A DNA stretch of 64,000 nt, from contig NZ_CP080332.1 in NCBI RefSeq assembly GCF_019456655.1, positions 3,410,001 to 3,474,000 on the forward strand, given 5' to 3'. Below are positions 1 through 64,000 of the stretch, one piece after another; within the stretch, counting starts at the first letter, position 1, and every line of letters starts with the position of its first letter. This DNA is from Mycolicibacterium diernhoferi. GTDB lineage: Bacteria > Actinomycetota > Actinomycetes > Mycobacteriales > Mycobacteriaceae. The notes beneath the pieces are model-generated. The model was not told where the DNA came from. It worked only from the letters and a program-made list of their open reading frames with translations, and searched no databases. The translations under genes and the position numbers were made by a program.

Positions 1-1637
1 TCGTGGTCGGCGCGGTGATCCTGTGGCGCTTCTTCGGTGACGCGCTGTCCAACCGCAGTCAGGCCTCCGCCGATCGCTGCGTCGAGGGCGAGATGACCGT
101 CTCGGTGATCGCCGACCCGGCGATCGCCGATCACGTGACGACGCTGGCCGAGCAGTACAGCAAGGACGCCGATCCGGTCGGTGACCGCTGCGTGAAGGTC
201 GCGGTCCAGGCTGCCGACTCCGCTGCGGTGATCAACGGATTCACCGAAACCTGGCCGGGGGATCTCGGTGAGCGGCCGGCGATGTGGATCCCGGCCAGCT
301 CGGTCTCCGAGGCACGGCTGGAGTCCGTCGACGACAAGGCCATCATCGACAGCCGGCCGCTGGTCAGCACCCCTGTGGTGGTGGCCGCCCGGCCCGAGCT
401 CAAAGAAGCGCTGGCCCAGCAGAACTGGTCGACGTTGCCGGGACTGCAGAGCAATCCTGCCGGGCTCGACGGGCTGAACCTGCCGGGCTGGGGCGGACTG
501 CGCCTGGCGCTGCCGCTCACCGGCGACTCCGATGCCAGTTTCCTGGCCGCCGAAGCGGTGGCCGCGGCCTCCGCACCGGCCGGGGCCCCGCCGTCCGACG
601 GCGCCGGGGCCGCGCAGCGGCTGTTCGGAGGCCAGCCCGAGTTGGCCGACACCGCGGCCGACACCGCGCTGGACACCCTGATCAACGCCGCCGACCCGGC
701 GACCGCCCCGGTCCACGCCGTCGTCACCACCGAGCAGAAACTGGTCCAGCGGGCCGCCGACCTGCCGGACGCCGGTGCGAAGCTCAGCGCGTGGATTCCG
801 CCGGGACCGGCCGCCGTCGCCGATTTCCCCGGGGTGCTGCTCAGCGGCGACTGGTTGTCCAAGGAACAGGTCAGCGCGGCCAGCGAGTTCGACCGCTACC
901 TGCGTAAGCCCGAGCAACTCGCGAAGCTGGCCGAGGCCGGATTCCGGGCCGAGGGCACAACCCCGCCGAGCAGCCCGGTCACCGATTTCCCGCAACTGGC
1001 GCAACGGCTGTCGTTCGGCGATGCCGCGTCCCGTGCCGCCCTGGCGACCCGGTTGACGGCGCCTGCCCGGGACGGCGCGGTCACCGTGGTGCTGAATCAG
1101 TCGATGCCCGTCGACGAGGGCGGCCGCAGCCGGCTGAGCAATGTGACCACCGCACTGAACGACCGGCTGCAGGTGCTGCCGCCGTCCACGTCGGTGGGGC
1201 TGTGGACGTTCGACGGGGTGGCCGGCCGCTCGGTGACCACCACCGGGCCGCTCGGCGACGATGCGCGGTCGGCGGCGCTCAGTTCCAGCCTGCAGGGGCA
1301 GACCGCATCCGGTGGCGGGGCGGTGTCGTTCACCACCCTGCGACTGGTCTACGGCGAGGCGGTGACGAACTTCCGTGAGGGCGTACCCAATTCGGTGCTG
1401 GTGATCACCTCCGGCCCGCACACCGACCGCAGCCTGGACGGCCCCGGGTTGGTGTCCTACATCCAGGGCGCGGTGGACGAGCAGCGCCCGGTCGCGGTGA
1501 ACGTCATCAACCTCGGTGACGACCCGGACCGCGCGACGTGGGAAGCCGTGGCCCAGGCCAGCGGCGGCGAGTACCGCAGCGTGCCGAACTCGGCGGACCC
1601 CGCGCTCGCCGACGCGGTGGCGGAACTGCTGGGTTAG
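1..1637 (+). CDS. vWA-like / solute-binding-like envelope protein, 5' end cut by window edge
   Basis: The reading frame is open from the left edge, so the N-terminus is missing; about 544 residues remain. The visible part opens with the end of a hydrophobic segment (around VGAVILWRFF), then a periplasmic-binding-protein-like region, then a C-terminal von Willebrand A-like domain from about residue 355. The metal site looks degenerate: the strand that should carry DxSxS reads LNQSMP, so Asp is Asn and the last Ser is Pro. By position beyond gcvP and a LipZ-like hydrolase it probably corresponds to Rv1836c, a protein of unknown function in M. tuberculosis (recalled, not searched). The stop lies 6 nt from that of the convergent MFS gene. 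Confidence 0.7.
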   Translation, partial: VVGAVILWRFFGDALSNRSQASADRCVEGEMTVSVIADPAIADHVTTLAEQYSKDADPVGDRCVKVAVQAADSAAVINGFTETWPGDLGERPAMWIPASSVSEARLESVDDKAIIDSRPLVSTPVVVAARPELKEALAQQNWSTLPGLQSNPAGLDGLNLPGWGGLRLALPLTGDSDASFLAAEAVAAASAPAGAPPSDGAGAAQRLFGGQPELADTAADTALDTLINAADPATAPVHAVVTTEQKLVQRAADLPDAGAKLSAWIPPGPAAVADFPGVLLSGDWLSKEQVSAASEFDRYLRKPEQLAKLAEAGFRAEGTTPPSSPVTDFPQLAQRLSFGDAASRAALATRLTAPARDGAVTVVLNQSMPVDEGGRSRLSNVTTALNDRLQVLPPSTSVGLWTFDGVAGRSVTTTGPLGDDARSAALSSSLQGQTASGGGAVSFTTLRLVYGEAVTNFREGVPNSVLVITSGPHTDRSLDGPGLVSYIQGAVDEQRPVAVNVINLGDDPDRATWEAVAQASGGEYRSVPNSADPALADAVAELLG

Positions 1638-1643
1638 TCGCAG

Positions 1644-3044
1644 TTACGCGGTCGCGGTGGCGCACTCCTGTGGGGCGCGCCAAGCGCGCGGCAGCGCCAC
1701 CGCGAGGCCGATCACGCCGAGGATCACCGGAACCAGCAGCGCCGCCCGGTACGAGTCGAGTTGACCGGCGCCGGCCGCCGTCGCCGCCACCTGGACCGCG
1801 GTGGTCGCGGCCAGCCCGATCGCGGCCCCGAACTGGAATGTCGTGTAGAGCAGCCCGCTGGTCAGTCCCTGCGCGGACTCCTCGACACCGTCGGTCGCGG
1901 CGATCGTCAGCGGCCCGTAGGCCAGGGTGAACGCGATGCCGAGCGCCAGCAGGCTGGGCAGCATGCTCAGATACACCCAGTCCCGTTCCACGCCGAGGAA
2001 CAGCAGGAAGGACAGCGCCGCGCAGGCCATTCCGGCCGCGATGACGCGCCACAGCCCGAAGCGGCGCACCAGGATCGGGGTGAGCGTGGGCGCCAGGATC
2101 GCGTCGATCGCGACGACCAGCAAGGCCAGTGCGGTGGACAGCGCCGACCAACCCCGCAGCTCCTGCAGGTAGAGCACGATGATGAACTGGAAGCCCATGA
2201 AGCCGGCGGCCAGACAGCCCGCCCCGAGGTAGGCGTTGACCTGCGGGCCCGACCGCAGCAGAGCCAGCGGCACCAACGGATCGGCGGCGGCGCGCTGCCG
2301 GGCGCCGAATCCGACGAACGACACCAGCGCGATCAGACCGAGCCACACCGAGCCGAGAACCGTTCCGTGGGCGGCATTCTCGATGGCCGTCACGGTGAGC
2401 ACCACGGCCCCGGTGACGAGCACCGCACCGGGCAGGTCGAGGGACCGGCGGGCGGTGACCTCGTCGCGCGGGATCAGCGGGAGTGCCAGCAGCAGCACGG
2501 CCGAGGCCAGCACGACCGGGGCGAAGAACACCCACCGCCAGCCGAACGAGGTGAGCAGGCCGCCCGCGACGAGTCCGAGCGAGAATCCGGCCGCACCGAG
2601 ACCGGCGTAGATGAGTACGGCCCGGTCCCGTTGCGGGCCTTCGGGAAAGCTCGTGGTGATGATCGCGAGCCCGGCCGGCATCAGGAAGGCCGCGGCGATA
2701 CCGGTGAGGACCCGGACCCCGATGACGGTGGCGCCGTTGGGGGCGATGCCGCCCAGCGCCGACACCCCGATGAAGATGACCAGTGCGGTCAGGAAGACCC
2801 GCCGCCGCCCGTAGACGTCGGCGGTACGGCCACCGAGCAGCATGAATCCGCCGTAGCCGATCACGTATCCACTGACGATCCACTGCAATTCGACGGTCGG
2901 CAGGTCGAGCGCCCGCCGGATGGTGGGCAACGCGATGTTGAACATCGCGATGTCGATGCCTTCCAGGAACGCCGCCCCACACAGCGCCGCGAGCAGCAGC
3001 GCCGCGCGGAGTCTGGAGGTCGACTTCACATCGGTAGCGCCCAT
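1644..3044 (-). CDS. MFS drug-efflux transporter, DHA2-type
   Basis: A 466-residue, very hydrophobic protein with a short basic N-terminus, about 14 predicted membrane spans and a mid-protein stretch typical of EmrB/QacA-like proton antiporters. The cytoplasmic loop GGRTADVYGRRRVF (about residues 71-84) is the MFS motif A. The likely role is export of hydrophobic drugs or toxic metabolites across the inner membrane. The ATG at 3044 is the only sensible start. It diverges from an HxlR regulator with a palindrome in between, so it is probably repressed by that protein. The substrate cannot be told from the sequence. Confidence 0.85.
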   Translation of the reverse strand: MGATDVKSTSRLRAALLLAALCGAAFLEGIDIAMFNIALPTIRRALDLPTVELQWIVSGYVIGYGGFMLLGGRTADVYGRRRVFLTALVIFIGVSALGGIAPNGATVIGVRVLTGIAAAFLMPAGLAIITTSFPEGPQRDRAVLIYAGLGAAGFSLGLVAGGLLTSFGWRWVFFAPVVLASAVLLLALPLIPRDEVTARRSLDLPGAVLVTGAVVLTVTAIENAAHGTVLGSVWLGLIALVSFVGFGARQRAAADPLVPLALLRSGPQVNAYLGAGCLAAGFMGFQFIIVLYLQELRGWSALSTALALLVVAIDAILAPTLTPILVRRFGLWRVIAAGMACAALSFLLFLGVERDWVYLSMLPSLLALGIAFTLAYGPLTIAATDGVEESAQGLTSGLLYTTFQFGAAIGLAATTAVQVAATAAGAGQLDSYRAALLVPVILGVIGLAVALPRAWRAPQECATATA

Positions 3045-3054
3045 ATGCCCACCT

Positions 3055-3075
3055 TCAGTTCCTATTGGTAACTGA
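3055..3075. promoter_or_regulatory. Candidate HxlR operator between the divergent MFS and regulator genes
   Basis: TCAGTT and AACTGA form perfect 6-bp arms 9 nt apart, centred between the two divergent genes. It sits where a repressor would block both promoters. HxlR/YodB-type dimers bind palindromes of about this size. It covers the TTG codon at 3065, which argues against that codon being the regulator's start. Confidence 0.5.
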
Positions 3076-3100
3076 CCACATCATCAGGCACCATGGAGCC

Positions 3101-3538
3101 GTGGCGGAAGAAGGCACTTTGAAGTCAGTCGGTACCTCGCAGGGAACCGACTGCTGCCCGGATGCCTTCCAGTGGGACCGGCGGGAGGACTGCGAGGTCC
3201 GGCAGATCCTCGACCGGATCGCCGACAAGTGGTCGCTGCTCATCATCGCCCTGCTCGACGACGGCTCCCTGCGGTTCACCGAGCTCAAGCGTCGGATCGA
3301 CGGGGTCAGCCAGCGCATGCTGACCGTGACGCTGCGCCAGCTCGAGCGCGACGGGCTGGTCCGGCGCACCGTGCACCCGGTCGTCCCGCCCCGGGTCGAC
3401 TACGAGCTCACCGAACTGGGCCGCACCCTGCACGAGACCGTGCAAACGCTGGTCCGTTGGACCGAGGCGCACCAAGGCGATATCGCCGCAGCGCGCCGGC
3501 GCTTCGACGAGGCCAACGCACCGTCGGACCGGGGCTGA
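3101..3538 (+). CDS. HxlR-family transcriptional regulator
   Basis: About 145 residues from the GTG at 3101; a TTG at 3065 would add 12 residues but lies inside the candidate operator. The core (CEVRQILDRIADKWSLLII, then a winged helix with the LKRRIDGVSQRMLTVTLRQLERDGLV block) is typical of HxlR winged-helix proteins. The conserved Cys just before the helix (EDCEVRQIL) is the residue that senses quinones, aldehydes or hypochlorite in several family members. It is divergent from the MFS pump and very probably controls it. Confidence 0.85.
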   Translation: MAEEGTLKSVGTSQGTDCCPDAFQWDRREDCEVRQILDRIADKWSLLIIALLDDGSLRFTELKRRIDGVSQRMLTVTLRQLERDGLVRRTVHPVVPPRVDYELTELGRTLHETVQTLVRWTEAHQGDIAAARRRFDEANAPSDRG

Positions 3539-3547
3539 CCCGCGGCG

Positions 3548-4411
3548 TCAGACCGCGAGCAGCCGCAGCGCTTCGGCGGCGAACACCTCGGGCACCTCGA
3601 CCTGCGGGTAGTGCCCGACGCCGGGCAGCTCGATCACCGTCGCGTCGGGTCGTAGTTCACGCAGCCCGGCCAGCACGTTGACGGTGGCCACCGGATCGTC
3701 GAGGCCCCACAGGAAGTTCACCGGCTTGTCCCACGCGGTGATCGCCCCGTGCCAGCGCTGCGCGTAGCGCACACGCTCGTCGAGGTAGGCGCACAGCAGG
3801 TGCATGATGCGGTGGCCGTCGTTGTGCGCCAACAACGCCCATTGCGCCTCGGCCTCGTCCGGCGACAGCGGGTGCCCGGCGCTGAACAGTCGGGCGAACC
3901 CGCGCACGAATCCGGCGCGACCGGTCAGCCGGGACAACACCGGACCCAACGGCCCGCGCAGCACCTTCTGCGAGGGACGCAGGCTGGCCCGCTCCAGGAT
4001 CACGCTGCCGTTGGTGAGCACCGCGGACCGCAGGTCGAACGGCAACCGCCCCTCGACATCTCGGGCGAGCAGTTCGGTGGCCACCGAGGTGCCCATGTCG
4101 TGCGCGATCATCGTCACCGGTCCCTGCACGGTCCGGGCGAGCACCTCGGCCACCAGGTCGGCCTGCTCCAGCAGGCTGTTGCGGCGCCGCGGCTTGTCCG
4201 ACAACCCGAACCCGAGAAAGTCCAGCGTCACCCAGGCCCGGCCGGCCAGGGCAGGCACCACCTCGCGGTAGTCGAAGGAACTGGACGGAAACCCGTGCAG
4301 CAGCAGCACCGTCGGGCCGTCACCGTCGGCGGACCGGACGAACACCCGCCCCGCCGGGGTGTCCAGGAAGCGTCCACCATCGCACCACTGTTGGACCGTC
4401 GGCGGCAGCAT
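3548..4411 (-). CDS. Alpha/beta hydrolase with Asp nucleophile (haloalkane dehalogenase / epoxide hydrolase-like; LipZ-like position)
   Basis: A 287-residue alpha/beta-fold hydrolase. The oxyanion region is LLHGFPSSS (38-45). The nucleophile elbow reads AHDMG, giving Asp105 rather than Ser, as in haloalkane dehalogenases and epoxide hydrolases. A later acid in GLDDP and a histidine in GVGHYP complete a plausible triad. No signal peptide is seen. It follows gcvP on the same strand after 40 nt. In M. tuberculosis the gcvB-linked hydrolases are Rv1833c and LipZ (Rv1834); strand and length (288 aa) favour LipZ. The substrate is unknown. Confidence 0.8.
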   Translation of the reverse strand: MLPPTVQQWCDGGRFLDTPAGRVFVRSADGDGPTVLLLHGFPSSSFDYREVVPALAGRAWVTLDFLGFGLSDKPRRRNSLLEQADLVAEVLARTVQGPVTMIAHDMGTSVATELLARDVEGRLPFDLRSAVLTNGSVILERASLRPSQKVLRGPLGPVLSRLTGRAGFVRGFARLFSAGHPLSPDEAEAQWALLAHNDGHRIMHLLCAYLDERVRYAQRWHGAITAWDKPVNFLWGLDDPVATVNVLAGLRELRPDATVIELPGVGHYPQVEVPEVFAAEALRLLAV

Positions 4412-4451
4412 GCCGGCGAGCCTAGGCGAACCGGTGCGGATGCGCGCCCGC

Positions 4452-7283
<2,832 letters not shown>

Positions 7284-7325
7284 ATGAACTCCCGGTCGAG
7301 GCGGTCTACGTACGCGCGCGCACGT

Positions 7326-7516
7326 CAGTGCCCTCTCCCTCTGTCGGGGGTGCCTGAGAGATTCAGTCCGCGGGTGGACCTTTCCCCATGGGCGGGTGCG
7401 CAGGGCACCGCTTTCCAGAGGCATCGTGGCCGTGTGCGGTCCGGGGGCCTGAGAGGTTGACGGAGAGGTATTGCTCCTTCGGCGCCCGTGGCTGGCGGCC
7501 ACGGAACTCTCCCGCG
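7326..7516 (-). ncRNA. Tandem glycine riboswitch in the gcvP leader
   Basis: Read on the minus strand, the leader contains two glycine-aptamer signatures in order. The first has GGGAGAG, GCCGAAGGAGCAA, CCTCTCAGGC and the linker CTCTGGAAAGC. The second has GGGGAAAGGTCC, ATCTCTCAGGCACC and GACAGAGGGAGAGG. This is the classic two-aptamer gcvT-type element. It ends about 40 nt before the gcvP GTG. The family usually turns expression on when glycine is bound. No strong U-tract terminator is seen in the short gap to the start, so control of translation initiation is more likely here. Confidence 0.92.
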
Positions 7517-7538
7517 CAAGGGCGATGCGTCGTTGATT

Positions 7539-8666
7539 CTACCGCCCGGCCAGATCCAGCGCCGTCCACGCCAGCGCAGTCGCCCCGTCACGCAGCGCGG
7601 CCTCGGCCTGCGGGCCCACCGCGGCGTCGGCGAATTCCCGCTGATGGTTCACCGCAGGCAGCGACCCGATGCCCAGATACGGGTGGATCGCCCGCACCAC
7701 CTGGGACACATTGCCCATGTCGGTCGACGCGGTGCGCATCGCCGCCGCGCCCTCGGCCGGCTCGGCCAGCATGTCCCGCCCCAGCTCCGCGGCGTTGGCG
7801 ATGAACAGGTCCAGCAGGTCCTCGTCGGTGCGGAATTCCGCGTACGGCGGGGACTCCAGCTCGATCTCCAGCTCGCATCCCGTCCCCAGGGCCCCGGCGG
7901 CGAAACAGTCGCGGATGCGGCGTTCGATGCCGGCGAGCTCGGCCAGGGTGCGGGCCCGCACATACCAGCGGCCGGTGGCCGAGTCCGGGATCGCGTTCGG
8001 TGCCGTCCCGGCGTCGGTCACCACCCCGTGTACCCGGGTGGTCGACGGCAGCTGCTGGCGCAGCAGCCCGATCGCCACCTGGGCGACGGTGAACGCGTCG
8101 GCGGCGTTCACACCCAGGTGCGGGTAGGCCCCGGCGTGCGCGCTGACGCCGCGGTAGGAGACCCGCCAATGCGCGACCGCCAGCGGTTCGGCGCGCGGGG
8201 CGTCGACAGGGCCGGGGTGCATCATCAGGGCCGCGTCCAGGCCGTCGAACTCGCCGGCCTCCAGCATGCCGATCTTGCCGCCGCCGCCCTCCTCGGCCGG
8301 GGTGCCGATGACGTGCACGGTGATACCGGTGTCGCCGGCGGCGCGCACCATCAGCGCCGCGCCGACCGCGGACGCGGCGATCAGGTTGTGCCCGCAGGCG
8401 TGCCCGAGGCCCGGTAGCGCGTCGTACTCGGCGATGAAGGCGATGTGCAGCGGCCCGTCGCCGGCGCGGGCGTGGAACGCGGTCTCCAGTCCGGCGGCCC
8501 GGCGGTCGACGCTGAACCCCTGCCCGTCGAGCAGGTCGGTCAGCATCCGGTGAGCCCGCACCTCCTGCCAGGCGATCTCGGGATCGGCGTGCAACCGGGT
8601 GCTGATGCCGCGCACCAGCTCCCAGTTGCGCGTCAGGTACCCCTGGGCGAGGGCTTTAGAGGTCAC
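7539..8666 (-). CDS. M20-family amidohydrolase (AbgB/PM20D2-like)
   Basis: A 375-residue metal-dependent amidohydrolase. Family signatures are [15 protein letters not shown] (about 80-94, metal-binding His89 and His93) and [10 protein letters not shown] (121-130, catalytic and metal Glu pair), followed by the dimerisation domain with [10 protein letters not shown]. These enzymes cleave amide bonds of N-acyl amino acids, p-aminobenzoyl-glutamate or small peptides. The GTG at 8666 overlaps the upstream DUF1028 gene by 11 nt. It is the last gene of the catabolic operon; gcvP's riboswitch begins beyond it. A role in releasing an amino or carboxylate product is inferred from context. Confidence 0.88.
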
Positions 8667-9330
8667 CCGGGACCCCGAAGCTCGGTGCGCCGGCGGGGTC
8701 GAGGGCACGACGGACGTAGTCGTCGCGCTGGGGTTCCCAGACCTCCCACAGTGCGGCCAGCTGTGTGTACGGGTCCTCGGACCAGTCCACCCGCAGAGTG
8801 GTCTCGGGCCACTCGACCTCGCGGTAGACCAGCAGCCCGGCGGCGTGGATCGGGCCCTCTTCGCCGCCGGCGTCCAGTGCGGCGGCCAGTCCGTCCAGCA
8901 GCCGCCGTTCGAACTGGGTGGCCGCGGAGGTCTCGTAACCCCGGACCAGTTCGGTGATGGTGGCCGCCGAGGCCAGCATGTTGCCGGCCCCGACGACGCC
9001 GTCACCGGCGAGGTGGTGGTGGGTGCCCAGGGCCCCGGCGCCACTGAACGCGGCGCTGCGACCCGCCCGGTCCAGCACGGTCAGCTGCCGGTAGTCGCGC
9101 ATCGGGTGCGCCTCGACGACGGTGTCCAGGGCGGTCCGGGCGTCCGCGCCGGCGGCGAGCTGATCCAGCAGCAGGGGGCCCAGCCGGGGGTCGGTGACGT
9201 TCTGGCTGGCGGCCGCCCCGAGTCCGGGCCGGATGTTCAGGCAGCGCGAGGCCACCGCGGGCGAGGACGAGGCGATGACCATGCCGAAGGCGCCGGTGTC
9301 GCGGTCCAGCGCGGCGAGCGAGAACGTCAT
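8656..9330 (-). CDS. DUF1028 family protein
   Basis: 224 residues beginning MTFSLAALD, with the family's N-terminal pattern of a short strand, then FGMVIASSSPAVASRC, then the region around AAASQNVTDPRLG, GAGNML and the C-terminal WEPQRDDYVRRALDP. The fold is related to Ntn hydrolases; the biochemical function is unknown as far as I know. The gene overlaps RidA upstream by 4 nt and the amidohydrolase downstream by 11 nt, so it is almost certainly translated with them. The context suggests a hydrolytic step or a partner of the amidohydrolase, which is an inference. Confidence 0.85.
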   Translation of the reverse strand: MTFSLAALDRDTGAFGMVIASSSPAVASRCLNIRPGLGAAASQNVTDPRLGPLLLDQLAAGADARTALDTVVEAHPMRDYRQLTVLDRAGRSAAFSGAGALGTHHHLAGDGVVGAGNMLASAATITELVRGYETSAATQFERRLLDGLAAALDAGGEEGPIHAAGLLVYREVEWPETTLRVDWSEDPYTQLAALWEVWEPQRDDYVRRALDPAGAPSFGVPGDL

Positions 9331-9743
9331 GACGCCCCCTGCCGCACCGCGATGACGTCCACCTCGACCAGCCACTCGGGCCGGGCCAGGGCGCTGACCA
9401 CCAGCCCGGTGGACACCGGGTGCACGCCCTTGAGCCACCGCCCGATCACCCGGTACACGGCCTCGCGGTAGCGCGGATCCACAAGGTAGACGGTCACTTT
9501 GACGATGTCATCCAGGGTGGCGTCGGCCTCGGCGAGCAGGGTGGCGATATTGGACATCGCCTGCTCGGTCTGGGCGGCCACATCGCCGACGCCGATGTTC
9601 TCGGCGGTGTCGAGGTCCTGGCCGATCTGGCCGCGCAGGTAGATGGTGTCCCCGGCCACCACGGCCTGGCACAGATCGTTGTCGAGGTTCTGCTCCGGGT
9701 AGGTGTCGCGGGTGTTGAACGGGCGGATTCTGGTGTGTGTCAC
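9327..9743 (-). CDS. RidA (YjgF/YER057c) family imine/enamine deaminase
   Basis: 138 residues with the RidA core: an N-terminal strand then YLRGQIGQDL, EQAMSNIATLLAEADATLDDIVKVTVYLVD, and near the C-terminus RPEWLVEVDVIAV. Classical RidA has an Arg near the C-terminus contacting the substrate carboxylate; here that region reads ALARPEWLVEVD, with the Arg present. RidA proteins hydrolyse reactive enamines and imines, and some are dedicated catabolic deaminases such as 2-aminomuconate deaminase or RutC. The GTG at 9743 overlaps the monooxygenase stop by 4 nt. Its place in the operon implies an aminated or imine intermediate. Confidence 0.88.
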   Translation of the reverse strand: MTHTRIRPFNTRDTYPEQNLDNDLCQAVVAGDTIYLRGQIGQDLDTAENIGVGDVAAQTEQAMSNIATLLAEADATLDDIVKVTVYLVDPRYREAVYRVIGRWLKGVHPVSTGLVVSALARPEWLVEVDVIAVRQGAS

Positions 9744-11188
9744 TGGCCCACCCGGTCGGACAGTTCGGCCGCGGACTTGACCAGCGCCAGCGGGCCGTCG
9801 AAGTCGAAGTTGCGGTAGACGGCCTGGTAGTGCGCGAACGGCGGTGCCTGGGCGAACAATTGGAAGGTCAGCCGGTGCCCGGCGTAGTCGCTGTTGAGCA
9901 GGTCGCGGGCGAACGCCAGCAGTTTGCGACGGTCGTCGGCCTGCCACTCGTCGGTGATGGAGTAGTACTTCTCCAGCCATTCCGAGGCGCCCGGGACGCC
10001 GAAGGTGGCCGAGTCCGGGGTGATGCAGATCTGGCCGCCGCACAGTTCGCGGGCGTAGTGCATCATCTGCGGCAGCTGGGTCTGGGCCCACACCCGGCCG
10101 GCGTACAGCAGCGACTGGTTGGGCATCAGCAGCCCGCCCGGGCTGGTCTCGGCGTTGGCGATCGAGGCGGTCAGGTGGGCATCGATGCCCTCCCGGTAGC
10201 AGGCCAGCATCGCCAGCTTCTCCTGCACGGCCGGGTTGTTGTCCAGCCCGGTCTGGCGCACGTTGTGCAGGGCCGCACCGATCATCAGGTCGGCGAACCG
10301 GATCGACCGGTGCACGTAGGGCAGCGCGCTGTAGCGGTGCAGGCAGCTGCGCACGAAGGTGGCGGCCCGGGTGTGCCGGTAGAACAGGATGTCGTCCCAC
10401 GGGATCAGCACGTTGTCGAAGATCACCAGCGACTCGACCTCGTCCACCCGGTTGGACAGCGGGTAGTCCGCGGCATCGCGGCGGCCGGCGAAACCGGTGC
10501 GGCAGATGAACTTCAGGTTCGGCGCGTTCAGATCGGCGATGAACCCCACCGCGTAATCGGAGAGCTTGGAGTCGCCCCAGTTGGCGATGGTCGGCTTGGT
10601 GTAGGCCTGGGTGGCGTACGGCGCGGCGGTCTCGTACTTGGCGCCGCGCACGATGATGCCGTCGTCGGTCTCCTTGACCACGTGCAGCAGCATGTCGGGG
10701 TCCTGGTCCTGCGGGCGCTTGGACCGGTCGCCCTTGGGGTCGGTGTTGGCCGAGATGTGGAACGGGTCACCGGTGGCGGCCTTGTTCACGTGCCGGCGGA
10801 TGTTCTCGGCGAACCGCGGGTCGACCTCGTTGAGCACGTCCTGCCCGTCGTAGAGGGCCCACATCTCACCGATGGTCTCGTCCCCGACCCGGGTGACCAC
10901 GCCGCGGGCCTCGTCGAGGACCAGGTCGATGGCCTTGCGCTTGTCCTGCCAATCCTGTTGGGTCAGCGGCATCTTGTTGGCGATCGCGTTGCGCTCACCG
11001 TTCTCGTCGACGTAGCTCATCACGTCCTGGGTGGCGGCCTCGTGCGCCAGGTCGTAGATGCGGGCCCGGATGTCGACGATGGGCGCGAACATCGGGTGCT
11101 TGGTGACGTCGCGCACCTGTTCACCGTCGATGTAGATCTCGCGTCCGGTGTTGATGGACTCCCGGTATTCGTCTCCGGTCTTGATCAT
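9740..11188 (-). CDS. FADH2-dependent aromatic monooxygenase, HpaB-like large component
   Basis: 482 residues of the 4-hydroxyphenylacetate 3-hydroxylase (HpaB) family, group D flavin monooxygenases with an acyl-CoA-dehydrogenase-like fold. Recognisable blocks are the N-terminal KTGDEYRESI, the central GDPFHISANTDPKGDRSKRP and RGAKYETAAPYAT, VESLVIFDNVLIPWDDILFYR and the C-terminal CGGQICITPDSATF. It uses reduced flavin supplied by the HpaC-like reductase encoded just upstream (4-nt ATGA overlap). Homoprotocatechuate ring-cleavage genes are absent, so the substrate is probably not 4-hydroxyphenylacetate. Hydroxylation of an aromatic or heteroaromatic acid is inferred. Confidence 0.9.
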   Translation of the reverse strand: MIKTGDEYRESINTGREIYIDGEQVRDVTKHPMFAPIVDIRARIYDLAHEAATQDVMSYVDENGERNAIANKMPLTQQDWQDKRKAIDLVLDEARGVVTRVGDETIGEMWALYDGQDVLNEVDPRFAENIRRHVNKAATGDPFHISANTDPKGDRSKRPQDQDPDMLLHVVKETDDGIIVRGAKYETAAPYATQAYTKPTIANWGDSKLSDYAVGFIADLNAPNLKFICRTGFAGRRDAADYPLSNRVDEVESLVIFDNVLIPWDDILFYRHTRAATFVRSCLHRYSALPYVHRSIRFADLMIGAALHNVRQTGLDNNPAVQEKLAMLACYREGIDAHLTASIANAETSPGGLLMPNQSLLYAGRVWAQTQLPQMMHYARELCGGQICITPDSATFGVPGASEWLEKYYSITDEWQADDRRKLLAFARDLLNSDYAGHRLTFQLFAQAPPFAHYQAVYRNFDFDGPLALVKSAAELSDRVGQ

Positions 11189-11712
11189 GCGAGCTGTCCT
11201 TCCGTGTTGTGGGCCGAGAGCGTGCGGTACGTGCCGCGCAGATGCAGCAGGGGTTCGGCGTCGGTGTGCACCACATGGCGCACCTCGCCGAGGTAGAGGT
11301 GGTGGGATCCGATATCGGTGACGCTGTGCAGCACGCACTCGAAGGCGGCCACGCTGTCGGCGTAGACCGGCAGACCGTTGCGGCCGTCGGCCCATTCGCC
11401 CTCGGCGAAGGTGAAAGGCGCCCGGCCGTCACGCGAGCGTCCGGCGAACGTGTCTGCGGCGACGTGATGTTCGGGCCCCAGCAGGGACACATTGAACGCG
11501 CCGGTGGCGCAGATCGCGGCGTTCATGGGGCTGCGCCGGTTGATACAGACGCCCAGGATGGCAGGTTCGTCGGAAACCCGGCTCACCGCGGAGACGGTCT
11601 GTCCCCAGCGCAGGTTGTCGGCGTCGGTGGTGACGATGGTGACGGGTGTCGCGGCACAGCTGATGGCGCGGATGAACTCGCGCGTGCCGGTCGGCGTCAG
11701 GGTGGATTTCAT
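11185..11712 (-). CDS. Flavin reductase, HpaC-like small component
   Basis: About 175 residues from the ATG at 11712, chosen because AAGGG lies 6 nt upstream; a longer frame to 11808 has no good start signal. The fold is the FMN-binding split barrel of flavin reductases: TREFIRAISCAATPVTIVTTD, then WGQTVSAVSRVSDEPAILGVCINRRS, FNVSLLG and a C-terminal HHLYLGEVRHVVHTD. It would reduce FAD or FMN with NAD(P)H and hand it to the HpaB-like oxygenase, whose start it overlaps by 4 nt. About 100 nt separate it from the quinone-reductase gene upstream. Confidence 0.9.
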   Translation of the reverse strand: MKSTLTPTGTREFIRAISCAATPVTIVTTDADNLRWGQTVSAVSRVSDEPAILGVCINRRSPMNAAICATGAFNVSLLGPEHHVAADTFAGRSRDGRAPFTFAEGEWADGRNGLPVYADSVAAFECVLHSVTDIGSHHLYLGEVRHVVHTDAEPLLHLRGTYRTLSAHNTEGQLA

Positions 11713-11812
11713 TGTCATCCCTTGCGTTTCGGATTCGGGATCGGTTCCACGGATGGCAGCGTTGATGTCCGTGGCTTCGATGCTGCCCGAATCGGGGTCA
11801 TCTGACAAAGAG

Positions 11813-12829
11813 CTAGATCCGTTGTTCTACATCGGTTTTGGAGATGCATCCGGGCACGGTGACGACGACCTTGCCGACCCGGTCCGGTTCGGTGAACCTG
11901 CGGTGCGCGTCGGCGATGCGCTCGAGGCCGAAGGTGGTGTCCAGCACCGGGCGCAGCCGGCCGGCCACCAGCGCGGGCAGGACCTCGGCGGCCAGCTCCG
12001 CGCACAACGCGGCCCGCGTCTCATCCGGCAACCGGCCCAGGCTCGACGAGGACACCTCGGCACCGGCGGCCATCAACGAACCCAGGTCGATCTGCGCCTG
12101 ACTGCCGCCGGCCACCCCGACGATCACCAGCCGCCCCTGCGGAGCGAGCAGGCCGATGTTGGCATCCAGGGTGGAGGCGCCCTGATTGTCCAGGATGATG
12201 TCGTAGCCGCCGGGTTCGCACCGGCGGGCCGCCTCGAACACATCCGTTCCGGCGTAGTCGATCACCCGGTGGGCGCCCAGCTCGGTGCACAATGCGGTCT
12301 TCGCCGCGCCGCGGGCAGTGCCGGTGACCAGCGCGCCGCGGGTCCGGGCCAGCTGGACGGCCAGCGAGCCCACTCCCCCGGCGGCACCGTGGATCAGTAC
12401 CCGTTCCCCGGACCGAAGTCGGCCGCGGTGCACCAGGTTCCACCAGGCCGTCGCCGCTGCCTCCGGCACGGCACCGGCGATCACCGGGTCGAGCCCGTCG
12501 GGCAGCACCAGGCACGCCCCGGCCGGTACGGCCACGTATTCGGCGTAGGTGCCCGCCCGGGTCAGAGCGGCCACCCGGTCGCCGACCTTCGGTGCGCTGA
12601 CCGCGCTGCCGACGGCCACCACGGTGCCTGCGCATTCCAGGCCGGGGATGCCACCGGGGGGTGCCGGCATGACGCCGCGGCACTGCAGGATCTCGGCGTT
12701 GTTGATCCCGAAGGCCGCCACCGCGATCAGAACCTCCGTCGGGCCCGGCTCCGGGACCGCCACCCGTTGGATGCGCAGGGGCTGCGCACCGCCCGGATCA
12801 ACCAGCACGGCCGCCGGCATCGTGGTCAT
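11813..12829 (-). CDS. Zinc-free MDR oxidoreductase (quinone reductase / enoyl reductase-like)
   Basis: 338 residues of the medium-chain dehydrogenase/reductase superfamily. The N-terminal GroES-like domain has GINNAEILQCRG and PGLECAGTVVAVG. The Rossmann motif is HGAAGGVGSLAVQLA (about 145-159). The zinc-binding Cys/His set of alcohol dehydrogenases is absent, which fits the QOR subgroup. It would use NADPH to reduce a quinone or a conjugated double bond. The ATG at 12829 overlaps the upstream hydrolase stop by 4 nt. In this operon it could reduce an unsaturated ring-opening product or a quinone formed after hydroxylation; that is inference. Confidence 0.88.
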   Translation of the reverse strand: MTTMPAAVLVDPGGAQPLRIQRVAVPEPGPTEVLIAVAAFGINNAEILQCRGVMPAPPGGIPGLECAGTVVAVGSAVSAPKVGDRVAALTRAGTYAEYVAVPAGACLVLPDGLDPVIAGAVPEAAATAWWNLVHRGRLRSGERVLIHGAAGGVGSLAVQLARTRGALVTGTARGAAKTALCTELGAHRVIDYAGTDVFEAARRCEPGGYDIILDNQGASTLDANIGLLAPQGRLVIVGVAGGSQAQIDLGSLMAAGAEVSSSSLGRLPDETRAALCAELAAEVLPALVAGRLRPVLDTTFGLERIADAHRRFTEPDRVGKVVVTVPGCISKTDVEQRI

Positions 12830-13635
12830 CGCAGCACCACCTGCGCGTGGAAATCGAGGATGGCCCGGGCGAATTCGGCCGGACAGGTCTCGGGGCTGGA
12901 GATGTCGCCGTCGCCCAGGACGTGCTCGCGGGCCTGCGGGAAGGCCGCCATGATCTGGCCGTGGCGCGGGAAGGCCCGCTTGTCGCGTGCCGAAGCCATG
13001 CACAGCACCGGTCCCGGGTAGCGGCCGAGACGATCCTCGGAGCGGTAGGCGGACACCGCCGCCGTACCGCGGTCGGGGTCCGAGTGAGACAGCACATCGC
13101 GGATGTAGCGGGCCTGCACATCGGGGGCCGATTGCGTCAGGTACTCGGCACGACGGCGCCACAGTGCGGCGAGGTGGTCGCCGTCGGCACGGGCGGGGAT
13201 GGCGTTGAACGGTGCTGCGCCGCGGCGACGCTCGCGTTCCTCGGCGTCGATGAAGGGAGTCGACGACAGCACCAGGGACAGCACCCGATCCGGCGCCTCG
13301 GCGGCCATCTGATAGGCGACCAGACCGCCGAAGTGGTGGCCCACCAGGTGGGCGCACGGCACACGCAGCGTGTCCAGCAGGTCCAGCACGGCCGTGGCCG
13401 TCGCCTCGATGGTGTTCTCGGCCGGTGCTTCCGAGGCACCGTATCCGGGCAGGTCGGGTATCACGATACGGTACCCGTCGATCAGACCGGCAACGTCCCG
13501 GAACTCATCCCAGCTGCGCGGGGTCTGGTGCAGCAGCACCAGGCACGGGCCGTCGATGTCGGCACCCGAGGTGACGACATGCATTCTCCCCGAACGGGTC
13601 TGGACGTACATGGGTTCCGGCGCTGCGCCGCTCAC
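12826..13635 (-). CDS. Alpha/beta hydrolase with His at the nucleophile position
   Basis: 269 residues with a clear alpha/beta-hydrolase fold: oxyanion loop LVLLHQTPRSW (32-42), strand and turn PDLPGYGASEAP, and nucleophile elbow VGHHFGG, where residue 101 is His in place of the usual Ser, Asp or Cys. The codon is unambiguous in the sequence. RutD- and NicD-type hydrolases sit in N-heterocycle operons together with RidA and flavin reductase genes, much as here. First gene of the second island operon; a 136-bp gap with a candidate operator lies upstream. Whether it is a true hydrolase or uses a neighbouring residue is open. Confidence 0.85.
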   Translation of the reverse strand: MSGAAPEPMYVQTRSGRMHVVTSGADIDGPCLVLLHQTPRSWDEFRDVAGLIDGYRIVIPDLPGYGASEAPAENTIEATATAVLDLLDTLRVPCAHLVGHHFGGLVAYQMAAEAPDRVLSLVLSSTPFIDAEERERRRGAAPFNAIPARADGDHLAALWRRRAEYLTQSAPDVQARYIRDVLSHSDPDRGTAAVSAYRSEDRLGRYPGPVLCMASARDKRAFPRHGQIMAAFPQAREHVLGDGDISSPETCPAEFARAILDFHAQVVLR

Positions 13636-13689
13636 GTGGCCTCCAAGTCAGTGGACGATGACTCCATCCAAAACCGCGTCGAGCATCTT

Positions 13690-13735
13690 GGCAAACAGTG
13701 AATAGCGTTGCACCGCATCGGATCCGCAGATGCAA
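13690..13735. promoter_or_regulatory. Candidate LysR control region upstream of the hydrolase-to-amidohydrolase operon
   Basis: GGCAAACAG at 13690-13698 matches 8 of 9 bases of the GTCAAACAG motif found twice upstream of the TRAP operon. A nearby pair, TTGCA (13708) and TGCAA (13731), forms inverted 5-bp arms. The region lies between the lysR stop and the hydrolase start, the only real gap in the island, so a promoter is expected here. No clear -10 box was identified. Confidence 0.35.
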
Positions 13736-13771
13736 TGGATCACCGTAGACGATCGCGCGACAGGGTCCGGC

Positions 13772-14695
13772 TCAGCAGTCGCCGGCCACCACAGCCCGGC
13801 AGCGCTCGGCGAAAGCGATGGCGCGCCTGCTCATTCGGATCGACTGCAGGGAGGCCACCACCACGCGCAGTGGGCGCACCTCGTCGGTGATCGGTACCGC
13901 TACCACCCGGCCGCCGGCGTAGGTGCTGTCGGTGGCCGGGAGCTGGTGCAGCAGGCTGTACCCGTGGTCCTGGGCTACCATGGCGCGCACCGTCTCATAG
14001 CTGCTGGACCGGTACTGCACGTTCGGCGTCAGACCGCGCTCGCTGAACACGCCGATGAAATAGTCACGGCTGAACGGGAGATCGACCAGGATCATCGGTT
14101 CGTCCACCAGGTCGGCCAACCGGATGCCGGTCTCCCCGGCCAGCCGGTGCGAGGCGGGAAGCGCTGCGTAGGGCTTGATCTCGGCCAGCACGTCCCGGTC
14201 GATGTGATCCCCGAGGGCCAGGTCGTAGGTCAGGGCCACCTCGGCCCGTCCCGACTCCAGGTATTCGCCGACTTCACCGGCCACCGCCTCGGTGACGTGC
14301 ACCTCCAGGCCGGGGTGGTCGCGCTTGAGCCCGGCCAGGATGGACGGTAGGTAGAACGGTGCCAACGGGCTGAAGCACACCACCTGCAGCGGTCCCCAGA
14401 ACGCCTGTGTCTCACCGGCTATCGACTCCAGCGATTCGGCCAGCGCGGTGAGGGTCTGGCGGGACCGCAGCAGCAGTTCCTTACCCGCCGCGGTGAGGAT
14501 CAGTCCCTTGGCGTGCCGGCGGATGAAAAGCTGGACACCGAGTTCCTTCTCCAGGTGCGCGACGGCCGAGGACACCGCCGACTGCGCGACGAACAGGTCC
14601 TCGGCCGCCCGGGTCATGCTCTCCCGCTCCGCGACCCGGATGAAGTAGCGCAGCTGGGTCAGCGAGATCCCGCGCAACTGGTCGACACCGGTCAC
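13772..14695 (-). CDS. LysR-family transcriptional regulator
   Basis: 307 residues. The N-terminal winged HTH (LTQLRYFIRVAERESMTRAAEDLFVAQSAVSSAVAHLEKELGVQLFIR, described by its first and last parts: LTQLRYFIRV at about 12 and LGVQLFIR at about 53) is followed by the periplasmic-binding-like effector domain. The GTG at 14695 overlaps the dctM stop by 4 nt; the much longer open frame upstream is an artefact lying over dctM and dctQ. Being inside the TRAP operon, it probably senses a pathway metabolite and activates both island operons through T-N11-A type sites. Confidence 0.92.
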   Translation of the reverse strand: MTGVDQLRGISLTQLRYFIRVAERESMTRAAEDLFVAQSAVSSAVAHLEKELGVQLFIRRHAKGLILTAAGKELLLRSRQTLTALAESLESIAGETQAFWGPLQVVCFSPLAPFYLPSILAGLKRDHPGLEVHVTEAVAGEVGEYLESGRAEVALTYDLALGDHIDRDVLAEIKPYAALPASHRLAGETGIRLADLVDEPMILVDLPFSRDYFIGVFSERGLTPNVQYRSSSYETVRAMVAQDHGYSLLHQLPATDSTYAGGRVVAVPITDEVRPLRVVVASLQSIRMSRRAIAFAERCRAVVAGDC

Positions 14696-15972
14696 GGGCC
14701 ACCCATGACCGAGGGCAGCCAGGTCGCCAGTGCCGGGAACAGGATCACCAGCACCAACACCGCGATCGTGGCCAACAGGAACGGGGTGTTGGCACGCAGC
14801 ACACCCCACGCGTCGACCTTGGCGATCTTGGCCGCCACCACCAGTGACATCGCCACCGGTGGGGTGACCTGGCCGATGATGACGGTCAGCACGATGATGA
14901 CACCGAAGTGCAGTGGGTCGATTCCGACGGCCAGCATGGTCGGCAGCATCACCGGCATGATCACCGGAATGAGCGGGTCGAACAGCATGCCGGCCAGGAT
15001 CGCCGTGAGCGCCAGCACCACCACGTAGCCGATCTGCACATCGCCCGGCACGATCATGGTGGCGAAGTCGGTGAGCGCCTTGGGCAGTCCGGCCATCGCG
15101 AGCACCGCGCCCAGGGCGACCGAGACGCCCACGATCAGCATCACCTCGCCGGTGAGCACCGCGGCCTCGACCAGGCAGCGGTAGAGGCGGCGGAATCCCA
15201 GGGACCGCATCACCACCATGGAGATGACGACGGCGTAGACGACGGCGAAGGCACCGGATTCGGTCGGGGTGAAGATACCGAGCACGAGGCCGCAGATCAC
15301 CAGGACGGGAACACCGAATGCCAGGATCGAGCCGCGCAGCGTCCGCCAGGCCTCGCGGCCGCTGAACTCGATCTTCTCCCCCCAGCCGTTGCGCTTGGCC
15401 TGGACGGCGACCACCACCATCAGCACCGCGGTGAGGATCAGGCCGGGAATGATGCCGGCCAGGAACAGCGCACCCAACGAGGTGCCGGTGGCCGCGGCGT
15501 ACAGGATCATCGGTGAGGACGGCGGGATCAACGGCCCGATGCCCGATGACGAAGCGGTGAGCGCGGCGGCGTAGGGCCCGGGATAGCCGTGCTTGCGCAT
15601 CTGCGGGATGATCGTCGACCCGGTGCCGGCCAGATCGGCCACCGAGGTGCCCACCATACCGCCGAAGAACAGGCTGGTGGACACGTTGACCTGGGCCAGG
15701 CCGCCCGGCAGCGGACCGAAAACCGCTCTGGCGAAGGCGAAGACGCGCTCGGCGATACCACCGGCGTTCATCACCACACCGGCCAGGATGAACAGCGGCA
15801 TGGCCAGCAGCACGAAGCTGCTCATCCCGTCGGTCACCTGCTGCGGGTACTGCAGCATCCAGGAGCCGCCCATCGTCGCGTACAGCGCGACACCGCCGGC
15901 CATCGCGATGATCAGCGGGGTGCCGAGCAGCAGCAGGCCGACGATGACGGCCAGTGTGATCGCCAGCGTCAC
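14692..15972 (-). CDS. TRAP transporter large permease, DctM-like
   Basis: 426 residues, hydrophobic throughout with about 12 predicted spans. Family features include LLLLGTPLIIAMAGG near the N-terminus, the GGLAQVNVSTSLFFGGMVGTSVADLAG stretch (around residue 90, conserved in DctM), GIGPLIPPSSPMILYA and GVDPLHFGVIIV-like IDPLHFGVIIVLTVIIGQVTPP near the C-terminus. It is the sodium- or proton-coupled transport subunit that works with DctQ and the DctP binding lipoprotein. The GTG at 15972 overlaps dctQ by 4 nt. TRAP systems import organic acids such as dicarboxylates, sialic acid or aromatic acids. Confidence 0.93.
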   Translation of the reverse strand: MTLAITLAVIVGLLLLGTPLIIAMAGGVALYATMGGSWMLQYPQQVTDGMSSFVLLAMPLFILAGVVMNAGGIAERVFAFARAVFGPLPGGLAQVNVSTSLFFGGMVGTSVADLAGTGSTIIPQMRKHGYPGPYAAALTASSSGIGPLIPPSSPMILYAAATGTSLGALFLAGIIPGLILTAVLMVVVAVQAKRNGWGEKIEFSGREAWRTLRGSILAFGVPVLVICGLVLGIFTPTESGAFAVVYAVVISMVVMRSLGFRRLYRCLVEAAVLTGEVMLIVGVSVALGAVLAMAGLPKALTDFATMIVPGDVQIGYVVVLALTAILAGMLFDPLIPVIMPVMLPTMLAVGIDPLHFGVIIVLTVIIGQVTPPVAMSLVVAAKIAKVDAWGVLRANTPFLLATIAVLVLVILFPALATWLPSVMGGP

Positions 15973-16544
15973 GGCTGTTCCTCCTCGATCTGACGCAGGA
16001 TCGCCGCCCGGCAACCCGGCAACTGGAACAGCACGATGAGCGCCGCGGCCAGCGCACCGACCGGTAACGCCGCGGTGAAGAACCCGGACGGCAGCCGCAG
16101 GTACGGGACGGGGTCGTCACCGAACGTGGTGACGTACAGGTAGGCGAACCAGGCCAGGTGCAGCAGCACCGCCGCGGTGAGCAGATCGGTGAACAGCCGC
16201 AGCCACACCTGTGCCCGCACCGACAACCGGCCGACGAAGGCCCGGATGGCGATCGACTCGCGGCGGCGCACACCGAGCGTGAAGCCCAGCATGGTCAGCC
16301 ACAGCATCAGCCCGGTGACCAGTTCCTCGGTCCACCCCAGCGGGGAGTTGAATCCGGCCCGCAGCACCGCGTTGGCGAACAGGATCAGGGTGATCGCCGC
16401 CAGCGTCGTCGCCGCGAGCAACTCCAGGACCCGGTCGATCAGCTTGTGGGTGCCGGGATCCGGATCCACCCCGGTGGTGGAATCCAGCACCATGGCGACG
16501 TCACCGGGCTCGGCGACCGGCGGATGCGCCCCGACCGCCGTCAT
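15969..16544 (-). CDS. TRAP transporter small permease, DctQ-like
   Basis: 191 residues with four predicted membrane spans after a soluble N-terminal tail of about 35 residues. GWTEELVTGLMLWLTMLG around residue 75 and the RRRESIAIRAF loop after it are typical of DctQ subunits. It forms the membrane complex with DctM, whose gene it overlaps by 4 nt. The ATG at 16544 also overlaps the stop of the upstream racemase-superfamily gene by 4 nt, so the enzyme gene is translationally tied to the transporter. Confidence 0.9.
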   Translation of the reverse strand: MTAVGAHPPVAEPGDVAMVLDSTTGVDPDPGTHKLIDRVLELLAATTLAAITLILFANAVLRAGFNSPLGWTEELVTGLMLWLTMLGFTLGVRRRESIAIRAFVGRLSVRAQVWLRLFTDLLTAAVLLHLAWFAYLYVTTFGDDPVPYLRLPSGFFTAALPVGALAAALIVLFQLPGCRAAILRQIEEEQP

Positions 16545-17341
16545 GCGCCGGCTCCGGTCGCGGCGGGGTCGAGCCGGTCGTCGAACAGCCTGCCGAAACC
16601 GGGACGCGCCGCGCGCACCCCGGCGATCTGGAGGGCGTACCAGAACGAGGCCTGCACCGCGCTGATCACCGGCTTGCCCAACTCGGCCTCCAGCGCCGCG
16701 ATGGCGCCGACACTGGCGAAGTTGGTGCAGCTGATGAATACCGCGCTCGCCTCGTCGGTGTCGGTCTCGACCGCGAGATCGTAGACCCGTTCCAGCGGGA
16801 CTTCGGCGAGCTCCTTGTCACTGGTGATCCCCAGCCCGACGCTGGCCACCACCGGGTGCCCGTTCTCGCCGAAAAACCTTGTTGCGCGGTCGATCACCTC
16901 TTGCTTGTAGGGGGTGACCAGGCTGATCGGTCCGGCGCCGACGGCCTTGAGGGCGGCGATGCTGGCGGTCGAGGTGGTGGTGCACCGGCCGGTGAGCCCG
17001 CTCCATTCCTCGAAGTGGCCGACCAGCATCCGGTCCCAGGCCGTACCGTGCAGGAACGATGCACTGGTCCCGCCGAAGACCAGCACGTCCAGCGGGGCCT
17101 GGGCGACCAGTTCGACAGCGGTGCGCAGTTCCGGTGAACGCATCATCGCGTCGATGCCGTCCACGGTGACGCTCGGCAGCGTCACCCTGCTGGTGTGCAC
17201 GGTGGCCGACGGGGTGGCCATGGCGTACATCTCGGCCTCCATCAGCGTGCTGGAGGCCATGTAGACCAGGCCGATCCGGGTGGCGGTGTTGAGCGCACCG
17301 AGCGGCAGGTGTGGCCGGGACAGCCGGGAGGTGGCGTTCAC
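16541..17341 (-). CDS. Arylmalonate decarboxylase / maleate isomerase family enzyme (Asp/Glu racemase superfamily), single catalytic Cys
   Basis: 266 residues from the GTG at 17341, which overlaps the dctP stop by 4 nt. The C-terminal catalytic Cys is present (FISCTNF, Cys205), but the position of the first Cys of racemases and maleate isomerases is glycine (FGGTSASFLHG, Gly91). That Gly/Cys arrangement and the following GTSxSF resemble bacterial arylmalonate decarboxylase, as does the C-terminal ARPGFGRLFDD (recalled). CTN after the Cys is more like maleate isomerases. Embedded between transporter subunits, it probably acts early on the imported acid by decarboxylation or isomerisation. Confidence 0.82.
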   Translation of the reverse strand: MNATSRLSRPHLPLGALNTATRIGLVYMASSTLMEAEMYAMATPSATVHTSRVTLPSVTVDGIDAMMRSPELRTAVELVAQAPLDVLVFGGTSASFLHGTAWDRMLVGHFEEWSGLTGRCTTTSTASIAALKAVGAGPISLVTPYKQEVIDRATRFFGENGHPVVASVGLGITSDKELAEVPLERVYDLAVETDTDEASAVFISCTNFASVGAIAALEAELGKPVISAVQASFWYALQIAGVRAARPGFGRLFDDRLDPAATGAGA

Positions 17342-18339
17342 TGGCGGTACTCGGCGATCACGCGGTCGGCGAAGTCACCGGGGATGCCCGCGGCGATCTC
17401 GTCGCGCACCCCGCTGACCGCCTCGCTGAGCTGGTTGACGTCGGCCTCGTTGACCTGCACCCCGGCCGCCTCGAACTTCGACAGCAGCTCTTCGTCGGCC
17501 TCGGCACCGGCGGCGCGGCTGGTGGCCGCGGCGGCCGCGGCGGCCTTCTCCAGTCCCTGCTGGACCTCGGGCGAGAGCCCCTGCCAGGTGTCCTCGTTCA
17601 TGGCCAGGTAGACGGGGCTGTAGATGTGCGAGGTCAGCGACAGATAGGGCTGCTTCTCGTAGAAGGAGAATGCGTCGATGACCTTCAGCGGGTTCTCCTG
17701 GCCGTCCAGCACTCCCTGGTCCAGCGCCAGGTAGGCCTCACCGATGTCGATCTGGGTCGGTGCGGCACCGAGCGCCTCGAACAGCGCGACGCGAGCCGGG
17801 TTGCCCGGCACCCGGATCTTCAGGCCCGTCAGATCCGACGAGGTGACGATGGGGCGCTTGCTGTTGGTGATCTGCCGGAATCCGTTCTCGCCGAAGCCCA
17901 GAACACGAGCGCCGATCGTTTCCACCAGCGATTCGCTCAATTCATCCCCGTAGGGCCCGTCCAGGAACTCCGCGACCGTCTCACGGTCGGTGAACAGGAA
18001 CGGCATGTCCATGATGGTGAAGGTGGGGTCCAGATTGGCCACCGAACCGCTGACCGCGGCGACGTCGATGGCGCCGGCCCGCAGCCCTTGCAGCACCGCC
18101 TCCTCGTCGCCGATCGCCCCGCCGGTCTGCACGGTGATGTCGACCGAGTCACCCAGTTCGTTCTCGACCTCCTCTGCGAAGGCAAGCAGCATGTCCGCCA
18201 ACGGATCTCCGGCGCTGGTTTCCACTGCGAACATGAGACTCGTTGCGCCGTCCTTGTTTTTGCTCGAATCGGAGCAGCCGGACAGCACCAGCGCGGCGGC
18301 CACGCCACACATCGTGATCGCCCTTGTCAGTGACTTCAT
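17338..18339 (-). CDS. TRAP transporter substrate-binding lipoprotein, DctP-like
   Basis: 333 residues from the ATG at 18339, preceded by GAGAGG at a 6-nt distance. A signal peptide ends in the lipobox LVLSGC (Cys22). The DctP family core is clear: GLKIRVPGNPARVALFEALGA (Arg of this block normally pairs with the substrate carboxylate), IDIGEAYLALDQGVLDGQENP and a C-terminal helical tail. It is anchored outside the membrane and delivers an organic acid to DctQM. First gene of the TRAP operon; two copies of GTCAAACAG lie 100-150 nt upstream. DctP-type TRAP systems are uncommon in mycobacteria as far as I know. Confidence 0.93.
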   Translation of the reverse strand: MKSLTRAITMCGVAAALVLSGCSDSSKNKDGATSLMFAVETSAGDPLADMLLAFAEEVENELGDSVDITVQTGGAIGDEEAVLQGLRAGAIDVAAVSGSVANLDPTFTIMDMPFLFTDRETVAEFLDGPYGDELSESLVETIGARVLGFGENGFRQITNSKRPIVTSSDLTGLKIRVPGNPARVALFEALGAAPTQIDIGEAYLALDQGVLDGQENPLKVIDAFSFYEKQPYLSLTSHIYSPVYLAMNEDTWQGLSPEVQQGLEKAAAAAAATSRAAGAEADEELLSKFEAAGVQVNEADVNQLSEAVSGVRDEIAAGIPGDFADRVIAEYRQ

Positions 18340-18727
18340 CGTTTTCCTCTCATGGCCCAACGATTTTCGGGTGGAACTGGAATCCGCCGCCGGCGCCGAT
18401 GCCAACGCGATGGAGTCAAGGTTCCGAGACCGACTGGACCGCGTCAAACAGTCAAAAGCGAGCGCCTGCATCTGTCAAACAGATGCTCTGTAACACGAAT
18501 TTAACTGCGGCAGAGGACACTTGGATGTGACACGGACGTAACGCGAATACGGTTCACTACTCTGTTGCGATCATCGGCCAGAGTCCGGATGCTCGGTAAA
18601 GGCGATGGTCACCGACCGCTGCATGCCGGATGGTGCGGGGCCGATCGCCCGACATCGGCGGCGTGTGATCAACATCATCAACACGGCGGGACCGGGACTG
18701 TGTCCAACGCCATGTTGTTTGCAAACG
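18340..18727. promoter_or_regulatory. 388-nt non-coding region: promoter side of the TRAP operon
   Basis: No convincing gene lies here. It is less GC-rich than its surroundings, notably around 18480-18560. It contains the tandem operator candidate at 18443-18486 and, at 18717-18726, the 10-bp palindrome GTTTGCAAAC next to the mcdR terminator. It separates the island from the conserved block and marks one island boundary. No att-like repeat, tRNA remnant or transposase fragment was seen. Confidence 0.5.
18443..18486. promoter_or_regulatory. Tandem candidate operator for the TRAP operon
   Basis: GTCAAACAG occurs at 18443-18451 and again at 18474-18482, exactly 31 bp (about three helical turns) apart. 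The second copy sits inside a perfect 19-bp palindrome, GCATCTGT-CAA-ACAGATGC (18468-18486). The palindrome contains T-N11-A, the LysR consensus shape; it also fits the GT-N3-AC core of FadR-type GntR sites, but only a LysR gene is present in the island. It lies about 105-147 nt before dctP. Confidence 0.6.
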
Positions 18728-18750
18728 AAAAAAGCCGCCCGTAGGCGGCC
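18728..18750 (-). terminator. Rho-independent terminator after mcdR
   Basis: On the minus strand the hairpin GCCGCC-TACG-GGCGGC is followed by six T. It begins 25 nt after the mcdR stop. It is the clearest intrinsic terminator in the window and insulates the island from the conserved block. Confidence 0.9.
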
Positions 18751-18774
18751 TCTCTCAGGTCTGGCGGTGCGAAC

Positions 18775-19395
18775 TCAGCCGATCTTGCGGTCGCGGGTCT
18801 TGCGCCGCGAGGCCAGCTCGTCCTCCGGCGCGGCGATCGACTCGCCGCCGTCCGCGCGCTCCCCCGGGAAGTCGGCGATCGCGCCGGTCAGTTCCCGCAT
18901 GGCACCCGACACCGCGATGCCGAAGACGCCCTGGCCGCCCTGCAGCAGGTCGACGACCTCTTCGGCGGAGGTGCATTCGTAGACGGTGGTGCCGTCGGAG
19001 AACAGGGTGATGTTCGCGAGGTCCTGGACGCCGCGCTGGCGCAGGTGATCGACCGCGACACGGATGTTGTGCAGCGAGATACCGGTGTCCAGCAGCCGCT
19101 TCACGATCTTGAGGACCAGGATGTCCTTGAAGGAGTACAGCCGCTGGCTGCCGGATCCGGCGGCGCCGCGGATCGACGGGACCACCAGCGAGGTGCGCGC
19201 CCAGTAATCCAGCTGGCGGTAGGTGATGCCGGCGATCTGGCAGGCGCTGGGCCCGCGGTACCCGACGAGTTCGTCCGGCACCGAATCATCGGGGAAGAGC
19301 CCGCCCTGCACGGGCTCGCTGGGAGCGCTGCTCACCGGCGGTCTGGTGCCGCTGGAAGACAAGTCCAACTCCCCCTGATGTGGCGTGTCGCCCAC
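18775..19395 (-). CDS. mcdR: MerR-family cell-division regulator (Rv1830-like)
   Basis: 206 residues from the GTG at 19395 with AGAGGA upstream. An acidic, Ser/Pro-rich N-terminal tail of about 45 residues precedes the MerR HTH (YRGPSACQIAGITYRQLDYWART), the wing, and a C-terminal helical part. By sequence and order it matches Rv1830, described as McdR, a regulator linked to mycobacterial cell division. The second MerR protein of this block, FtsR-like, is two genes upstream. A strong terminator follows. Its own leader is 195 nt, so it may have its own promoter. Confidence 0.88.
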   Translation of the reverse strand: MGDTPHQGELDLSSSGTRPPVSSAPSEPVQGGLFPDDSVPDELVGYRGPSACQIAGITYRQLDYWARTSLVVPSIRGAAGSGSQRLYSFKDILVLKIVKRLLDTGISLHNIRVAVDHLRQRGVQDLANITLFSDGTTVYECTSAEEVVDLLQGGQGVFGIAVSGAMRELTGAIADFPGERADGGESIAAPEDELASRRKTRDRKIG

Positions 19396-19590
19396 AGTCC
19401 ATCCTCTCGCCGTCGACCCCGGACCGTGACCGATATCGCGTCAGATCCAGGTTCGATTGTGTCGAGCATACGCTCAACACATTGCTGCTACTGCTCGTCG
19501 TCGATCAAAATTATGGCTGCCCGTTTCCCACGCCGCTCACACTCGACCCGCGTGTCGAACTCACGAGACGCATCCGTGACGTTCCCTTGA

Positions 19591-20085
19591 TCAGGTGGCT
19601 TTGAAGTCGTCCGGGGACACACTGTCGAGGAACTCCTTGAACTTCTCCACCTCGTCCTCGCGCACCGGTCCGTCCGACTCGTCCTCGGTCTCGTCCGGGA
19701 TCAGCAGCCCGGCCTCGGCCAGCACGGCCTCCTCGACGTAGATCGGCACCCCGACCCGCAGCGCGATGGCCACCGAGTCCGAGGGCCGCGCGGACACCTT
19801 GATGTCCCGGTCGAAGATCAGGTCGGCATAGAAGGTGCCTTCCTGCAGGTCGACGATGCGTACCTCTTTGAGCGAATGGCCCAGCGCAGCAATCAGATCG
19901 CGGATGAGGTCGTGCGTGAGCGGGCGGGGTGTCTCAATACCCTGCTGCTCCTGCGCGATCGCCTGAGCCTCGGACTGGCCGATCCAGATCGGCAGATAAC
20001 GGTCACCATTGGACTCGCGAAGCAACAGCACCGGCTGGTTCTGGGGTTGCTCCACGCGTATCCCGACTACCCGAACCTCACCCAT
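19591..20085 (-). CDS. Bifunctional nuclease family protein (DUF151, Rv1829-like)
   Basis: 164 residues with the DUF151 core: VRVVGIRVEQPQNQPVLLLRE, YLPIWIGQSEAQAIAQ, RPLTHDLIRDLIAALG, DLQEGTFYADLIF and the ARPSDSVAIALRVGVPIYV block. An acidic C-terminal tail (from about 128) follows. Plant and Thermotoga members are reported to have nuclease activity; the mycobacterial role is not settled. It lies between the two MerR genes exactly as in the M. tuberculosis block. Confidence 0.9.
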   Translation of the reverse strand: MGEVRVVGIRVEQPQNQPVLLLRESNGDRYLPIWIGQSEAQAIAQEQQGIETPRPLTHDLIRDLIAALGHSLKEVRIVDLQEGTFYADLIFDRDIKVSARPSDSVAIALRVGVPIYVEEAVLAEAGLLIPDETEDESDGPVREDEVEKFKEFLDSVSPDDFKAT

Positions 20086-20131
20086 CAGCGCCTGCCCTTC
20101 GCGATTCAGCCGTCGAGGAAAAGTCTAGTCC

Positions 20132-20878
20132 TCAACGATCGAGAACGTCTCGCACCGCCGACTTGATCAAGGACGTGTGCAAGGTGATGGCCAGGGCCGC
20201 GACTTCCCGGGCCAGATCGTCGGCGCGGTCCCGCGCGCCGGCCTTCCCCGCAGCGGCCACCGGGCCCGCGATCTGGGCGATCAGATCCGACTGCCGGTCG
20301 GCCGCGGAGCGGAAGGCACGCAGGTGCCGCGGCTCGACGCCGTAGTCGGCCAGCGCCCGCGCACACTGCGCGATCGTCACCGAATGCTCGTCGAAGAAGC
20401 CCGCCGGCCCGGGTTTGATGACTCCCGCGGTGACCAGCGCGCCCAGAAGGGCGTTGTCGACACCGGATCGGGAGAGCAGATCCTCACGGCTGAGCCGCAC
20501 CTGTGCCGGGGCCACCGCGTCGGTGCCTGCCGGGCCGGCCCCGTCTGCACCGGATTCCCCGGTCACCTGCACCAGACGCGGCACGGCGTACGCGGAGCCC
20601 AGCGCCGGCAGCTCGCCGTCCGGCTGGGCGTCCAGCTGCGCCTTGATGACTTTCAGCGGCAGGTACTGGTCACGTTGCGCGGTGAGCACGAACCGCAGCC
20701 GCGCACAGTCGTAGGCGGTGAACCGACGGTAGCCCGCGGCCGAACGCTGCGGTGTGACCAGCCCTTCGGCCTCCAGAAACCGGATCTTGGAGATGGTCAC
20801 ATCCGGGAAGTCCGGACGCAGCAGGTCCAGAACCGCTCCGATGGACATCCCGGCCGGTGCCGGTTCGGGCTGGGTCAT
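20132..20878 (-). CDS. ftsR: MerR-family regulator FtsR (Rv1828-like)
   Basis: 248 residues. The MerR HTH starts at about residue 11 ([29 protein letters not shown], recognised by its [12 protein letters not shown] and SAAGYRRF wing). The linker is low-complexity and the C-terminal helical domain is longer than in McdR. The corynebacterial homologue FtsR activates ftsZ; Rv1828 is the tuberculosis counterpart. The ATG at 20878 starts 30 nt after the garA stop, so it is probably in the same transcript. Confidence 0.87.
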
Positions 20879-20907
20879 GTAGTCCTGGCCTATCAGTTGC
20901 CGGCCAA

Positions 20908-21381
20908 TCAGCTACCGGCGGCGTCGTCCGTCTTCGGCCCGGTCAGGAACACCAGGCGGAACTTGCCGATCTGAACCTCGTCGCCGTTGGCCAGCACGGC
21001 CGAGTCGACGGGCTCCCGGTTGACGTAAGTGCCGTTGAGGCTGCCCACGTCGACGACCTGGAACTCGCTGGACTCCAGCCGGAACTCCGCATGGCGGCGG
21101 CTGACCGTGACGTCGTCGAGGAAGATGTCGCTGTCGGGATGGCGGCCCGCCGACGTGGTGGCCTGGTCGAGCAGGAATCGCGACCCTGCGTTCGGGCCGC
21201 GCTTGACGACCAGGAGTGCCGAACCGACCGGCAGTCCCTCGACGCCCGATACCGAGCTCTCGGCACCGGTTGCCGGTGGGGCATCCAACTCATTGAGGAA
21301 ATCAGCGCGGAAAACCGATGTCGTCTCCACTGTGACTTCGTCGGACGTCTGGTCGGCTTGAAAGTTGCTGTTTTCCGTCAC
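20908..21381 (-). CDS. garA: FHA-domain metabolic regulator GarA
   Basis: 157 residues from the GTG at 21381, with GAGGAG 6 nt upstream; a longer frame to 21513 is not needed. The N-terminal phospho-motif VETTS carries Thr20/Thr21, equivalents of the PknB/PknG sites. The FHA domain has GRH (79-81), SRRH (94-97) and NGTYVN (116-121). Unphosphorylated GarA binds and adjusts 2-oxoglutarate dehydrogenase, glutamate dehydrogenase and glutamate synthase; phosphorylation makes it fold on itself. The central region is almost unchanged from M. tuberculosis as I remember it, a strong taxonomic marker. Confidence 0.97.
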
Positions 21382-21584
21382 CCGCTGCTCCTCTACTGGC
21401 TGCTGTGGCGTGTCTGTCCGGCGGCCGTCCGGGGTCATGCAGCGACCCCTTCGGACTCCTGGATGCGTCTTACGTCGACCGTACCGCGCCGGGCAGCCCA
21501 TTGGGTCCACCACCGCCGGATCTGGTCACGCAGACTCGCTCACGCTTGTCGCTGATCAACCGATCCGCAAAACCCTAACAACTG

Positions 21585-21980
21585 CTACTCGGGCAGGATC
21601 CCGCGGTAGCCGTCCGCGTCCAACAGGCCAGGCAGCGGGCCGGCCGCCGGGGCGTCCTCGATCTGCAGTTCGACCAGCCAGCCCTCGCCGTACGGATCGG
21701 AATTGACCAGCTCGGGGCTGCCTTCCAGCTCGCCGTTGACGGCAACGACTTTGGCGGTGACCGGGGCGTACAGGTCCGACAGCGACTTGGTGGATTCCAC
21801 CTCGCCGAACGAGTCGCCGGCCGTGACCGCGGCGCCGACATCGGGCAGCTGCACGAACACCACGTCGCCCAGGGCGGCCTGCGCGTAATCGGTGATGCCG
21901 ACCCGCACGGTGTCCTCGCCGGTGCGTCGCACCCATTCGTGCTCGGCGGTGTACTGCAGATCGGACGGGATCTCGCTCAC
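21585..21980 (-). CDS. gcvH: Glycine cleavage system H protein
   Basis: 131 residues from the GTG at 21980, preceded by AAGGAG. The lipoyl-lysine motif [13 protein letters not shown] places the swinging-arm Lys at 65. It shuttles the aminomethyl group from GcvP to GcvT in the cytoplasm. Here it belongs to the conserved envelope block, separate from gcvP, as in M. tuberculosis. No riboswitch is seen before it, so its control differs from that of gcvP. Confidence 0.97.
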
Positions 21981-22012
21981 GGGGCTCCTTCAGCGGCTCG
22001 GACTCGAGCGGA

Positions 22013-22810
22013 CTATTTGACTGGCTGAGCGTATTGGCGAGGTTTCGGTTGCCGCAAGGCGGTCACCTCGACGGTCTCCGCTTGTGTCACCGTCATCACT
22101 CCGCCGACCCGTTTCACGCTGTCCATGGCGCCGCCGGGAATGTTCATCGCGGCTGCCAGCGTCGGCGGGTCACCAATGGCCAGAACCGAATACGGCGAGC
22201 CCACGGTCACACCGTCGATGATCAGCTCGCCGGGCGCGCCCGCCACCCAGGTGTCCACACCCACCCGGACCCCCTGCGAATCGCGGGCGCGGATCTCCAT
22301 CGCCTCCGCACCGGCGGCCCGCAGCTCGTTGATCACATCCAACAGCGTCTCGGCCGACACGCCGCGGGTGCTGTCCTGGATGTCGATGGTGACGCCCGGC
22401 CCGACGGCGGCCACCGTGCCGATCAGGATGGACAGCGCCGCCAGCCGGGCCTGAGCGTTCTCGATGGCGGCCTGATCGCTGCTGCCGGATGCCTGCAGCG
22501 AATTCAGCGTCTGCTGCAGATCGGCGACCTCGGTGTTGAGGGTGGCCTCACGTTGTTGCAGTGAATCCAGCAGCACCAGCAGGTCGGCCGGGCGGGCCGT
22601 CTCCAGCGAGTCCCCGGATCCGGTCTGGCGCACCTGGGTGACGATGGCGATCCCGAGCAACACGCACAGCAGCACGCCGAGCGCACCGAACGCCCACTGA
22701 GACCTGGTGCGTCGGGTGGGCGCGACGGCATCGTCGGGCAGCTCGTGGCGGCCGTGCTCGGGTTCGGTGTGCTTTGGTTCGCTGTGCTTTGGTTCGCTGT
22801 GCTCAGCCAT
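22013..22810 (-). CDS. DUF881 membrane protein (Rv1825-like)
   Basis: 265 residues: a charged N-terminal tail, one membrane span (GALGVLLCVLLGIAIVTQV, about 43-61), a coiled-coil-like segment (about 80-125, rich in Leu, Gln and Glu) and an extracytoplasmic DUF881 domain. The N-terminal tail is made of the repeated pentad HSEPK/HTEPE, encoded by three 15-bp tandem units. It has the same architecture as the other DUF881 protein two genes upstream; the small basic protein lies between them. Function unknown, probably envelope-linked. Confidence 0.88.
   Translation of the reverse strand: MAEHSEPKHSEPKHTEPEHGRHELPDDAVAPTRRTRSQWAFGALGVLLCVLLGIAIVTQVRQTGSGDSLETARPADLLVLLDSLQQREATLNTEVADLQQTLNSLQASGSSDQAAIENAQARLAALSILIGTVAAVGPGVTIDIQDSTRGVSAETLLDVINELRAAGAEAMEIRARDSQGVRVGVDTWVAGAPGELIIDGVTVGSPYSVLAIGDPPTLAAAMNIPGGAMDSVKRVGGVMTVTQAETVEVTALRQPKPRQYAQPVK
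22761..22805. repeat. Three tandem 15-bp repeats in the start of the DUF881 gene
   Basis: Units at 22761, 22776 and 22791 read GGTTCG(G/C)TGTGCTTT with small changes. They are in frame and encode the charged pentad repeat of the protein's N-terminal tail, so copy-number change would alter tail length without a frameshift. Confidence 0.85.
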
Positions 22811-22813
22811 GGC

Positions 22814-23146
22814 TCACGCCCCGAACAGCCTGCGGCGCAACGCCGCGGCATTACCGAAGATACGGATGCCGAGCACCACGATGATGGCGGTCGACAGCTG
22901 GGTGCCCACCCCGAGTTGGTCGCCGACGTAGACGATCAGCGCCGCGACGGACACGTTGAACACGAACGACACCACGAACACCTTGGAGTCGAAGATCCGC
23001 TCCAGATAGGCGCGCAGACCACCGAACACCGCGTCCAGCGCCGCCACCACGGCAATGGGCAGGTACGGCTGAATCGCCTCCGGCACGCTGGGATGGAAGA
23101 CCAGCCCGATCACGATGCCGACGACGAGCGCGGCGATTCCGATCAT
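22814..23146 (-). CDS. Small basic protein (DUF1290, Rv1824-like)
   Basis: 110 residues with three predicted membrane spans (about 2-17, 27-43 and 57-74) and the conserved PYLPIAVVAALDAVFGGLRAYLE block. A basic C-terminal end (RRRLFG) follows. In many Gram-positives this family is called Sbp and sits beside division and DUF881 genes. The stop is 3 nt from the start of the downstream DUF881 gene, so the two are surely co-translated. Confidence 0.9.
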   Translation of the reverse strand: MIGIAALVVGIVIGLVFHPSVPEAIQPYLPIAVVAALDAVFGGLRAYLERIFDSKVFVVSFVFNVSVAALIVYVGDQLGVGTQLSTAIIVVLGIRIFGNAAALRRRLFGA

Positions 23147-23189
23147 GTCGTAGCCACCGACGTCGCCCGATCAGTCATGTCCCATGCCT

Positions 23190-24110
23190 TCAGCGTCCAA
23201 TCTCTTTGGCAAAGCGGATCTCTCGCACCGAGGCGCCAGGCACATTGAGCGCCTCGCCGGTACTGACCGTAACCCCGACACCGTAGGACTGCTGCAGCAG
23301 CGTCAGCCGCTGCATACCGGGGCTGCGGTTGAACACATCCTGCATGGCACGCGGCGGGCCCAGCGCGACGATCTCGTACGGACTGGTGATCGGCCGGTTG
23401 TCGACCAGGATGCCGCCGCCGGCCTGCCGGATCGTGACATTGGGCCCGATCCGCGCACCCCCGACCGAGACCGCTTCGGCGCCGCCCACCCACAGCGAAT
23501 TGACCACCAACTGGAGATCGCGGTCGAGGATCACCTGCTGACTGCCCGCGACCCGCTGCTTGGACACGTCGGACAGGTCCGGTGACATGCCCGGGTCGGT
23601 GACGGTGACGGTGACGCCGGGACCGATCGCCGGGGTGGCGGCGGCGGCGAACTCCGCGCCCTCCAGGGCGGCGAGCAACGCCCGGCCCTGCTCGTCCCCG
23701 GCGAGCCGGCTGCGCCGCTCGGCCTCCACCTCGGTGGCCAGCGCATCGCGGTGGGCTTCCACCGCGTCGGTGCGGGTCTCCCCCGCCCGGACACTGTCGG
23801 CCAGCACCTGCTGGGTGTGCCGGTTCACCGGGGCCACCGACTGCGCCTGCGAGGCCGCAGCGGCGAACACGGCCGCGATCGTGAGCCCGCCCAGCAGTGC
23901 CCAGCCACCGGCACGCAGCCGGGCCGGCAGGCTCTCGGCGCGCGGATCCGTACGCTTCGCGGCGGCCGCCGCATAGCCCGGGTCCAGATGATCGGTGAGC
24001 AACGACCGCAGCAGGGATGGCACCGGAATGCGCTGGGGCGCACCCGCTTCGTGGTGGTTCAGGCCGGCGTCCGGCCGGAAACCACCCAGCGAACTCGTGG
24101 GATCAGTCAT
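23190..24110 (-). CDS. DUF881 membrane protein (Rv1823-like)
   Basis: 306 residues: cytoplasmic tail of about 75, one membrane span (about 76-95, WALLGGLTIAAVFAAAA), a helical stalk (around 105-145) and a DUF881 domain with GPGVTVTVTDPG and NSLWVGGAEAVSVGG. It shares layout with the second DUF881 protein. The ATG at 24110 overlaps the pgsA2 stop by 8 nt. Function unknown; position next to a phospholipid synthase and division regulators suggests an envelope role. Confidence 0.88.
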   Translation of the reverse strand: MTDPTSSLGGFRPDAGLNHHEAGAPQRIPVPSLLRSLLTDHLDPGYAAAAAKRTDPRAESLPARLRAGGWALLGGLTIAAVFAAAASQAQSVAPVNRHTQQVLADSVRAGETRTDAVEAHRDALATEVEAERRSRLAGDEQGRALLAALEGAEFAAAATPAIGPGVTVTVTDPGMSPDLSDVSKQRVAGSQQVILDRDLQLVVNSLWVGGAEAVSVGGARIGPNVTIRQAGGGILVDNRPITSPYEIVALGPPRAMQDVFNRSPGMQRLTLLQQSYGVGVTVSTGEALNVPGASVREIRFAKEIGR

Positions 24111-24702
24111 CCCCGGGTGTCCTCTGCGGCAGTTGTCTGACCACCATGCCCACCTGGATCAGATAGAGCGCCCCCGACCACAGGTACAGCGCCATGCCCC
24201 AGATCAGGAAGGCCCAGCCACCGGCCAGGATCACCCGGCTCCACTGGCCGTCGAACTGCCCCAGCAGCACCAGCGGCAGCCCGGACATCAATGCGAAGGT
24301 CGCCGCCTTGCCCACGTAGGTGACGGGCAGGGCGGTCAACCCGCGGCTGCGCAGCACCGGCAGCGTCGCGGCCAGCGCCAGGTCCCGGCCGATCAACACC
24401 GCCACGAACCACCAGGGCACCATGCCCGCGGCGGCCAGGGCCACCGGGATGACCACCATGTAGATCCGGTCGGCGGCCGGGTCGAGCAGTTCGCCCAGAC
24501 GCGAGGACTGGTCGGCGACGAGCCGGGCGATCTTGCCGTCTGCCCAGTCGGAGAACCCGCTGGCGATCAGCACCGCGACGGCCCAGCCGGTCTCCCCGGT
24601 GAACAGCAGATACAGGAACACCGGCAGCAACAGCAGCCGCAGCACGCTGAGCGCGTTGGGAATGGTGAGAACCCTGTCCTGGAGATTCTCGGACCCACCC
24701 AT
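24103..24702 (-). CDS. pgsA2: CDP-alcohol phosphatidyltransferase, PgsA2-like
   Basis: 199 residues from the ATG at 24702 (a TTG at 24711 is possible). A membrane enzyme that joins CDP-diacylglycerol to an alcohol. The signature is present (DWADGKIAR at 52-60, then GELLDPAADR at 70-79) with both downstream aspartates, but nine rather than the usual eight residues separate AR from the Gly. At least four spans are predicted. In mycobacteria PgsA2 (Rv1822) is annotated as a phosphatidylglycerophosphate synthase or possibly cardiolipin synthase; the alcohol cannot be read from sequence. It follows secA2 at about 10 nt. Confidence 0.9.
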   Translation of the reverse strand: MGGSENLQDRVLTIPNALSVLRLLLLPVFLYLLFTGETGWAVAVLIASGFSDWADGKIARLVADQSSRLGELLDPAADRIYMVVIPVALAAAGMVPWWFVAVLIGRDLALAATLPVLRSRGLTALPVTYVGKAATFALMSGLPLVLLGQFDGQWSRVILAGGWAFLIWGMALYLWSGALYLIQVGMVVRQLPQRTPGDD

Positions 24703-24712
24703 GACGGTCAAC

Positions 24713-27067
24713 CTAGCGGAACACGCCCGGCAGGCTCAGCGCCGACATGACGTTGTCGGCCAGCGGGTCGTCGTGGATCATGTACGTCCACGTCGAGGTC
24801 GGCCGGGCCAGGCGGGTGAGATCCAGACCGGTGTCGCCGCCGACGATATCGGCGGTGTCGAAGGTCTGCTGCGCCGCTTCGATCGCATCGGCGGCCAGCG
24901 AAGCGAACGCGTCGACCGCCATCCGGTGGAACTCGTCGAGCGGATTCTGGTTACCCAGGGCGCGCAGGCTGATGCTCTCCCGGATGTCGGACAGATAGGC
25001 CAGGTGATCGGCCCAGGCGCGGTCCAGGTGGTACAGCATGATCAGCCGGCAGATCTCGTCGAGGCGTTCCTCGGACACCGATTCGGCGATCTGCTCGTAC
25101 CGCTTCGGGGACCGTTCCTGCAGTTCCTCGCGGGCCACCGAGGTGCGCAGCAGCGTGTCCCGGCGCTCCACCAGGATGGCGCGCTGCTGGGCGGTCAACT
25201 GGTTGTAGCGCCAGGTGTTGGCGTGCAGGTCCAGCGTCTTGCCCTCGGCCACGCGCTGCGCGTGGTCGAGCATGGTTGCTGCCTTGTCGCTGGTGATCTT
25301 GCCGTCCTGGTCGGTGTTCAGCGGCAGCTTGTTGGGTTCCAGGAAGGACACCACCACGTCGTCCTCCCAGCTGGAGAAGAACACCGACGATCCGGGATCG
25401 CCCTGGCGTCCGGCGCGGCCGCGCAGCTGATTGTCCAACCGTTCGGTGTAGTGCCGACCGGTGCCGATCACGTGCAGCCCGCCGAGTTCGGCCACCTCGT
25501 CGTGGCCCGATTCGTCGGACCCGCCCAGCCGGATATCGGTGCCGCGCCCGGCCATCTGGGTGGACACCGTGACCCGGCCCTTGGCGCCGGCCTCGGCGAT
25601 GACGGCGGCTTCCTCGGCATCGTTCTTGGCGTTCAGCACGACCGCCGGCACGCCCGCCTTGAGCAGCCGCTCGTGCAGTTCCTCGGACTCGGCCACATCG
25701 CGGGTACCGACCAGGATCGGCTGCGAGGTGGCGTGCACCTCGGCGATGTGTTCGACGATGGCGTCGTTCTTGGCGGCGACCGTGATGTACACCCGGTCGG
25801 CCTCGTCCTCGCGGATGTTGGGCTTGTTGGGCGGGATCGGCGACACCCCCAGCTTGTAGAACTGCCGCAGCTGCTCGCCGGCGGCCAGCGCGGTGCCGGT
25901 CATCCCGCATACCCGCGGGTACCGGTTGATCAGCGCCTGCACGGTGATGGTGTCGAGCACCTCCCCGGTCTCGGTGATGTCGATGCCCTCCTTCGCCTCC
26001 ACCGCGGCCTGCAGACCGTCGGGCCAGCGCTGCAGGGAGGCGATCCGGCCGCGGGAGGCGTTGATCAGGTGCACCGCGTTGTCCCGGACGATGTAGTGCA
26101 CATCGCGTTCCAGCAGCACATGGGCGTGCAGGGCGACGTTGATCTCGGTGAGCGTCGACCCGACGTGCTCCTCGGAGTACAGGTCGATGCCGCCCAGCGC
26201 CGCTTCCAGCCGCCGCGCACCGGCATCGGTGAGCTGCACGTTGCGCCGATCGGCATCGGTCTCGAACTCGGCGCCTTCACGCAGTTCCCCGACCAGCCGG
26301 ATGATCTCCAGCCGCGGGGTCTCCCGGTGCGAGGTGCCGGCCAGCACCAGCGGCACCAGCGCCTCGTCGACGAGCACGGAGTCGGCCTCGTCGATCAGGG
26401 CGACGTCCGGGGTCGGGGACACCAGGTCGTCGACCGAGGTCACCAGCTGATCGCGCAGCACGTCGAAGCCGATCTCGTTGACCGAGCCGTAGGTGATGTT
26501 GCAGGCGTATGCCGCGCGGCGCTCGTCGCGGGTCGAGTCGGCGGTGATCCAGCCGACGGTCAGGCCCAGCGCCTCCAGCAGCGGACCCATCCACTCCGCG
26601 TCGCGGCGGGCCAGGTAGTCGTTCACCGAGATGACGTGCACGCTGCGGCCGCCGATGGCGTAGCCGGCGGCGGCGATGGCCCCGGCCAGGGTCTTACCCT
26701 CACCGGTCGACATCTCGACGACGTCCCCGGCGAGCATGCGCAGGGCGCCGAGCAGCTGAACGTCGAACGGTCGGAGCGCGATCGAGCGTTCGGCGGCCTC
26801 CCGCACCAGCGCCAGGAACTGCGGGACATCGGAGGACTCGGCCAAGTCGTCCAGATTCAGCAGACCGGCGGCCTTGCGGAGCTGCTCGTCGTCGAGGCCG
26901 GCCGCCTTCTCGTCGAACTTCGCCGAGGCACGCACCTGGGTCATCGAGCGCGCCTGGTCCTTGTCGGTGCTCGCACCGAGCAGCTTCCAGAATCGGTTGC
27001 TCAGCCCGCCGGATTTCGTACCGGACTTGGACGCCTTCGAAGTCTTGGAACTCACAGCCACAGTCAT
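24713..27067 (-). CDS. secA2: Accessory Sec translocase ATPase SecA2
   Basis: 784 residues from the ATG at 27067; the open frame continues upstream without support. Shorter than SecA1 (about 900) and lacking its zinc-binding C-tail, as expected for SecA2. Walker A is MSTGEGKT (about 119-126), the DEAD motif [13 protein letters not shown], and helicase motif [14 protein letters not shown]. It drives export of a small protein set through SecYEG in mycobacteria. It heads the minus-strand block ending at mcdR and diverges from bacA across 125 bp. Confidence 0.96.
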
Positions 27068-27192
27068 ACGGTACGCGGGCGCCCCGCTGCAGTGACCTCG
27101 CTGTGGACAGTCACCGCGTCCGGTGTCGCCGCGGATCCGTCTCTGCCACCCTCTGGCCACCTTCGGACGGCTCCGCGCGGTACCTTGCCCGC

Positions 27193-29133
27193 ATGGAAAT
27201 GTTCACCACGTCCCTGGACTGGGGCAGTGAGCTTGTCACCTCACTGCTGTGGATCGCCAAGGCGTGGGCCATGGCGGCCGCGGGCACGTTGGTGGTGCTG
27301 GTTCTGCTCGGCCGCTTCACCACCTGGGGCCGGCAGTTCTGGCGGATCACCGGCCGGTACTTCACCGGCCGGGAGTCCATCAAGGTCTGGGTGTGGCTGG
27401 GCGTGCTCCTGCTATCGGTGATCTCCGGTGTCCGGTTGAACGTCTTGTTCAGCTACCAGGGCAACGACATGATGACCGGCGCTCAGGTCGCGGTGCAGGG
27501 CCTGTCCAGCGGTGACGAGGCCGTACGCCAGTCCGGTGTCGACGGATTCTGGGCAGCGCTGTGGATGTTCGCACTGCTGGCCACGATTCACGTCGCGCGG
27601 GTGATGCTCGACCTGTTCATGATGCAGCGGTTCATGCTGGCCTGGCGGGTGTGGCTGACCGACCGGCTGACCGGGGACTGGCTCGACGGTAAGGCCTACT
27701 ACCGCAGCCGGTTCATCGACGACACGATCGACAACCCGGATCAGCGCATCCAGGCCGATATCGACATCTTCACCACGAACGTCGGCCCGCTGCCGAATAC
27801 ACCGAACAACACCAGCGGCGCGACCCTGTTGTTCGGTGCCATCGACGCCATCGTGTCGGTGATTTCGTTCGGCGCGATTCTATGGAACCTGTCCGGCGAC
27901 CTGAGCCTGTTCGGTGTCACGATGCCCCGGGCGATGTTCTGGATCGCTTTCATCTACGTGGGCATCGCCACCATCATCGCGTTCTGGATCGGCCGCCCGA
28001 TCATCCGGTTGAGCTTCGACAACGAGAAGTACAACGCCGCGTTCCGCTACGCGCTGGTGCGTCTGCGCGACGCCTCGGAATCGGTGGCCTTCTACCGCGG
28101 TGAGCTCGCCGAGCGGATGCAGTTGCGGAGGCGGTTCGAGCCCGTCGTCTCCAACTACCGGCGCTTCATCAATCGATCCGTCGGTTTCTACGGCTGGAAC
28201 TTGACCATCAGCCAGATCATCAACCCGCTACCGTGGGTCATCCAGGCCCCGCGACTGTTCACCGGCGACATCAAACTCGGCGACGTCTCGCAGACCTCGT
28301 CGGCGTTCGGCAACATCCAGGATTCGCTGTCGTTCTTCCGTAATTCCTACGACGCGTTCGCCGGGTGGCGGGCCTCGATCATCCGTCTGCACGGTCTGGT
28401 GGTAGCCAACGAGGAAGGCCGCGCACTGCCGGAGCTGACGGTGGAGCCGTGCGGACACTGCACCGTCGAGCTGAAGGACATCGACGTGTACACCCCGACG
28501 GGTGAGCTGCTCATCGACGGCCTGAGCCTGGAGTTGCAGCCCGGCGACACGCTGATCATCACCGGCCGATCCGGCACCGGCAAGACCACGCTGCTGCGCA
28601 GCCTTGCGCAGTTGTGGCCGTACACCTCGGGCACTCTGCGCTGCCCCGCCGGCATCAACGAGACCATGTTCCTGTCCCAGATGCCGTATGTGCCGCTCGG
28701 GGAACTACGCGGGGTGGTCTCCTACCCCAAGGGCCCCGATGTGCTCTCCGATGACGAGTTGAAGGTCGCGTTGGACAAGGTGTCCCTGCCTCAGTGCTCG
28801 AAACGGCTTGCCGAAGTGGCGGATTGGGCGAAGGTGCTCTCCCCCGGTGAGCAGCAGCGGATCGCGTTCGCCCGGGTGCTGCTGACCAAGCCGCGGGTGG
28901 TGTTCTTCGACGAGGCCACCTCGGCACTGGACGAGGGCCTGGAGTACAGCATGTACAACCTGGTACGCCGCGAACTTCCGGACACCATCCTGGTCAGCGT
29001 CACCCACCGCAGCACGGTCGGCCAGCATCACGAGCAGCATCTGCATCTGCTCGGCGGCGGTCAGTGGATCCTCGGCGACGTCGACGACGACATCGCCAAT
29101 GACGACCGGGACCGGGCCCCCGAACCCAGCTAG
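27193..29133 (+). CDS. bacA: SbmA/BacA-type ABC transporter with fused ATPase (Rv1819c-like)
   Basis: 646 residues from the ATG at 27193. The N-terminal half is an SbmA/BacA membrane domain of about six spans. The C-terminal half is an ABC ATPase: Walker [12 protein letters not shown] (about 458), signature LSPGEQQR (about 550) and Walker [13 protein letters not shown] (about 569). The tuberculosis homologue imports vitamin B12, bleomycin and antimicrobial peptides. It diverges from secA2 as Rv1819c does; the ilvG gene I recall between them in M. tuberculosis is missing. A strong hairpin follows. Confidence 0.93.
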
Positions 29134-29150
29134 CCGGACCTGAACTCAGT

Positions 29151-29173
29151 CTCGGCGGCCAGTGACCGCCGAG
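29151..29173. terminator. Hairpin between convergent bacA and FAD-dehydrogenase genes
   Basis: CTCGGCGG and CCGCCGAG form perfect 8-bp arms around a 7-nt loop, 18 nt after the bacA stop and 64 nt before the stop of the convergent gene. There is no U-tract, so it is a possible bidirectional, U-less terminator. Confidence 0.5.
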
Positions 29174-29236
29174 CCTGTCCTCAGGGACGTCGCCGCACCG
29201 GAATCGCTACCTCACTTCAGTTTCGGCACCGCAGCA

Positions 29237-30736
29237 TCAGGCGCGGCGGGCCGCGGCGTGCTGCCCCGCCCGCCGGCCGAAGAAAGATCCCTCGCCCAAC
29301 TGGACGCCGCTGGCGTAGCCCTTGCCGTCGCGCGCGATATTGGACGCGCACGCCCCGGCCGCATACAGCCCGGCGATCGGGGCGCCGTCGGCATCGAGTA
29401 CCTCACCGTCGATGGACACCGTCAGCCCACCCATGGTGAAGCCGGAGTACATGGCCACCCCGAGGGTCAGGTCGAAGGCCGCCCACGGCCCGGTGTCCTG
29501 TGCCGCGACGTAGTCGGGTTGCTTGTGGAAGTCGGGATCGGTTCCGGCGGCGGCATTCTCGTTGTAGCGATCCAGCGTCGCAGCGAGCTTGCCCGCCGGG
29601 ATACCCAGCGCCGCTTCCATCTCGGCGACGGTCTCCCAGCCGTCGATGAACTTGATCAGCGGCATCTCCGGCATCTGCATGTGCGCCTCGTCGACGATCA
29701 GGTACGCGGCCTGATCGGGTTGCTCGAGGACGAACGCCGAGGTGCGCGAATGGTAGGAGTCCTCGGCGACGAAGCGCTCGCCGTTCTTGTTCACGATGAT
29801 GCCGGTGAGCAGGATCTCGGGCGGGTAGGCCGCGGCGGTGATGAACAACTGGTCCAGGTTCTTGGCGACGCCCCCGGCCGAGACGCCCAGCTTGATGCCC
29901 AGCCCGTCGTCGTACGGGTTGCCCAGGATGTAGGGCGCCACCGTGCCGTGATGCTTGGTCTTGCGCTCCTGCCCCAGCGCGGGTGTGTACTCGGCCACCA
30001 TGTCCGGATTCATCGCGAATCCGCCGGCCGCGATGATCACCGATTTCGCCTTGACGGCACCTGTTTCGGTGAAGTGCTTCCAATTGACGCCCACCACGGC
30101 GCCGTCGGAGACGACGAGGTTGGTGGCGCCGGTCTCGTACCGGAACTGCACGCCGAGCTGCTCGGCACGCTTGAGCAGCAGGTCGATCACCATGGCCGCC
30201 CCACCCAGTTCGCCGGGAACGGGAACCGAATGACCCCGCGGGGCGGGTGCGGCCTGCTCGCAGAACGGCCACACCTTCTCGTTACCGGTGTAGGACAGCC
30301 CCTCGGTGCCCGGCGGCACCACCACCTTGCCGGGGTAATAGCTGCGCTCGAACTGAAAGCCCAGGGCCTCAAGCCAATCGAAGTGCTCGACGCTGCCGTC
30401 GCAGTAGGCGCGGATCTTGTCCAGCTCGGGATCCTCGGTCACCGCGACCAGGTACTTGTACATCTCGTCGGCGGTGTCGGCGTGGCCGGTCGCTTCCTGC
30501 ACGGCTGTGCCGCCGCCGAGATAGAAATGCCCGCCGGCCATCGCGCTGGTGCCACCGGCGGCCGCGGCGCGCTCGAGCACCAGCACCCGGGCACCGGCCT
30601 CGGCGGCGGTGACCGCCGCGCAGCCTCCCGAGATACCGAACCCGATGACCACCACGTCCACCTCGTCGGACCACGCCGCCTCGGCGGTGTCTGCCGCGTT
30701 CACGGTGGCCGGGATGTCTTTGAGGCTGGACGTCAC
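29237..30736 (-). CDS. FAD-binding dehydrogenase, fumarate reductase / 3-ketosteroid dehydrogenase-like
   Basis: 499 residues. The N-terminal dinucleotide motif is VVVIGFGISGGCAAVTAAEAG (about 29) and the second FAD-binding block is GGLTVSIDGEVLDADGAPIAGLYAAGACAS near the C-terminus, the pattern of the FAD_binding_2 family. Length suits a ketosteroid delta-1/delta-4 dehydrogenase or a urocanate/fumarate-type reductase; active-site Tyr residues could not be assigned by eye. The GTG at 30736 overlaps the VOC gene by 4 nt, so the two form an operon, probably under the TetR gene next to it. Confidence 0.82.
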   Translation of the reverse strand: MTSSLKDIPATVNAADTAEAAWSDEVDVVVIGFGISGGCAAVTAAEAGARVLVLERAAAAGGTSAMAGGHFYLGGGTAVQEATGHADTADEMYKYLVAVTEDPELDKIRAYCDGSVEHFDWLEALGFQFERSYYPGKVVVPPGTEGLSYTGNEKVWPFCEQAAPAPRGHSVPVPGELGGAAMVIDLLLKRAEQLGVQFRYETGATNLVVSDGAVVGVNWKHFTETGAVKAKSVIIAAGGFAMNPDMVAEYTPALGQERKTKHHGTVAPYILGNPYDDGLGIKLGVSAGGVAKNLDQLFITAAAYPPEILLTGIIVNKNGERFVAEDSYHSRTSAFVLEQPDQAAYLIVDEAHMQMPEMPLIKFIDGWETVAEMEAALGIPAGKLAATLDRYNENAAAGTDPDFHKQPDYVAAQDTGPWAAFDLTLGVAMYSGFTMGGLTVSIDGEVLDADGAPIAGLYAAGACASNIARDGKGYASGVQLGEGSFFGRRAGQHAAARRA

Positions 30737-31227
30737 TGCTGCTCCTGTTTGATGTGGTCGAACATTGCCTGGATATCGGAAGGTATGTAGGCGATCTCGA
30801 TGAACGGCACGCCGGCGTGCTCGGCGCCGACGTAGGCGAACCGCATGCCGCCCGCCATGGTGCCCGCCGCGACGACGGTGGCGCCGGCCGCCTCGGCCTC
30901 GCCCACCCGCGCCTCGAAGGCGGCCTCGTCGGCGGCGGCGACACAGATGTGGTGCAGGCCGGGGCCGGAGGCGTCGAGGAACTCACGGTAGATGCTCTCG
31001 CCGCGCACCGGCACGATGAGCTCGAGCTGGGTGTCACCGGCGTAGCTCAAGGAGATGTCGGCGACGAAATCGGCGGGCCGGCCGCGGTGGGTACACGTCT
31101 CGGGGCCGAAGTGGATGCCGGCCATGCGGGTCCATTTCCTCGCGCCGAGCAGCGCGCTGAGCGTGCGCTCGGTGGAGTCGAGGTCGCGCGTCACCCAGGC
31201 GATCTGGACAGGTGTCTGGTCGGGCAT
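30733..31227 (-). CDS. VOC (glyoxalase/dioxygenase) superfamily protein
   Basis: 164 residues with two VOC modules: QIAWVTRDLDSTERTLSALLG at the start, then DTQLELIVPV, GPGLHHICVAA and a final HAGVPFIEIAYIP. Metal ligands could be the His of GLHHIC and the Glu of QLELI and FIEIA. Family chemistry ranges from methylmalonyl-CoA epimerase to ring-cleavage dioxygenase; length and LHH motif are closest to epimerase or isomerase types. It overlaps the FAD dehydrogenase gene by 4 nt, so the two probably act on the same substrate. Confidence 0.82.
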   Translation of the reverse strand: MPDQTPVQIAWVTRDLDSTERTLSALLGARKWTRMAGIHFGPETCTHRGRPADFVADISLSYAGDTQLELIVPVRGESIYREFLDASGPGLHHICVAAADEAAFEARVGEAEAAGATVVAAGTMAGGMRFAYVGAEHAGVPFIEIAYIPSDIQAMFDHIKQEQQ

Positions 31228-31272
31228 CGCTGTGAGGATATAGCCACCGGCCCGGCATTGCTAGAACGTGTT

Positions 31273-31992
31273 CTAGTTCGTCCCGGTGTGCGGCCACACC
31301 CCGGCGGCCGGCGAGGTGAGGGTCTGCACCAACAGGCGCATCTGTCCGTCGAACACCACACCCGGCGCCGAGAGCGTGTCGGGGCCGTACTGCCCGAACA
31401 CCTCAAGACTGATCGCCCCCACCAGGCTTGCCCACACCAGGACGCACCGCAGCAGCGCCGGATCCCCACCGGCGAAATCGAACTCCTCCCGGATTCGGCC
31501 GAAATCCTCCGATACCGGCTGCGGCGCAGCATCTTCGGGGTCGGGCACCGCCCCCTGACGGATTCCGTCCCCGATGGCCGCGAACAGTGCGGCGATCACC
31601 CGAGTGCCCGGCCCGACCGTCGACTCGGCGGGCGCCCGATACCCGGGCACCGGACTGCCGTAGAGCAGCGCCCAGCGGGCCGGTTGATCGATGGCCCAGG
31701 CCCGGGCGGCGTGCGCCATCGCGAGTAGCCGCTCGGCCCAGTCGCCGGAGGCCACGCCCGCACCGGCGGCGTCGACGGTGTCGGCGAGTTCGGTGTAGGC
31801 GTCCACCAACAACAGGGTCAACAGGTCGTCACGACTGGCCACGTAGCGGTACACCGCCGAGGACACCAACCCGATCTCACGGGCGATGGCCCGCAGAGAC
31901 AGGCCCGCGGCCCCGTCGCTGACCAGATGCCGCCGGCCCACCTCGATGATCTGCGCCTCGATCCGATCCCGCGACTCCTGCCGTTTGCCCAC
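31273..31992 (-). CDS. TetR-family transcriptional regulator
   Basis: 239 residues from the GTG at 31992. The HTH is clear: SLRAIAREIGLVSSAVYRYVASRDDLLTLLL (about 32-62). The C-terminal part matches mycobacterial TetR ligand domains with WAIDQPARWALLYGSPVPGY. It diverges from a deazaflavin-type oxidoreductase gene across a region with palindromic sites, and lies 45 nt before the VOC/FAD operon on the same strand, so it may control both. Confidence 0.9.
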   Translation of the reverse strand: MGKRQESRDRIEAQIIEVGRRHLVSDGAAGLSLRAIAREIGLVSSAVYRYVASRDDLLTLLLVDAYTELADTVDAAGAGVASGDWAERLLAMAHAARAWAIDQPARWALLYGSPVPGYRAPAESTVGPGTRVIAALFAAIGDGIRQGAVPDPEDAAPQPVSEDFGRIREEFDFAGGDPALLRCVLVWASLVGAISLEVFGQYGPDTLSAPGVVFDGQMRLLVQTLTSPAAGVWPHTGTN

Positions 31993-32017
31993 CGGGCCAG
32001 TGTGCCAGAAAGGAGAT

Positions 32018-32074
32018 CAGTGCTCTTGAATTTTCGGGCAGCGGGTGCCATGGTGGCTTTAAGAGCACTGCTCT
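32018..32074. promoter_or_regulatory. Candidate TetR operator pair
   Basis: CAGTGCTCTT (32018-32027) and AAGAGCACTG (32061-32070) are perfect inverted 10-bp copies. The right copy extends into a 13-bp palindrome AGAGCA-C-TGCTCT (32062-32074). They sit between the divergent tetR and oxidoreductase starts, next to the GAGGAG ribosome-binding site at 32081. Confidence 0.65.
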
Positions 32075-32091
32075 CTAATTGAGGAGACGAT

Positions 32092-32532
32092 ATGTCCGAG
32101 CGTTATGACGAACCCGACCGCGCTGCCCGGGCCTTCAATGCGGCGGTGCGCCGACTGGCAGAACTGGGCATCGGGATCGCGGGCAGCCGGGCGCTGCGGG
32201 TCCGCGGCCGGGCCTCCGGCCGGTGGCGCTCGGTGGTGGTGAATGTGCTGACCGTGAACGGCCGCGACTATGTCGTCGCCCCGCGCGGTAACACCCAGTG
32301 GGTGCGCAACGCCCGGGCCGCCGGCCGCGTGCAGACCGGACCGCGCTGGCGTCGACGCGACGTGCGCATCCGGGAGATCCCCGACGCCGACAAGCCGGAA
32401 CTGATCCGCCGGTACCTGGATCGGTGGTACTGGCAGGTCAAGGGTCACGCAGGCGGGTTGACGCCGTCCTCGACCGAATCCGAGGTGAAGCGGATCGCCG
32501 CCTCGATCCCGGTGTTCGAGCTGGCCGGCTGA
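32092..32532 (+). CDS. Nitroreductase-family deazaflavin (F420)-dependent oxidoreductase, Ddn-like
   Basis: 146 residues with the split-barrel Ddn family pattern: GSRALRVRGRASGRWRSVVVNVL, then DYVVAPRGNTQWVRNARAAGR and a C-terminal VFEL. The family uses reduced F420 to reduce quinones or nitro drugs in mycobacteria. GAGGAG lies 5 nt before the ATG. Its last 88 nt overlap the convergent S1 protease gene. Divergent from a TetR gene with a shared operator, so probably inducible. Confidence 0.88.
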   Translation: MSERYDEPDRAARAFNAAVRRLAELGIGIAGSRALRVRGRASGRWRSVVVNVLTVNGRDYVVAPRGNTQWVRNARAAGRVQTGPRWRRRDVRIREIPDADKPELIRRYLDRWYWQVKGHAGGLTPSSTESEVKRIAASIPVFELAG

Positions 32533-33191
32533 GTCGCGACCGCCTCGCGGATGCGCTGGCCGGTGGACTGCCAGGACACCGCGGTCGGGGCGCCGCCCCA
32601 GGTGCTGTTGAACAGGCCGACGATGGCCGCCCGCCCGTCCGGGGTCAGCGTGTACACCGGGCCACCGGAGTCGCCCTTCTGGCTGACCACTCCGTTACCC
32701 ATCGTGAACCAGCCGTTGTTGACCGCTGCGACGGTGCCGCAGCTCTCGCCGGTGATGACGCCGAAATGGCAGACCTGCTGACCGGGTTCGTGCACCGCGT
32801 GCGCCGCGTCGATCACCAGCGTGCGCCCGCCCGGCAACACCGGGTTGATGGCAACATCGTCGGCCAGCGTGATGGCGCCCCAGTCGGCGAGCTGGTGGTC
32901 ACCGGTGACGGTGGCGCCGTTGGGAGTGTTGTCGTCGAACAGCGCCATCGCGCCGATCACATTGCCGGCCTTGTCGGTCACCGGGCCGTCGCCGCGGCAG
33001 TGACCGGCGGTGAATGCCGCGCGGGCCACCGGGTCGACGAAGCCGAGGGTGCACAGGGTGCTGCCCTGGCGGATCTCCATGCCCGGGTAGACGGTCACGG
33101 CAGGCTCGGCGGCCGCCACCGGGGCGGTCATCAGGGCGAACACCGCAGCCGGCGCCGCCGCCATCAAGCCCAGGAACTGACGTGCACGCAT
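32445..33191 (-). CDS. Secreted chymotrypsin-like serine protease (S1, Rv1815-like)
   Basis: 248 residues with a signal peptide cleaved after about TAPVAAA (residue 28). The catalytic triad is readable: His64 in TAGHC, Asp103 in LADWG and Ser175 in GDSGGP. Cys pairs (47/65 and 141/151) could form disulfides. The domain resembles Rv1815 and streptogrisin-type proteases. The C-terminal 29 codons overlap the convergent oxidoreductase gene. It is presumably active outside the membrane; the target is unknown. Confidence 0.88.
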   Translation of the reverse strand: MRARQFLGLMAAAPAAVFALMTAPVAAAEPAVTVYPGMEIRQGSTLCTLGFVDPVARAAFTAGHCRGDGPVTDKAGNVIGAMALFDDNTPNGATVTGDHQLADWGAITLADDVAINPVLPGGRTLVIDAAHAVHEPGQQVCHFGVITGESCGTVAAVNNGWFTMGNGVVSQKGDSGGPVYTLTPDGRAAIVGLFNSTWGGAPTAVSWQSTGQRIREAVATQPASSNTGIEAAIRFTSDSVEDGVNPPA

Positions 33192-33309
33192 CGAGCCCTC
33201 CGATCCTCCACCCCTCAGGAATCGACGCTACCGGGGTGCTGTGGAGTCAATCGGATAACGAACAGATCTCGTTACACCACAAGTCTCGTAACAACTCGCG
33301 TGTCACATA

Positions 33310-33337
33310 GGCCACATTCCCGAGGCCACATTCCCGG
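33310..33337. repeat. 14-bp tandem direct repeat
   Basis: GGCCACATTCCCG(A/G) occurs twice head to tail at 33310 and 33324, in the 205-nt gap between the protease and lectin genes. Apart from the hairpin beside it, no other feature is seen in this gap. Confidence 0.8.
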
Positions 33338-33346
33338 CCCGAAGCC

Positions 33347-33383
33347 GACGGCCGGACCCCGGTCATCCAGGGGCCCGGCCGTC
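33347..33383 (-). terminator. Long GC-rich hairpin after the lectin-LysM gene
   Basis: Two 14-bp arms (33347-33360 and 33370-33383) pair with one mismatch around a 9-nt loop. The structure lies 14 nt after the stop of the minus-strand lectin gene. No T-run follows, so it is a U-less terminator candidate. Confidence 0.6.
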
Positions 33384-33396
33384 GTCGCTCCGGGTC

Positions 33397-34020
33397 TTAC
33401 GGGATCGTCAGCACCTGACCGGGATGGATCAGATCCGGGTTGGCCACGCCGCTGGCGTCGGCGATCCGCTGATACTGGTTGCCGTCCCCGTAGAACCGAT
33501 CCGCGATCGCCCACAGCGTGTCGCCGGAGACCACGGTGTAGGTGCGTGGCGCCGGCGGAGGCGGTGGTGGCGGCGGTGCAGCGGCTTCCGGGGCCGGCGT
33601 GGACGCCGGTTCCGCGGGCGCTTGCGCGGCGGCCGGTTCGACCTCGGGCGCCGCGGCCGGCGGCGCTGCCGGGGTGGGCGGCGCCTCGGTGGTGTCGGTG
33701 CCCGACGCCCAGGCCACCCCGTCGAACCCGTACAGCACCAGGTTGCGGTCGTCCTGCAGGATCAGCCGGGCATCCTTGGCGCCCTTGGTGTCGGTGTGCC
33801 AGACCGGTTTGTCGGGCGTGTACAGCACGAAGTTGCCGTCCTTCTGCACCTCGGCCCGGACCACGTTCTGGCCGTTGGTCTCGGTCGACCACACCGCACT
33901 GTCACCGCTGTAGAGCACCAGATTGCCGTCATCCTGCAGGACCAGTCGGTAGGCCCCGTTCTTGGATGTCAGCGACTCCCCCCGTGTGAGCTTCTCACCC
34001 TTCTGAAGTCTGTCCGTCAT
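33397..34020 (-). CDS. Bulb-type mannose-binding lectin with C-terminal LysM domain
   Basis: 207 residues. A B-lectin domain carries three QxDxNxVxY carbohydrate sites exactly 30 residues apart (29-37, 59-67, 89-97). A Pro/Ala-rich linker with a run of nine Pro (about 110-160) leads to one LysM domain (about 161-207, YTVVSGDTLWAIADRFYG). M. smegmatis has a described mannose-binding lectin (MSL) of this kind. No signal peptide is visible, although LysM binds peptidoglycan, so the route out of the cell is unclear. GGGGAG lies before the ATG. Confidence 0.9.
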   Translation of the reverse strand: MTDRLQKGEKLTRGESLTSKNGAYRLVLQDDGNLVLYSGDSAVWSTETNGQNVVRAEVQKDGNFVLYTPDKPVWHTDTKGAKDARLILQDDRNLVLYGFDGVAWASGTDTTEAPPTPAAPPAAAPEVEPAAAQAPAEPASTPAPEAAAPPPPPPPPAPRTYTVVSGDTLWAIADRFYGDGNQYQRIADASGVANPDLIHPGQVLTIP

Positions 34021-34137
34021 GTCGCACTCCCCTTTCGACAGTTCTCGCGCGGCTCAGCCTACTGACCCGGGGACCGGGAAATACCCGTTCTGATCACCAG
34101 AAATGCAATCTCTCGGCGAGCGCTCCACGGCACGGGT

Positions 34138-35544
34138 TCAGGAGTCGAAGCCGAGCCCCATCGCGTCCAGCGTCCGCAGCAACACGTTGCGCTTTCCCGC
34201 CGCATGATCCGCGCGGTTCAACGACCACCTGGTGGCCTGAATGCCCACGCTCGCAACCGGTTCCGGCGGGAACGGCAGGGGCCTCTTGCGGACCATCTCC
34301 AGTTCGGTGCGCGGTGTGGGCGCCCCGTCGAGCAGATCGAGGCAGACGTCGGCGGCGAACCGGGTGGCGCCCACCCCGAGTCCGGTGAAGCCGTTCACAT
34401 AGGCGACCCGGCCGCCGTGAGCGGTACCCCAGTGCGCGCAGAACCGGGTGTTGGTGTCGATCGCCCCGGCCCAGCGGTGACTGAACCTGATGTCGTCCAG
34501 CTGCGGGAAGGTGATGAAGAAATGCTCAGCCAGCGTCCGGTAGGTCTGCTGCCGGTCCTCGTACACCGCGTCCACCCGACGCCCGAAGTGGTAGATGGCG
34601 TCGTAGCCGCCCCACACGATCCGGTTGTCGGCGGTGAGCCGGTAGTAGTGGAACTGGTTCGCACAATCCCCGACGCCCTGCCGGTTACGCCAGCCGATCC
34701 GGTCGATCTGATCGTCCGACAGCGGCTCGGTGGACAACACGTAGTCGTACACCGGCACTGTGTACCAACGATTTCGGCGGATCAGGCTGGGATACACATT
34801 GGTGGCCAGCACCACGCGCTCGGCGTTCACCACGGCATTGTCGGCACCAACCCGCAAGCCGCCACCCGCCGACGCCACCGACACCGCCCGGGTGTGTTCG
34901 TGGATCTGCACGCCGGCCTCATGACAGGCCCGGGCCAGTTCGACGGCCAGCTTCGCCGGGTGCACGATCGCGCAGGTGTCCGGCTCGTACAGGCCCGCCC
35001 GGTAGGTCGGTGATGCGACCTCCTCCCGCACTCGGGCCTGGTCGAGGTACTCCCCCTCCCCCGCTCCGGCGGCCTCGGCCAGCCAGTCGACCTGGTGTGC
35101 CTCGGTGGCCACCGTCAGCATGCCGGTGCGCTGCCACTCCACGTCGAGGTTCAGCCGTTCGATATCGGCGGCCATACCGTCCAGATTCTCCAGCCCCATG
35201 GCTTGCAGGGTGTCGAATTCACTTGGCCAGCGCGACTTCCCGTTCTCGGCACCGTGCGTCAGGCTGGCGTCGACGAATCCGCCGTTGCGTCCCGACGCCG
35301 CCCAGCCGATCCGGTTCGCCTCGATCAGCACGATCTTCTGCCCCGGATTGCGCTCGGCGGCGTGCAGCGCCGCCCACAACCCGGTGTACCCGCCGCCGAC
35401 CACCAGCAGATCGCAGTCCAGCACGCCAGTCAGCGGTGGGTAGTCGGGGCGCAGGATGTCCAGCCACATCGGCGCGAACGTGCTTGCCGCCAGCGAACGA
35501 TCCACCAGCGCCGGATCGACGGCGACGTCGAAAACTGTTTTCAC
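34138..35544 (-). CDS. FAD-dependent DAO-family oxidoreductase (gamma-glutamylputrescine oxidase-like)
   Basis: 468 residues. The N-terminal FAD motif is LLVVGGGYTGLWAALHAAERNPGQKIVLIEA (GGGYTG at about 51), followed by GWAASGRNGGFVDASL, characteristic of PuuB/OrdL-type amine oxidases. The C-terminal substrate domain ends with GFTGLGVGATRFAAD. It probably oxidises a secondary or primary amine and releases H2O2 in the cytoplasm. The GTG at 35544 is 9 nt after the sterol-desaturase-like gene, so they share a transcript. The substrate is not evident. Confidence 0.85.
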   Translation of the reverse strand: MKTVFDVAVDPALVDRSLAASTFAPMWLDILRPDYPPLTGVLDCDLLVVGGGYTGLWAALHAAERNPGQKIVLIEANRIGWAASGRNGGFVDASLTHGAENGKSRWPSEFDTLQAMGLENLDGMAADIERLNLDVEWQRTGMLTVATEAHQVDWLAEAAGAGEGEYLDQARVREEVASPTYRAGLYEPDTCAIVHPAKLAVELARACHEAGVQIHEHTRAVSVASAGGGLRVGADNAVVNAERVVLATNVYPSLIRRNRWYTVPVYDYVLSTEPLSDDQIDRIGWRNRQGVGDCANQFHYYRLTADNRIVWGGYDAIYHFGRRVDAVYEDRQQTYRTLAEHFFITFPQLDDIRFSHRWAGAIDTNTRFCAHWGTAHGGRVAYVNGFTGLGVGATRFAADVCLDLLDGAPTPRTELEMVRKRPLPFPPEPVASVGIQATRWSLNRADHAAGKRNVLLRTLDAMGLGFDS

Positions 35545-35553
35545 AACGCGAGA

Positions 35554-36504
35554 CTACGGGGCGCCCGCCTCGGCGGCCACGGTTGCGCCCGCACTGCTCG
35601 ATACCGGCCGCCGCGCTTCCCGCGGCGCCCACCCCGGTGGGCCGAAGATGTAACCGAGCTTGTCCCGCCACCTGCGCGCGGCGCGGACATCCCGGCCGAT
35701 GGCGACGTATTCATGGGTCTGCAGTTTCCAGATGTTGAACGTGTCGACCTGCTTGGTCAACCCGTAGTGCGGCCGGAACACTTCCTCTTGATAGGTGCCG
35801 AAGAGCCTGTCCCACAGGATGAAGATGCCCGCGTAGTTCTTGTCCAGATACTCCGGATCCATTCCGTGGTGCACCCGGTGGTGCGACGGGGTGTTGAAGA
35901 TGAACTCGATCGGCCGCCACATCCGGTCGATGCGCTCGGTGTGCACCCAGAATTGGTAGATCAGGTTCAGCGAGAACGCGAAGAACACCATCCAGGGCGG
36001 AACGCCCAAGAGCGGCAACGGTGTCCACATCAGGATCTCGCCACTGTTGTTCCACTTCTGCCGCAGCGCGGTGGCGAAATTGAAGTACTGGCTGGAGTGG
36101 TGCGCCTGGTGCGTAGCCCAGATCAGCCGAATCCGGTGTGCGATCCGGTGATAGAAGTACCACAGCAGATCGATGCCCACGATCGCGATAACCCACGTGT
36201 ACCACTTCGACGGCGACAGGTGCCAGGGCGCGACGTAGGCGTAGAGCGCGACATATCCGAGTAATGCCAGGAACTTCCAGCCCGCGGTGGTGGCCACCGA
36301 CACCAGACCCATCGACAGACTGGTCCAGGCGTCACGACCGTGATACGACCCGGCCGGTGCGCGATCGGCGGACTCCAGACTTTCGAGCTTGCGCGCCGCC
36401 GTCCACTCCAGCACCAGAAGCAGCAGGAAAAACGGGATAGCGAACAACACCGGATCGCGCATCTGCGGCGGCAGCGCATCCAGCAAACCCAGGAACGGTT
36501 CCAT
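35554..36504 (-). CDS. Sterol desaturase / fatty acid hydroxylase superfamily membrane protein (Erg3-like)
   Basis: 316 residues with 4-5 membrane spans and the di-iron histidine clusters HRIAH (119-123), HQAHH (132-136) and HHRVHH (208-213). The reaction type is O2-dependent hydroxylation or desaturation of a lipid. M. tuberculosis has a similar protein, Rv1814 (annotated erg3), beside the Rv1815 protease; both homologues are also close together here. Mycobacteria do not make ergosterol, so the true substrate is probably another lipid. Confidence 0.85.
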   Translation of the reverse strand: MEPFLGLLDALPPQMRDPVLFAIPFFLLLLVLEWTAARKLESLESADRAPAGSYHGRDAWTSLSMGLVSVATTAGWKFLALLGYVALYAYVAPWHLSPSKWYTWVIAIVGIDLLWYFYHRIAHRIRLIWATHQAHHSSQYFNFATALRQKWNNSGEILMWTPLPLLGVPPWMVFFAFSLNLIYQFWVHTERIDRMWRPIEFIFNTPSHHRVHHGMDPEYLDKNYAGIFILWDRLFGTYQEEVFRPHYGLTKQVDTFNIWKLQTHEYVAIGRDVRAARRWRDKLGYIFGPPGWAPREARRPVSSSAGATVAAEAGAP

Positions 36505-36558
36505 GACGATGAGCCTATCCGTAGTGCCCGGGCACCGGAGCCATGGCGCCGATAACCA

Positions 36559-38109
36559 TCATCGGAAGCTCAGCACGTCGGCACCCCACGTCGCGCGCTG
36601 CACGTGGTCGGGGTCGTCGACGAGCGTGTCCTCGGCGCCGATCAACAGCGTCGCCCGGTCCTCGGGACGGTAGGGCCGCCAGCGCACCTGCCCCGGGCCC
36701 GCCGTGGGTTCCTCGCCCGCGGCGAAGCTGCACCACCGGGCCCGCATCCGGCGCGACACCGCCCTGCCGGTCGCCAGACCACCCAACTTGAATGTCGGAT
36801 CCTTCGGCCCGGCCACCAGATTGCCCCACACGTACGGTAATTCGGTCGCGTGCGCGCCACCGAGCCGCAGGGTCCGCAGCATCGGGGTGGCCCAGTCGAA
36901 CCGGTACATGTACACCGGGGCGACCTGACTGTGCCCCTCGGCGAACCAGATCGAGGGCATCCGGAACCCCACGTCGCGCGCCACGCCCATGCCGGGCTTC
37001 TTCCCGCGGCCGCGGTACACCGCCCCGATCTGCGCCTGGGTGGGGATCTGCAGGCCCGGCTGCTCGGTGGCGATGGCCGCGAACATGTCGGTGATCGCCT
37101 GCGGGGTGATCGGCAGCAGCGGTGAGCGCATCCAGCGGAACAACGCCGCCTCGTGCTGATTGGTCCCGATGATCAGCGGCACCGCTGCAGTGCGCCCCTC
37201 CCGCGCCAGCTGCGCCGGATAGTCGGGCACCACGTCGCCATCCACGATCGGGACGAAGGCCAGGGTGCCGGGCGACTGCTGCGGGACGTCGTTGAACAGT
37301 GCCTTGGTGGCCGTCACGAGCGCGGTCTCGGGCACCGTCAGCAGCTGCGCGGCGTCATCGGCCGACATGCCCAGTTCGGTGAGGAACAGCTCGGCGGTGC
37401 GGTGGGCACGGTTCTGGTCGTACACCGAGGTCACCGGCGAACTCTGCGCGATGGCACGGTGGAACAATCCCGCGGCGGCGGGGCTGGCCAGCAGCGTGGT
37501 GACGACGCCGCCGCCCGCCGACTCCCCGAACAGGGTGACCCGGTCGGGGTCGCCGCCGAATGCGGCGATGTTGTCGCGCACCCAGTGCAGGGCGAACAGC
37601 ACGTCACGCAAACCAATGTTGGTTTCGAAGTCCGCGCCGAAGGAAGACAGGTCCAGGAAACCGAAGGCGCCCAGCCGGTAGTTCAGCGTCACCACCACGA
37701 CGTCGTCGCCGACGGCGAGCTCCCGGCCGTGATAGAGCGGCTGTGCGCCCGAACCCAGCACGTACGCCCCGCCGTGGACCCACACCAGGACCGGCTTGGG
37801 CCGGTTCGGTCTCCCGTCGCTTCGCTCGCCCCGGTCGGCCGGCACCCAGACATTCAGGTTCAGACAGTCCGCGCCCTGCCGGGCGCCCAGATCGATCGGG
37901 ATCCGCGGATCGGTGGGCTGCGCGCAGACGGGCCCGACCTGCGAGGCGTCCGCCGGTTCGATCCAGGGCTCCGGCGGCCGCGGGGCCCGCCAGCGCAACG
38001 CGCCGACCGGCGGTGCGGCGTAGCGGATGCCCAGCCACGCCGATACGGTTCCGTCGCTGATACCGCGGACGGGCCCGTTGGTGGTGTCGACGACGAGCGC
38101 GTCGGTCAT
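36559..38109 (-). CDS. Type-B carboxylesterase
   Basis: 516 residues. Oxyanion motif HGGAY (112-116), nucleophile GESAGG (Ser197), and a C-terminal His in GAHATELPYVWG. The early DCLNLNVW (81-88) is the second family signature. No signal peptide is seen, so a cytosolic enzyme is likely. It hydrolyses carboxyl esters of unknown identity. It diverges from the SfnB-like monooxygenase across 135 bp and lies 54 bp upstream of the Erg3-like gene on the same strand. Confidence 0.92.
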   Translation of the reverse strand: MTDALVVDTTNGPVRGISDGTVSAWLGIRYAAPPVGALRWRAPRPPEPWIEPADASQVGPVCAQPTDPRIPIDLGARQGADCLNLNVWVPADRGERSDGRPNRPKPVLVWVHGGAYVLGSGAQPLYHGRELAVGDDVVVVTLNYRLGAFGFLDLSSFGADFETNIGLRDVLFALHWVRDNIAAFGGDPDRVTLFGESAGGGVVTTLLASPAAAGLFHRAIAQSSPVTSVYDQNRAHRTAELFLTELGMSADDAAQLLTVPETALVTATKALFNDVPQQSPGTLAFVPIVDGDVVPDYPAQLAREGRTAAVPLIIGTNQHEAALFRWMRSPLLPITPQAITDMFAAIATEQPGLQIPTQAQIGAVYRGRGKKPGMGVARDVGFRMPSIWFAEGHSQVAPVYMYRFDWATPMLRTLRLGGAHATELPYVWGNLVAGPKDPTFKLGGLATGRAVSRRMRARWCSFAAGEEPTAGPGQVRWRPYRPEDRATLLIGAEDTLVDDPDHVQRATWGADVLSFR

Positions 38110-38244
38110 GGTCCTCTCCCTTCACCCGAACATTTCCACGGTACGCACCCGTTCCACGGCTCGGGTCGACCTGCCGCAACGAGATACATTCGCGCTGCTC
38201 ACAACCCTCTGCGCGGGCGGCTGCGGACCGTAACCTTCACGGCC

Positions 38245-39498
38245 ATGGCCATCGACATCGCTGAGACAGTCACCTCCATCCCGGTTCTGCACACCGCGCA
38301 AGAAGCCCTGGCGGCGGCCGACGCGGTCGCCGCGGAACTCGCGATCGGCGCCGCCGAACGCGAGCGCACCGACACCTCACTGCTGCCGCAGTTGCAGCTG
38401 GTCGCCGAGTCCGGACTGCTCGCCGTCCCGGTGCCGGCCGCCCATGGCGGGCCGGGTCTGCCCGCCTCGGTCCAGATCGAGGTGCTGCGCCGGCTCTCCC
38501 GCGGTGACGGTGCACTGGGTCAGCTGCTGCTGGCCCATTTCGTGGTGTCCCAGGCGATCGGCGGGTTGCCCGTCGACCAGCACCCGGCACCGCGGATCTA
38601 CGGCGACATCCTGGCCGGCGGCCAGCTCGGCAACGCCACCGCCGAGCGTGGCACCGCCAGCGCGCTGGACCGCCGCACCAGCATCACCCGGCGCCCGGAC
38701 GGCAACTGGGAACTCAACGGTGTGAAGTACTACGCCACCGGCACTTTGGGCGCGCGCTGGATCGCGGTGGCCGCTCTGATCGCCGATAAGCCCGGTGAGA
38801 CGGCCACCGTGTTCGTCCGTCCCGACCAGCCCGGTGTCACCCTGGACCTGGAGAAGTGGTCGGCGTTCGGTCAGCGCGGCACCAAGAGCGGTGAGGTGCG
38901 CCTGGAAGGGGTGGTGGTCGAGAATGATCTGGTGATCGAGGAGGGCGCCGCACCCGACCCGGTCGACGCGCCGCCGAGCGTGCTCGGCGCCTACGACCAG
39001 GCCCTGCACGCCGCCATCGACATCGGCATCGCGCGGGCCGCGCTGGAGGACGGCGCCGAATTCGTGCGCACCAGATCCCGGCCGTGGAAGGAGGCACTCG
39101 ACGCCGGTTTCGAGCGCGCCGACCAGGAGCCGCACATCGTCCGCCGCTTCGGCGAGCTGACCGCACGGCTCTACGCGCTGGAGGCGCTGCTGGCCCGCGG
39201 CGCCGCACTGGTCGACGAGGGGCAGGCCGCCGAGGAACTGTCCCGCGACGCGGCCGCGGACGCCAGCCTCACCGTCGCCGCCGCCAAGGCGCTGGCCCAG
39301 GAGTTCGGTGTCGAGATCGCCGGCGGCATCTTCGAACTCACCGGAACCTCGGGCACCGACGGCGAAGTGAACCTCGATCGGCACTGGCGCAATGTGCGCA
39401 CCCACTCCCTGCACGACCCGGCCCGCTGGAAGTACGTCCACCTGGGCAATCACATCCTGCACGGCACCCGCCCGCCGCGGCTCGGCCTGCTTCTCTGA
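38245..39498 (+). CDS. Acyl-CoA-dehydrogenase-fold flavin monooxygenase (SfnB/DszC-like)
   Basis: 417 residues from the ATG at 38245; the longer frame upstream is antisense to the esterase. The middle domain has GNATAERGTA, TRRPDGNWELNGVKYYATGTLGARWIAV and WSAFGQRGTKSGEV; the C-terminus ends with the FELTGTSGTDGEVNLDRHWRNVRTHSLHDPARWKY block. The RNxRTHSLHDP motif and absence of the acyl-CoA catalytic Glu are typical of the FMNH2-dependent SfnB/DszC group that attacks organosulfur compounds. No flavin reductase is adjacent. The stop is 10 nt before a MetE-like gene. Confidence 0.83.
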   Translation: MAIDIAETVTSIPVLHTAQEALAAADAVAAELAIGAAERERTDTSLLPQLQLVAESGLLAVPVPAAHGGPGLPASVQIEVLRRLSRGDGALGQLLLAHFVVSQAIGGLPVDQHPAPRIYGDILAGGQLGNATAERGTASALDRRTSITRRPDGNWELNGVKYYATGTLGARWIAVAALIADKPGETATVFVRPDQPGVTLDLEKWSAFGQRGTKSGEVRLEGVVVENDLVIEEGAAPDPVDAPPSVLGAYDQALHAAIDIGIARAALEDGAEFVRTRSRPWKEALDAGFERADQEPHIVRRFGELTARLYALEALLARGAALVDEGQAAEELSRDAAADASLTVAAAKALAQEFGVEIAGGIFELTGTSGTDGEVNLDRHWRNVRTHSLHDPARWKYVHLGNHILHGTRPPRLGLLL

Positions 39499-39508
39499 GG
39501 AGCGAATC

Positions 39509-40603
39509 ATGGGATACCGGAACCGTTTCTACCTGACCGGCAGCATCAACCAGCCGACCGTGCAAGACGCCTTCCGTTTCGTCGGACAGCGTCTGCAGGG
39601 GCACGGGGTGGGTCAGACAGCGAAAGTGACCCGCGTTCCCGACGGCGAACCGGGCAATCGGGCCAACTGGGTGCTCACCCAGACTCCGCACTTCCTGGAC
39701 AACCCGACACTGGACGTCGTCGACAGGGGCGGCCGAGAACTTGCCCGGCTCAAGCCCGGAACCACCGGCGCCGACGTCCGTTTCCCGGCCTTCGACTACG
39801 CCGACCACGCCATCGCGTCCTACGCGTTGTTCCGGGCCGCACGCGAACGCGGCGAACTGGCACCGGAATCGAAGTTCCTGGTGTCCCTCCCGACCCCGTT
39901 CAACGCGGTGAACTTCTTCGTCGAATTCGGCTCGCAGGTCGAGGTCGCCCGCGCCTATGAGGCACCGCTGCGTGACAGCGTGCAGGCGATCCAGGATGCG
40001 ATCCCGCACCGGGATCTGGCCATCCAGTGGGATCTGCCGGTCGAGGACGCGACCATCGAAGGCTGGTTCCCCAACCCGTACAAGGACTTCGAGGAGATCT
40101 ACGCGGTCACCGCGCGGCCGGCGTCCTGGGTGCACGAGGACGTCGAGTTGACCTTCCATCTCTGCTACGGGGATTCGAAGTTCGGCGCGTCCCCGTTCAT
40201 GGGTGACCCACCGGACGCGGAGGCCGCCGCCCGCGGCGGCAGGCACATCTATCCGCGCGACGCCTCGGTGATCGTCGCGGTGTCCAACGGCCTGTCCCGC
40301 CATGTGCCGCGGCGCATCGACGCCATCCATGCGGCCACGGTGACCGCGTGGAACCGGCTGGCACACTGGCAGCCGCTGGCCAACCTGGCCATCGAACCGG
40401 AGACCGAGTTCTACCTGGGCCTGCTGCACGCCGAGGACGGCGCTACCGGTGCACGATACCGGGCGGCGCTGGCCGCAAAGTTCTTGCCGCAGTTCGGCAT
40501 TTCGACCGAGTGCGGCCTGGGCAGGCACTCGGCCGAGCAACTCGATCAGGTCGCGACCGCGGTCACCGAACTGTTCGAGGCCAGGGAGAATGCCCTGGCC
40601 TGA
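39509..40603 (+). CDS. MetE-like (cobalamin-independent methionine synthase fold) zinc protein
   Basis: 364 residues, half the length of MetE, with GAGGAG before the ATG at 39509. Zinc-site motifs of MetE C-terminal domains can be seen: FHLCYGD (His217 and Cys219, compare HMCY in MetE) and STECGLGR (Cys335, compare DCGLKTR). QWDLPVED (173-180) resembles the MetE QxDEP loop. Such stand-alone core proteins transfer methyl groups or have related lyase roles. It is co-transcribed with an SfnB-like monooxygenase, so sulfur or methyl metabolism is likely, but the reaction is unknown. Confidence 0.65.
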   Translation: MGYRNRFYLTGSINQPTVQDAFRFVGQRLQGHGVGQTAKVTRVPDGEPGNRANWVLTQTPHFLDNPTLDVVDRGGRELARLKPGTTGADVRFPAFDYADHAIASYALFRAARERGELAPESKFLVSLPTPFNAVNFFVEFGSQVEVARAYEAPLRDSVQAIQDAIPHRDLAIQWDLPVEDATIEGWFPNPYKDFEEIYAVTARPASWVHEDVELTFHLCYGDSKFGASPFMGDPPDAEAAARGGRHIYPRDASVIVAVSNGLSRHVPRRIDAIHAATVTAWNRLAHWQPLANLAIEPETEFYLGLLHAEDGATGARYRAALAAKFLPQFGISTECGLGRHSAEQLDQVATAVTELFEARENALA

Positions 40604-40622
40604 GAACCGGATATCATCCGGC

Positions 40623-40964
40623 GTGCGCAAATGGACGCTGCTCGGCGCAGCCATCGCCGCGGAGGTCAGCGGCACCCTGTCCCTGCGGGCTTCCCAGGAT
40701 CACTGGGCCTGGCTGATCCTCGTCGTCATCGGATACGTCTCGTCCTTCATCCTGCTGGCCGCGGTGCTGCGGGCCGGGATGCCGGTCGGGGTGGCATACG
40801 GGATCTGGGGCGCGACAGGCACCGCGGTGACCGCGGTGGCGGCCTCGGTGATCTTCGGCGAGGCCTTCACCTGGCCGATCGCGGCGGGCATCGCGCTCAT
40901 CATCGCCGGCGTGCTGTTCATCGAATTCGGATCGCATGACCGGCGGGCCGAGGTGACCCGATGA
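40623..40964 (+). CDS. Small multidrug resistance (SMR) protein, subunit 1 of a pair
   Basis: 113 residues from the GTG at 40623. Four membrane spans with the conserved membrane Glu in AAIAAEVSGTLSLRAS (Glu about 14) and the GMPVGVAYGIWGATGTAVTAV block of helices 2-3. The protein pairs with the next gene, which it overlaps by 4 nt; paired SMR proteins work as heterodimers that exchange a cation or polar compound for protons. It starts 19 nt after the MetE-like gene, in the same operon. Confidence 0.92.
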   Translation: MRKWTLLGAAIAAEVSGTLSLRASQDHWAWLILVVIGYVSSFILLAAVLRAGMPVGVAYGIWGATGTAVTAVAASVIFGEAFTWPIAAGIALIIAGVLFIEFGSHDRRAEVTR

Positions 40965-41284
40965 TGTGGCTGATCCTGGCCGCCGCGATCGGGGTGGAGG
41001 TGCTGGCGACGCTGTCGCTGCGGGCCTCCGACGGCTTCCGCCGCAAGAAGTGGCTGGTGCCGGTGATCGCCGGGTACGTGCTGTCCTTCTACCTGTTGTG
41101 GCTGTCGCTGTCGCTGGGCATGCCGGTGGGCGTGGCCTACGGCGTCTGGACGGCGTGCGGTGTCGCTCTGGTCGCCATCGCCGCCCGGTTCCTGTTCCGT
41201 GACCCGTTGACCGTGCGGATGGTCATCGGCATCGGGCTGATCATCGCCGGGGTGCTCACGATCGAGATGGCCGGCGTGCACTGA
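40961..41284 (+). CDS. Small multidrug resistance (SMR) protein, subunit 2 of a pair
   Basis: 107 residues with four spans, the conserved Glu in IGVEVLATLSLRAS (about 13) and GMPVGVAYGVWTACGVALVAI. ATGA overlap with the first SMR gene points to a fixed 1:1 ratio. Extra basic residues after helix 1 (GFRRKKW) differ from subunit 1 and would set opposite topologies. Its last 29 nt overlap the convergent MFS gene. It may export a product of the monooxygenase/MetE-like pair. Confidence 0.92.
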   Translation: MMWLILAAAIGVEVLATLSLRASDGFRRKKWLVPVIAGYVLSFYLLWLSLSLGMPVGVAYGVWTACGVALVAIAARFLFRDPLTVRMVIGIGLIIAGVLTIEMAGVH

Positions 41285-42446
41285 GCACTCCGGCCAGCAT
41301 CGCGACCAGCAGACCCGCCACCGGGACCAGCAGCAACCCGGCGCGCAGACCGGCCGCGTCCGCGATCAGACCCACCACCGGCGGGGAGGCCACGAACCCG
41401 ACCCGCATCAGCCAGGCCACCGCGGTCAGCCCGGTACCGCGGCGCAGGCCGGGCAAGCTGTCGGCGCCGTGCATGGCGGCCGGTACCAACGTGGCCACTC
41501 CGAGCCCGACCGCGGCGAAGCCCGCGACCGTGCCCGGCACGCTGGGAAAGGCCAGCGCCGCACCCATACCCACGGCGATGAGCAGTCCCCCGGCGCGGGC
41601 GAGGGTGCGCTCACCGAAACGGTCCACCAGCCGGTCCCCGGTGAGCCGGCCGACGAACATGCAGACCATCAACGCCAGGTACCCGGTCACCGCGACAGCA
41701 CCCGGCGCACCGACGCCGTCCCGCATGTACAGGGTGGCCCAGCTGCTGCCGGCATCCTCGATCACCGCGCCGGCGGTCGCTATCCCGATCAGCGCCGCCA
41801 GCGCGGCGTAGACCGCGAAACCGGGGCGCAGGCCCGCCTCGGCGTGTTCCCGGCCGTCATCCACGTGATCGGGTCCGGGCAGCAGGTGCGGGTAGGCGGT
41901 GATCGCCACCGTCGCGAACAGTGCCGCCGAGATCCCCAGGTGGGTCGCGCGGCCGATGTCCAGCGCGATGGCCGCCGCCCCCATCAACCCGCCCAGGATG
42001 GCGCCCGCCGCCCAGACCGCGTGCAACGAGTTGATGATGGACCGCCGGTAATGCTGCTGCACCCGTAGTCCGTGCGCGTTCTGCGCGACATCGGTGACCG
42101 CGTCGCAGGCACCCGCCGCGAACAGCGCGGCCCCCAGCACCACCGGGGTGGTGGCGAAACCGGCGGCCAGGATCAGCACCGCCATCGCCACCGTGGAGAC
42201 GACCGCGGCCCGCGCCGACCCCGCCCGGCGGATGATCGCGCCCGCCGCGAGCCCGGCGACCAGCGCACCGGCGGCGAATGCCGCGACGATGACCCCGTAC
42301 ACGGCGTTGGTCAACGCCAGGTCGGTCTTGATCTCCGGGTATCTGGGCAACAGGTTGGCGAACACCGCCCCGTTGGTGAGGAACAGGGCCGCAACCGCGA
42401 TCCTGGCCCGGCGGTCCGGCACGGAGACGGGCCGGGCGCAGGACAT
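41256..42446 (-). CDS. MFS transporter, 12-span
   Basis: 396 residues from the ATG at 42446; the reading frame beyond it is unsupported. About 12 membrane spans, with motif A-like GAIIRRAGSARAAV after span 2 and GDRLVDRFGERTLAR in the central half. Similar proteins are annotated as sugar or drug exporters. Divergent from malQ over 94 bp, which may hint at a carbohydrate link, but nothing in the sequence confirms this. Confidence 0.85.
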   Translation of the reverse strand: MSCARPVSVPDRRARIAVAALFLTNGAVFANLLPRYPEIKTDLALTNAVYGVIVAAFAAGALVAGLAAGAIIRRAGSARAAVVSTVAMAVLILAAGFATTPVVLGAALFAAGACDAVTDVAQNAHGLRVQQHYRRSIINSLHAVWAAGAILGGLMGAAAIALDIGRATHLGISAALFATVAITAYPHLLPGPDHVDDGREHAEAGLRPGFAVYAALAALIGIATAGAVIEDAGSSWATLYMRDGVGAPGAVAVTGYLALMVCMFVGRLTGDRLVDRFGERTLARAGGLLIAVGMGAALAFPSVPGTVAGFAAVGLGVATLVPAAMHGADSLPGLRRGTGLTAVAWLMRVGFVASPPVVGLIADAAGLRAGLLLVPVAGLLVAMLAGVLSARRPSRS

Positions 42447-42540
42447 CCTGCCGAGGTTACCGACCGTCCGCTGCGCGCACCGACGGGCCGGGGGACGCCG
42501 AGTCCAGCGACGGCCGCGCGAATCCGGCAGTATTGCGCCC

Positions 42541-44661
42541 ATGAGCGAATTGGCCGACCTCGCACAGTTGTACGGCGTGGCGACCGAGTTCGTCGACTGG
42601 CGCGGGCGCAACGTACCGGTCTCCGAGGACACCCTGGTCGGCGTGCTGGCCGCACTCGGAGTGCCCGCCGGCACCGAGGCCGAGCGCATCGTGGCCCGCC
42701 GCGCCCATGAGCGTGACTACTGGGCGCACGTGCTGCCGCCGACCATCGTCGCGCGGTCCGGCACCGCCTCCTCGTTCTGGGTACACGTGACCCACGGCGA
42801 CCCCGTCGAGCTGTGGATCCGATTGGAGGACGGGACGGTGCACAGCGGGCTACGTCAGCTCGAAAACAACCGTCCGCCATATGATCTGGACGGCCGTCCG
42901 GTCGGCGAGGCGTCCTTCGAACTGCCCGCCGGGCTGCCTGCCGGCTATCACCGGTTGCACGCGCAGAGCGGCGGGGTGGACAGCAGCACCGTGCTCATCG
43001 TCGCCCCTGCCACGCTGCCGGCACCGCCCGGCCGGCACTGGGGCCTGGCCACCCAGCTGTACAGCGTCACATCCGAAAACTCCTGGGGCACAGGAGATAT
43101 CACTGACCTCACCGATCTGGCCGTCTGGTCGGCGACGCGGCACGGGGCGGGATTCATCCTGGTCAACCCACTGCATGCGGCCGCTCCGGTGGCCCCGATG
43201 GAACCCTCGCCGTACCTGCCCACCTCCCGTCGCTTCGTCAACCCGCTCTACCTGCGCGTGGAAGCCGTTCCCGAGTACGCGTTCCTGCGTAAACGGGGCC
43301 CGCTGCGCAAGGCCCGCGCCGACCTGGCCGCCCGCGCACTCCGCAGCGACGGGATCGACCGGGACGCCGCGTGGAAGGTCAAGCGGGCGGCCCTGGCGCA
43401 GCTGTACCGGGTGCCCCGTTCGGCCGGCCGCGAACTGGCATACGCCGGCTACCGGGAACGTGAGGGCCGCAGCCTCGACGACTTCGCCACCTGGTGTGCA
43501 CTGGCCGAGGTGCACGGCCCCGACTGGCATCGGTGGCCCGCGGAACTCGGCCACCCGGACAGCCCGGCGGTCGCGGCGTTCGCCGCCGCGCACCCGCAGG
43601 CCGTCGACTTCCACCGCTGGCTGCAGTGGCTGCTCGATGACCAGCTGACCGCGGCGCAGGCCACCGCGGTGCAGTCCGGGATGTCGCTGGGCATCATGCA
43701 CGACCTGGCGGTCGGGGTGGACCCCGACGGCGCCGACGCGTGGGCGCTGCAGGATGTGCTGGCGCTCGGGGTCAGCGCCGGCGCGCCACCGGATGAGTAC
43801 AACCAACTCGGGCAGGACTGGTCCCAGCCCCCGTGGCGGCCCGATCAGCTCGAGAAGGTCGGGTACGCACCGTTCCGGGCCCTGGTCAACGCGGTGTTGC
43901 GGCACGCCGGCGGGGTCCGCATCGACCACATCATCGGCCTGTTCCGGCTGTGGTGGATCCCGGAGGGCGCCCCACCCACCGAGGGGACCTACGTGCGGTA
44001 TGACCACGACGCACTGATCGGCATCGTGGCGCTGGAGGCGATGCGGGCCGGTGCGGTGGTGGTCGGCGAGGACCTGGGCACCGTCGAGCCATGGGTGCGC
44101 GATTACCTGGCCGCACGCGGCCTGTTCGGCACGTCGATCCTCTGGTTCGAGCGGGACCGAGAATGGGGCCGCGAGGACAAGCCGCTGCCGGCCGACCGCT
44201 GGCGCGAGGCCTGCCTGTCCTCGGTGACCACCCACGACCTGCCGCCCACGGCCGGCTATCTGGCCGGCGAGCACATCCGGATACGCGAGGAACTCGGACT
44301 GCTGACCCGCCCGGCCGAGGACGAACTCGCCCACGACCGCGCCGAGCAGGCCGCCTGGCGCGACGAGCTGCGTCGCCTGGGACTGGTCGGCGAAGCCCCG
44401 GACACCGACGAGATCATCCGCGGTCTGTACGCCTACCTGGGCCGCACCCCGTCCAAGCTGCTCGCGCTGGCGCTGCCGGATGCGGTGGGCGATGTCCGGG
44501 CGCAGAACCAGCCGGGCACCACCGACGAGTACCCGAACTGGCGGGTGCCGCTCACCGGACCCGACGGCCGCCGTCTGCAGTTGGAGGACATCTTCGCCGA
44601 CCCGCGCGCCTACGCGCTGGCGGAAGTAATGAAAACCCAGGTCCGGACGATGGAATCGTGA
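42541..44661 (+). CDS. malQ: 4-alpha-glucanotransferase (amylomaltase)
   Basis: 706 residues from the ATG at 42541. Transfers 1,4-alpha-glucan segments during maltodextrin and glycogen turnover. The N-terminal extension of about 150 residues is typical of actinobacterial MalQ. GH77 motifs: GGVRIDHIIGLFR (nucleophile Asp about 462), VGEDLGTVEPWV (acid Glu about 510) and TTHDLPPTAGYLAG (Asp about 565). M. tuberculosis malQ (Rv1781c) neighbours the ESX-5 locus, which is absent here, as expected for a fast grower. Confidence 0.95.
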   Translation: MSELADLAQLYGVATEFVDWRGRNVPVSEDTLVGVLAALGVPAGTEAERIVARRAHERDYWAHVLPPTIVARSGTASSFWVHVTHGDPVELWIRLEDGTVHSGLRQLENNRPPYDLDGRPVGEASFELPAGLPAGYHRLHAQSGGVDSSTVLIVAPATLPAPPGRHWGLATQLYSVTSENSWGTGDITDLTDLAVWSATRHGAGFILVNPLHAAAPVAPMEPSPYLPTSRRFVNPLYLRVEAVPEYAFLRKRGPLRKARADLAARALRSDGIDRDAAWKVKRAALAQLYRVPRSAGRELAYAGYREREGRSLDDFATWCALAEVHGPDWHRWPAELGHPDSPAVAAFAAAHPQAVDFHRWLQWLLDDQLTAAQATAVQSGMSLGIMHDLAVGVDPDGADAWALQDVLALGVSAGAPPDEYNQLGQDWSQPPWRPDQLEKVGYAPFRALVNAVLRHAGGVRIDHIIGLFRLWWIPEGAPPTEGTYVRYDHDALIGIVALEAMRAGAVVVGEDLGTVEPWVRDYLAARGLFGTSILWFERDREWGREDKPLPADRWREACLSSVTTHDLPPTAGYLAGEHIRIREELGLLTRPAEDELAHDRAEQAAWRDELRRLGLVGEAPDTDEIIRGLYAYLGRTPSKLLALALPDAVGDVRAQNQPGTTDEYPNWRVPLTGPDGRRLQLEDIFADPRAYALAEVMKTQVRTMES

Positions 44662-44725
44662 CTGGAGTTTCTACAGGTGCTCTTCTGCGATATCTTCGCA
44701 ACGCACCGCGACACCCGGAGGGCAC

Positions 44726-45169
44726 GTGAACAAGGTACTTGCGTTGGGGCTCGGCACCAGCGCCGCAGCTGTGGCGATGATGATCGCCGCCGGCGGCACC
44801 GCCCATTCCGCTCCGGCCTCGGAGAGCGACAGCCCCTACAACGTCGTGGGCCAGACCTACGGCCGCGCCGTGCAGATCCTCGCCGGCTCCGGCATCAAGG
44901 CGACCTTCGGCGGCGCCGTGGGCAGCGACCTGCAGCAGAGCCTGTGCGTGGTGGACAAGCAGAAGTTCAACACCTCGGGGCGGATGATCCTGATGCTCAA
45001 CTGCACCCAGGAGGCCTTCGACGAGGCCGGGCTGAGCAACTCGACCGGTTCCGGCCCCGGCGGGCGCACCGTCGGCGCCAACGGCGTCACCACCGTGACA
45101 CCCACTCCGATGCCGCCTCCCGGCGCCGGGGTCCCGACGTCGCCGGCCCCCGTCCCGCCACCAGCCTGA
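44726..45169 (+). CDS. Small secreted protein with a PASTA-like segment
   Basis: 147 residues from the GTG at 44726 (GGAGGG before it). Signal peptide to about residue 29 (GGTAHSA). [24 protein letters not shown] (about 38-61) has the spacing of a PASTA repeat, followed by a Cys pair (69/88) and a Pro-rich tail. The gene is 22 nt before a receptor-type Ser/Thr kinase that has no PASTA domain, so it could be a partner or sensor for it; that is inference. Family unknown to me. Confidence 0.75.
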
Positions 45170-45191
45170 GCCCGGCGCCCGGGATTCGCCC

Positions 45192-46583
45192 ATGCCGCTG
45201 GCAGCCGGTGCCGACTTCGCGGGGTACACCGTGGTCCAGTGCCTCGGCACCGGCGGAATGGGCGAGGTCTACCTCGCCCAGCATCCCCGACTGCCCCGCC
45301 GGGATGCGCTGAAGATCCTCAAGGCCGGCGTCTCTGCGGATGACGAGTACCGGCAACGGTTCGAGCGCGAGGCCGATATCGCGGCGACACTGTGGCATCC
45401 GCACATCGTCGGCGTGCACGACCGCGGCGAACACGACGGTCAGTTGTGGATCGCCATGGACTACGTGCCGGGCACCGACACCGCCCGGTACATGCGTGAG
45501 CAGCACCCCGGCGGGCTGCCCGCCGAACAGGTCGACGAGATCGTCACCGCGGTGGCCGCCGCGCTGGACTACGCACATCAGCGCAATCTGCTGCACCGCG
45601 ACGTCAAGCCGGCCAACATCCTGCTCTCCGACACCCGCTCACCCGATCATCGGATCCTGTTGGCCGACTTCGGTATTGCCCGGTGGTCCGATGATGTCAG
45701 CGGACTGACCGCCACCAACATGACCGTCGGCACGGTGTCCTACGCCGCCCCGGAACAGCTGATGGACACCGCGGTGACCGGCCAGGCCGACCAGTACGCG
45801 CTGGCCGCCACCGCCTATGAACTGCTCACCGGTAAGCCGCCGTTCCAGAACTCCAATCCCGCGGTGGTCATCAGCCAGCACCTGTCGGCGTCGCCCCCGG
45901 CCGTCGGGGACCGCCGCCCGGAACTCGCGCACGTGGACCCGGTGTTCGCCAAGGCGCTGGCCAAGGACCCCGCCGACCGGTTCCGGAGCTGCACCGAATT
46001 CGCGCAGGCGCTGAGCCACCAACTGGCCGGCGACTCGCTCGGCCTGACCCAGATGGCGCCGGCGAGTCCGGTGGCCGCACCGGCGCGCAGGCTGCGCGGT
46101 GCCATCATCGTCGCGTCGGTCCTCGCCGTCGCGCTGTGCGCCGCGACCGCGGTGGCCCTCTACGAGCTCAACCGCGCGAACAAGGACGAGCGCACCTCGT
46201 CCCCGGCCGCCCCGGGGTCCGCCACCGGGACGGCGACGACCACCACGGCGACGGTGACCACCAGCGCGGCCGACCCGGCGTCGACCGGCGCCGCAGCCCC
46301 GACGGCCACCGTGGCCATCGGGGCCGACTGCCTGCCGGTGGGCGCCACCGCCCGCACCGCCGACGGTGCGACGGCCCACTGTGCGACCCTGCAGGACACC
46401 GAGGCCACCATCTGGTCGCTCACCCCCGGCTCAGTCCCCATCCCGACGGTCACCAGCACGGATCCGACCGAGGAGCCGCTACCGGCCGCCGAGGAGTCGC
46501 CGGTGCGGGTGTGCATGGAGCAGACCGGACAGACTCGCCGGGACTGCCGCGAACAGATCCGCCGCAGCAACGGGCTGCCCTGA
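45192..46583 (+). CDS. Receptor-type Ser/Thr protein kinase (PknF-like)
   Basis: 463 residues. Kinase domain about 10-275: glycine loop GTGGMG (19-24), Lys41, catalytic HRDVKPAN (135-142), DFG (159-161), APEQ (186-189). A single membrane span lies at about 303-324, then an external Thr/Ala/Pro-rich stalk and a Cys-containing tail (Cys355, 375, 440 and 448 or so). Size and layout resemble PknF or PknJ rather than PknB. All catalytic residues are present, so it should be active and signal across the membrane. It follows the PASTA-like secreted protein gene. Confidence 0.93.
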
Positions 46584-46590
46584 TCGGGAG

Positions 46591-47070
46591 TCAGTCACCG
46601 CAAACCCGGTCCCCCAGTTCCTGCAGCAATGAATCCAACAGCGGCCGTTGACCTTTGAGTAGCTTCTCGCGCGCGTCGACCACACTGAACCAGCCCACCC
46701 GGTCCAACTCGGGGTACTCCCGGAACGTGCCGGACCCCTTGGGCCACTCCAGCGTGAACGTGTTGCTCACCGCATCGCGGACGTCCAGGTCGGCCTCGAC
46801 GGCGTAGACCGTGACCACCTTGCCGCTGGGTTGGCGCAATGGGGCGAACTCGATGCGCGGGCCGTCGGGCGCGGGGAGTCCGACTTCCTCGGTGAACTCG
46901 CGCCGGGCCGCGACCCACGGGTCCTCGGTGTCGTCGTACTCGCCCTTGGGGATGCTCCAGGCACCCTCGTCCTTGCGCGCCCAGAACGGGCCGCCGGGAT
47001 GACCGATCAGCACCTCCGGGATGCCGTCGATGACGCGGTACACCAACAGACCTGCGCTCAATCGCGGCAT
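46591..47070 (-). CDS. Nudix hydrolase
   Basis: 159 residues from the ATG at 47070 (MPRLSAG, the usual start of this family). The Nudix box at 43-65 is complete: G43, E49, then REFTEEVGL (57-65) with the metal-binding glutamates. Preceding WSIPKGEY and the start GLLVYR are typical of diadenosine-polyphosphate or Ap4A-like and NTP pyrophosphohydrolases. The stop is 8 nt from the convergent kinase gene. The substrate is not determined. Confidence 0.92.
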   Translation of the reverse strand: MPRLSAGLLVYRVIDGIPEVLIGHPGGPFWARKDEGAWSIPKGEYDDTEDPWVAARREFTEEVGLPAPDGPRIEFAPLRQPSGKVVTVYAVEADLDVRDAVSNTFTLEWPKGSGTFREYPELDRVGWFSVVDAREKLLKGQRPLLDSLLQELGDRVCGD

Positions 47071-47179
47071 ACCGCAGGCTAATGCGCACCGCAGGCCGGT
47101 TGTCAAGGATTGTCGGCCGCCGGAATTTAGCGCCCGTACCGCCGGTTACATCGTGCAGAAGCGAAAGAAGGCACCGGCC

Positions 47180-47440
47180 ATGAGGGCAAGACGATTCATC
47201 ACAGCGCTCGGGGTAGCGCTGGCGGGTGCGTCCATCGGGTGGGCCGCACCCGTGGGCGCGGCACCGGAGGGACCGGACAGCGTCGAGCAGACGGCCGGCG
47301 ACCTCCAGGTCCCGGCCGGCGTCATCGTGGTGGAACGACCCGGCGGTATCTCAATGGAGCGGACCAGAATGTCCGGTGTGCTCCCCGGTCTCGAACCGAT
47401 GCGGCTCGTCGGCGGCAGCGTCCTGTTCGAGGTCGGCTGA
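47180..47440 (+). CDS. Small secreted protein of unknown function
   Basis: 86 residues with a clear signal peptide (RARRFITALGVALAGASIGWAAPVGAA, cleavage near 28). The mature part is 58 residues, acidic at its start, without Cys. AAGAAGG is a reasonable ribosome-binding site before the ATG. Divergent from the Nudix gene. I do not recognise a family. Confidence 0.65.
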   Translation: MRARRFITALGVALAGASIGWAAPVGAAPEGPDSVEQTAGDLQVPAGVIVVERPGGISMERTRMSGVLPGLEPMRLVGGSVLFEVG

Positions 47441-47450
47441 CGCGCTGCGG

Positions 47451-47843
47451 TCAGAAGCCCGCCAGGCCGCGCGAGACATCGAGCAACCCCGCGGGTTCGA
47501 GCCCGAACACCTTGCCGTCACCGATGCCCGCCACGGCCGCCGGGCAGAACATCGAGATGGCCACCCCGGTGAACATGGTGGCCGGGCCCAGCGACATACC
47601 GGCGGTATCGGCCACCTTGGCGGCGACGTTGGCCGCGTTCTGTCCCGGCTCGGACAGCATCGGGCAGACCGACTGTCCCAGGGCGACGGTGTCGATGGCC
47701 GCGGGTGCGCTCACCCCGGCCTGGTCGAGCGCGGTCAGGAAGCTGTCGGTGACCGGGTCTGCGGACGCCGGGGCCGCGACAGCCAGTGCGGCGCTCGCCG
47801 CAGCAAGGGTGGACAGCAGGCAGGTCGGGGTGCGGCGCAGCAT
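47451..47843 (-). CDS. Secreted DUF732-type protein
   Basis: 130 residues. The signal peptide ends near PASADP (residue 28). The mature domain has the DUF732 pattern: SFLTALDQAGVS, then a Cys in QSVCPML, helix, a second Cys in SMFCPAAVAG. The two Cys would form a disulfide. The family is abundant in mycobacteria and has no agreed function. Its stop is 10 nt from the convergent small secreted protein gene, and its start is 20 nt from the stop of the next gene on the same strand. Confidence 0.83.
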   Translation of the reverse strand: MLRRTPTCLLSTLAAASAALAVAAPASADPVTDSFLTALDQAGVSAPAAIDTVALGQSVCPMLSEPGQNAANVAAKVADTAGMSLGPATMFTGVAISMFCPAAVAGIGDGKVFGLEPAGLLDVSRGLAGF

Positions 47844-47863
47844 GGTTACCGAGTCTACGGGGC

Positions 47864-48463
47864 TCACATGCCCGCCCACCCGGCATCGATCTGGGTGGCG
47901 ATGTCGATGATCCTGGCCTGCCGCGCGCCCAGGCTGTCGATCTCCCCCACCACGTGCGCGGCGATGAACCGTTTGATCTCGGCGTCGATACCGGCCAGCA
48001 CCCGCAGCACCTCGGCCCGCAGCGTGCCCGAGGTGACGTGGATGGAGATGTCGCGCGGGCCCGGCCTGTCCACATCGATGATGAGCAGCAGCGGGGCGGC
48101 CGCGCGGGCGGTGGCCGTGAGCGCGATCTCGCCGAACACCTGGAACCGGGGCTTGTCGATCCGCAGGTCGACGACCATCTTGATCTCCAGCGGGATCCGG
48201 ATGTCGAAGGTGATGGCGCGGCCCACCTGCCGGGTGACCCGCGGCGCCTGCACCTTCACCCGTGCCGTGACCTTGGCGATGCCGCCCGGCCCCTGACCCA
48301 TCGGGCCCATCTCGAACTCTTCGCCGGCGATCGCACCGATCGCATCCGCGACGCGCTTCTCGGTGACCGCGACTTCGAAGAACCGGCGGCCGAACTCCTC
48401 GTAGCTCAGATACTGCAGCGCAGCGTCGGCTGCCGGCGGTTCGGAGGGCGAAGAACTGTCCAT
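47864..48463 (-). CDS. Conserved mycobacterial-type protein of unknown function
   Basis: 199 residues, no signal peptide and no membrane span. The N-terminal YEEFGRRFFEVAVTEKRVADAIGAIAG and central beta-rich part (TFDIRIPLEIKMVVDLRIDKPRFQVF, starting at about 85) suggest an alpha/beta lipid- or ligand-binding fold, but no catalytic motif stands out. It lies 30 nt after the SnoaL-like gene and 20 nt before the DUF732 gene on the same strand. M. tuberculosis has an unassigned gene of similar size near malQ (Rv1780); identity is not established. Confidence 0.7.
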   Translation of the reverse strand: MDSSSPSEPPAADAALQYLSYEEFGRRFFEVAVTEKRVADAIGAIAGEEFEMGPMGQGPGGIAKVTARVKVQAPRVTRQVGRAITFDIRIPLEIKMVVDLRIDKPRFQVFGEIALTATARAAAPLLLIIDVDRPGPRDISIHVTSGTLRAEVLRVLAGIDAEIKRFIAAHVVGEIDSLGARQARIIDIATQIDAGWAGM

Positions 48464-48493
48464 GGTGCCTACAACCGTCTCATGCCGGGCGCC

Positions 48494-49327
48494 TCAGTCC
48501 GGGGTTCGGTCCCCGGCGTGGCCCTCTTCGAAGAACACACGCAACCGGCGGATCCGGGTCGGTCGAGACCCCACATCGGCGATCAGCACCGCATCGCCGC
48601 CGGGTCCGGTCACGCTGACGGCGACATGGCGCCCGGCCACGATCGTCGTGCGCCGCCGCGCTCCCGCCAGCGCCTCCACGAGTTCGGCCGGCCGTAGCCG
48701 ACCGCTGTCACCGGCGGTCAGCTCGGCATCCGACCCGAGCACGCGCCGCACCGACATCTCGTTGCCCGAACACGCATCGTCGACCACCTGCGCCACATAC
48801 CGTTTTCCGCGGGTCCCCACCCCGGCCAGCCCCGACATGAACCCGGCCGCCCCTGCAGGCCCCTGGTTGGTCAGCAACGCGCGGGTCAGCTGCACCGACG
48901 CAGGCACCGCGGCCGGCCCGTTGCGGGCGAACTGCCACGCCATGGCCGGCAGTTCCCAGTACGCCTGCAACCGGGAGATGCGCAGGTCCTCCGAGGTGAG
49001 TCCGGCCGGTCTCACGTCGTACCGGAGAATCGCCGGGATGCGCATCGACACCGCCGGGCCCATGGCCACTTCCAGCACCAGGTCGCGCAGCATCGTCTGG
49101 CCCCGCACGATGTCGATGTCTCGGTGGAAGGTGATGTCCCGCGGGCCGATGAAGGTGTCGTAGAACCGCTCGATCTCGGCCTGCCCGACATGCGGCCGCG
49201 AGCCCACCGGGTCCTCGATGGTGGCCGCGTCGGTGAACAGCCCGACCCAGCCGGTCCGGTCGTGCGCACCGGCCGCCGCGGGCGAGCGCTCCACCGTCGC
49301 CAGAACCGCACTTCGAGATGTGGACAT
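48494..49327 (-). CDS. Possible NTF2/SnoaL-fold protein, mycobacterial type
   Basis: 277 residues from the ATG at 49327. The N-terminal half (WVGLFTDAATIEDPVGSRPHVGQAEIERFYDTF at about 24) has the ketosteroid isomerase/SnoaL-like pattern. A central helical part and a second beta-rich half (VEALAGARRRTTIVAGRHVAVSVTG) follow, perhaps a second NTF2-like unit. Family members bind or isomerise small hydrophobic molecules. It diverges from a small hypothetical gene by 37 bp. Confidence 0.7.
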   Translation of the reverse strand: MSTSRSAVLATVERSPAAAGAHDRTGWVGLFTDAATIEDPVGSRPHVGQAEIERFYDTFIGPRDITFHRDIDIVRGQTMLRDLVLEVAMGPAVSMRIPAILRYDVRPAGLTSEDLRISRLQAYWELPAMAWQFARNGPAAVPASVQLTRALLTNQGPAGAAGFMSGLAGVGTRGKRYVAQVVDDACSGNEMSVRRVLGSDAELTAGDSGRLRPAELVEALAGARRRTTIVAGRHVAVSVTGPGGDAVLIADVGSRPTRIRRLRVFFEEGHAGDRTPD

Positions 49328-49364
49328 ATCCTTGGTTACCACCCCTGTGTGAAGGAGGACGGCG

Positions 49365-49748
49365 ATGAGCCAGAACGGGCCGTTCGGTATCGACCCTGAA
49401 GATTTTGACAGGCTCGCCCGCGAAGCCGGCGAGGGGCTGCGTGACGCGCTCGACCGGTTCGGCAAGCGCGCGGGCTGGGCCACCCTGATCGACCAGTTCA
49501 CCGGTCAGGCGCAGCCGTCCAAGCCGGAAACCACCGGTGACACCGGCGACGGGGTGTGGGCGATCTACACCGTGAACGCCGACGGCGGAGCCCACATCGA
49601 AGAGGTCTATCCGACCGAACTGGACGCGCTGCGAGCCAACAAGAACAACACCGACCCGGCGCGACGGGTCCGCTTCCTGCCGTACGGGATCGCGGTCAGT
49701 GTGCTCGACGCGCCCGAACAGCCCCGCGCGGACGGCTCACCTCACTAG
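49365..49748 (+). CDS. Small conserved hypothetical protein
   Basis: 127 residues, soluble. The N-terminal half is helical and amphipathic (FDRLAREAGEGLRDALDRFGKRAGW, 14-38). The C-terminal half has DGVWAIYTVNADGGAHIEEVYPTELDALRANKNNTDPARRVRFLPYG, which looks like a short beta-rich domain seen in several actinobacterial hypotheticals. AAGGAGG precedes the ATG. No function can be proposed. Confidence 0.75.
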   Translation: MSQNGPFGIDPEDFDRLAREAGEGLRDALDRFGKRAGWATLIDQFTGQAQPSKPETTGDTGDGVWAIYTVNADGGAHIEEVYPTELDALRANKNNTDPARRVRFLPYGIAVSVLDAPEQPRADGSPH

Positions 49749-49788
49749 ACTCTGCCGCGGTACGGGGACAACCGGCAAAGGGTGGGAC

Positions 49789-50193
49789 ATGATCAGAGGA
49801 CTGGCGGTCGCCGCAGCGCTTGCGGCGGTCACGTTGGGTTTTGCCCCGGCCGCGCTCGCCGACGACGAGTCGGGCCGCTATCCCACCGATGTGCCCGGCA
49901 TGAACTACCAGGCCGCCCTCGGCGCACCCTGCGAGAACACCCAGCTGTTCACCTTCGGCCGCGGCCGCGGCGGTCAGCCGATGAAGTGCAGCTGGATCCC
50001 CAACCAGTGGCCGCCGGTGCACACCGGGTTCTGGACGGTGTCCTACGACCTGCACGGCGTCCAGGAGGTCGGCGCGCCCTGCTCGGTGGCCAAGGGCGCC
50101 GCGCAGACCACCGACGGCCGGCCCATGCTGTGCCTGGGCGCGCGGGGCTGGCAACCCGGGGTGCTGACCGGCGACGGGTTCTTCCCGGCCTAG
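49789..50193 (+). CDS. Small secreted protein, Cys-rich, mycobacterial type
   Basis: 134 residues with a signal peptide cleaved near ALADD (residue 25). Four Cys (46, 64, 99, 114 or so) probably make two disulfides; the mature part is rich in Gly, Pro and Trp (SWIPNQWPP, ARGWQPG). Resembles other exported mycobacterial proteins of unknown role. GGGTGG precedes the ATG at 49789. Its stop codon shares four bases, CTAG, with the stop of the convergent FMN oxidase gene. Confidence 0.75.
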   Translation: MIRGLAVAAALAAVTLGFAPAALADDESGRYPTDVPGMNYQAALGAPCENTQLFTFGRGRGGQPMKCSWIPNQWPPVHTGFWTVSYDLHGVQEVGAPCSVAKGAAQTTDGRPMLCLGARGWQPGVLTGDGFFPA

Positions 50194-51362
50194 TTCATCG
50201 CGATCAGGTGATCGCGGGACAGGTCGGCGACGCTGCCGACGCCCATCAGGGTCAGCGTCTGCCGGATCTCCGCGGCGAGAATGCCCAGCACCGCCGCGAC
50301 ACCGTCGGCCCCGGCGACCGCCAGCCCGTACAGACAGGGCCGGCCGACCATCACCGCGTCGGCGCCCAACGCCAACGCCGTCACCGCATCGCTGCCCGAG
50401 CGCACGCCCCCGTCGAGCAGCACCGTCGCCCGGTCCCCGACCGCGTCGACCACCGCCGGCAGCGCCGCCAGTGACGGCACCGCCGGATTGAGTTGGCGGC
50501 CACCGTGATTGGAGACCACCACCCCGGTCGCACCGATCTGCACCGCGCGCTGCGCATCCGCGGGGTCGAGAATTCCCTTGACCACGAACGGGCCTTCCCA
50601 GCGGTCCCGCAGTGCGGCCACGTCGGCCCAGGTCAGATCGGGCCGGATCTGACGCTGCTGCACGGCCACCGACTCCACCGCGCCGGCCGCCCCGCGGGTG
50701 CCGGTGACGTTGGCCATCGTCATCCGGCGGTGCCGCAGCAGCCCGTACCACCAACCCGGGCGGACCGCGGCGTCGGCGATGCGGCGCGGCGTGAGGATCG
50801 GCGGATGCCCCATCCCGGTGCGACGCTCCCCCACCCGGTTTCCCTGCACCGGGACGTCGACGGTCACCACCAGGGTGCGGTAGCCGCTGTCGCGGGCGCG
50901 GTCGAGCATCGACGTCATGAAACCCGCGCGCTCACCCCACGGGTACAGCTGGAACCAGTGGTCGTGCCGGGTGCCCGTGGCCACCTCCTCGATGGAATAC
51001 GACGACGCGGTGCTCAGTGTCAGCCGGGTGCCGGCCTGCTCGGCCGCGCGGGCGGCACCGAGTTCACCGGTCCAGTGCGCCAACCCGGTCAGCCCGGTGG
51101 GCGACAACAGCACCGGCAGGTCCAGCCGTTCCCCGAACAACTCGACGCCGATGTCGGCACCGCTGTGCCCGGCCAGAACGCGTTGGCGCAGTGACCAGTT
51201 CGTGAACGCCGTCCGGTTTCCGTACAGGGTCCGCTCATCCTCGGCGCCGCCGTCCAGATACGCCCACACCATCGTCGGCAGCGCGCGCCGGGCGGCGGCG
51301 CGGTAGTCCTCGACGCAGACCAGCGGCGGCCGGGTGCGCAACCGGTACCCGAAGGCCGTCAT
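50190..51362 (-). CDS. FMN-dependent alpha-hydroxy acid oxidase/dehydrogenase
   Basis: 390 residues from the ATG at 51362, which overlaps the cyclase gene by 4 nt. The TIM-barrel family motifs are clear: LLSPTGLTGLAHWTGELGAARAAEQAG, TLVVTVDVPVQGNR, FVVKGILDPADAQRA (catalytic Lys region) and VVSNHGGRQLN (active-site His and Arg). LLDGGVRSGSDAVTALALGADAVMVGRP binds FMN phosphate. Oxidises an L-2-hydroxy acid such as lactate, glycolate or mandelate. Pairing with a cyclase-family hydrolase suggests a specific catabolic substrate. Confidence 0.92.
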   Translation of the reverse strand: MTAFGYRLRTRPPLVCVEDYRAAARRALPTMVWAYLDGGAEDERTLYGNRTAFTNWSLRQRVLAGHSGADIGVELFGERLDLPVLLSPTGLTGLAHWTGELGAARAAEQAGTRLTLSTASSYSIEEVATGTRHDHWFQLYPWGERAGFMTSMLDRARDSGYRTLVVTVDVPVQGNRVGERRTGMGHPPILTPRRIADAAVRPGWWYGLLRHRRMTMANVTGTRGAAGAVESVAVQQRQIRPDLTWADVAALRDRWEGPFVVKGILDPADAQRAVQIGATGVVVSNHGGRQLNPAVPSLAALPAVVDAVGDRATVLLDGGVRSGSDAVTALALGADAVMVGRPCLYGLAVAGADGVAAVLGILAAEIRQTLTLMGVGSVADLSRDHLIAMN

Positions 51363-52279
51363 CTGATCGCGATCGGGGTGGTCGGCGAACCGACCGCATT
51401 GCTGATGTGCAGCGGCGGCGCGGCCAGCAGGAAACTCCACCGGCCGTCCTCGGCGCAGGCCGCCGACAGGGCCTCCAGGTCCAGAATCTCGGCCAGCGGC
51501 ATACCCATATCGCGGATCAGCACACAGTGCAGCGGCACCACGGTGCCGGACTGCGCGCTCGGCAGGACCTCGATGGCCCAGTTGTCCGAGCCGAGCGCCG
51601 CCACCGATCGGTCGTGCAGCCAGCGCGCACAGGCCAGGTCGAGGCCCGGCTCGGTCTTCATCCATCCGGCCGGACCGTCGGCGAGAAGTTTTGCCCGCCA
51701 ACCAGTGCGGATCAACAGGAAGTCCCCTTCGGCCACCGTCACGCCTTGCGCCCGCTCGGCGGCGTCCAGGTCATCGGGGGTGATGGCGGTGCCGCCTTCC
51801 AACCACGGCACATTCTTGAGCCGGGCGATGTCGAGCAGCACGCCGCGGCCGACCAGACGATCGGTCATCGCATCGACGGCGAGCTTGCGGGCGCCGAACC
51901 GGGCGCCGACCTCATCGGTCGAATACCCGTTGTACATCCGGTCGTCGTAGGCGACGTGGGCCAGGCCGTCCCACTGCGTGCCCGACTGCAACGGCATGAT
52001 GATCCAGTCATCGGAGATCTGCACACCGTGCGGATCCGACCAGTCGTGCGGCGCCATCGACATCAGGTGCACCGGGTTGAGCCGTCCACCGATGCCGCTC
52101 TGCGGGCCGCTGCTGCCGACCGGGATGCTCAGCTGGAACACCCGGCCCGAGCGCACCTCGGTGGCCGCGGCCCGGATGTGCTCTCCGGTGACGAAGTTCA
52201 GAGTGCCCAGTTGATCGTCGGGACCCCAGCGCCCCCAGTTCGAGAGCTCCCGGCCGATGTCCCTGAAGTTGACACTCAT
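51359..52279 (-). CDS. Cyclase family (metal-dependent, kynurenine formamidase-like) hydrolase
   Basis: 306 residues of the cyclase/KynB superfamily. SGTQWDGLAHVAY (about 97-109) is a variant of the HxGTHxDxPxH motif in which the first His is replaced and metal ligands may be Asp and His. The rest (ERAQGVTVAEGDFLLIRTGWRAKLL) matches the family strongly. Reactions include hydrolysis of formylkynurenine or isatin. It precedes the FMN oxidase gene in a 4-nt overlap and diverges from a P450 over 68 bp. Confidence 0.85.
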   Translation of the reverse strand: MSVNFRDIGRELSNWGRWGPDDQLGTLNFVTGEHIRAAATEVRSGRVFQLSIPVGSSGPQSGIGGRLNPVHLMSMAPHDWSDPHGVQISDDWIIMPLQSGTQWDGLAHVAYDDRMYNGYSTDEVGARFGARKLAVDAMTDRLVGRGVLLDIARLKNVPWLEGGTAITPDDLDAAERAQGVTVAEGDFLLIRTGWRAKLLADGPAGWMKTEPGLDLACARWLHDRSVAALGSDNWAIEVLPSAQSGTVVPLHCVLIRDMGMPLAEILDLEALSAACAEDGRWSFLLAAPPLHISNAVGSPTTPIAIR

Positions 52280-52347
52280 GCGTTACAGAATTGCATATCA
52301 TTGTCAACCTCGGTGCAACCTTGCCGAACCCACCTCTGGAGGTATCC

Positions 52348-53562
52348 GTGCCGAACGCCCCGGTGCTCACGTTCGATACCGCCGACCCCGAATTCGTCCG
52401 CGACCCGTGGCCGCGCTATCAGCAGATCCGCGACCTGGGCGGGGTGGTGTTCAACGAACGGGTCAATCGGTGGATGGTTGCCGGTTTCGACGATGCCCGC
52501 ACAATTCTCACCACTGCAACGGTTTTCGGATCCGAGCGCGGCCAGGCCGAGCAGGCCGGGGTGTTCGGCGGCCCGACGATGGAGTTCTACGACGGCCCGC
52601 ATCACGACCGGATGCGCGCCATCTGGTCCGACGACTTCCGGCCGCGGACCCTCGCGGCGCTGCGCCCGGCGATCACCGAGGTGGTCCGCGCGCGACTCGC
52701 CCCGTGCCTGCGCCGGCTGCGGGCCGGCGAGACCGTCGAGGTGGTCGCCGAACTGACCCGCGGCATCCCCACCGAGGTGATCGCGCACCTGCTCGGTATC
52801 GAGTCGGACATGGCCGGCCGGTTCGCCGAGTGGAGCGACGCGATGGGCGCCTCGGCCGAGGGATACACCAACCCCGGTGAGCGCGGCGCCCGGTTGATCG
52901 CGGTCGGCAAGGCGGCGACCGCCGAACTCAACGAGTACATCCGTGCGCAGATCACCCGGCGGCGCTGTCCGTCCTTCACCGGCGACGATCTGATCACCAC
53001 GATGGTCCGCCACGACTACGCGTGTACTCACATGACCGAGCAGGAGATCATCGCGTCCAACACCCAGTTGGTGTTCGCGGGGAATGAGACCACCGCGAAG
53101 TTGCTCGCGCAGATCGTGGTCACACTGGCCGCACATCCCGAGCAACGCGACGCCCTGGCCGGGGATCCGGAACTGATCCCGGCCGCGGTCGAAGAGGTAC
53201 ACCGGCACGAGACCATCACCCATTCGGTGTTCCGGGACGCCATCGGCGAACGGGCGTTCGTCGGCGGGGTCCGGGTGCCGGACGGCCGGCGCATCACCTT
53301 GCTGTTGGGTGCGGCCAACCGGGACCCGGCCCGCTGGGAGCACCCGGAGCGTTTCGATGTGTTCCGGAAGAAGTTGCCGCACCTGGGTTTTGCGTTCGGC
53401 CTGCACAGCTGCCTGGGCATGAATCTGGCCCGGCTGGAAGCCCAGATCTTCGTGGAAGAACTGCTCGCCACACTGCCCCGCTGGCGGGTGCACGGGCAGG
53501 TCGACTACGGCAGGAACTTCGCGGTACGCGGGCCGGCCGCGGTGTACATCAGCGCGGCCTAG
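52348..53562 (+). CDS. Cytochrome P450 (class I, bacterial)
   Basis: 404 residues from the GTG at 52348, preceded by TGGAGG; ATG codons further upstream have no such signal. I-helix AGNETTA (about 244), ExxR in EEVHR, and the heme loop FGLHSCLG (Cys355) are intact. The I-helix acid-alcohol pair (Glu-Thr) is as expected. A family number cannot be given by eye. It is divergent from the cyclase gene and followed by a convergent TetR gene. No ferredoxin gene is next to it. Confidence 0.92.
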   Translation: MPNAPVLTFDTADPEFVRDPWPRYQQIRDLGGVVFNERVNRWMVAGFDDARTILTTATVFGSERGQAEQAGVFGGPTMEFYDGPHHDRMRAIWSDDFRPRTLAALRPAITEVVRARLAPCLRRLRAGETVEVVAELTRGIPTEVIAHLLGIESDMAGRFAEWSDAMGASAEGYTNPGERGARLIAVGKAATAELNEYIRAQITRRRCPSFTGDDLITTMVRHDYACTHMTEQEIIASNTQLVFAGNETTAKLLAQIVVTLAAHPEQRDALAGDPELIPAAVEEVHRHETITHSVFRDAIGERAFVGGVRVPDGRRITLLLGAANRDPARWEHPERFDVFRKKLPHLGFAFGLHSCLGMNLARLEAQIFVEELLATLPRWRVHGQVDYGRNFAVRGPAAVYISAA

Positions 53563-53583
53563 CGGTGGGACGGCTTGAGCGCG

Positions 53584-54189
53584 TCAGCCCTCCGGCGGTC
53601 CGACGCTGGACATCACCAGCTGCAGGAACGTCCGGTAGAGGTCTTCGCCGTCGAGGTGGCTGGCCAGCGTGACACCGTCATTGGTCGCCAGCAGCACCCG
53701 GGCCAGCGATTCCGCCGGGATCTTCAACGAACCACCCAGCCGCGCTACACCTTTGGTGATGTAATCGGCCAGCGAGCGCACCGTCTCGCGACGTTGGGCG
53801 GCCACCCGGTCCCGGGCCGCCGGATTGCGCATCAGGAACAGGGTGAACTCGTAGTTCAACGCCGCCGCCTGCTGTGCGTCGGTACCGCTGAGCACCCGCC
53901 ACCGCTCGGCGAATCCCTCCACGTCGATGTCGGCGAACCGGTCGAAGGACTCCATCACATCGGCGAACCCGTCCAGGAAGCGCTGACGGTGCCGTTCGAT
54001 CACCGCGAGGAAGAGTTCCTCCTTGCCGCCGAACTGCGCGTAGATGGCGCCACGGGTGTATCCGGCGGCCTCGGCGATGTCCTCCAGCGAACCGGCGTAT
54101 CCGCGGCCGGCGAAGATCTTCTCGGCCGCGTCGAGCAGGACGATGCGGGTCTGCTCCATGCGGCGTTCCCTGGTCCAGCGCTCGGTCAT
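53584..54189 (-). CDS. TetR-family transcriptional regulator
   Basis: 201 residues from the ATG at 54189. HTH SLEDIAEAAGYTRGAIYAQFGGKEELFLAV (about 33-63) is textbook TetR. It diverges from the CMD gene across a near-perfect 30-bp inverted repeat, so autorepression and control of the downstream P450 operon are likely. The stop lies 21 nt from the convergent P450 gene. Confidence 0.92.
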   Translation of the reverse strand: MTERWTRERRMEQTRIVLLDAAEKIFAGRGYAGSLEDIAEAAGYTRGAIYAQFGGKEELFLAVIERHRQRFLDGFADVMESFDRFADIDVEGFAERWRVLSGTDAQQAAALNYEFTLFLMRNPAARDRVAAQRRETVRSLADYITKGVARLGGSLKIPAESLARVLLATNDGVTLASHLDGEDLYRTFLQLVMSSVGPPEG

Positions 54190-54210
54190 CGGCCCATCCT
54201 CCCAGAGATC

Positions 54211-54240
54211 AATCTCAAATACAGCCTTGTATCTGAGATT
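54211..54240. promoter_or_regulatory. TetR operator, 30-bp inverted repeat
   Basis: AATCTCAAATACA (54211) and TGTATCTGAGATT (54228) are inverted copies matching at 12 of 13 positions with a 4-nt spacer. It lies 22 nt upstream of the tetR start and 91 nt before the CMD gene start. Confidence 0.85.
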
Positions 54241-54330
54241 CAAATCTGTACTGTCGTGACTGGCGTCACAGCCCTGACGTCGCCATCTCTTCGTGAACGC
54301 CCGCCCCGAGGAAGGGAACCCGTTGCCGTC

Positions 54331-54951
54331 ATGAGCGAACTCCAGCAGATGGCGCCGCTGACCGCCGAGCAGTGGGGCGATGCCGAGTACGCGGCGTTCG
54401 GCGCGCTGCTCGGCCTGCCCGCCGACAAGGTGCCCCGAGCCGGATCCGGCGAGGCGTATGACCCGCTGAACTTCGACATCATCGGCATGCTCGCCCACCA
54501 CCCCGAGATGGCGCGACTATTTCTGCGGTTCAACGGATTTCTACTGCAGCGCGGCGAGCTCGCCGGGCGGCTGCGCGAACTGATCATCCTGCGGGTGGCG
54601 CTGCGGCACCGGTCGGCATTCGAATGGGGTCAGCACGTCCGGATGGGCGCCGCCGTCGGTGTCACCGACGACGACGTCGCCGCCCTCATCAAGGGCAACG
54701 ATGGGTTCAGCGGCGCCGATCGGATCGTGCTCGACACGGTCGACGAACTGATCGCCGACGGAAAGGCGCAGTGGGACACCTGGCAGCGCCTCGTCGACAC
54801 GGTCGGCGAGCGGGCCGCGATGGAGGTCGTCTTCCTCGTCGGCACGTACGCCATGACCGGAATGGCGTTCAGCACCTGGGGACTACAGGCCAAACCGGGC
54901 AGCGCACCGCTGCCACCGCAGGACCCGACAACAGAAGAGGGACATCGATGA
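54331..54951 (+). CDS. Carboxymuconolactone decarboxylase (CMD) family protein
   Basis: 206 residues. The CMD core is LAGRLRELIILRVALRHRSAFEWGQHVRMGAAVGVTDDD; the usual redox CxxC of AhpD-like members is absent (RHRSAFEWGQH), so a lactone decarboxylase/isomerase-like or structural role is more likely. It ends in an ATGA overlap with the SnoaL-like gene. First gene after the TetR operator; likely inducible together with the P450. Confidence 0.85.
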   Translation: MSELQQMAPLTAEQWGDAEYAAFGALLGLPADKVPRAGSGEAYDPLNFDIIGMLAHHPEMARLFLRFNGFLLQRGELAGRLRELIILRVALRHRSAFEWGQHVRMGAAVGVTDDDVAALIKGNDGFSGADRIVLDTVDELIADGKAQWDTWQRLVDTVGERAAMEVVFLVGTYAMTGMAFSTWGLQAKPGSAPLPPQDPTTEEGHR

Positions 54952-55472
54952 ACCTGGAAGAGCGGATCGCCAAACACCGCCGGATGGCGGAGAGCTACCG
55001 CGACAAGTACGTGCTGCAGAAGATCGCCGACGGGGAGAACTACGACGAGTGGGAGTTCACCGACGACGCGGTGTACACCTCGCCCTACTTCGCTGCCGGC
55101 CAGGAGTTGGTGCTCAAAGACGTGGCGACGCATTGGGATATGGCCGCCACCATCGAGGCCAAGGCCTACGGCATCACCTTCCCGGATTGGAAGCCGGTGG
55201 ACTTCAAGCTGTGGCCGGCCGAGAACGGATTCGTGCAGCGCTACCGCTGGCAGGGCACCAACGTGAACACCGGCGAGGTGATGGGCTTCTACTCCATCAG
55301 CTTCGTCGACACCAACGAGGACGGCCAGATCACGCACTGGTCGACCTACGTCAACGACGAGGAATACGGGCCCTTCCTGGAGGCCGCCATCGGCGCCCGC
55401 GGACCGTTCCGCGGCGAGGATTACATGCAGGCGCTGGCAAAGCATTTCGAGAAGCACGGCCTGAGTTTCTAG
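54948..55472 (+). CDS. SnoaL/NTF2-like protein
   Basis: 174 residues with the N-terminal helical IAKHRRMAESYRDKYVLQKIADGENYDEWEFTDDAVYTSPYF, then a beta-sheet part VQRYRWQGTNVNTGEVMGFYSISFVDTNEDGQITHWSTYV. That order and the pattern of aromatic residues suit the SnoaL/ketosteroid isomerase-like superfamily. Possible acid-base residues are Asp and His near the cavity but none can be assigned. Placed between CMD and P450 genes (4 nt overlap upstream, 12 nt gap downstream). Confidence 0.75.
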   Translation: MNLEERIAKHRRMAESYRDKYVLQKIADGENYDEWEFTDDAVYTSPYFAAGQELVLKDVATHWDMAATIEAKAYGITFPDWKPVDFKLWPAENGFVQRYRWQGTNVNTGEVMGFYSISFVDTNEDGQITHWSTYVNDEEYGPFLEAAIGARGPFRGEDYMQALAKHFEKHGLSF

Positions 55473-55484
55473 AGGGAGCCCACG

Positions 55485-56687
55485 ATGACGACCAGTGCCA
55501 CCGACAAGCTGTACTACGACCCCTGGGACACCGATCTCAACGCCGACCCGTACCCGATGTTCGGACGCCTCCGCGCCGAAGCGCCGTTGTACTACAACGA
55601 AGCCCACGACTTCTACGCGGTCAGCCGCTTCGAGGACGTCAACCGTGCGCTGGTCGACCACGCCACGTTCAGCTCGGCGCGCGGCGCCGTGCTGGAGATC
55701 ATCAAGGCCGGCGTCGAGATCCCGCCCGGCTCGCTGATCTTCGAGGATCCCCCGATCCACGACATCCACCGCAACCTGCTCTCGCGTGCCTTCACCCCAC
55801 GCAAGATCAACGCGCTGGAACCGAAGGTCCGCGAGTTCACCCGCCGCTGCCTCGACCCGCTGGTCGGCGGGGACCGGTTCGATTTCGTCAAGGACCTCGG
55901 CGCGGTGATGCCGTTGCGGGTGGTCAGCGAACTGTTCGGCATTCCGGAGGACTACCAGAACCGGGTGACCGAGGACGGTGACAAGTACGTGCGCACCGAG
56001 CGGGGCGCGCAGATGACCGACAATCCGGACGGCCCGATCACCGACGGGCAGCTGTTCGCCGAGTTCATCGACTGGCGGGCCGACCATCCCGCCGACGATC
56101 TGACCACCGAGTTGCTCAACGCCGAGTTCACCGACGAGACCGGCACCACCCGCAAGTTGCGCCGGGAAGAACTGCTGATGTTCATGAACGTGGTGGCGGT
56201 CGCCGGGTCGGAGACCACCACCCGGCTGATCGGCTGGGCCGGCAAGTTGCTGTCCGAGCATCCCGCCCAGCGCCGCAAATTGGTCGAGGACCGGTCGCTG
56301 ATACCGGGCGCGGTCGAGGAGATCCTGCGGTTCGAGCCGCCGGCGCTGCAGGCCGCCCGCTACGTCACCGGCGACACCGAGTTCCACGGCACCACGGTGC
56401 CGGCGGGCAGCGCGATCATCCTGCTGATCGGCGCGGCCAATCGGGACGAGCAGCGGTTCGGCGCCGACGCCGAACAGTTCGATGTCACCCGGTCCGTGCG
56501 TCAGCACCTGACGTTCGGGGTCGGCGCACACTACTGCCTGGGCAATGCGCTGGCCCGCATCGAGGGCCGTATCGCGTTGGAGGAGATCATGAATCGCTTC
56601 TCCGATTGGGAGGTCGACCTGGACGCCGCGGTGTTCTCGTCCTCGTCGGTGGTCCGCGGCTGGGACAGCATGCCCGCCACCGTGTAG
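55485..56687 (+). CDS. Cytochrome P450 (class I, bacterial)
   Basis: 400 residues. I-helix VAGSETTTR, ExxR in EEILR and heme loop FGVGAHYCLG (Cys351) are all present. The start region DLNADPYPMFGRLRAEAPLYYNE is characteristic of mycobacterial P450s that take steroids or xenobiotics. Third gene of the TetR-flanked operon. With the CMD and SnoaL-like proteins it suggests oxidative attack followed by ring isomerisation or decarboxylation; the substrate is unknown. Confidence 0.94.
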   Translation: MTTSATDKLYYDPWDTDLNADPYPMFGRLRAEAPLYYNEAHDFYAVSRFEDVNRALVDHATFSSARGAVLEIIKAGVEIPPGSLIFEDPPIHDIHRNLLSRAFTPRKINALEPKVREFTRRCLDPLVGGDRFDFVKDLGAVMPLRVVSELFGIPEDYQNRVTEDGDKYVRTERGAQMTDNPDGPITDGQLFAEFIDWRADHPADDLTTELLNAEFTDETGTTRKLRREELLMFMNVVAVAGSETTTRLIGWAGKLLSEHPAQRRKLVEDRSLIPGAVEEILRFEPPALQAARYVTGDTEFHGTTVPAGSAIILLIGAANRDEQRFGADAEQFDVTRSVRQHLTFGVGAHYCLGNALARIEGRIALEEIMNRFSDWEVDLDAAVFSSSSVVRGWDSMPATV

Positions 56688-56799
56688 CCACCCGCCGGTG
56701 TCCGGCGGATATTCGTTGCGTGCACCTTGTCGATCGCCGAGTGTCCGGCGCCCCAGGGTGCTACGTTTCGCGCGAGCGAAGTCGACAGGGGGGCACGTC

Positions 56800-57360
56800 A
56801 TGGCGTCACAGGAACCGGTCTGGTCCAAGCCCGCGGCGCTCGCCCTCCCGCCGGAGGGCTATTTCGAGGAGGAGCGCGGCCGATACGGCCCGGTGTTCCC
56901 GCGCACACCCGCCTGCCACGGCTTTTCCATCATCGCCAAGGTGAAGGAGGGCCGCGAGGCTGCAGTACGTGCGTACGGGAAGCAGATCGAGGAGACCATC
57001 GCCGCGAGCCCGGACGCGCTGGCGCCGCTGCGGCTGCACTACCTGCGGTGGAATCTCTTCGATGTGGGCTCCGGCCTGCACTTCCAGTACATGGGCATCT
57101 TCGACACCGATTTCGACAAGTACACCGAGGATGCCGTGCAGCTGTTCAGCGCCACCGGCATCACCACCGTGTTCACCAATCTCGAAGGGTTTCCCGAGGA
57201 TTGGAAGGAGAACCCGGAGGCCTTCATCAGGTTCGTCCGTGAACACCAGGTGCCGAGCTTCCTCGAGTACGGCGAGTACCCCTATGTGACCGCCGACGAG
57301 ATCAAGAAGGCGCTGCGGCTCAAGGCCGCGTTCTCCGACATGCTCGATCAGATGCAGTGA
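56800..57360 (+). CDS. Uncharacterised protein, first gene of the DyP module
   Basis: 186 residues from the ATG at 56800, preceded by a GGGGGG run. No signal peptide. The pattern HGFSIIAKVKEGREAAVRAYGKQIEETI (about 47) and FQYMGIFDTDFDKYTEDAVQLFSATG resembles a ferredoxin-like alpha/beta-barrel unit of the kind DyP peroxidases are built from. The following FTNLEGFPEDWKENPEAFIRFVREHQVPSFLEYGEYPYVTADEI looks like a separate helical tail. The DyP gene starts 1 nt after its stop. I recognise no named family. Confidence 0.65.
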   Translation: MASQEPVWSKPAALALPPEGYFEEERGRYGPVFPRTPACHGFSIIAKVKEGREAAVRAYGKQIEETIAASPDALAPLRLHYLRWNLFDVGSGLHFQYMGIFDTDFDKYTEDAVQLFSATGITTVFTNLEGFPEDWKENPEAFIRFVREHQVPSFLEYGEYPYVTADEIKKALRLKAAFSDMLDQMQ

Positions 57361-57361
57361 C

Positions 57362-58687
57362 GTGCTCGAGCTCGACGATATCCAGCACATCCTGCTGACC
57401 CGCACCCCGGCCATCACCGGGCGCTACGAGTTCCTGACCTTCGACACCCCCGCCGGCGGGCGGGCCTGGCTGGCCGCGCTGACCGAGCTGGTGCAGTCGG
57501 CGGCCGAGGTGCACGCCTCCATGGACTCGGCGGACCGCTGGGTGACGGTGGCGTTCACCTGGAACGGTCTGCGCGCTCTCGGCGTTCCCGAGGATTCGCT
57601 GGCCACGTTCCCGGACGCGTTCCGGGAGGGCATGGTGTCGCGGGCGGCCATCCTCGGTGACATCGGCAGCCACGCCCCGCAGCACTGGGTCGGTGGGCTG
57701 GCCGGTGAGGACCTGCATGCCATCGCGATCCTGTTTTCCCGCACCGACGAACAGTGCCGACGGTCCATCGAGAACCACGACGCGCTGTTGGCCCGCACCG
57801 ACGGGGTGCGCAGCCTGTCGTACCTGGACCTCAACGCCACCCCACCGTTCAACTACGCACACGATCACTTCGGTTTCCGGGACCGGTTGTCGCAGCCGGT
57901 GATGAAGGGCTCCGGCGAGGAACCGACACCCGGATCCGGCGACCCACTGGAACCCGGCGAGTTCATCCTGGGCTACCCCGACGAGAACGGACCGGTGGCC
58001 AACCTCCCCCAGCCGGCGGTGCTGTCCCGTAACGGCAGCTATATGGCCTACCGGCGACTCGAAGAACACGTGGCGGTGTTCCGTGACTACCTGCGTGAGA
58101 ACTCCGACACCAACGAGGGACAGGACCTGCTGGCCGCCAAGTTCATGGGCCGGTGGCGCAGCGGCGCACCGCTGGTGCTGGCACCGGACTCCGACGATCC
58201 CGAACTCGGCGCAGACCCGATGCGCAACAACGATTTCAACTACCAGCAGATGGATCCGCACGGCTACGCCTGCCCGCTGGGTGCGCATGCGCGGCGACTC
58301 AATCCCCGCGACACGGCGCACTACATGAACCGGCGCCGGATGATCCGCCGCGGCGCCACCTACGGCCCGGCGTTGCCCGAGGGTGCACCCGACGACGGTC
58401 AGGCCCGTGGTATCGCGGCCTTCATCATCTGCGCGGATCTGGTGCGCCAGTTCGAGTTCGCGCAGAACGTCTGGATCAACGACAAGACGTTCCACGAACT
58501 CGGCAATGAACACGATCCCATCTGTGGACAACAGGACGGCAGCCTGGACTTCACCGTGCCGCGACGACCGATCCGCAAGGTCCACAAGGGAATACCGGCG
58601 TTCACCACACTCACCGGCGGCGCGTACTTCTTCCTCCCCGGCCTCGAGGCGCTCCGCTATCTGGCGGCTTTGGAGGACGAGTCATGA
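57362..58687 (+). CDS. DyP-type heme peroxidase
   Basis: 441 residues from the GTG at 57362. Proximal heme-ligand block GAHARRLNPRD (His310) and the distal region NGSYMAYRRLE (224-234, Arg231/232) are typical of DyPs. The distal GxxDG reads GFRDR (171-175): the Asp is kept but the second Gly is Arg, an unusual change. No Tat signal peptide is present and no encapsulin gene is adjacent. It oxidises bulky organic compounds with H2O2. The next gene overlaps it by 4 nt. Confidence 0.88.
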   Translation: MLELDDIQHILLTRTPAITGRYEFLTFDTPAGGRAWLAALTELVQSAAEVHASMDSADRWVTVAFTWNGLRALGVPEDSLATFPDAFREGMVSRAAILGDIGSHAPQHWVGGLAGEDLHAIAILFSRTDEQCRRSIENHDALLARTDGVRSLSYLDLNATPPFNYAHDHFGFRDRLSQPVMKGSGEEPTPGSGDPLEPGEFILGYPDENGPVANLPQPAVLSRNGSYMAYRRLEEHVAVFRDYLRENSDTNEGQDLLAAKFMGRWRSGAPLVLAPDSDDPELGADPMRNNDFNYQQMDPHGYACPLGAHARRLNPRDTAHYMNRRRMIRRGATYGPALPEGAPDDGQARGIAAFIICADLVRQFEFAQNVWINDKTFHELGNEHDPICGQQDGSLDFTVPRRPIRKVHKGIPAFTTLTGGAYFFLPGLEALRYLAALEDES

Positions 58688-59688
58688 CCGGAGCGCGTAC
58701 CTACAACCAGACCCACGTCGCCCGACCCCACGATGGTCGGCGAAGGGTCAGCGTCTACTGGACATGGAGCTATCCGTGGGAGGCCCAACGGGATCCGGGC
58801 GCCATGGAGAACCGCTTCTCCACCATCACCGAAGTGCGTAATGCGTTGTGGCCTGCCTATGAGACCCCGGAATACCAGGTCGAGCACTTCCTCCAGGGCA
58901 TCGCCGGCACCCTGGAGCTCTTCCACCGGTCCACGCTGGCCTTCCAGGAGGTGGCCGAGGCGGCCACCGGGCATCCGGTCGCGGTGTTCCAGCGTATCGA
59001 CCAGGCCGGCTACCGGTTACCGATCGATGAGCGGGTGCTCGACGATTGCGACACCCTGATGGTGTTCGGGCTGGATCATCTGCTGTCCCAACAGGAAGCC
59101 TCGGCCGACGAGATCGACGCCGTCCGCCGATGGTTGCGCCGCGAGGGCACCTGCCTGCTACTGGCCCCGCACCATGACGTCGGCAACACCGACGACTATC
59201 CGCGCAGACAGGTCGAGTACCTGCACCACGGCGATCCGCTGGTCCCCCGTCAGCAGCGCTTCGGCCGGTACACCCGATCGCTGATGACCGCGTTGGACGT
59301 TGCGGTGCACAACAACTGGGGTTTGCGACCCGCCGTGGTCCCCGGCACCCGGGAGATCGCTGCGCTGGACGCGCGGCCCGACCTGGACGACCTGGGACTA
59401 CTGACCGGTGTCAGCACCTTCAACTTCCACCCGCACCTTCCGCACTATGAACTGACCGCGCCGGAATCCGGTGCGCTTCGGGTGCTGGGCCGCCAACCTG
59501 TCGACGTGGGCCGCCCCCACCCCTACGTCGATGCGGGCAACACCGACTTCAACGCGCTGATCTGGATGCCGCCGACCGGTGAGCGGGCCGGCGACATCGT
59601 GGTGGTGGACTCCACCCACTTCACCACCTTGTTCGGTGGCACCGACAGCCTCAAGACGTTCTGGCACAACCTGGTGACGATGCGCTAG
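58684..59688 (+). CDS. Uncharacterised protein co-translated with DyP
   Basis: 334 residues, soluble. A central segment (DDCDTLMVFGLDHLLSQQEASADEIDAVRRWLRREGTCLLLAPHHD, starting about 119) and the C-terminal IVVVDSTHFTTLFGGTDSLKTFWHNLV look like a class-I glutamine-amidotransferase-like flavodoxin fold (DUF4159/ThuA type) by pattern. No catalytic Cys-His pair is obvious. Start ATG overlaps the DyP stop by 4 nt, so it is dedicated to that peroxidase. No named family is recognised; this is a fold guess only. Confidence 0.65.
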   Translation: MTGARTYNQTHVARPHDGRRRVSVYWTWSYPWEAQRDPGAMENRFSTITEVRNALWPAYETPEYQVEHFLQGIAGTLELFHRSTLAFQEVAEAATGHPVAVFQRIDQAGYRLPIDERVLDDCDTLMVFGLDHLLSQQEASADEIDAVRRWLRREGTCLLLAPHHDVGNTDDYPRRQVEYLHHGDPLVPRQQRFGRYTRSLMTALDVAVHNNWGLRPAVVPGTREIAALDARPDLDDLGLLTGVSTFNFHPHLPHYELTAPESGALRVLGRQPVDVGRPHPYVDAGNTDFNALIWMPPTGERAGDIVVVDSTHFTTLFGGTDSLKTFWHNLVTMR

Positions 59689-59693
59689 TCGAA

Positions 59694-60986
59694 TCAGGGC
59701 AGTGCGCTGAGCACCGGGTCCGCCGGCGGCGCCGGCGGCGGGGGCACCTCGGCGGGTACCGGGGCCGGCGGGGCCTCGACCGGGACCGGCGGCACGAACG
59801 GCGGCAACAACCAGAACGGTGGTGGCGGCGGCGGGGCGACCGGCGCCGGGGGAAGGATCTCGGCGGGAGGGGCGGCGGCCGGCTCGACCAGCAGGGGTTC
59901 CGCGACGGGTGTGGCCGGTTCCGCGACGACTGCCGGCGGCTCAGGTACGGCAGGCACCGCGTCGGGCACCGGCACCGACTCGGCCACCGCAACCACCTCG
60001 GTCGCCGCAACCTCCGGCGCCGCCAACGGTTCCGCGCTCACCGGCGCCTCGGCGGTGGCCGACGGTTGCTGCACCACCGGCCGGGGCTGCGGGAGCGCGA
60101 GCTGCACCGGCGGTGTGCTCACGTTCTCCTGGACCGGGCCCGGGTTCGGGGCGGCGGCCATCGGCTGCGGTGCGGGCGGCGCGGAACGCACCACCGCCGT
60201 GGTCTCGGCGGTCGATGCGGAGGAACGGCCGGCCAGCGCCGCCTCGCCGGGCTGCTCGGTGCCCGACCCGACGAACTGCGAACCGACGGCGAACAATGCG
60301 ACGAGCGCGGTCACCGCGACGGCGGCGGCGGCCGTGGAGGCCCGCCCGGCCGGCACGGGCAGCCGCCAATTCGGCACGGCCGGCACCCGGGGCCGCCAGT
60401 TCGGGGCGGTCACCTTCGGCGGCGTCCAGGTCCGGCGGGGCCGGGTGATCGCGATCGGTGCCGGCGGTGCCGCATCGGTCACCACGGCCTGGCCGGCGGC
60501 GTAGGCGGGGGTCTGCCCGGCATCCGGGCCACCGGTCATGTCGTGCCGGCCGAACGCCTCGTCGTCGTCGGCATCGATCTCGGATCCGGACACCGAGGCG
60601 AGCATCTCGGCGAGTAGCCCACACGGGTCCACCCGGTCGGCGCGCGCAGTGAGCGGCACTTCGCTGTCGGGTCGGGGAACGGGCGTCACCTGCCGGACCG
60701 GGCGCACATCGGCGTATCCGGCGGCGCGCAGTTCGGCGAGCAGCGCAGCCATCCGGTCCTCGACCTCGGCGCTCCAGCAGACCCCGATGGAGGAGATCCG
60801 CCGCCCGGTGCTCGCCGCGATGGCTGCCGCACCCCGCACCGCCGCGACGCACCGCGGCAGGAGTTCATCGAGGTCACGCACGGTGAACTGGTCATCGTCG
60901 AGCGGCCCGGCACCCGCGGCGGAGCCGTCCACCAGAACCCAGCCGACACCGGCCGCTGTCACCGATAGCCCAAGTACGGTCTTCAC
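59694..60986 (-). CDS. Pro/Ala-rich membrane protein with a DUF7159-like N-terminal domain
   Basis: 430 residues from the GTG at 60986; the frame runs further up but family proteins begin with KTVLGLSVTAAGVGWVLVDG. N-terminal domain (to about 140) is an actin/Hsp70-like fold by pattern; a linker with WTPPKVTAPNWRPRVP follows, one membrane span (about 216-236) and a 190-residue Pro/Ala/Val-rich tail outside. Found in mycobacteria, with no known function. Its stop is 6 nt from the convergent DyP-partner gene. Confidence 0.8.
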   Translation of the reverse strand: MKTVLGLSVTAAGVGWVLVDGSAAGAGPLDDDQFTVRDLDELLPRCVAAVRGAAAIAASTGRRISSIGVCWSAEVEDRMAALLAELRAAGYADVRPVRQVTPVPRPDSEVPLTARADRVDPCGLLAEMLASVSGSEIDADDDEAFGRHDMTGGPDAGQTPAYAAGQAVVTDAAPPAPIAITRPRRTWTPPKVTAPNWRPRVPAVPNWRLPVPAGRASTAAAAVAVTALVALFAVGSQFVGSGTEQPGEAALAGRSSASTAETTAVVRSAPPAPQPMAAAPNPGPVQENVSTPPVQLALPQPRPVVQQPSATAEAPVSAEPLAAPEVAATEVVAVAESVPVPDAVPAVPEPPAVVAEPATPVAEPLLVEPAAAPPAEILPPAPVAPPPPPPFWLLPPFVPPVPVEAPPAPVPAEVPPPPAPPADPVLSALP

Positions 60987-61162
60987 CCTCGGCCCCGACT
61001 CCCGTCCTGTGTCACGTTGCCCCGGCATACCGGCCGCGACGAGCTTAGTTTGCTCGCCCGAGCTCGGCATCTCGGCGAAATGACGATTTACTGGTGCTGT
61101 GTTCCTCTTTATCGACGCAGCCCACGGGAGTGTTACCTGGTGCAACGGTCTGTCGATCGAGG
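60987..61162. promoter_or_regulatory. 176-nt gap between the Pro-rich gene and the ABC permease
   Basis: Both flanking genes are on the minus strand, so the gap holds the end of the importer transcript and the promoter of the membrane-protein gene. It is less GC-rich around 61080-61140. No terminator with a T-run is seen. Confidence 0.4.
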
Positions 61163-61942
61163 TCAGCTGCGGTGCGCCACCATCCGCCGCTCGAACACCC
61201 CGAAGATGCTGTCGCTGAGCTTGCCGAGCACCGCCAGCAGCACGATGGACAACACCATCACGTCGGTTCGTCCGGTGTTCTGGCTGTCGATCAGCAGGAA
61301 GCCCAGCCCCTTGGAGGAGGCGATCAACTCGGCCGCCACCAGGAACAGCCAGGCGTTGGCCAGGCCCAGCCGAAGGCCGTTCACCAGCGCGGGTGCGGCC
61401 GCCGGCAGCAAGACGGTGGCCAGCAGAGCGGGCCCGCGCCGGCCGTAGGCGCGGCCCACCTCGACCAGTTGCGGGTCCACGTGCGACAGCGCCGAGGCCG
61501 TCGTGGTGTAGACGGGGAAGAACGCTCCGATGGCGATCAACAACACCTTCGGTTCCTCGCCGATGCCGAACCACAACAGCAGCAACGGCACCCACGCCAG
61601 CGACGGCACCGTCCGGAGCGCGGCGACGGTCGGCCCGAACAATCGCTGCACGGTGACCGACAGGCCGACCAGCGATCCCAGTGCCAGGCCGACCAGCGCC
61701 CCCGATGCGTAGCCGGCGGCCACCCGGGACAGGCTGGCGCCCAGGTGCGTCCACAACTCACCGCGCTGGATCAACTCACCGAGGGCCCCGACGACCTCGC
61801 CGGGTGGCGGCAACTGGCTGGGTGAGAAGACTCCCCTGGCCACCGCGACCTGCCACACGATGAGCAGGGCGATCGGCACGATCAGCCCCACCAGCGCCGC
61901 GGGCACGCGGCGCAACAACCCAGCCGCGCGGGCGCGGCGCAC
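61163..61942 (-). CDS. ABC transporter permease, SsuC/TauC/NrtB-type
   Basis: 259 residues from the GTG at 61942. A CTG at 61966 would overlap the binding-protein stop by 4 nt and add 8 residues. About six spans, with the permease EAA loop EVGRAYGRRGPALLATVLLPAAAPALVNGLRLGLANAW. The family imports aliphatic sulfonates, taurine, nitrate, riboflavin or similar. Partner genes for the binding lipoprotein and ATPase lie immediately upstream on the same strand. The substrate is unknown. Confidence 0.88.
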   Translation of the reverse strand: MRRARAAGLLRRVPAALVGLIVPIALLIVWQVAVARGVFSPSQLPPPGEVVGALGELIQRGELWTHLGASLSRVAAGYASGALVGLALGSLVGLSVTVQRLFGPTVAALRTVPSLAWVPLLLLWFGIGEEPKVLLIAIGAFFPVYTTTASALSHVDPQLVEVGRAYGRRGPALLATVLLPAAAPALVNGLRLGLANAWLFLVAAELIASSKGLGFLLIDSQNTGRTDVMVLSIVLLAVLGKLSDSIFGVFERRMVAHRS

Positions 61943-61962
61943 CGCCGGCGTCAGGGCGAGGG

Positions 61963-62931
61963 TCAGCTTGCCGACTGCTGGGCGAACTCCGGATCGATCA
62001 GCGTCTCCAGGGCCTGCTTCCCGGCCTGCTCGGACTTGATGTCCCCGTCGGCCACCGCGATCGGCAGGATGATCGTCAACACGTCGATCTGGGCCTGTCC
62101 CGGCGTCGGATCGACCTGCAGGTCCGTGCGTTCGAGCACTTCCTTCGCCACGCTCGGCGTGATCTTCGCCTCGGCTGCCAGCAGTTCGGTCAACTCGTTG
62201 GGGTGCGCGATAGCCCATGCGCGGGCCTCCTCATAGGCGTCGACGACGGACTGCACTGCTTCGGGATTGTCGGCGATGAAGCCCTCGCGGGCGTTGAGCG
62301 TGCCGTAGCTGTTGAAGTCGGGGTTGCGGAACAGCAGGCGCGAACCCGACTCCTGCACGGTCTGCGCGATGAACGGGTCCAGCCCCGACCAGGCGTCGAC
62401 GTCCCCGCGTTCCAGCGCGGTCTTGCCGTCGGCGTGCTGCAGGTTGACGATCTCGACGTCGTTGCGGGACAGCCCGTTCGCCTTCAACGCCTGCAGCAGG
62501 AAGTAGTAGGGATCGGTGCCCTTGGTGACCGCGATCTTCTTGCCGCGCAGTTCGGCGACGCTGGTGACCGGGGAACCCTCGCCCACCACCAGCGCGGCCC
62601 ATTCCGGCTTGCTGTAGATGTCGACGACCTTGATCGGGGTGCCGTTGGCGCGGGCCACCAGCGCCGCCGCGCCGGCGGTCGAACCGAGATCCAGGGCATT
62701 GGACCGTAGCGCCTCGTTGGCCTTGTTGCTGCCCGCCGACAGCACCCAGGTGACGTTGTATCCCTGGTTCTCCAACAGCTTCTGGTCGCGGATGACCAGG
62801 CTCAGCGGGTTGTAGTAGGCGTAGTCGAGCCGGATGTCCTTCGCGGTGTCCGCACCGTCGCCGGAACTGCACGCCGCGGCCGTCCAGGCCAGAGCGGCGA
62901 TCACCAGGGCTATCAGCCCACGTGCCTTCAT
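61963..62931 (-). CDS. ABC transporter substrate-binding lipoprotein, SsuA/TauA-type
   Basis: 322 residues. Signal peptide with lipobox TAAAC (Cys21). NMT1/SsuA-like features: DYAYYNPLSLVIRDQKLLENQGYNVTWV, then SNKANEALRSNALDLGSTAGAAALVARANG and ELRGKKIAVTKGTDPYYFLLQALKANGL. The YYNP start of the mature part is common in aliphatic-sulfonate binders. The ATG at 62931 overlaps the ATPase stop by 4 nt. Confidence 0.9.
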   Translation of the reverse strand: MKARGLIALVIAALAWTAAACSSGDGADTAKDIRLDYAYYNPLSLVIRDQKLLENQGYNVTWVLSAGSNKANEALRSNALDLGSTAGAAALVARANGTPIKVVDIYSKPEWAALVVGEGSPVTSVAELRGKKIAVTKGTDPYYFLLQALKANGLSRNDVEIVNLQHADGKTALERGDVDAWSGLDPFIAQTVQESGSRLLFRNPDFNSYGTLNAREGFIADNPEAVQSVVDAYEEARAWAIAHPNELTELLAAEAKITPSVAKEVLERTDLQVDPTPGQAQIDVLTIILPIAVADGDIKSEQAGKQALETLIDPEFAQQSAS

Positions 62932-63740
62932 GCCGAGATTTCCTTCCGAGGTGGATGTGCGGGGTCGCCGGCCTGTCGGCGCGGCATCCCGAGTTCGTCG
63001 AGCAGGGTGATACGCAGTGCCGCCAGCTCCGGGTCGGAGCGGTCGCGCGGCTTGTCCAGCGAAACGTGGTGTGTCGCAGCGATTCCGGCCACCCCCGAAT
63101 CGTCGGCGCGCAGGATCAGCACCCGGTCGGCCAGGATGAGCGCCTCGTCGACGTCGTGGGTGACCAGCAGGGTGGTGATGCCCGCCTTCTGTTGCACCTC
63201 GTCGAGCAGATCCTGCATGCGCAGCCGGGTCAGTGCGTCCAAGGCGGCCAGCGGCTCGTCGAGCAGCAGCACGCCGGGGCTGCGGGCGAGTGCGCGGGCC
63301 AGCCCGGCCCGCTGGGCCATCCCGCCGGAGACCTGCCGCGGGCGGTGATCGGCGAACCCCTGCAGCCCGACGACCTCCAACCAGTGCGCCACCAGTTCGG
63401 CGCCGTGGCTTCGCGAGGTGCCCGCGGGCAGTCCGTAGGCGACATTGGCCGCCAGCGCCCGCCAGGGCAGCAGACGGGGTTCCTGGAAGACGACCGCGCA
63501 CCGAGGATCGATGCCGCGCACCGGTTTTGCATTGATCTCGATCTGCCCGACGCTCGGCTCGTCGAGACCGGCGATCAGTCGGAGCAGGGTGGATTTGCCG
63601 CTGCCGGAGGCGCCGAGAAAGGCGACGACTTCACCGGGGGCGATCTCGATGTCGATTCCATCGAGGACGGTGCGAGCGCCGAAAACCTTTCCGACGCCGC
63701 GCAGGGACACGCCCGCGGGCGTCGGGCTATTCGACGTCAC
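62928..63740 (-). CDS. ABC transporter ATP-binding protein, SsuB/TauB-type
   Basis: 270 residues from the GTG at 63740. Walker A GASGSGKSTLLR, signature VSGGMAQRAGLARAL, Walker B VLLLDEPLAALD and the H-loop VTHDVDEAL are all present. The first gene of the three-gene importer, 54 nt after a TetR gene cut by the window edge on the same strand, which may control it. Confidence 0.94.
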   Translation of the reverse strand: MTSNSPTPAGVSLRGVGKVFGARTVLDGIDIEIAPGEVVAFLGASGSGKSTLLRLIAGLDEPSVGQIEINAKPVRGIDPRCAVVFQEPRLLPWRALAANVAYGLPAGTSRSHGAELVAHWLEVVGLQGFADHRPRQVSGGMAQRAGLARALARSPGVLLLDEPLAALDALTRLRMQDLLDEVQQKAGITTLLVTHDVDEALILADRVLILRADDSGVAGIAATHHVSLDKPRDRSDPELAALRITLLDELGMPRRQAGDPAHPPRKEISA

Positions 63741-63794
63741 CGCTGAAACTTAGAAGCGCAGGCGCTGCCCGGCCAGGGTTGAAAGCAGCATGAT

Positions 63795-64000
63795 TTAAAC
63801 CGGGGTGGACCGACGCTTGCGGCGATCTTCCACCTCGGCGAACTGCACCCGCAGACCGTCGACGAAGGCCCGCAGGGCCAGTTCGAAACTCGCGGAGGCG
63901 ATCTGGGAGGCCTTGCTACGCAACAGGTGCGCCTGCCCCATATGCGGATACTTGCCCCGGTACACCTCGGCATCGTCGGCCAGCCTCCGGGAGAACGAGC
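63795..64000 (-). CDS. TetR-family regulator, C-terminal fragment (cut by window edge)
   Basis: The minus-strand frame ending at the TAA at 63795-63797 encodes 67 residues through the right edge. Short pieces such as KYPHMGQAHLLRSKASQIA, FELALRAFVDGLRVQFAE and the basic tail RRKRRS look like the end of a TetR ligand-binding domain (FELALRAFVDGL is the common final helix). The HTH lies outside the window. The overlapping frame at 63737-63973 is a shadow. Confidence 0.6.
   Translation of the reverse strand, partial: SFSRRLADDAEVYRGKYPHMGQAHLLRSKASQIASASFELALRAFVDGLRVQFAEVEDRRKRRSTPV

Follow-up and report, generated by a model that had tools for sequence, protein, structure and literature searches.

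A Twelve-Gene Island of Mycolicibacterium diernhoferi as a Probable Catabolic Operon for an Imidazole-Type Carboxylic Acid

The twelve minus-strand genes located at 7539–18339 of the window (the whole stretch of 64,000 nucleotides analysed here, from a soil mycobacterium) probably constitute a catabolic operon ending at aspartate, the substrate of which we infer to be an imidazole-type carboxylic acid. The first-pass annotation had described the region as a catabolic island and named a nitrogen-containing aromatic or unsaturated acid as the best guess for its substrate; an aromatic acid of this kind fits. If the reading is correct, it offers a testable function for a protein clade annotated as 4-hydroxyphenylacetate hydroxylases, proposes a role and a catalytic residue for DUF1028, means that two unrelated flavin oxygenases alternate in one pathway and widens the range of imidazole-acid catabolism to include Mycolicibacterium, Rhodococcus, Arthrobacter and Streptomyces.

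Gene Content, Order and Insertion Site

The families of the gene products were assigned as profile matches to Pfam/NCBIfam, and all twelve named earlier (M20, DUF1028, RidA, HpaB, flavin reductase, MDR, alpha/beta hydrolase, LysR, DctM, DctQ, AMDase-like and DctP) were recovered. The features are located in the window as follows:

7503..18774, minus strand: island region, lying between the MerR gene and gcvP (outer limits approximate, not to the base)
17338..18339, minus strand: DctP, TRAP solute-binding protein (PF03480, TIGR00787)
16541..17341, minus strand: AMDase-like protein of the Asp/Glu racemase superfamily (PF17645)
15969..16544, minus strand: DctQ, TRAP small permease (PF04290)
14692..15972, minus strand: DctM, TRAP large permease (PF06808)
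13772..14695, minus strand: LysR-type regulator (PF03466, PF00126)
12826..13635, minus strand: alpha/beta hydrolase (PF00561)
11813..12829, minus strand: MDR/PIG3-type quinone oxidoreductase (TIGR02824, over the cut-off)
11185..11718, minus strand: flavin reductase (PF01613)
9740..11188, minus strand: HpaB-type oxygenase (PF11794 and PF03241)
9327..9743, minus strand: RidA enamine/imine deaminase, HinL equivalent (PF01042)
8656..9330, minus strand: predicted DUF1028 Ntn hydrolase, HinH equivalent (PF06267)
7539..8666, minus strand: M20 amidohydrolase, HinG equivalent by position (PF01546, TIGR01891)

The start of DctP was taken at 18339, the open reading frame extending to 18471. The near-universal overlap of neighbours by 4–11 nt reported in the first-pass annotation was borne out, with nine of the eleven junctions overlapping, eight by 4 nt and one by 11 nt. 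At the other two junctions there are gaps, 94 nt between flavin reductase and MDR and 136 nt between the alpha/beta hydrolase and LysR. The overlaps thus define three tight blocks, DctP-AMDase-DctQ-DctM-LysR, hydrolase-MDR and flavin reductase-HpaB-RidA-DUF1028-M20, and it is plausible that the twelve genes form two transcripts. The scan for sigma-70-type promoters gave 0 sites, such a promoter model saying little for this organism.

The search for the same gene order in other genomes, which had been suggested as a check, revealed the identical twelve-gene order in Mycolicibacterium aurum, vaccae, P9-22 and bacteremicum and in the same-genus genome G056. Because both the order and the insertion site are common to these five, the arrangement is not due to chance. 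The island is about 11 kb long. The MerR gene was found in 40 of 41 genomes and 30 loci were compared, one of them being the window's own; the site was empty in 27 of the 29 other same-genus genomes examined (two of these 29 loci had no gcvP inside the 1.5 kb flank, and LysR matches were omitted from the gene listing). No integration mark was seen, and among the direct repeats listed across the island (20 of at least 60) only imperfect families occurred.

Comparison with the hin Pathway

In Pseudomonas, HinF-HinL-HinH-HinG make up the imidazole-4-acetate to aspartate half of histamine catabolism, as outlined in PMC6467879 and PMC8231116. According to these papers, which cite de la Torre 2018, HinF is an FAD-monooxygenase (EC 1.14.13.5), HinL an enamine deaminase, HinH an amidase, HinG an amidase (EC 3.5.1.8) and HinI an aspartate ammonia-lyase, and Brevibacterium has been suggested to possess a hin-like set. 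The island core HpaB-RidA-DUF1028-M20 appears to match HinF-HinL-HinH-HinG slot for slot, an analogy in which gene content, and not the deposited P. putida sequences, identifies HinF and HinH. As the two papers describe it, hinFLHG of P. putida U and P. aeruginosa (PA5393–PA5390) likewise runs from a flavin monooxygenase gene through one for a RidA-type deaminase to those for two amidases, and a LysR regulator (HinK in hin) is common to both systems. The hin set uses the FAD monooxygenase HinF and an ArgE-type hydrolase, whereas the island has HpaB with a flavin reductase in the former slot and an M20 enzyme from another subfamily in the latter; the island is devoid of the histamine permease, aminotransferase and aldehyde dehydrogenase (ALDH) of hin and possesses the TRAP, AMDase-like, MDR and hydrolase genes beyond the hin set. 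None of hinA, hinC and hinD was found among the twelve genes. The FMO-type HinF is not in the island, the HinF-like match of the genome being only 35% and located elsewhere; AspA is not among the twelve genes either, and the one AspA-like gene detected in the genome has a higher score as a fumarase.

The island RidA, whose gene adjoins that of the oxygenase, is 59–77% identical to RidA of HinF-type clusters, with the value of 77% obtained for L213, a HinF-type operon from a genome of the same genus, and the DUF1028 protein is 41–57% identical to its counterparts in HinF-type clusters. The M20 type of the island is also present in L213; in the best 80 of 191 HpaB-clade loci, it never occurs together with the ArgE type (ArgE-like matches of 24–25% in L013 and L022 were not counted as HinG). 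In the order of genome G148, DUF1028 loci mostly adjoin an FMO-type oxygenase (22 genomes with a DUF1028 match of at least 42%, three of which, plus L128, lay outside the comparison). The loci from the order of Halotalea show the arrangement FMO-type oxygenase-RidA-DUF1028-ArgE, with permease and ALDH genes adjoining three of them and an aminotransferase gene two of these three. The idea that P. putida HinF is itself an HpaB homologue was rejected, since clade HpaB was found in only 3 of 390 genomes of the G148 order.

In the proposed pathway, the TRAP carrier would import the imidazole-type acid, and making the ring acid from what is imported would be the probable task of the AMDase-like, MDR and alpha/beta hydrolase enzymes. 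Imidazole-4-acetate, or a compound close to it, would be hydroxylated on the ring by HpaB with the flavin reductase, yielding an imidazolone; in Pseudomonas, HinF carries out this step. Ring opening to N-formimino-aspartate would fall to the DUF1028 threonine hydrolase, RidA would convert the imine to N-formyl-aspartate, and from this the M20 amidohydrolase would release aspartate and formate; the order of DUF1028 before RidA is a guess.

For exactly this combination of genes, the first-pass annotation knew of no described pathway. In the literature searched, this holds for the complete twelve-gene set and not for the core, as RidA-DUF1028-M20 beside a flavin monooxygenase is a hin-type layout. 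Its statement that signature ring-opening enzymes are absent is probably incorrect: imidazolone opening and deimination are the likely roles of the DUF1028 Ntn hydrolase and RidA. The Rut and nicotinate pathways, which it had used as comparisons, are less close than hin. No description of an HpaB-type imidazoleacetate module was found in open-access titles and the beginnings of abstracts, from which it does not follow that such a module is unpublished.

The DUF1028 Protein

The DUF1028 protein is predicted to be a threonine N-terminal-nucleophile hydrolase. Its predicted model (pLDDT 94.8) has the Ntn fold, in which Thr2 occupies the position of Thr1 of the proteasome/HslV, and Thr2 is invariant in 44/44 and 91/91 DUF1028 sequences. 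The DUF1028 protein SPO2555 (PDB 2imh) shows 29% identity to the island protein and its title states no function; no papers on DUF1028 were found in the open-access literature. A second DUF1028 gene is present in the genome (32%); it has a C-terminal extension and adjoins an ArgE-like gene, which is a different context.

The TRAP/AMDase/MDR Part

The TRAP/AMDase/MDR part of the island recurs in three lineages. Orthologues of the AMDase-like protein (54–57%) are encoded in Shinella (L148), Halomonas (L147) and G225 (L144), each between DctP and DctQ, and the DctP relatives of these loci (44–45%) adjoin the same module. MDR relatives lie within the modules of L148, L147, L144, L146, L135 and L005. 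The L148 cluster, carried on a Shinella sumterensis plasmid, likewise has LysR-DctP-AMDase-DctQ-DctM, MDR, RidA, DUF1028 and an M20-fold hydrolase, but a HinF-type oxygenase replaces HpaBC, DHQase II and GST replace the alpha/beta hydrolase and an ArgE-type enzyme replaces M20. We know of no characterisation of this cluster.

Aligned to AMDase structures, the island protein has, like arylmalonate decarboxylase, Cys at only one of the two catalytic positions and a GTS motif, with no Cys, at the other. It misses both curated cut-offs, that of arylmalonate decarboxylase (NCBIfam equivalog, 111.5 vs. 225 bits) and that of EutA, and its gene sits inside a transporter operon, as eutA does. For the alpha/beta hydrolase, PcaD-like and HsaD-like profile scores were far under the cut-off. 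It is conceivable, though unlikely, that TRAP-AMDase-MDR-hydrolase serves as an undescribed peripheral route, in which an imported imidazole (di)carboxylate would be decarboxylated, trimmed to imidazole-4-acetate and taken to aspartate by HpaBC and DUF1028, and in which the arylmalonate-decarboxylase-like enzyme would meet its physiological substrate. The AMDase family is familiar from biocatalysis, and the proposed operon, if correct, would give a member-like protein a defined place in metabolism.

Exchange of HpaB and HinF across Genomes

HpaB and HinF were found to be exchanged in otherwise like modules. One same-genus genome carries HinF-RidA-DUF1028-M20-AspA (L213) and another HpaB-RidA-DUF1028-M20-AspA (L220), and the module of Shinella, TRAP-AMDase-HinF-MDR-RidA-DUF1028-ArgE, stands in the same relation to that of the window. 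The two types were interleaved in the RidA+DUF1028 tree, where the HinF label needs four changes at the fewest (the two rows with both HpaB and HinF omitted), at least three of them forced by starred branches. The tree is a quick one, built from 85 rows minus 15 near-identical ones plus the window (L015 failed the RidA length filter), and L148, L217 and L220 are on long branches of unsure place. In the survey of 396 genomes of the phylum, HinF-type oxygenase (59–60%) was found in two, clade HpaB in five and both in 0.

The neighbourhood of clade HpaB was evaluated by tblastn in the best 80 of 191 loci, some of them ended by contig ends. RidA was present in 67, DUF1028 in 66 and flavin reductase in 55 of these 80, and RidA and DUF1028 were each found in 0/25 paralogue control loci (drawn from 42 rows, the flanks covered being limited to 1.5 kb). 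Some LysR homologue occurred in 64 of the 80, LysR being a common family. AspA, the expected downstream step of histamine catabolism, was detected in eight of the 80 and a class-III aminotransferase with ALDH, the expected upstream steps, in five; ALDH alone is uninformative, as six matches also appeared in control loci. Two HpaB-clade genes each were present in L028, L040 and L054. Eight of the 80 loci had neither RidA nor DUF1028 within the sequence covered, among them Nocardia carnea, which keeps TRAP-AMDase-LysR-hydrolase-MDR-HpaB with flavin reductase, RidA, DUF1028 and M20 absent beside HpaB. G783 (L219) has HpaB without RidA or DUF1028 within 18 kb, and G745 (L214) has HinF without either, near a contig end.

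Both oxygenases were encoded together in three of the best 80 loci (L015, L068 and L075), with HinF directly after HpaB in L068 and L075; the two may therefore differ in substrate, that of HpaB possibly being a related azole. It is thus possible, if rather doubtful, that the island degrades a different azole acid, e.g., an N-methylated or substituted imidazole acid, with HpaB as no true stand-in for HinF and with RidA, DUF1028 and M20 acting on analogous intermediates. Besides this coexistence, such a substrate would suit the Rieske oxygenases, possible demethylases, found in 21 of the 80 loci, and a window without hinA/C/D that has TRAP and AMDase instead; however, the AspA and aminotransferase/ALDH neighbours resemble hin clusters and HpaB interchanges with HinF in like modules. 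Degradation of pyrrole-2-carboxylate, with HpaBC as its monooxygenase, is very unlikely: the Rhodococcus enzyme, reportedly described by Becker in 1997, is a two-component flavin enzyme, but the pyrrole route leads to 2-oxoglutarate and leaves AspA, the aminotransferase and the replacement of HinF unexplained. Even less likely is a pyridine acid such as homarine (N-methylpicolinate), the substrate of the homarine operon; a methylated acid of marine origin could go with the Roseovarius variants that carry Rieske genes, yet homarine breakdown yields N-methylglutamate and not aspartate, and a Rieske gene is absent from the twelve genes of the window and, at the threshold used, from 59 of the 80 loci.

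The HpaB-Type Oxygenase

Within the preferred reading of an imidazole-type acid degraded to aspartate, the HpaB-type oxygenase is predicted to be a monooxygenase of imidazole-4-acetate (or a close azole acid) in the HinF slot, with the flavin reductase presumably supplying reduced flavin. The pair belongs to the same protein families as the HpaBC 4-hydroxyphenylacetate 3-monooxygenase, so the fold and the two-component chemistry are presumably common, whereas the island HpaB represents a separate clade, separated from paralogues, with its own invariant residues, altered pocket residues and other neighbours. Pfam HpaB_N and HpaB both match, and the NCBIfam equivalog cut-off was missed (224.4 vs. 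480.2 bits). In the alignment to the Thermus enzyme, in which Arg100, Tyr104 and His142 are presumably the phenol-site residues, Arg100 is kept and Tyr104 and His142 are replaced by Glu and Ser, both invariant in 91/91 clade members; judged by sequence, the clade thus appears to lack two phenol-site residues. Hydroxylation of 4-hydroxyphenylacetate or another phenol, as stated by automatic annotation, is the least likely of all, since the matching HpaB and flavin reductase families stand against the missed cut-off, the two replaced residues and the absence of a ring-cleavage dioxygenase from the twelve genes. In the protein-database search (5307 matches), only automatic names occurred among the 120 matches listed. 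The predicted structure of the island HpaB had a pLDDT of 84.

Gene Content of the Island

Twelve genes on the minus strand, between positions 7539 and 18339, constitute the island, and their families were assigned with Pfam and NCBIfam.

Minus strand: M20 amidohydrolase, DUF1028 protein, RidA, HpaB-type oxygenase (HpaB), flavin reductase, PIG3-type quinone oxidoreductase (MDR)
Minus strand: alpha/beta hydrolase, LysR, DctM, DctQ, arylmalonate decarboxylase-like (AMDase-like) protein, DctP
18775-19395: MerR gene, neighbour of the island

The other neighbour is gcvP. Genes overlap at 9 of the 11 junctions (eight by 4 nt, one by 11 nt), and gaps of 94 and 136 nt split the set into three tight blocks. 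The overlapping minus-strand genes of the first-pass annotation are real and were aptly described. Its proposal of an undescribed pathway held in part: at the core lies a known pathway in variant form, its oxygenase being non-orthologous, and the periphery (TRAP carrier, AMDase-like protein, MDR and hydrolase) is partly conserved in three lineages.

A Conserved Module around HpaB

Identity values place the window's HpaB in a compact clade. For plasmids (271 records, 40 of them listed), HpaB identity ran down to 54.8%, the next values being 37% and then 30%; in a phylum survey of 396 genomes, five carried HpaB at 57-100%, with the next best at no more than 30%. The best 80 of 191 clade loci contained RidA in 67, DUF1028 in 66 and flavin reductase in 55 cases. 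Under a 1.5-kb, same-strand test the counts were 68, 50 and 55 of 80, respectively, against 0, 0 and 3 of the 25 HpaB-paralogue control loci (1.5 kb each side). The amidohydrolase was of the window's M20 type in 22/80 loci and of the ArgE type in 23/80, never both together; a third kind, of the histone-deacetylase family, was found near HpaB in four of the 80. In L048 (3600-4682) and L056 (12707-13750), this third kind lies directly 3' of DUF1028, in the usual place of the M20/ArgE-type gene. Carriers differed among module loci (TRAP, polyamine-type ABC, branched-chain-type ABC, NCS1). MDR, GST, DHQase II, 2-hydroxyacid dehydrogenase and an ABC carrier recurred alongside the module in L144, L146, L147, L005 and L135. 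A second, distant DUF1028 gene with a C-terminal extension (L211, 6933-9157; ~735-737 kb of the window's genome) adjoins an ArgE/DapE-type gene and an alpha/beta hydrolase.

Relation to the Histamine Pathway

Nineteen DUF1028-bearing regions were taken from the order of Halotalea, presumably Pseudomonadales. An FMO-type oxygenase of one cluster (Pfam assignment made on L131 and L148) lay in the same stretch in 15, L135 and L136 among them, mostly with RidA and ArgE-type M20; HpaB was present in three, and L128 is the remaining region. An amino-acid permease and aldehyde dehydrogenase adjoin the module in L134, L137 and L140, with a class-III aminotransferase also in L134 and L137, in agreement with hinDAC. 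According to PMC6467879 and PMC8231116, the HinFLHG enzymes of Pseudomonas putida U and of P. aeruginosa convert imidazole-4-acetate to aspartate, HinF being an FAD-monooxygenase (EC 1.14.13.5), HinL an enamine deaminase, HinH an amidase, HinG an amidase (EC 3.5.1.8) and HinI aspartate ammonia-lyase. Because of the module gene content and the hinDAC-like neighbours, the FMO-type protein was read as HinF and DUF1028 as HinH, by gene content and not by deposited hin sequences.

A class-III aminotransferase and aldehyde dehydrogenase occurred together in 5/80 HpaB loci and AspA in 8/80, which would fit a supply of imidazole-4-acetate from histamine or some other compound and an exit of aspartate as fumarate; aldehyde dehydrogenase alone is uninformative, with six matches of any identity in control loci. 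None of the three is among the window's twelve genes. Since AspA is absent from these and the sole AspA-like match in the genome scored better as fumarase, aspartate may exit by transamination in this organism.

Exchange of the Oxygenase

Within the window's genus, G053 carries HinF-RidA-DUF1028-M20-AspA, whereas G128 (L220) carries HpaB-RidA-DUF1028-M20-AspA. The sequence-checked Shinella sumterensis cluster (LysR-DctP-AMDase-DctQ-DctM-HinF-DHQase II-MDR-GST-RidA-DUF1028-ArgE) is near the window's layout, but its oxygenase is HinF. G225 and Halomonas sp. PA16-9, near relatives judged from sequence match, have DctP-AMDase-DctQ-DctM adjoining ArgE-DUF1028-RidA, with HpaBC ~8 kb off. Across the 396 genomes of the phylum, two had HinF-type (59-60%), five clade HpaB and none both.

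A quick RidA and DUF1028 tree comprised 71 rows (54 HpaB, 15 HinF, 2 both). The HinF label required four changes, three forced by well supported branches. L213 (HinF, from G053) fell within 12 actinobacterial rows and L144 (G225) and L146, both HpaB, in a set whose other rows are all HinF, each with support 99. The Shinella locus L148 (HinF) was placed among HpaB rows, although it, L217 and L220 have long branches and unsure placement. The locus pairs and the tree indicate that the oxygenase was exchanged more than once, the remaining module being kept.

Exceptional Loci and the Substrate

Several loci leave room for a related yet different azole as the substrate. Both oxygenases occur in L015, L068 and L075, and two HpaB-clade genes each in L028, L040 and L054. 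RidA and DUF1028 were absent from the sequence covered in 8/80 loci (L011, L028, L033, L065, L069, L073, L076, L082); in L028 the wider stretch L146 shows them at a distance of 11-12 kb from its first HpaB. G783 has HpaB without RidA/DUF1028 within 18 kb, and G745 has HinF close to the end of a contig, likewise with neither gene. Rieske oxygenases were present in 21/80 HpaB loci. These exceptions lower our confidence slightly; a catabolic operon for an imidazole-type acid is a reasonably likely reading of the island.

In L068 (10001-12799) and L075 (2548-5292), the HpaB-clade and HinF-type genes adjoin each other and precede RidA and DUF1028. In the Roseovarius variants L067, L072, L078 and L081, Rieske oxygenase flanks RidA on both sides, between HpaB and DUF1028.

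Insertion Site and Distribution

The source genome is a single contig of 6.0 Mb. A search of 148 same-genus genomes, the source genome included, found HpaB (E <= 1e-60) in five (two at 93-100% identity, three at 59-60%). In Nocardia carnea (L011, 9700-15000), TRAP-AMDase-LysR-hydrolase-MDR-HpaB is kept and flavin reductase, RidA, DUF1028 and M20 are absent beside HpaB; the set, cut short after HpaB, does not adjoin the MerR gene or gcvP in the sequence covered. Of 29 further genomes of the genus that were compared, 27 had the MerR gene and gcvP 239-629 bp apart, with no island genes between them (LysR left out of the tally). The search for the same gene set elsewhere, proposed in the first-pass annotation, recovered it as ~11.5 kb between the MerR gene and gcvP in M. 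aurum, M. vaccae, M. sp. P9-22, M. bacteremicum and G056.
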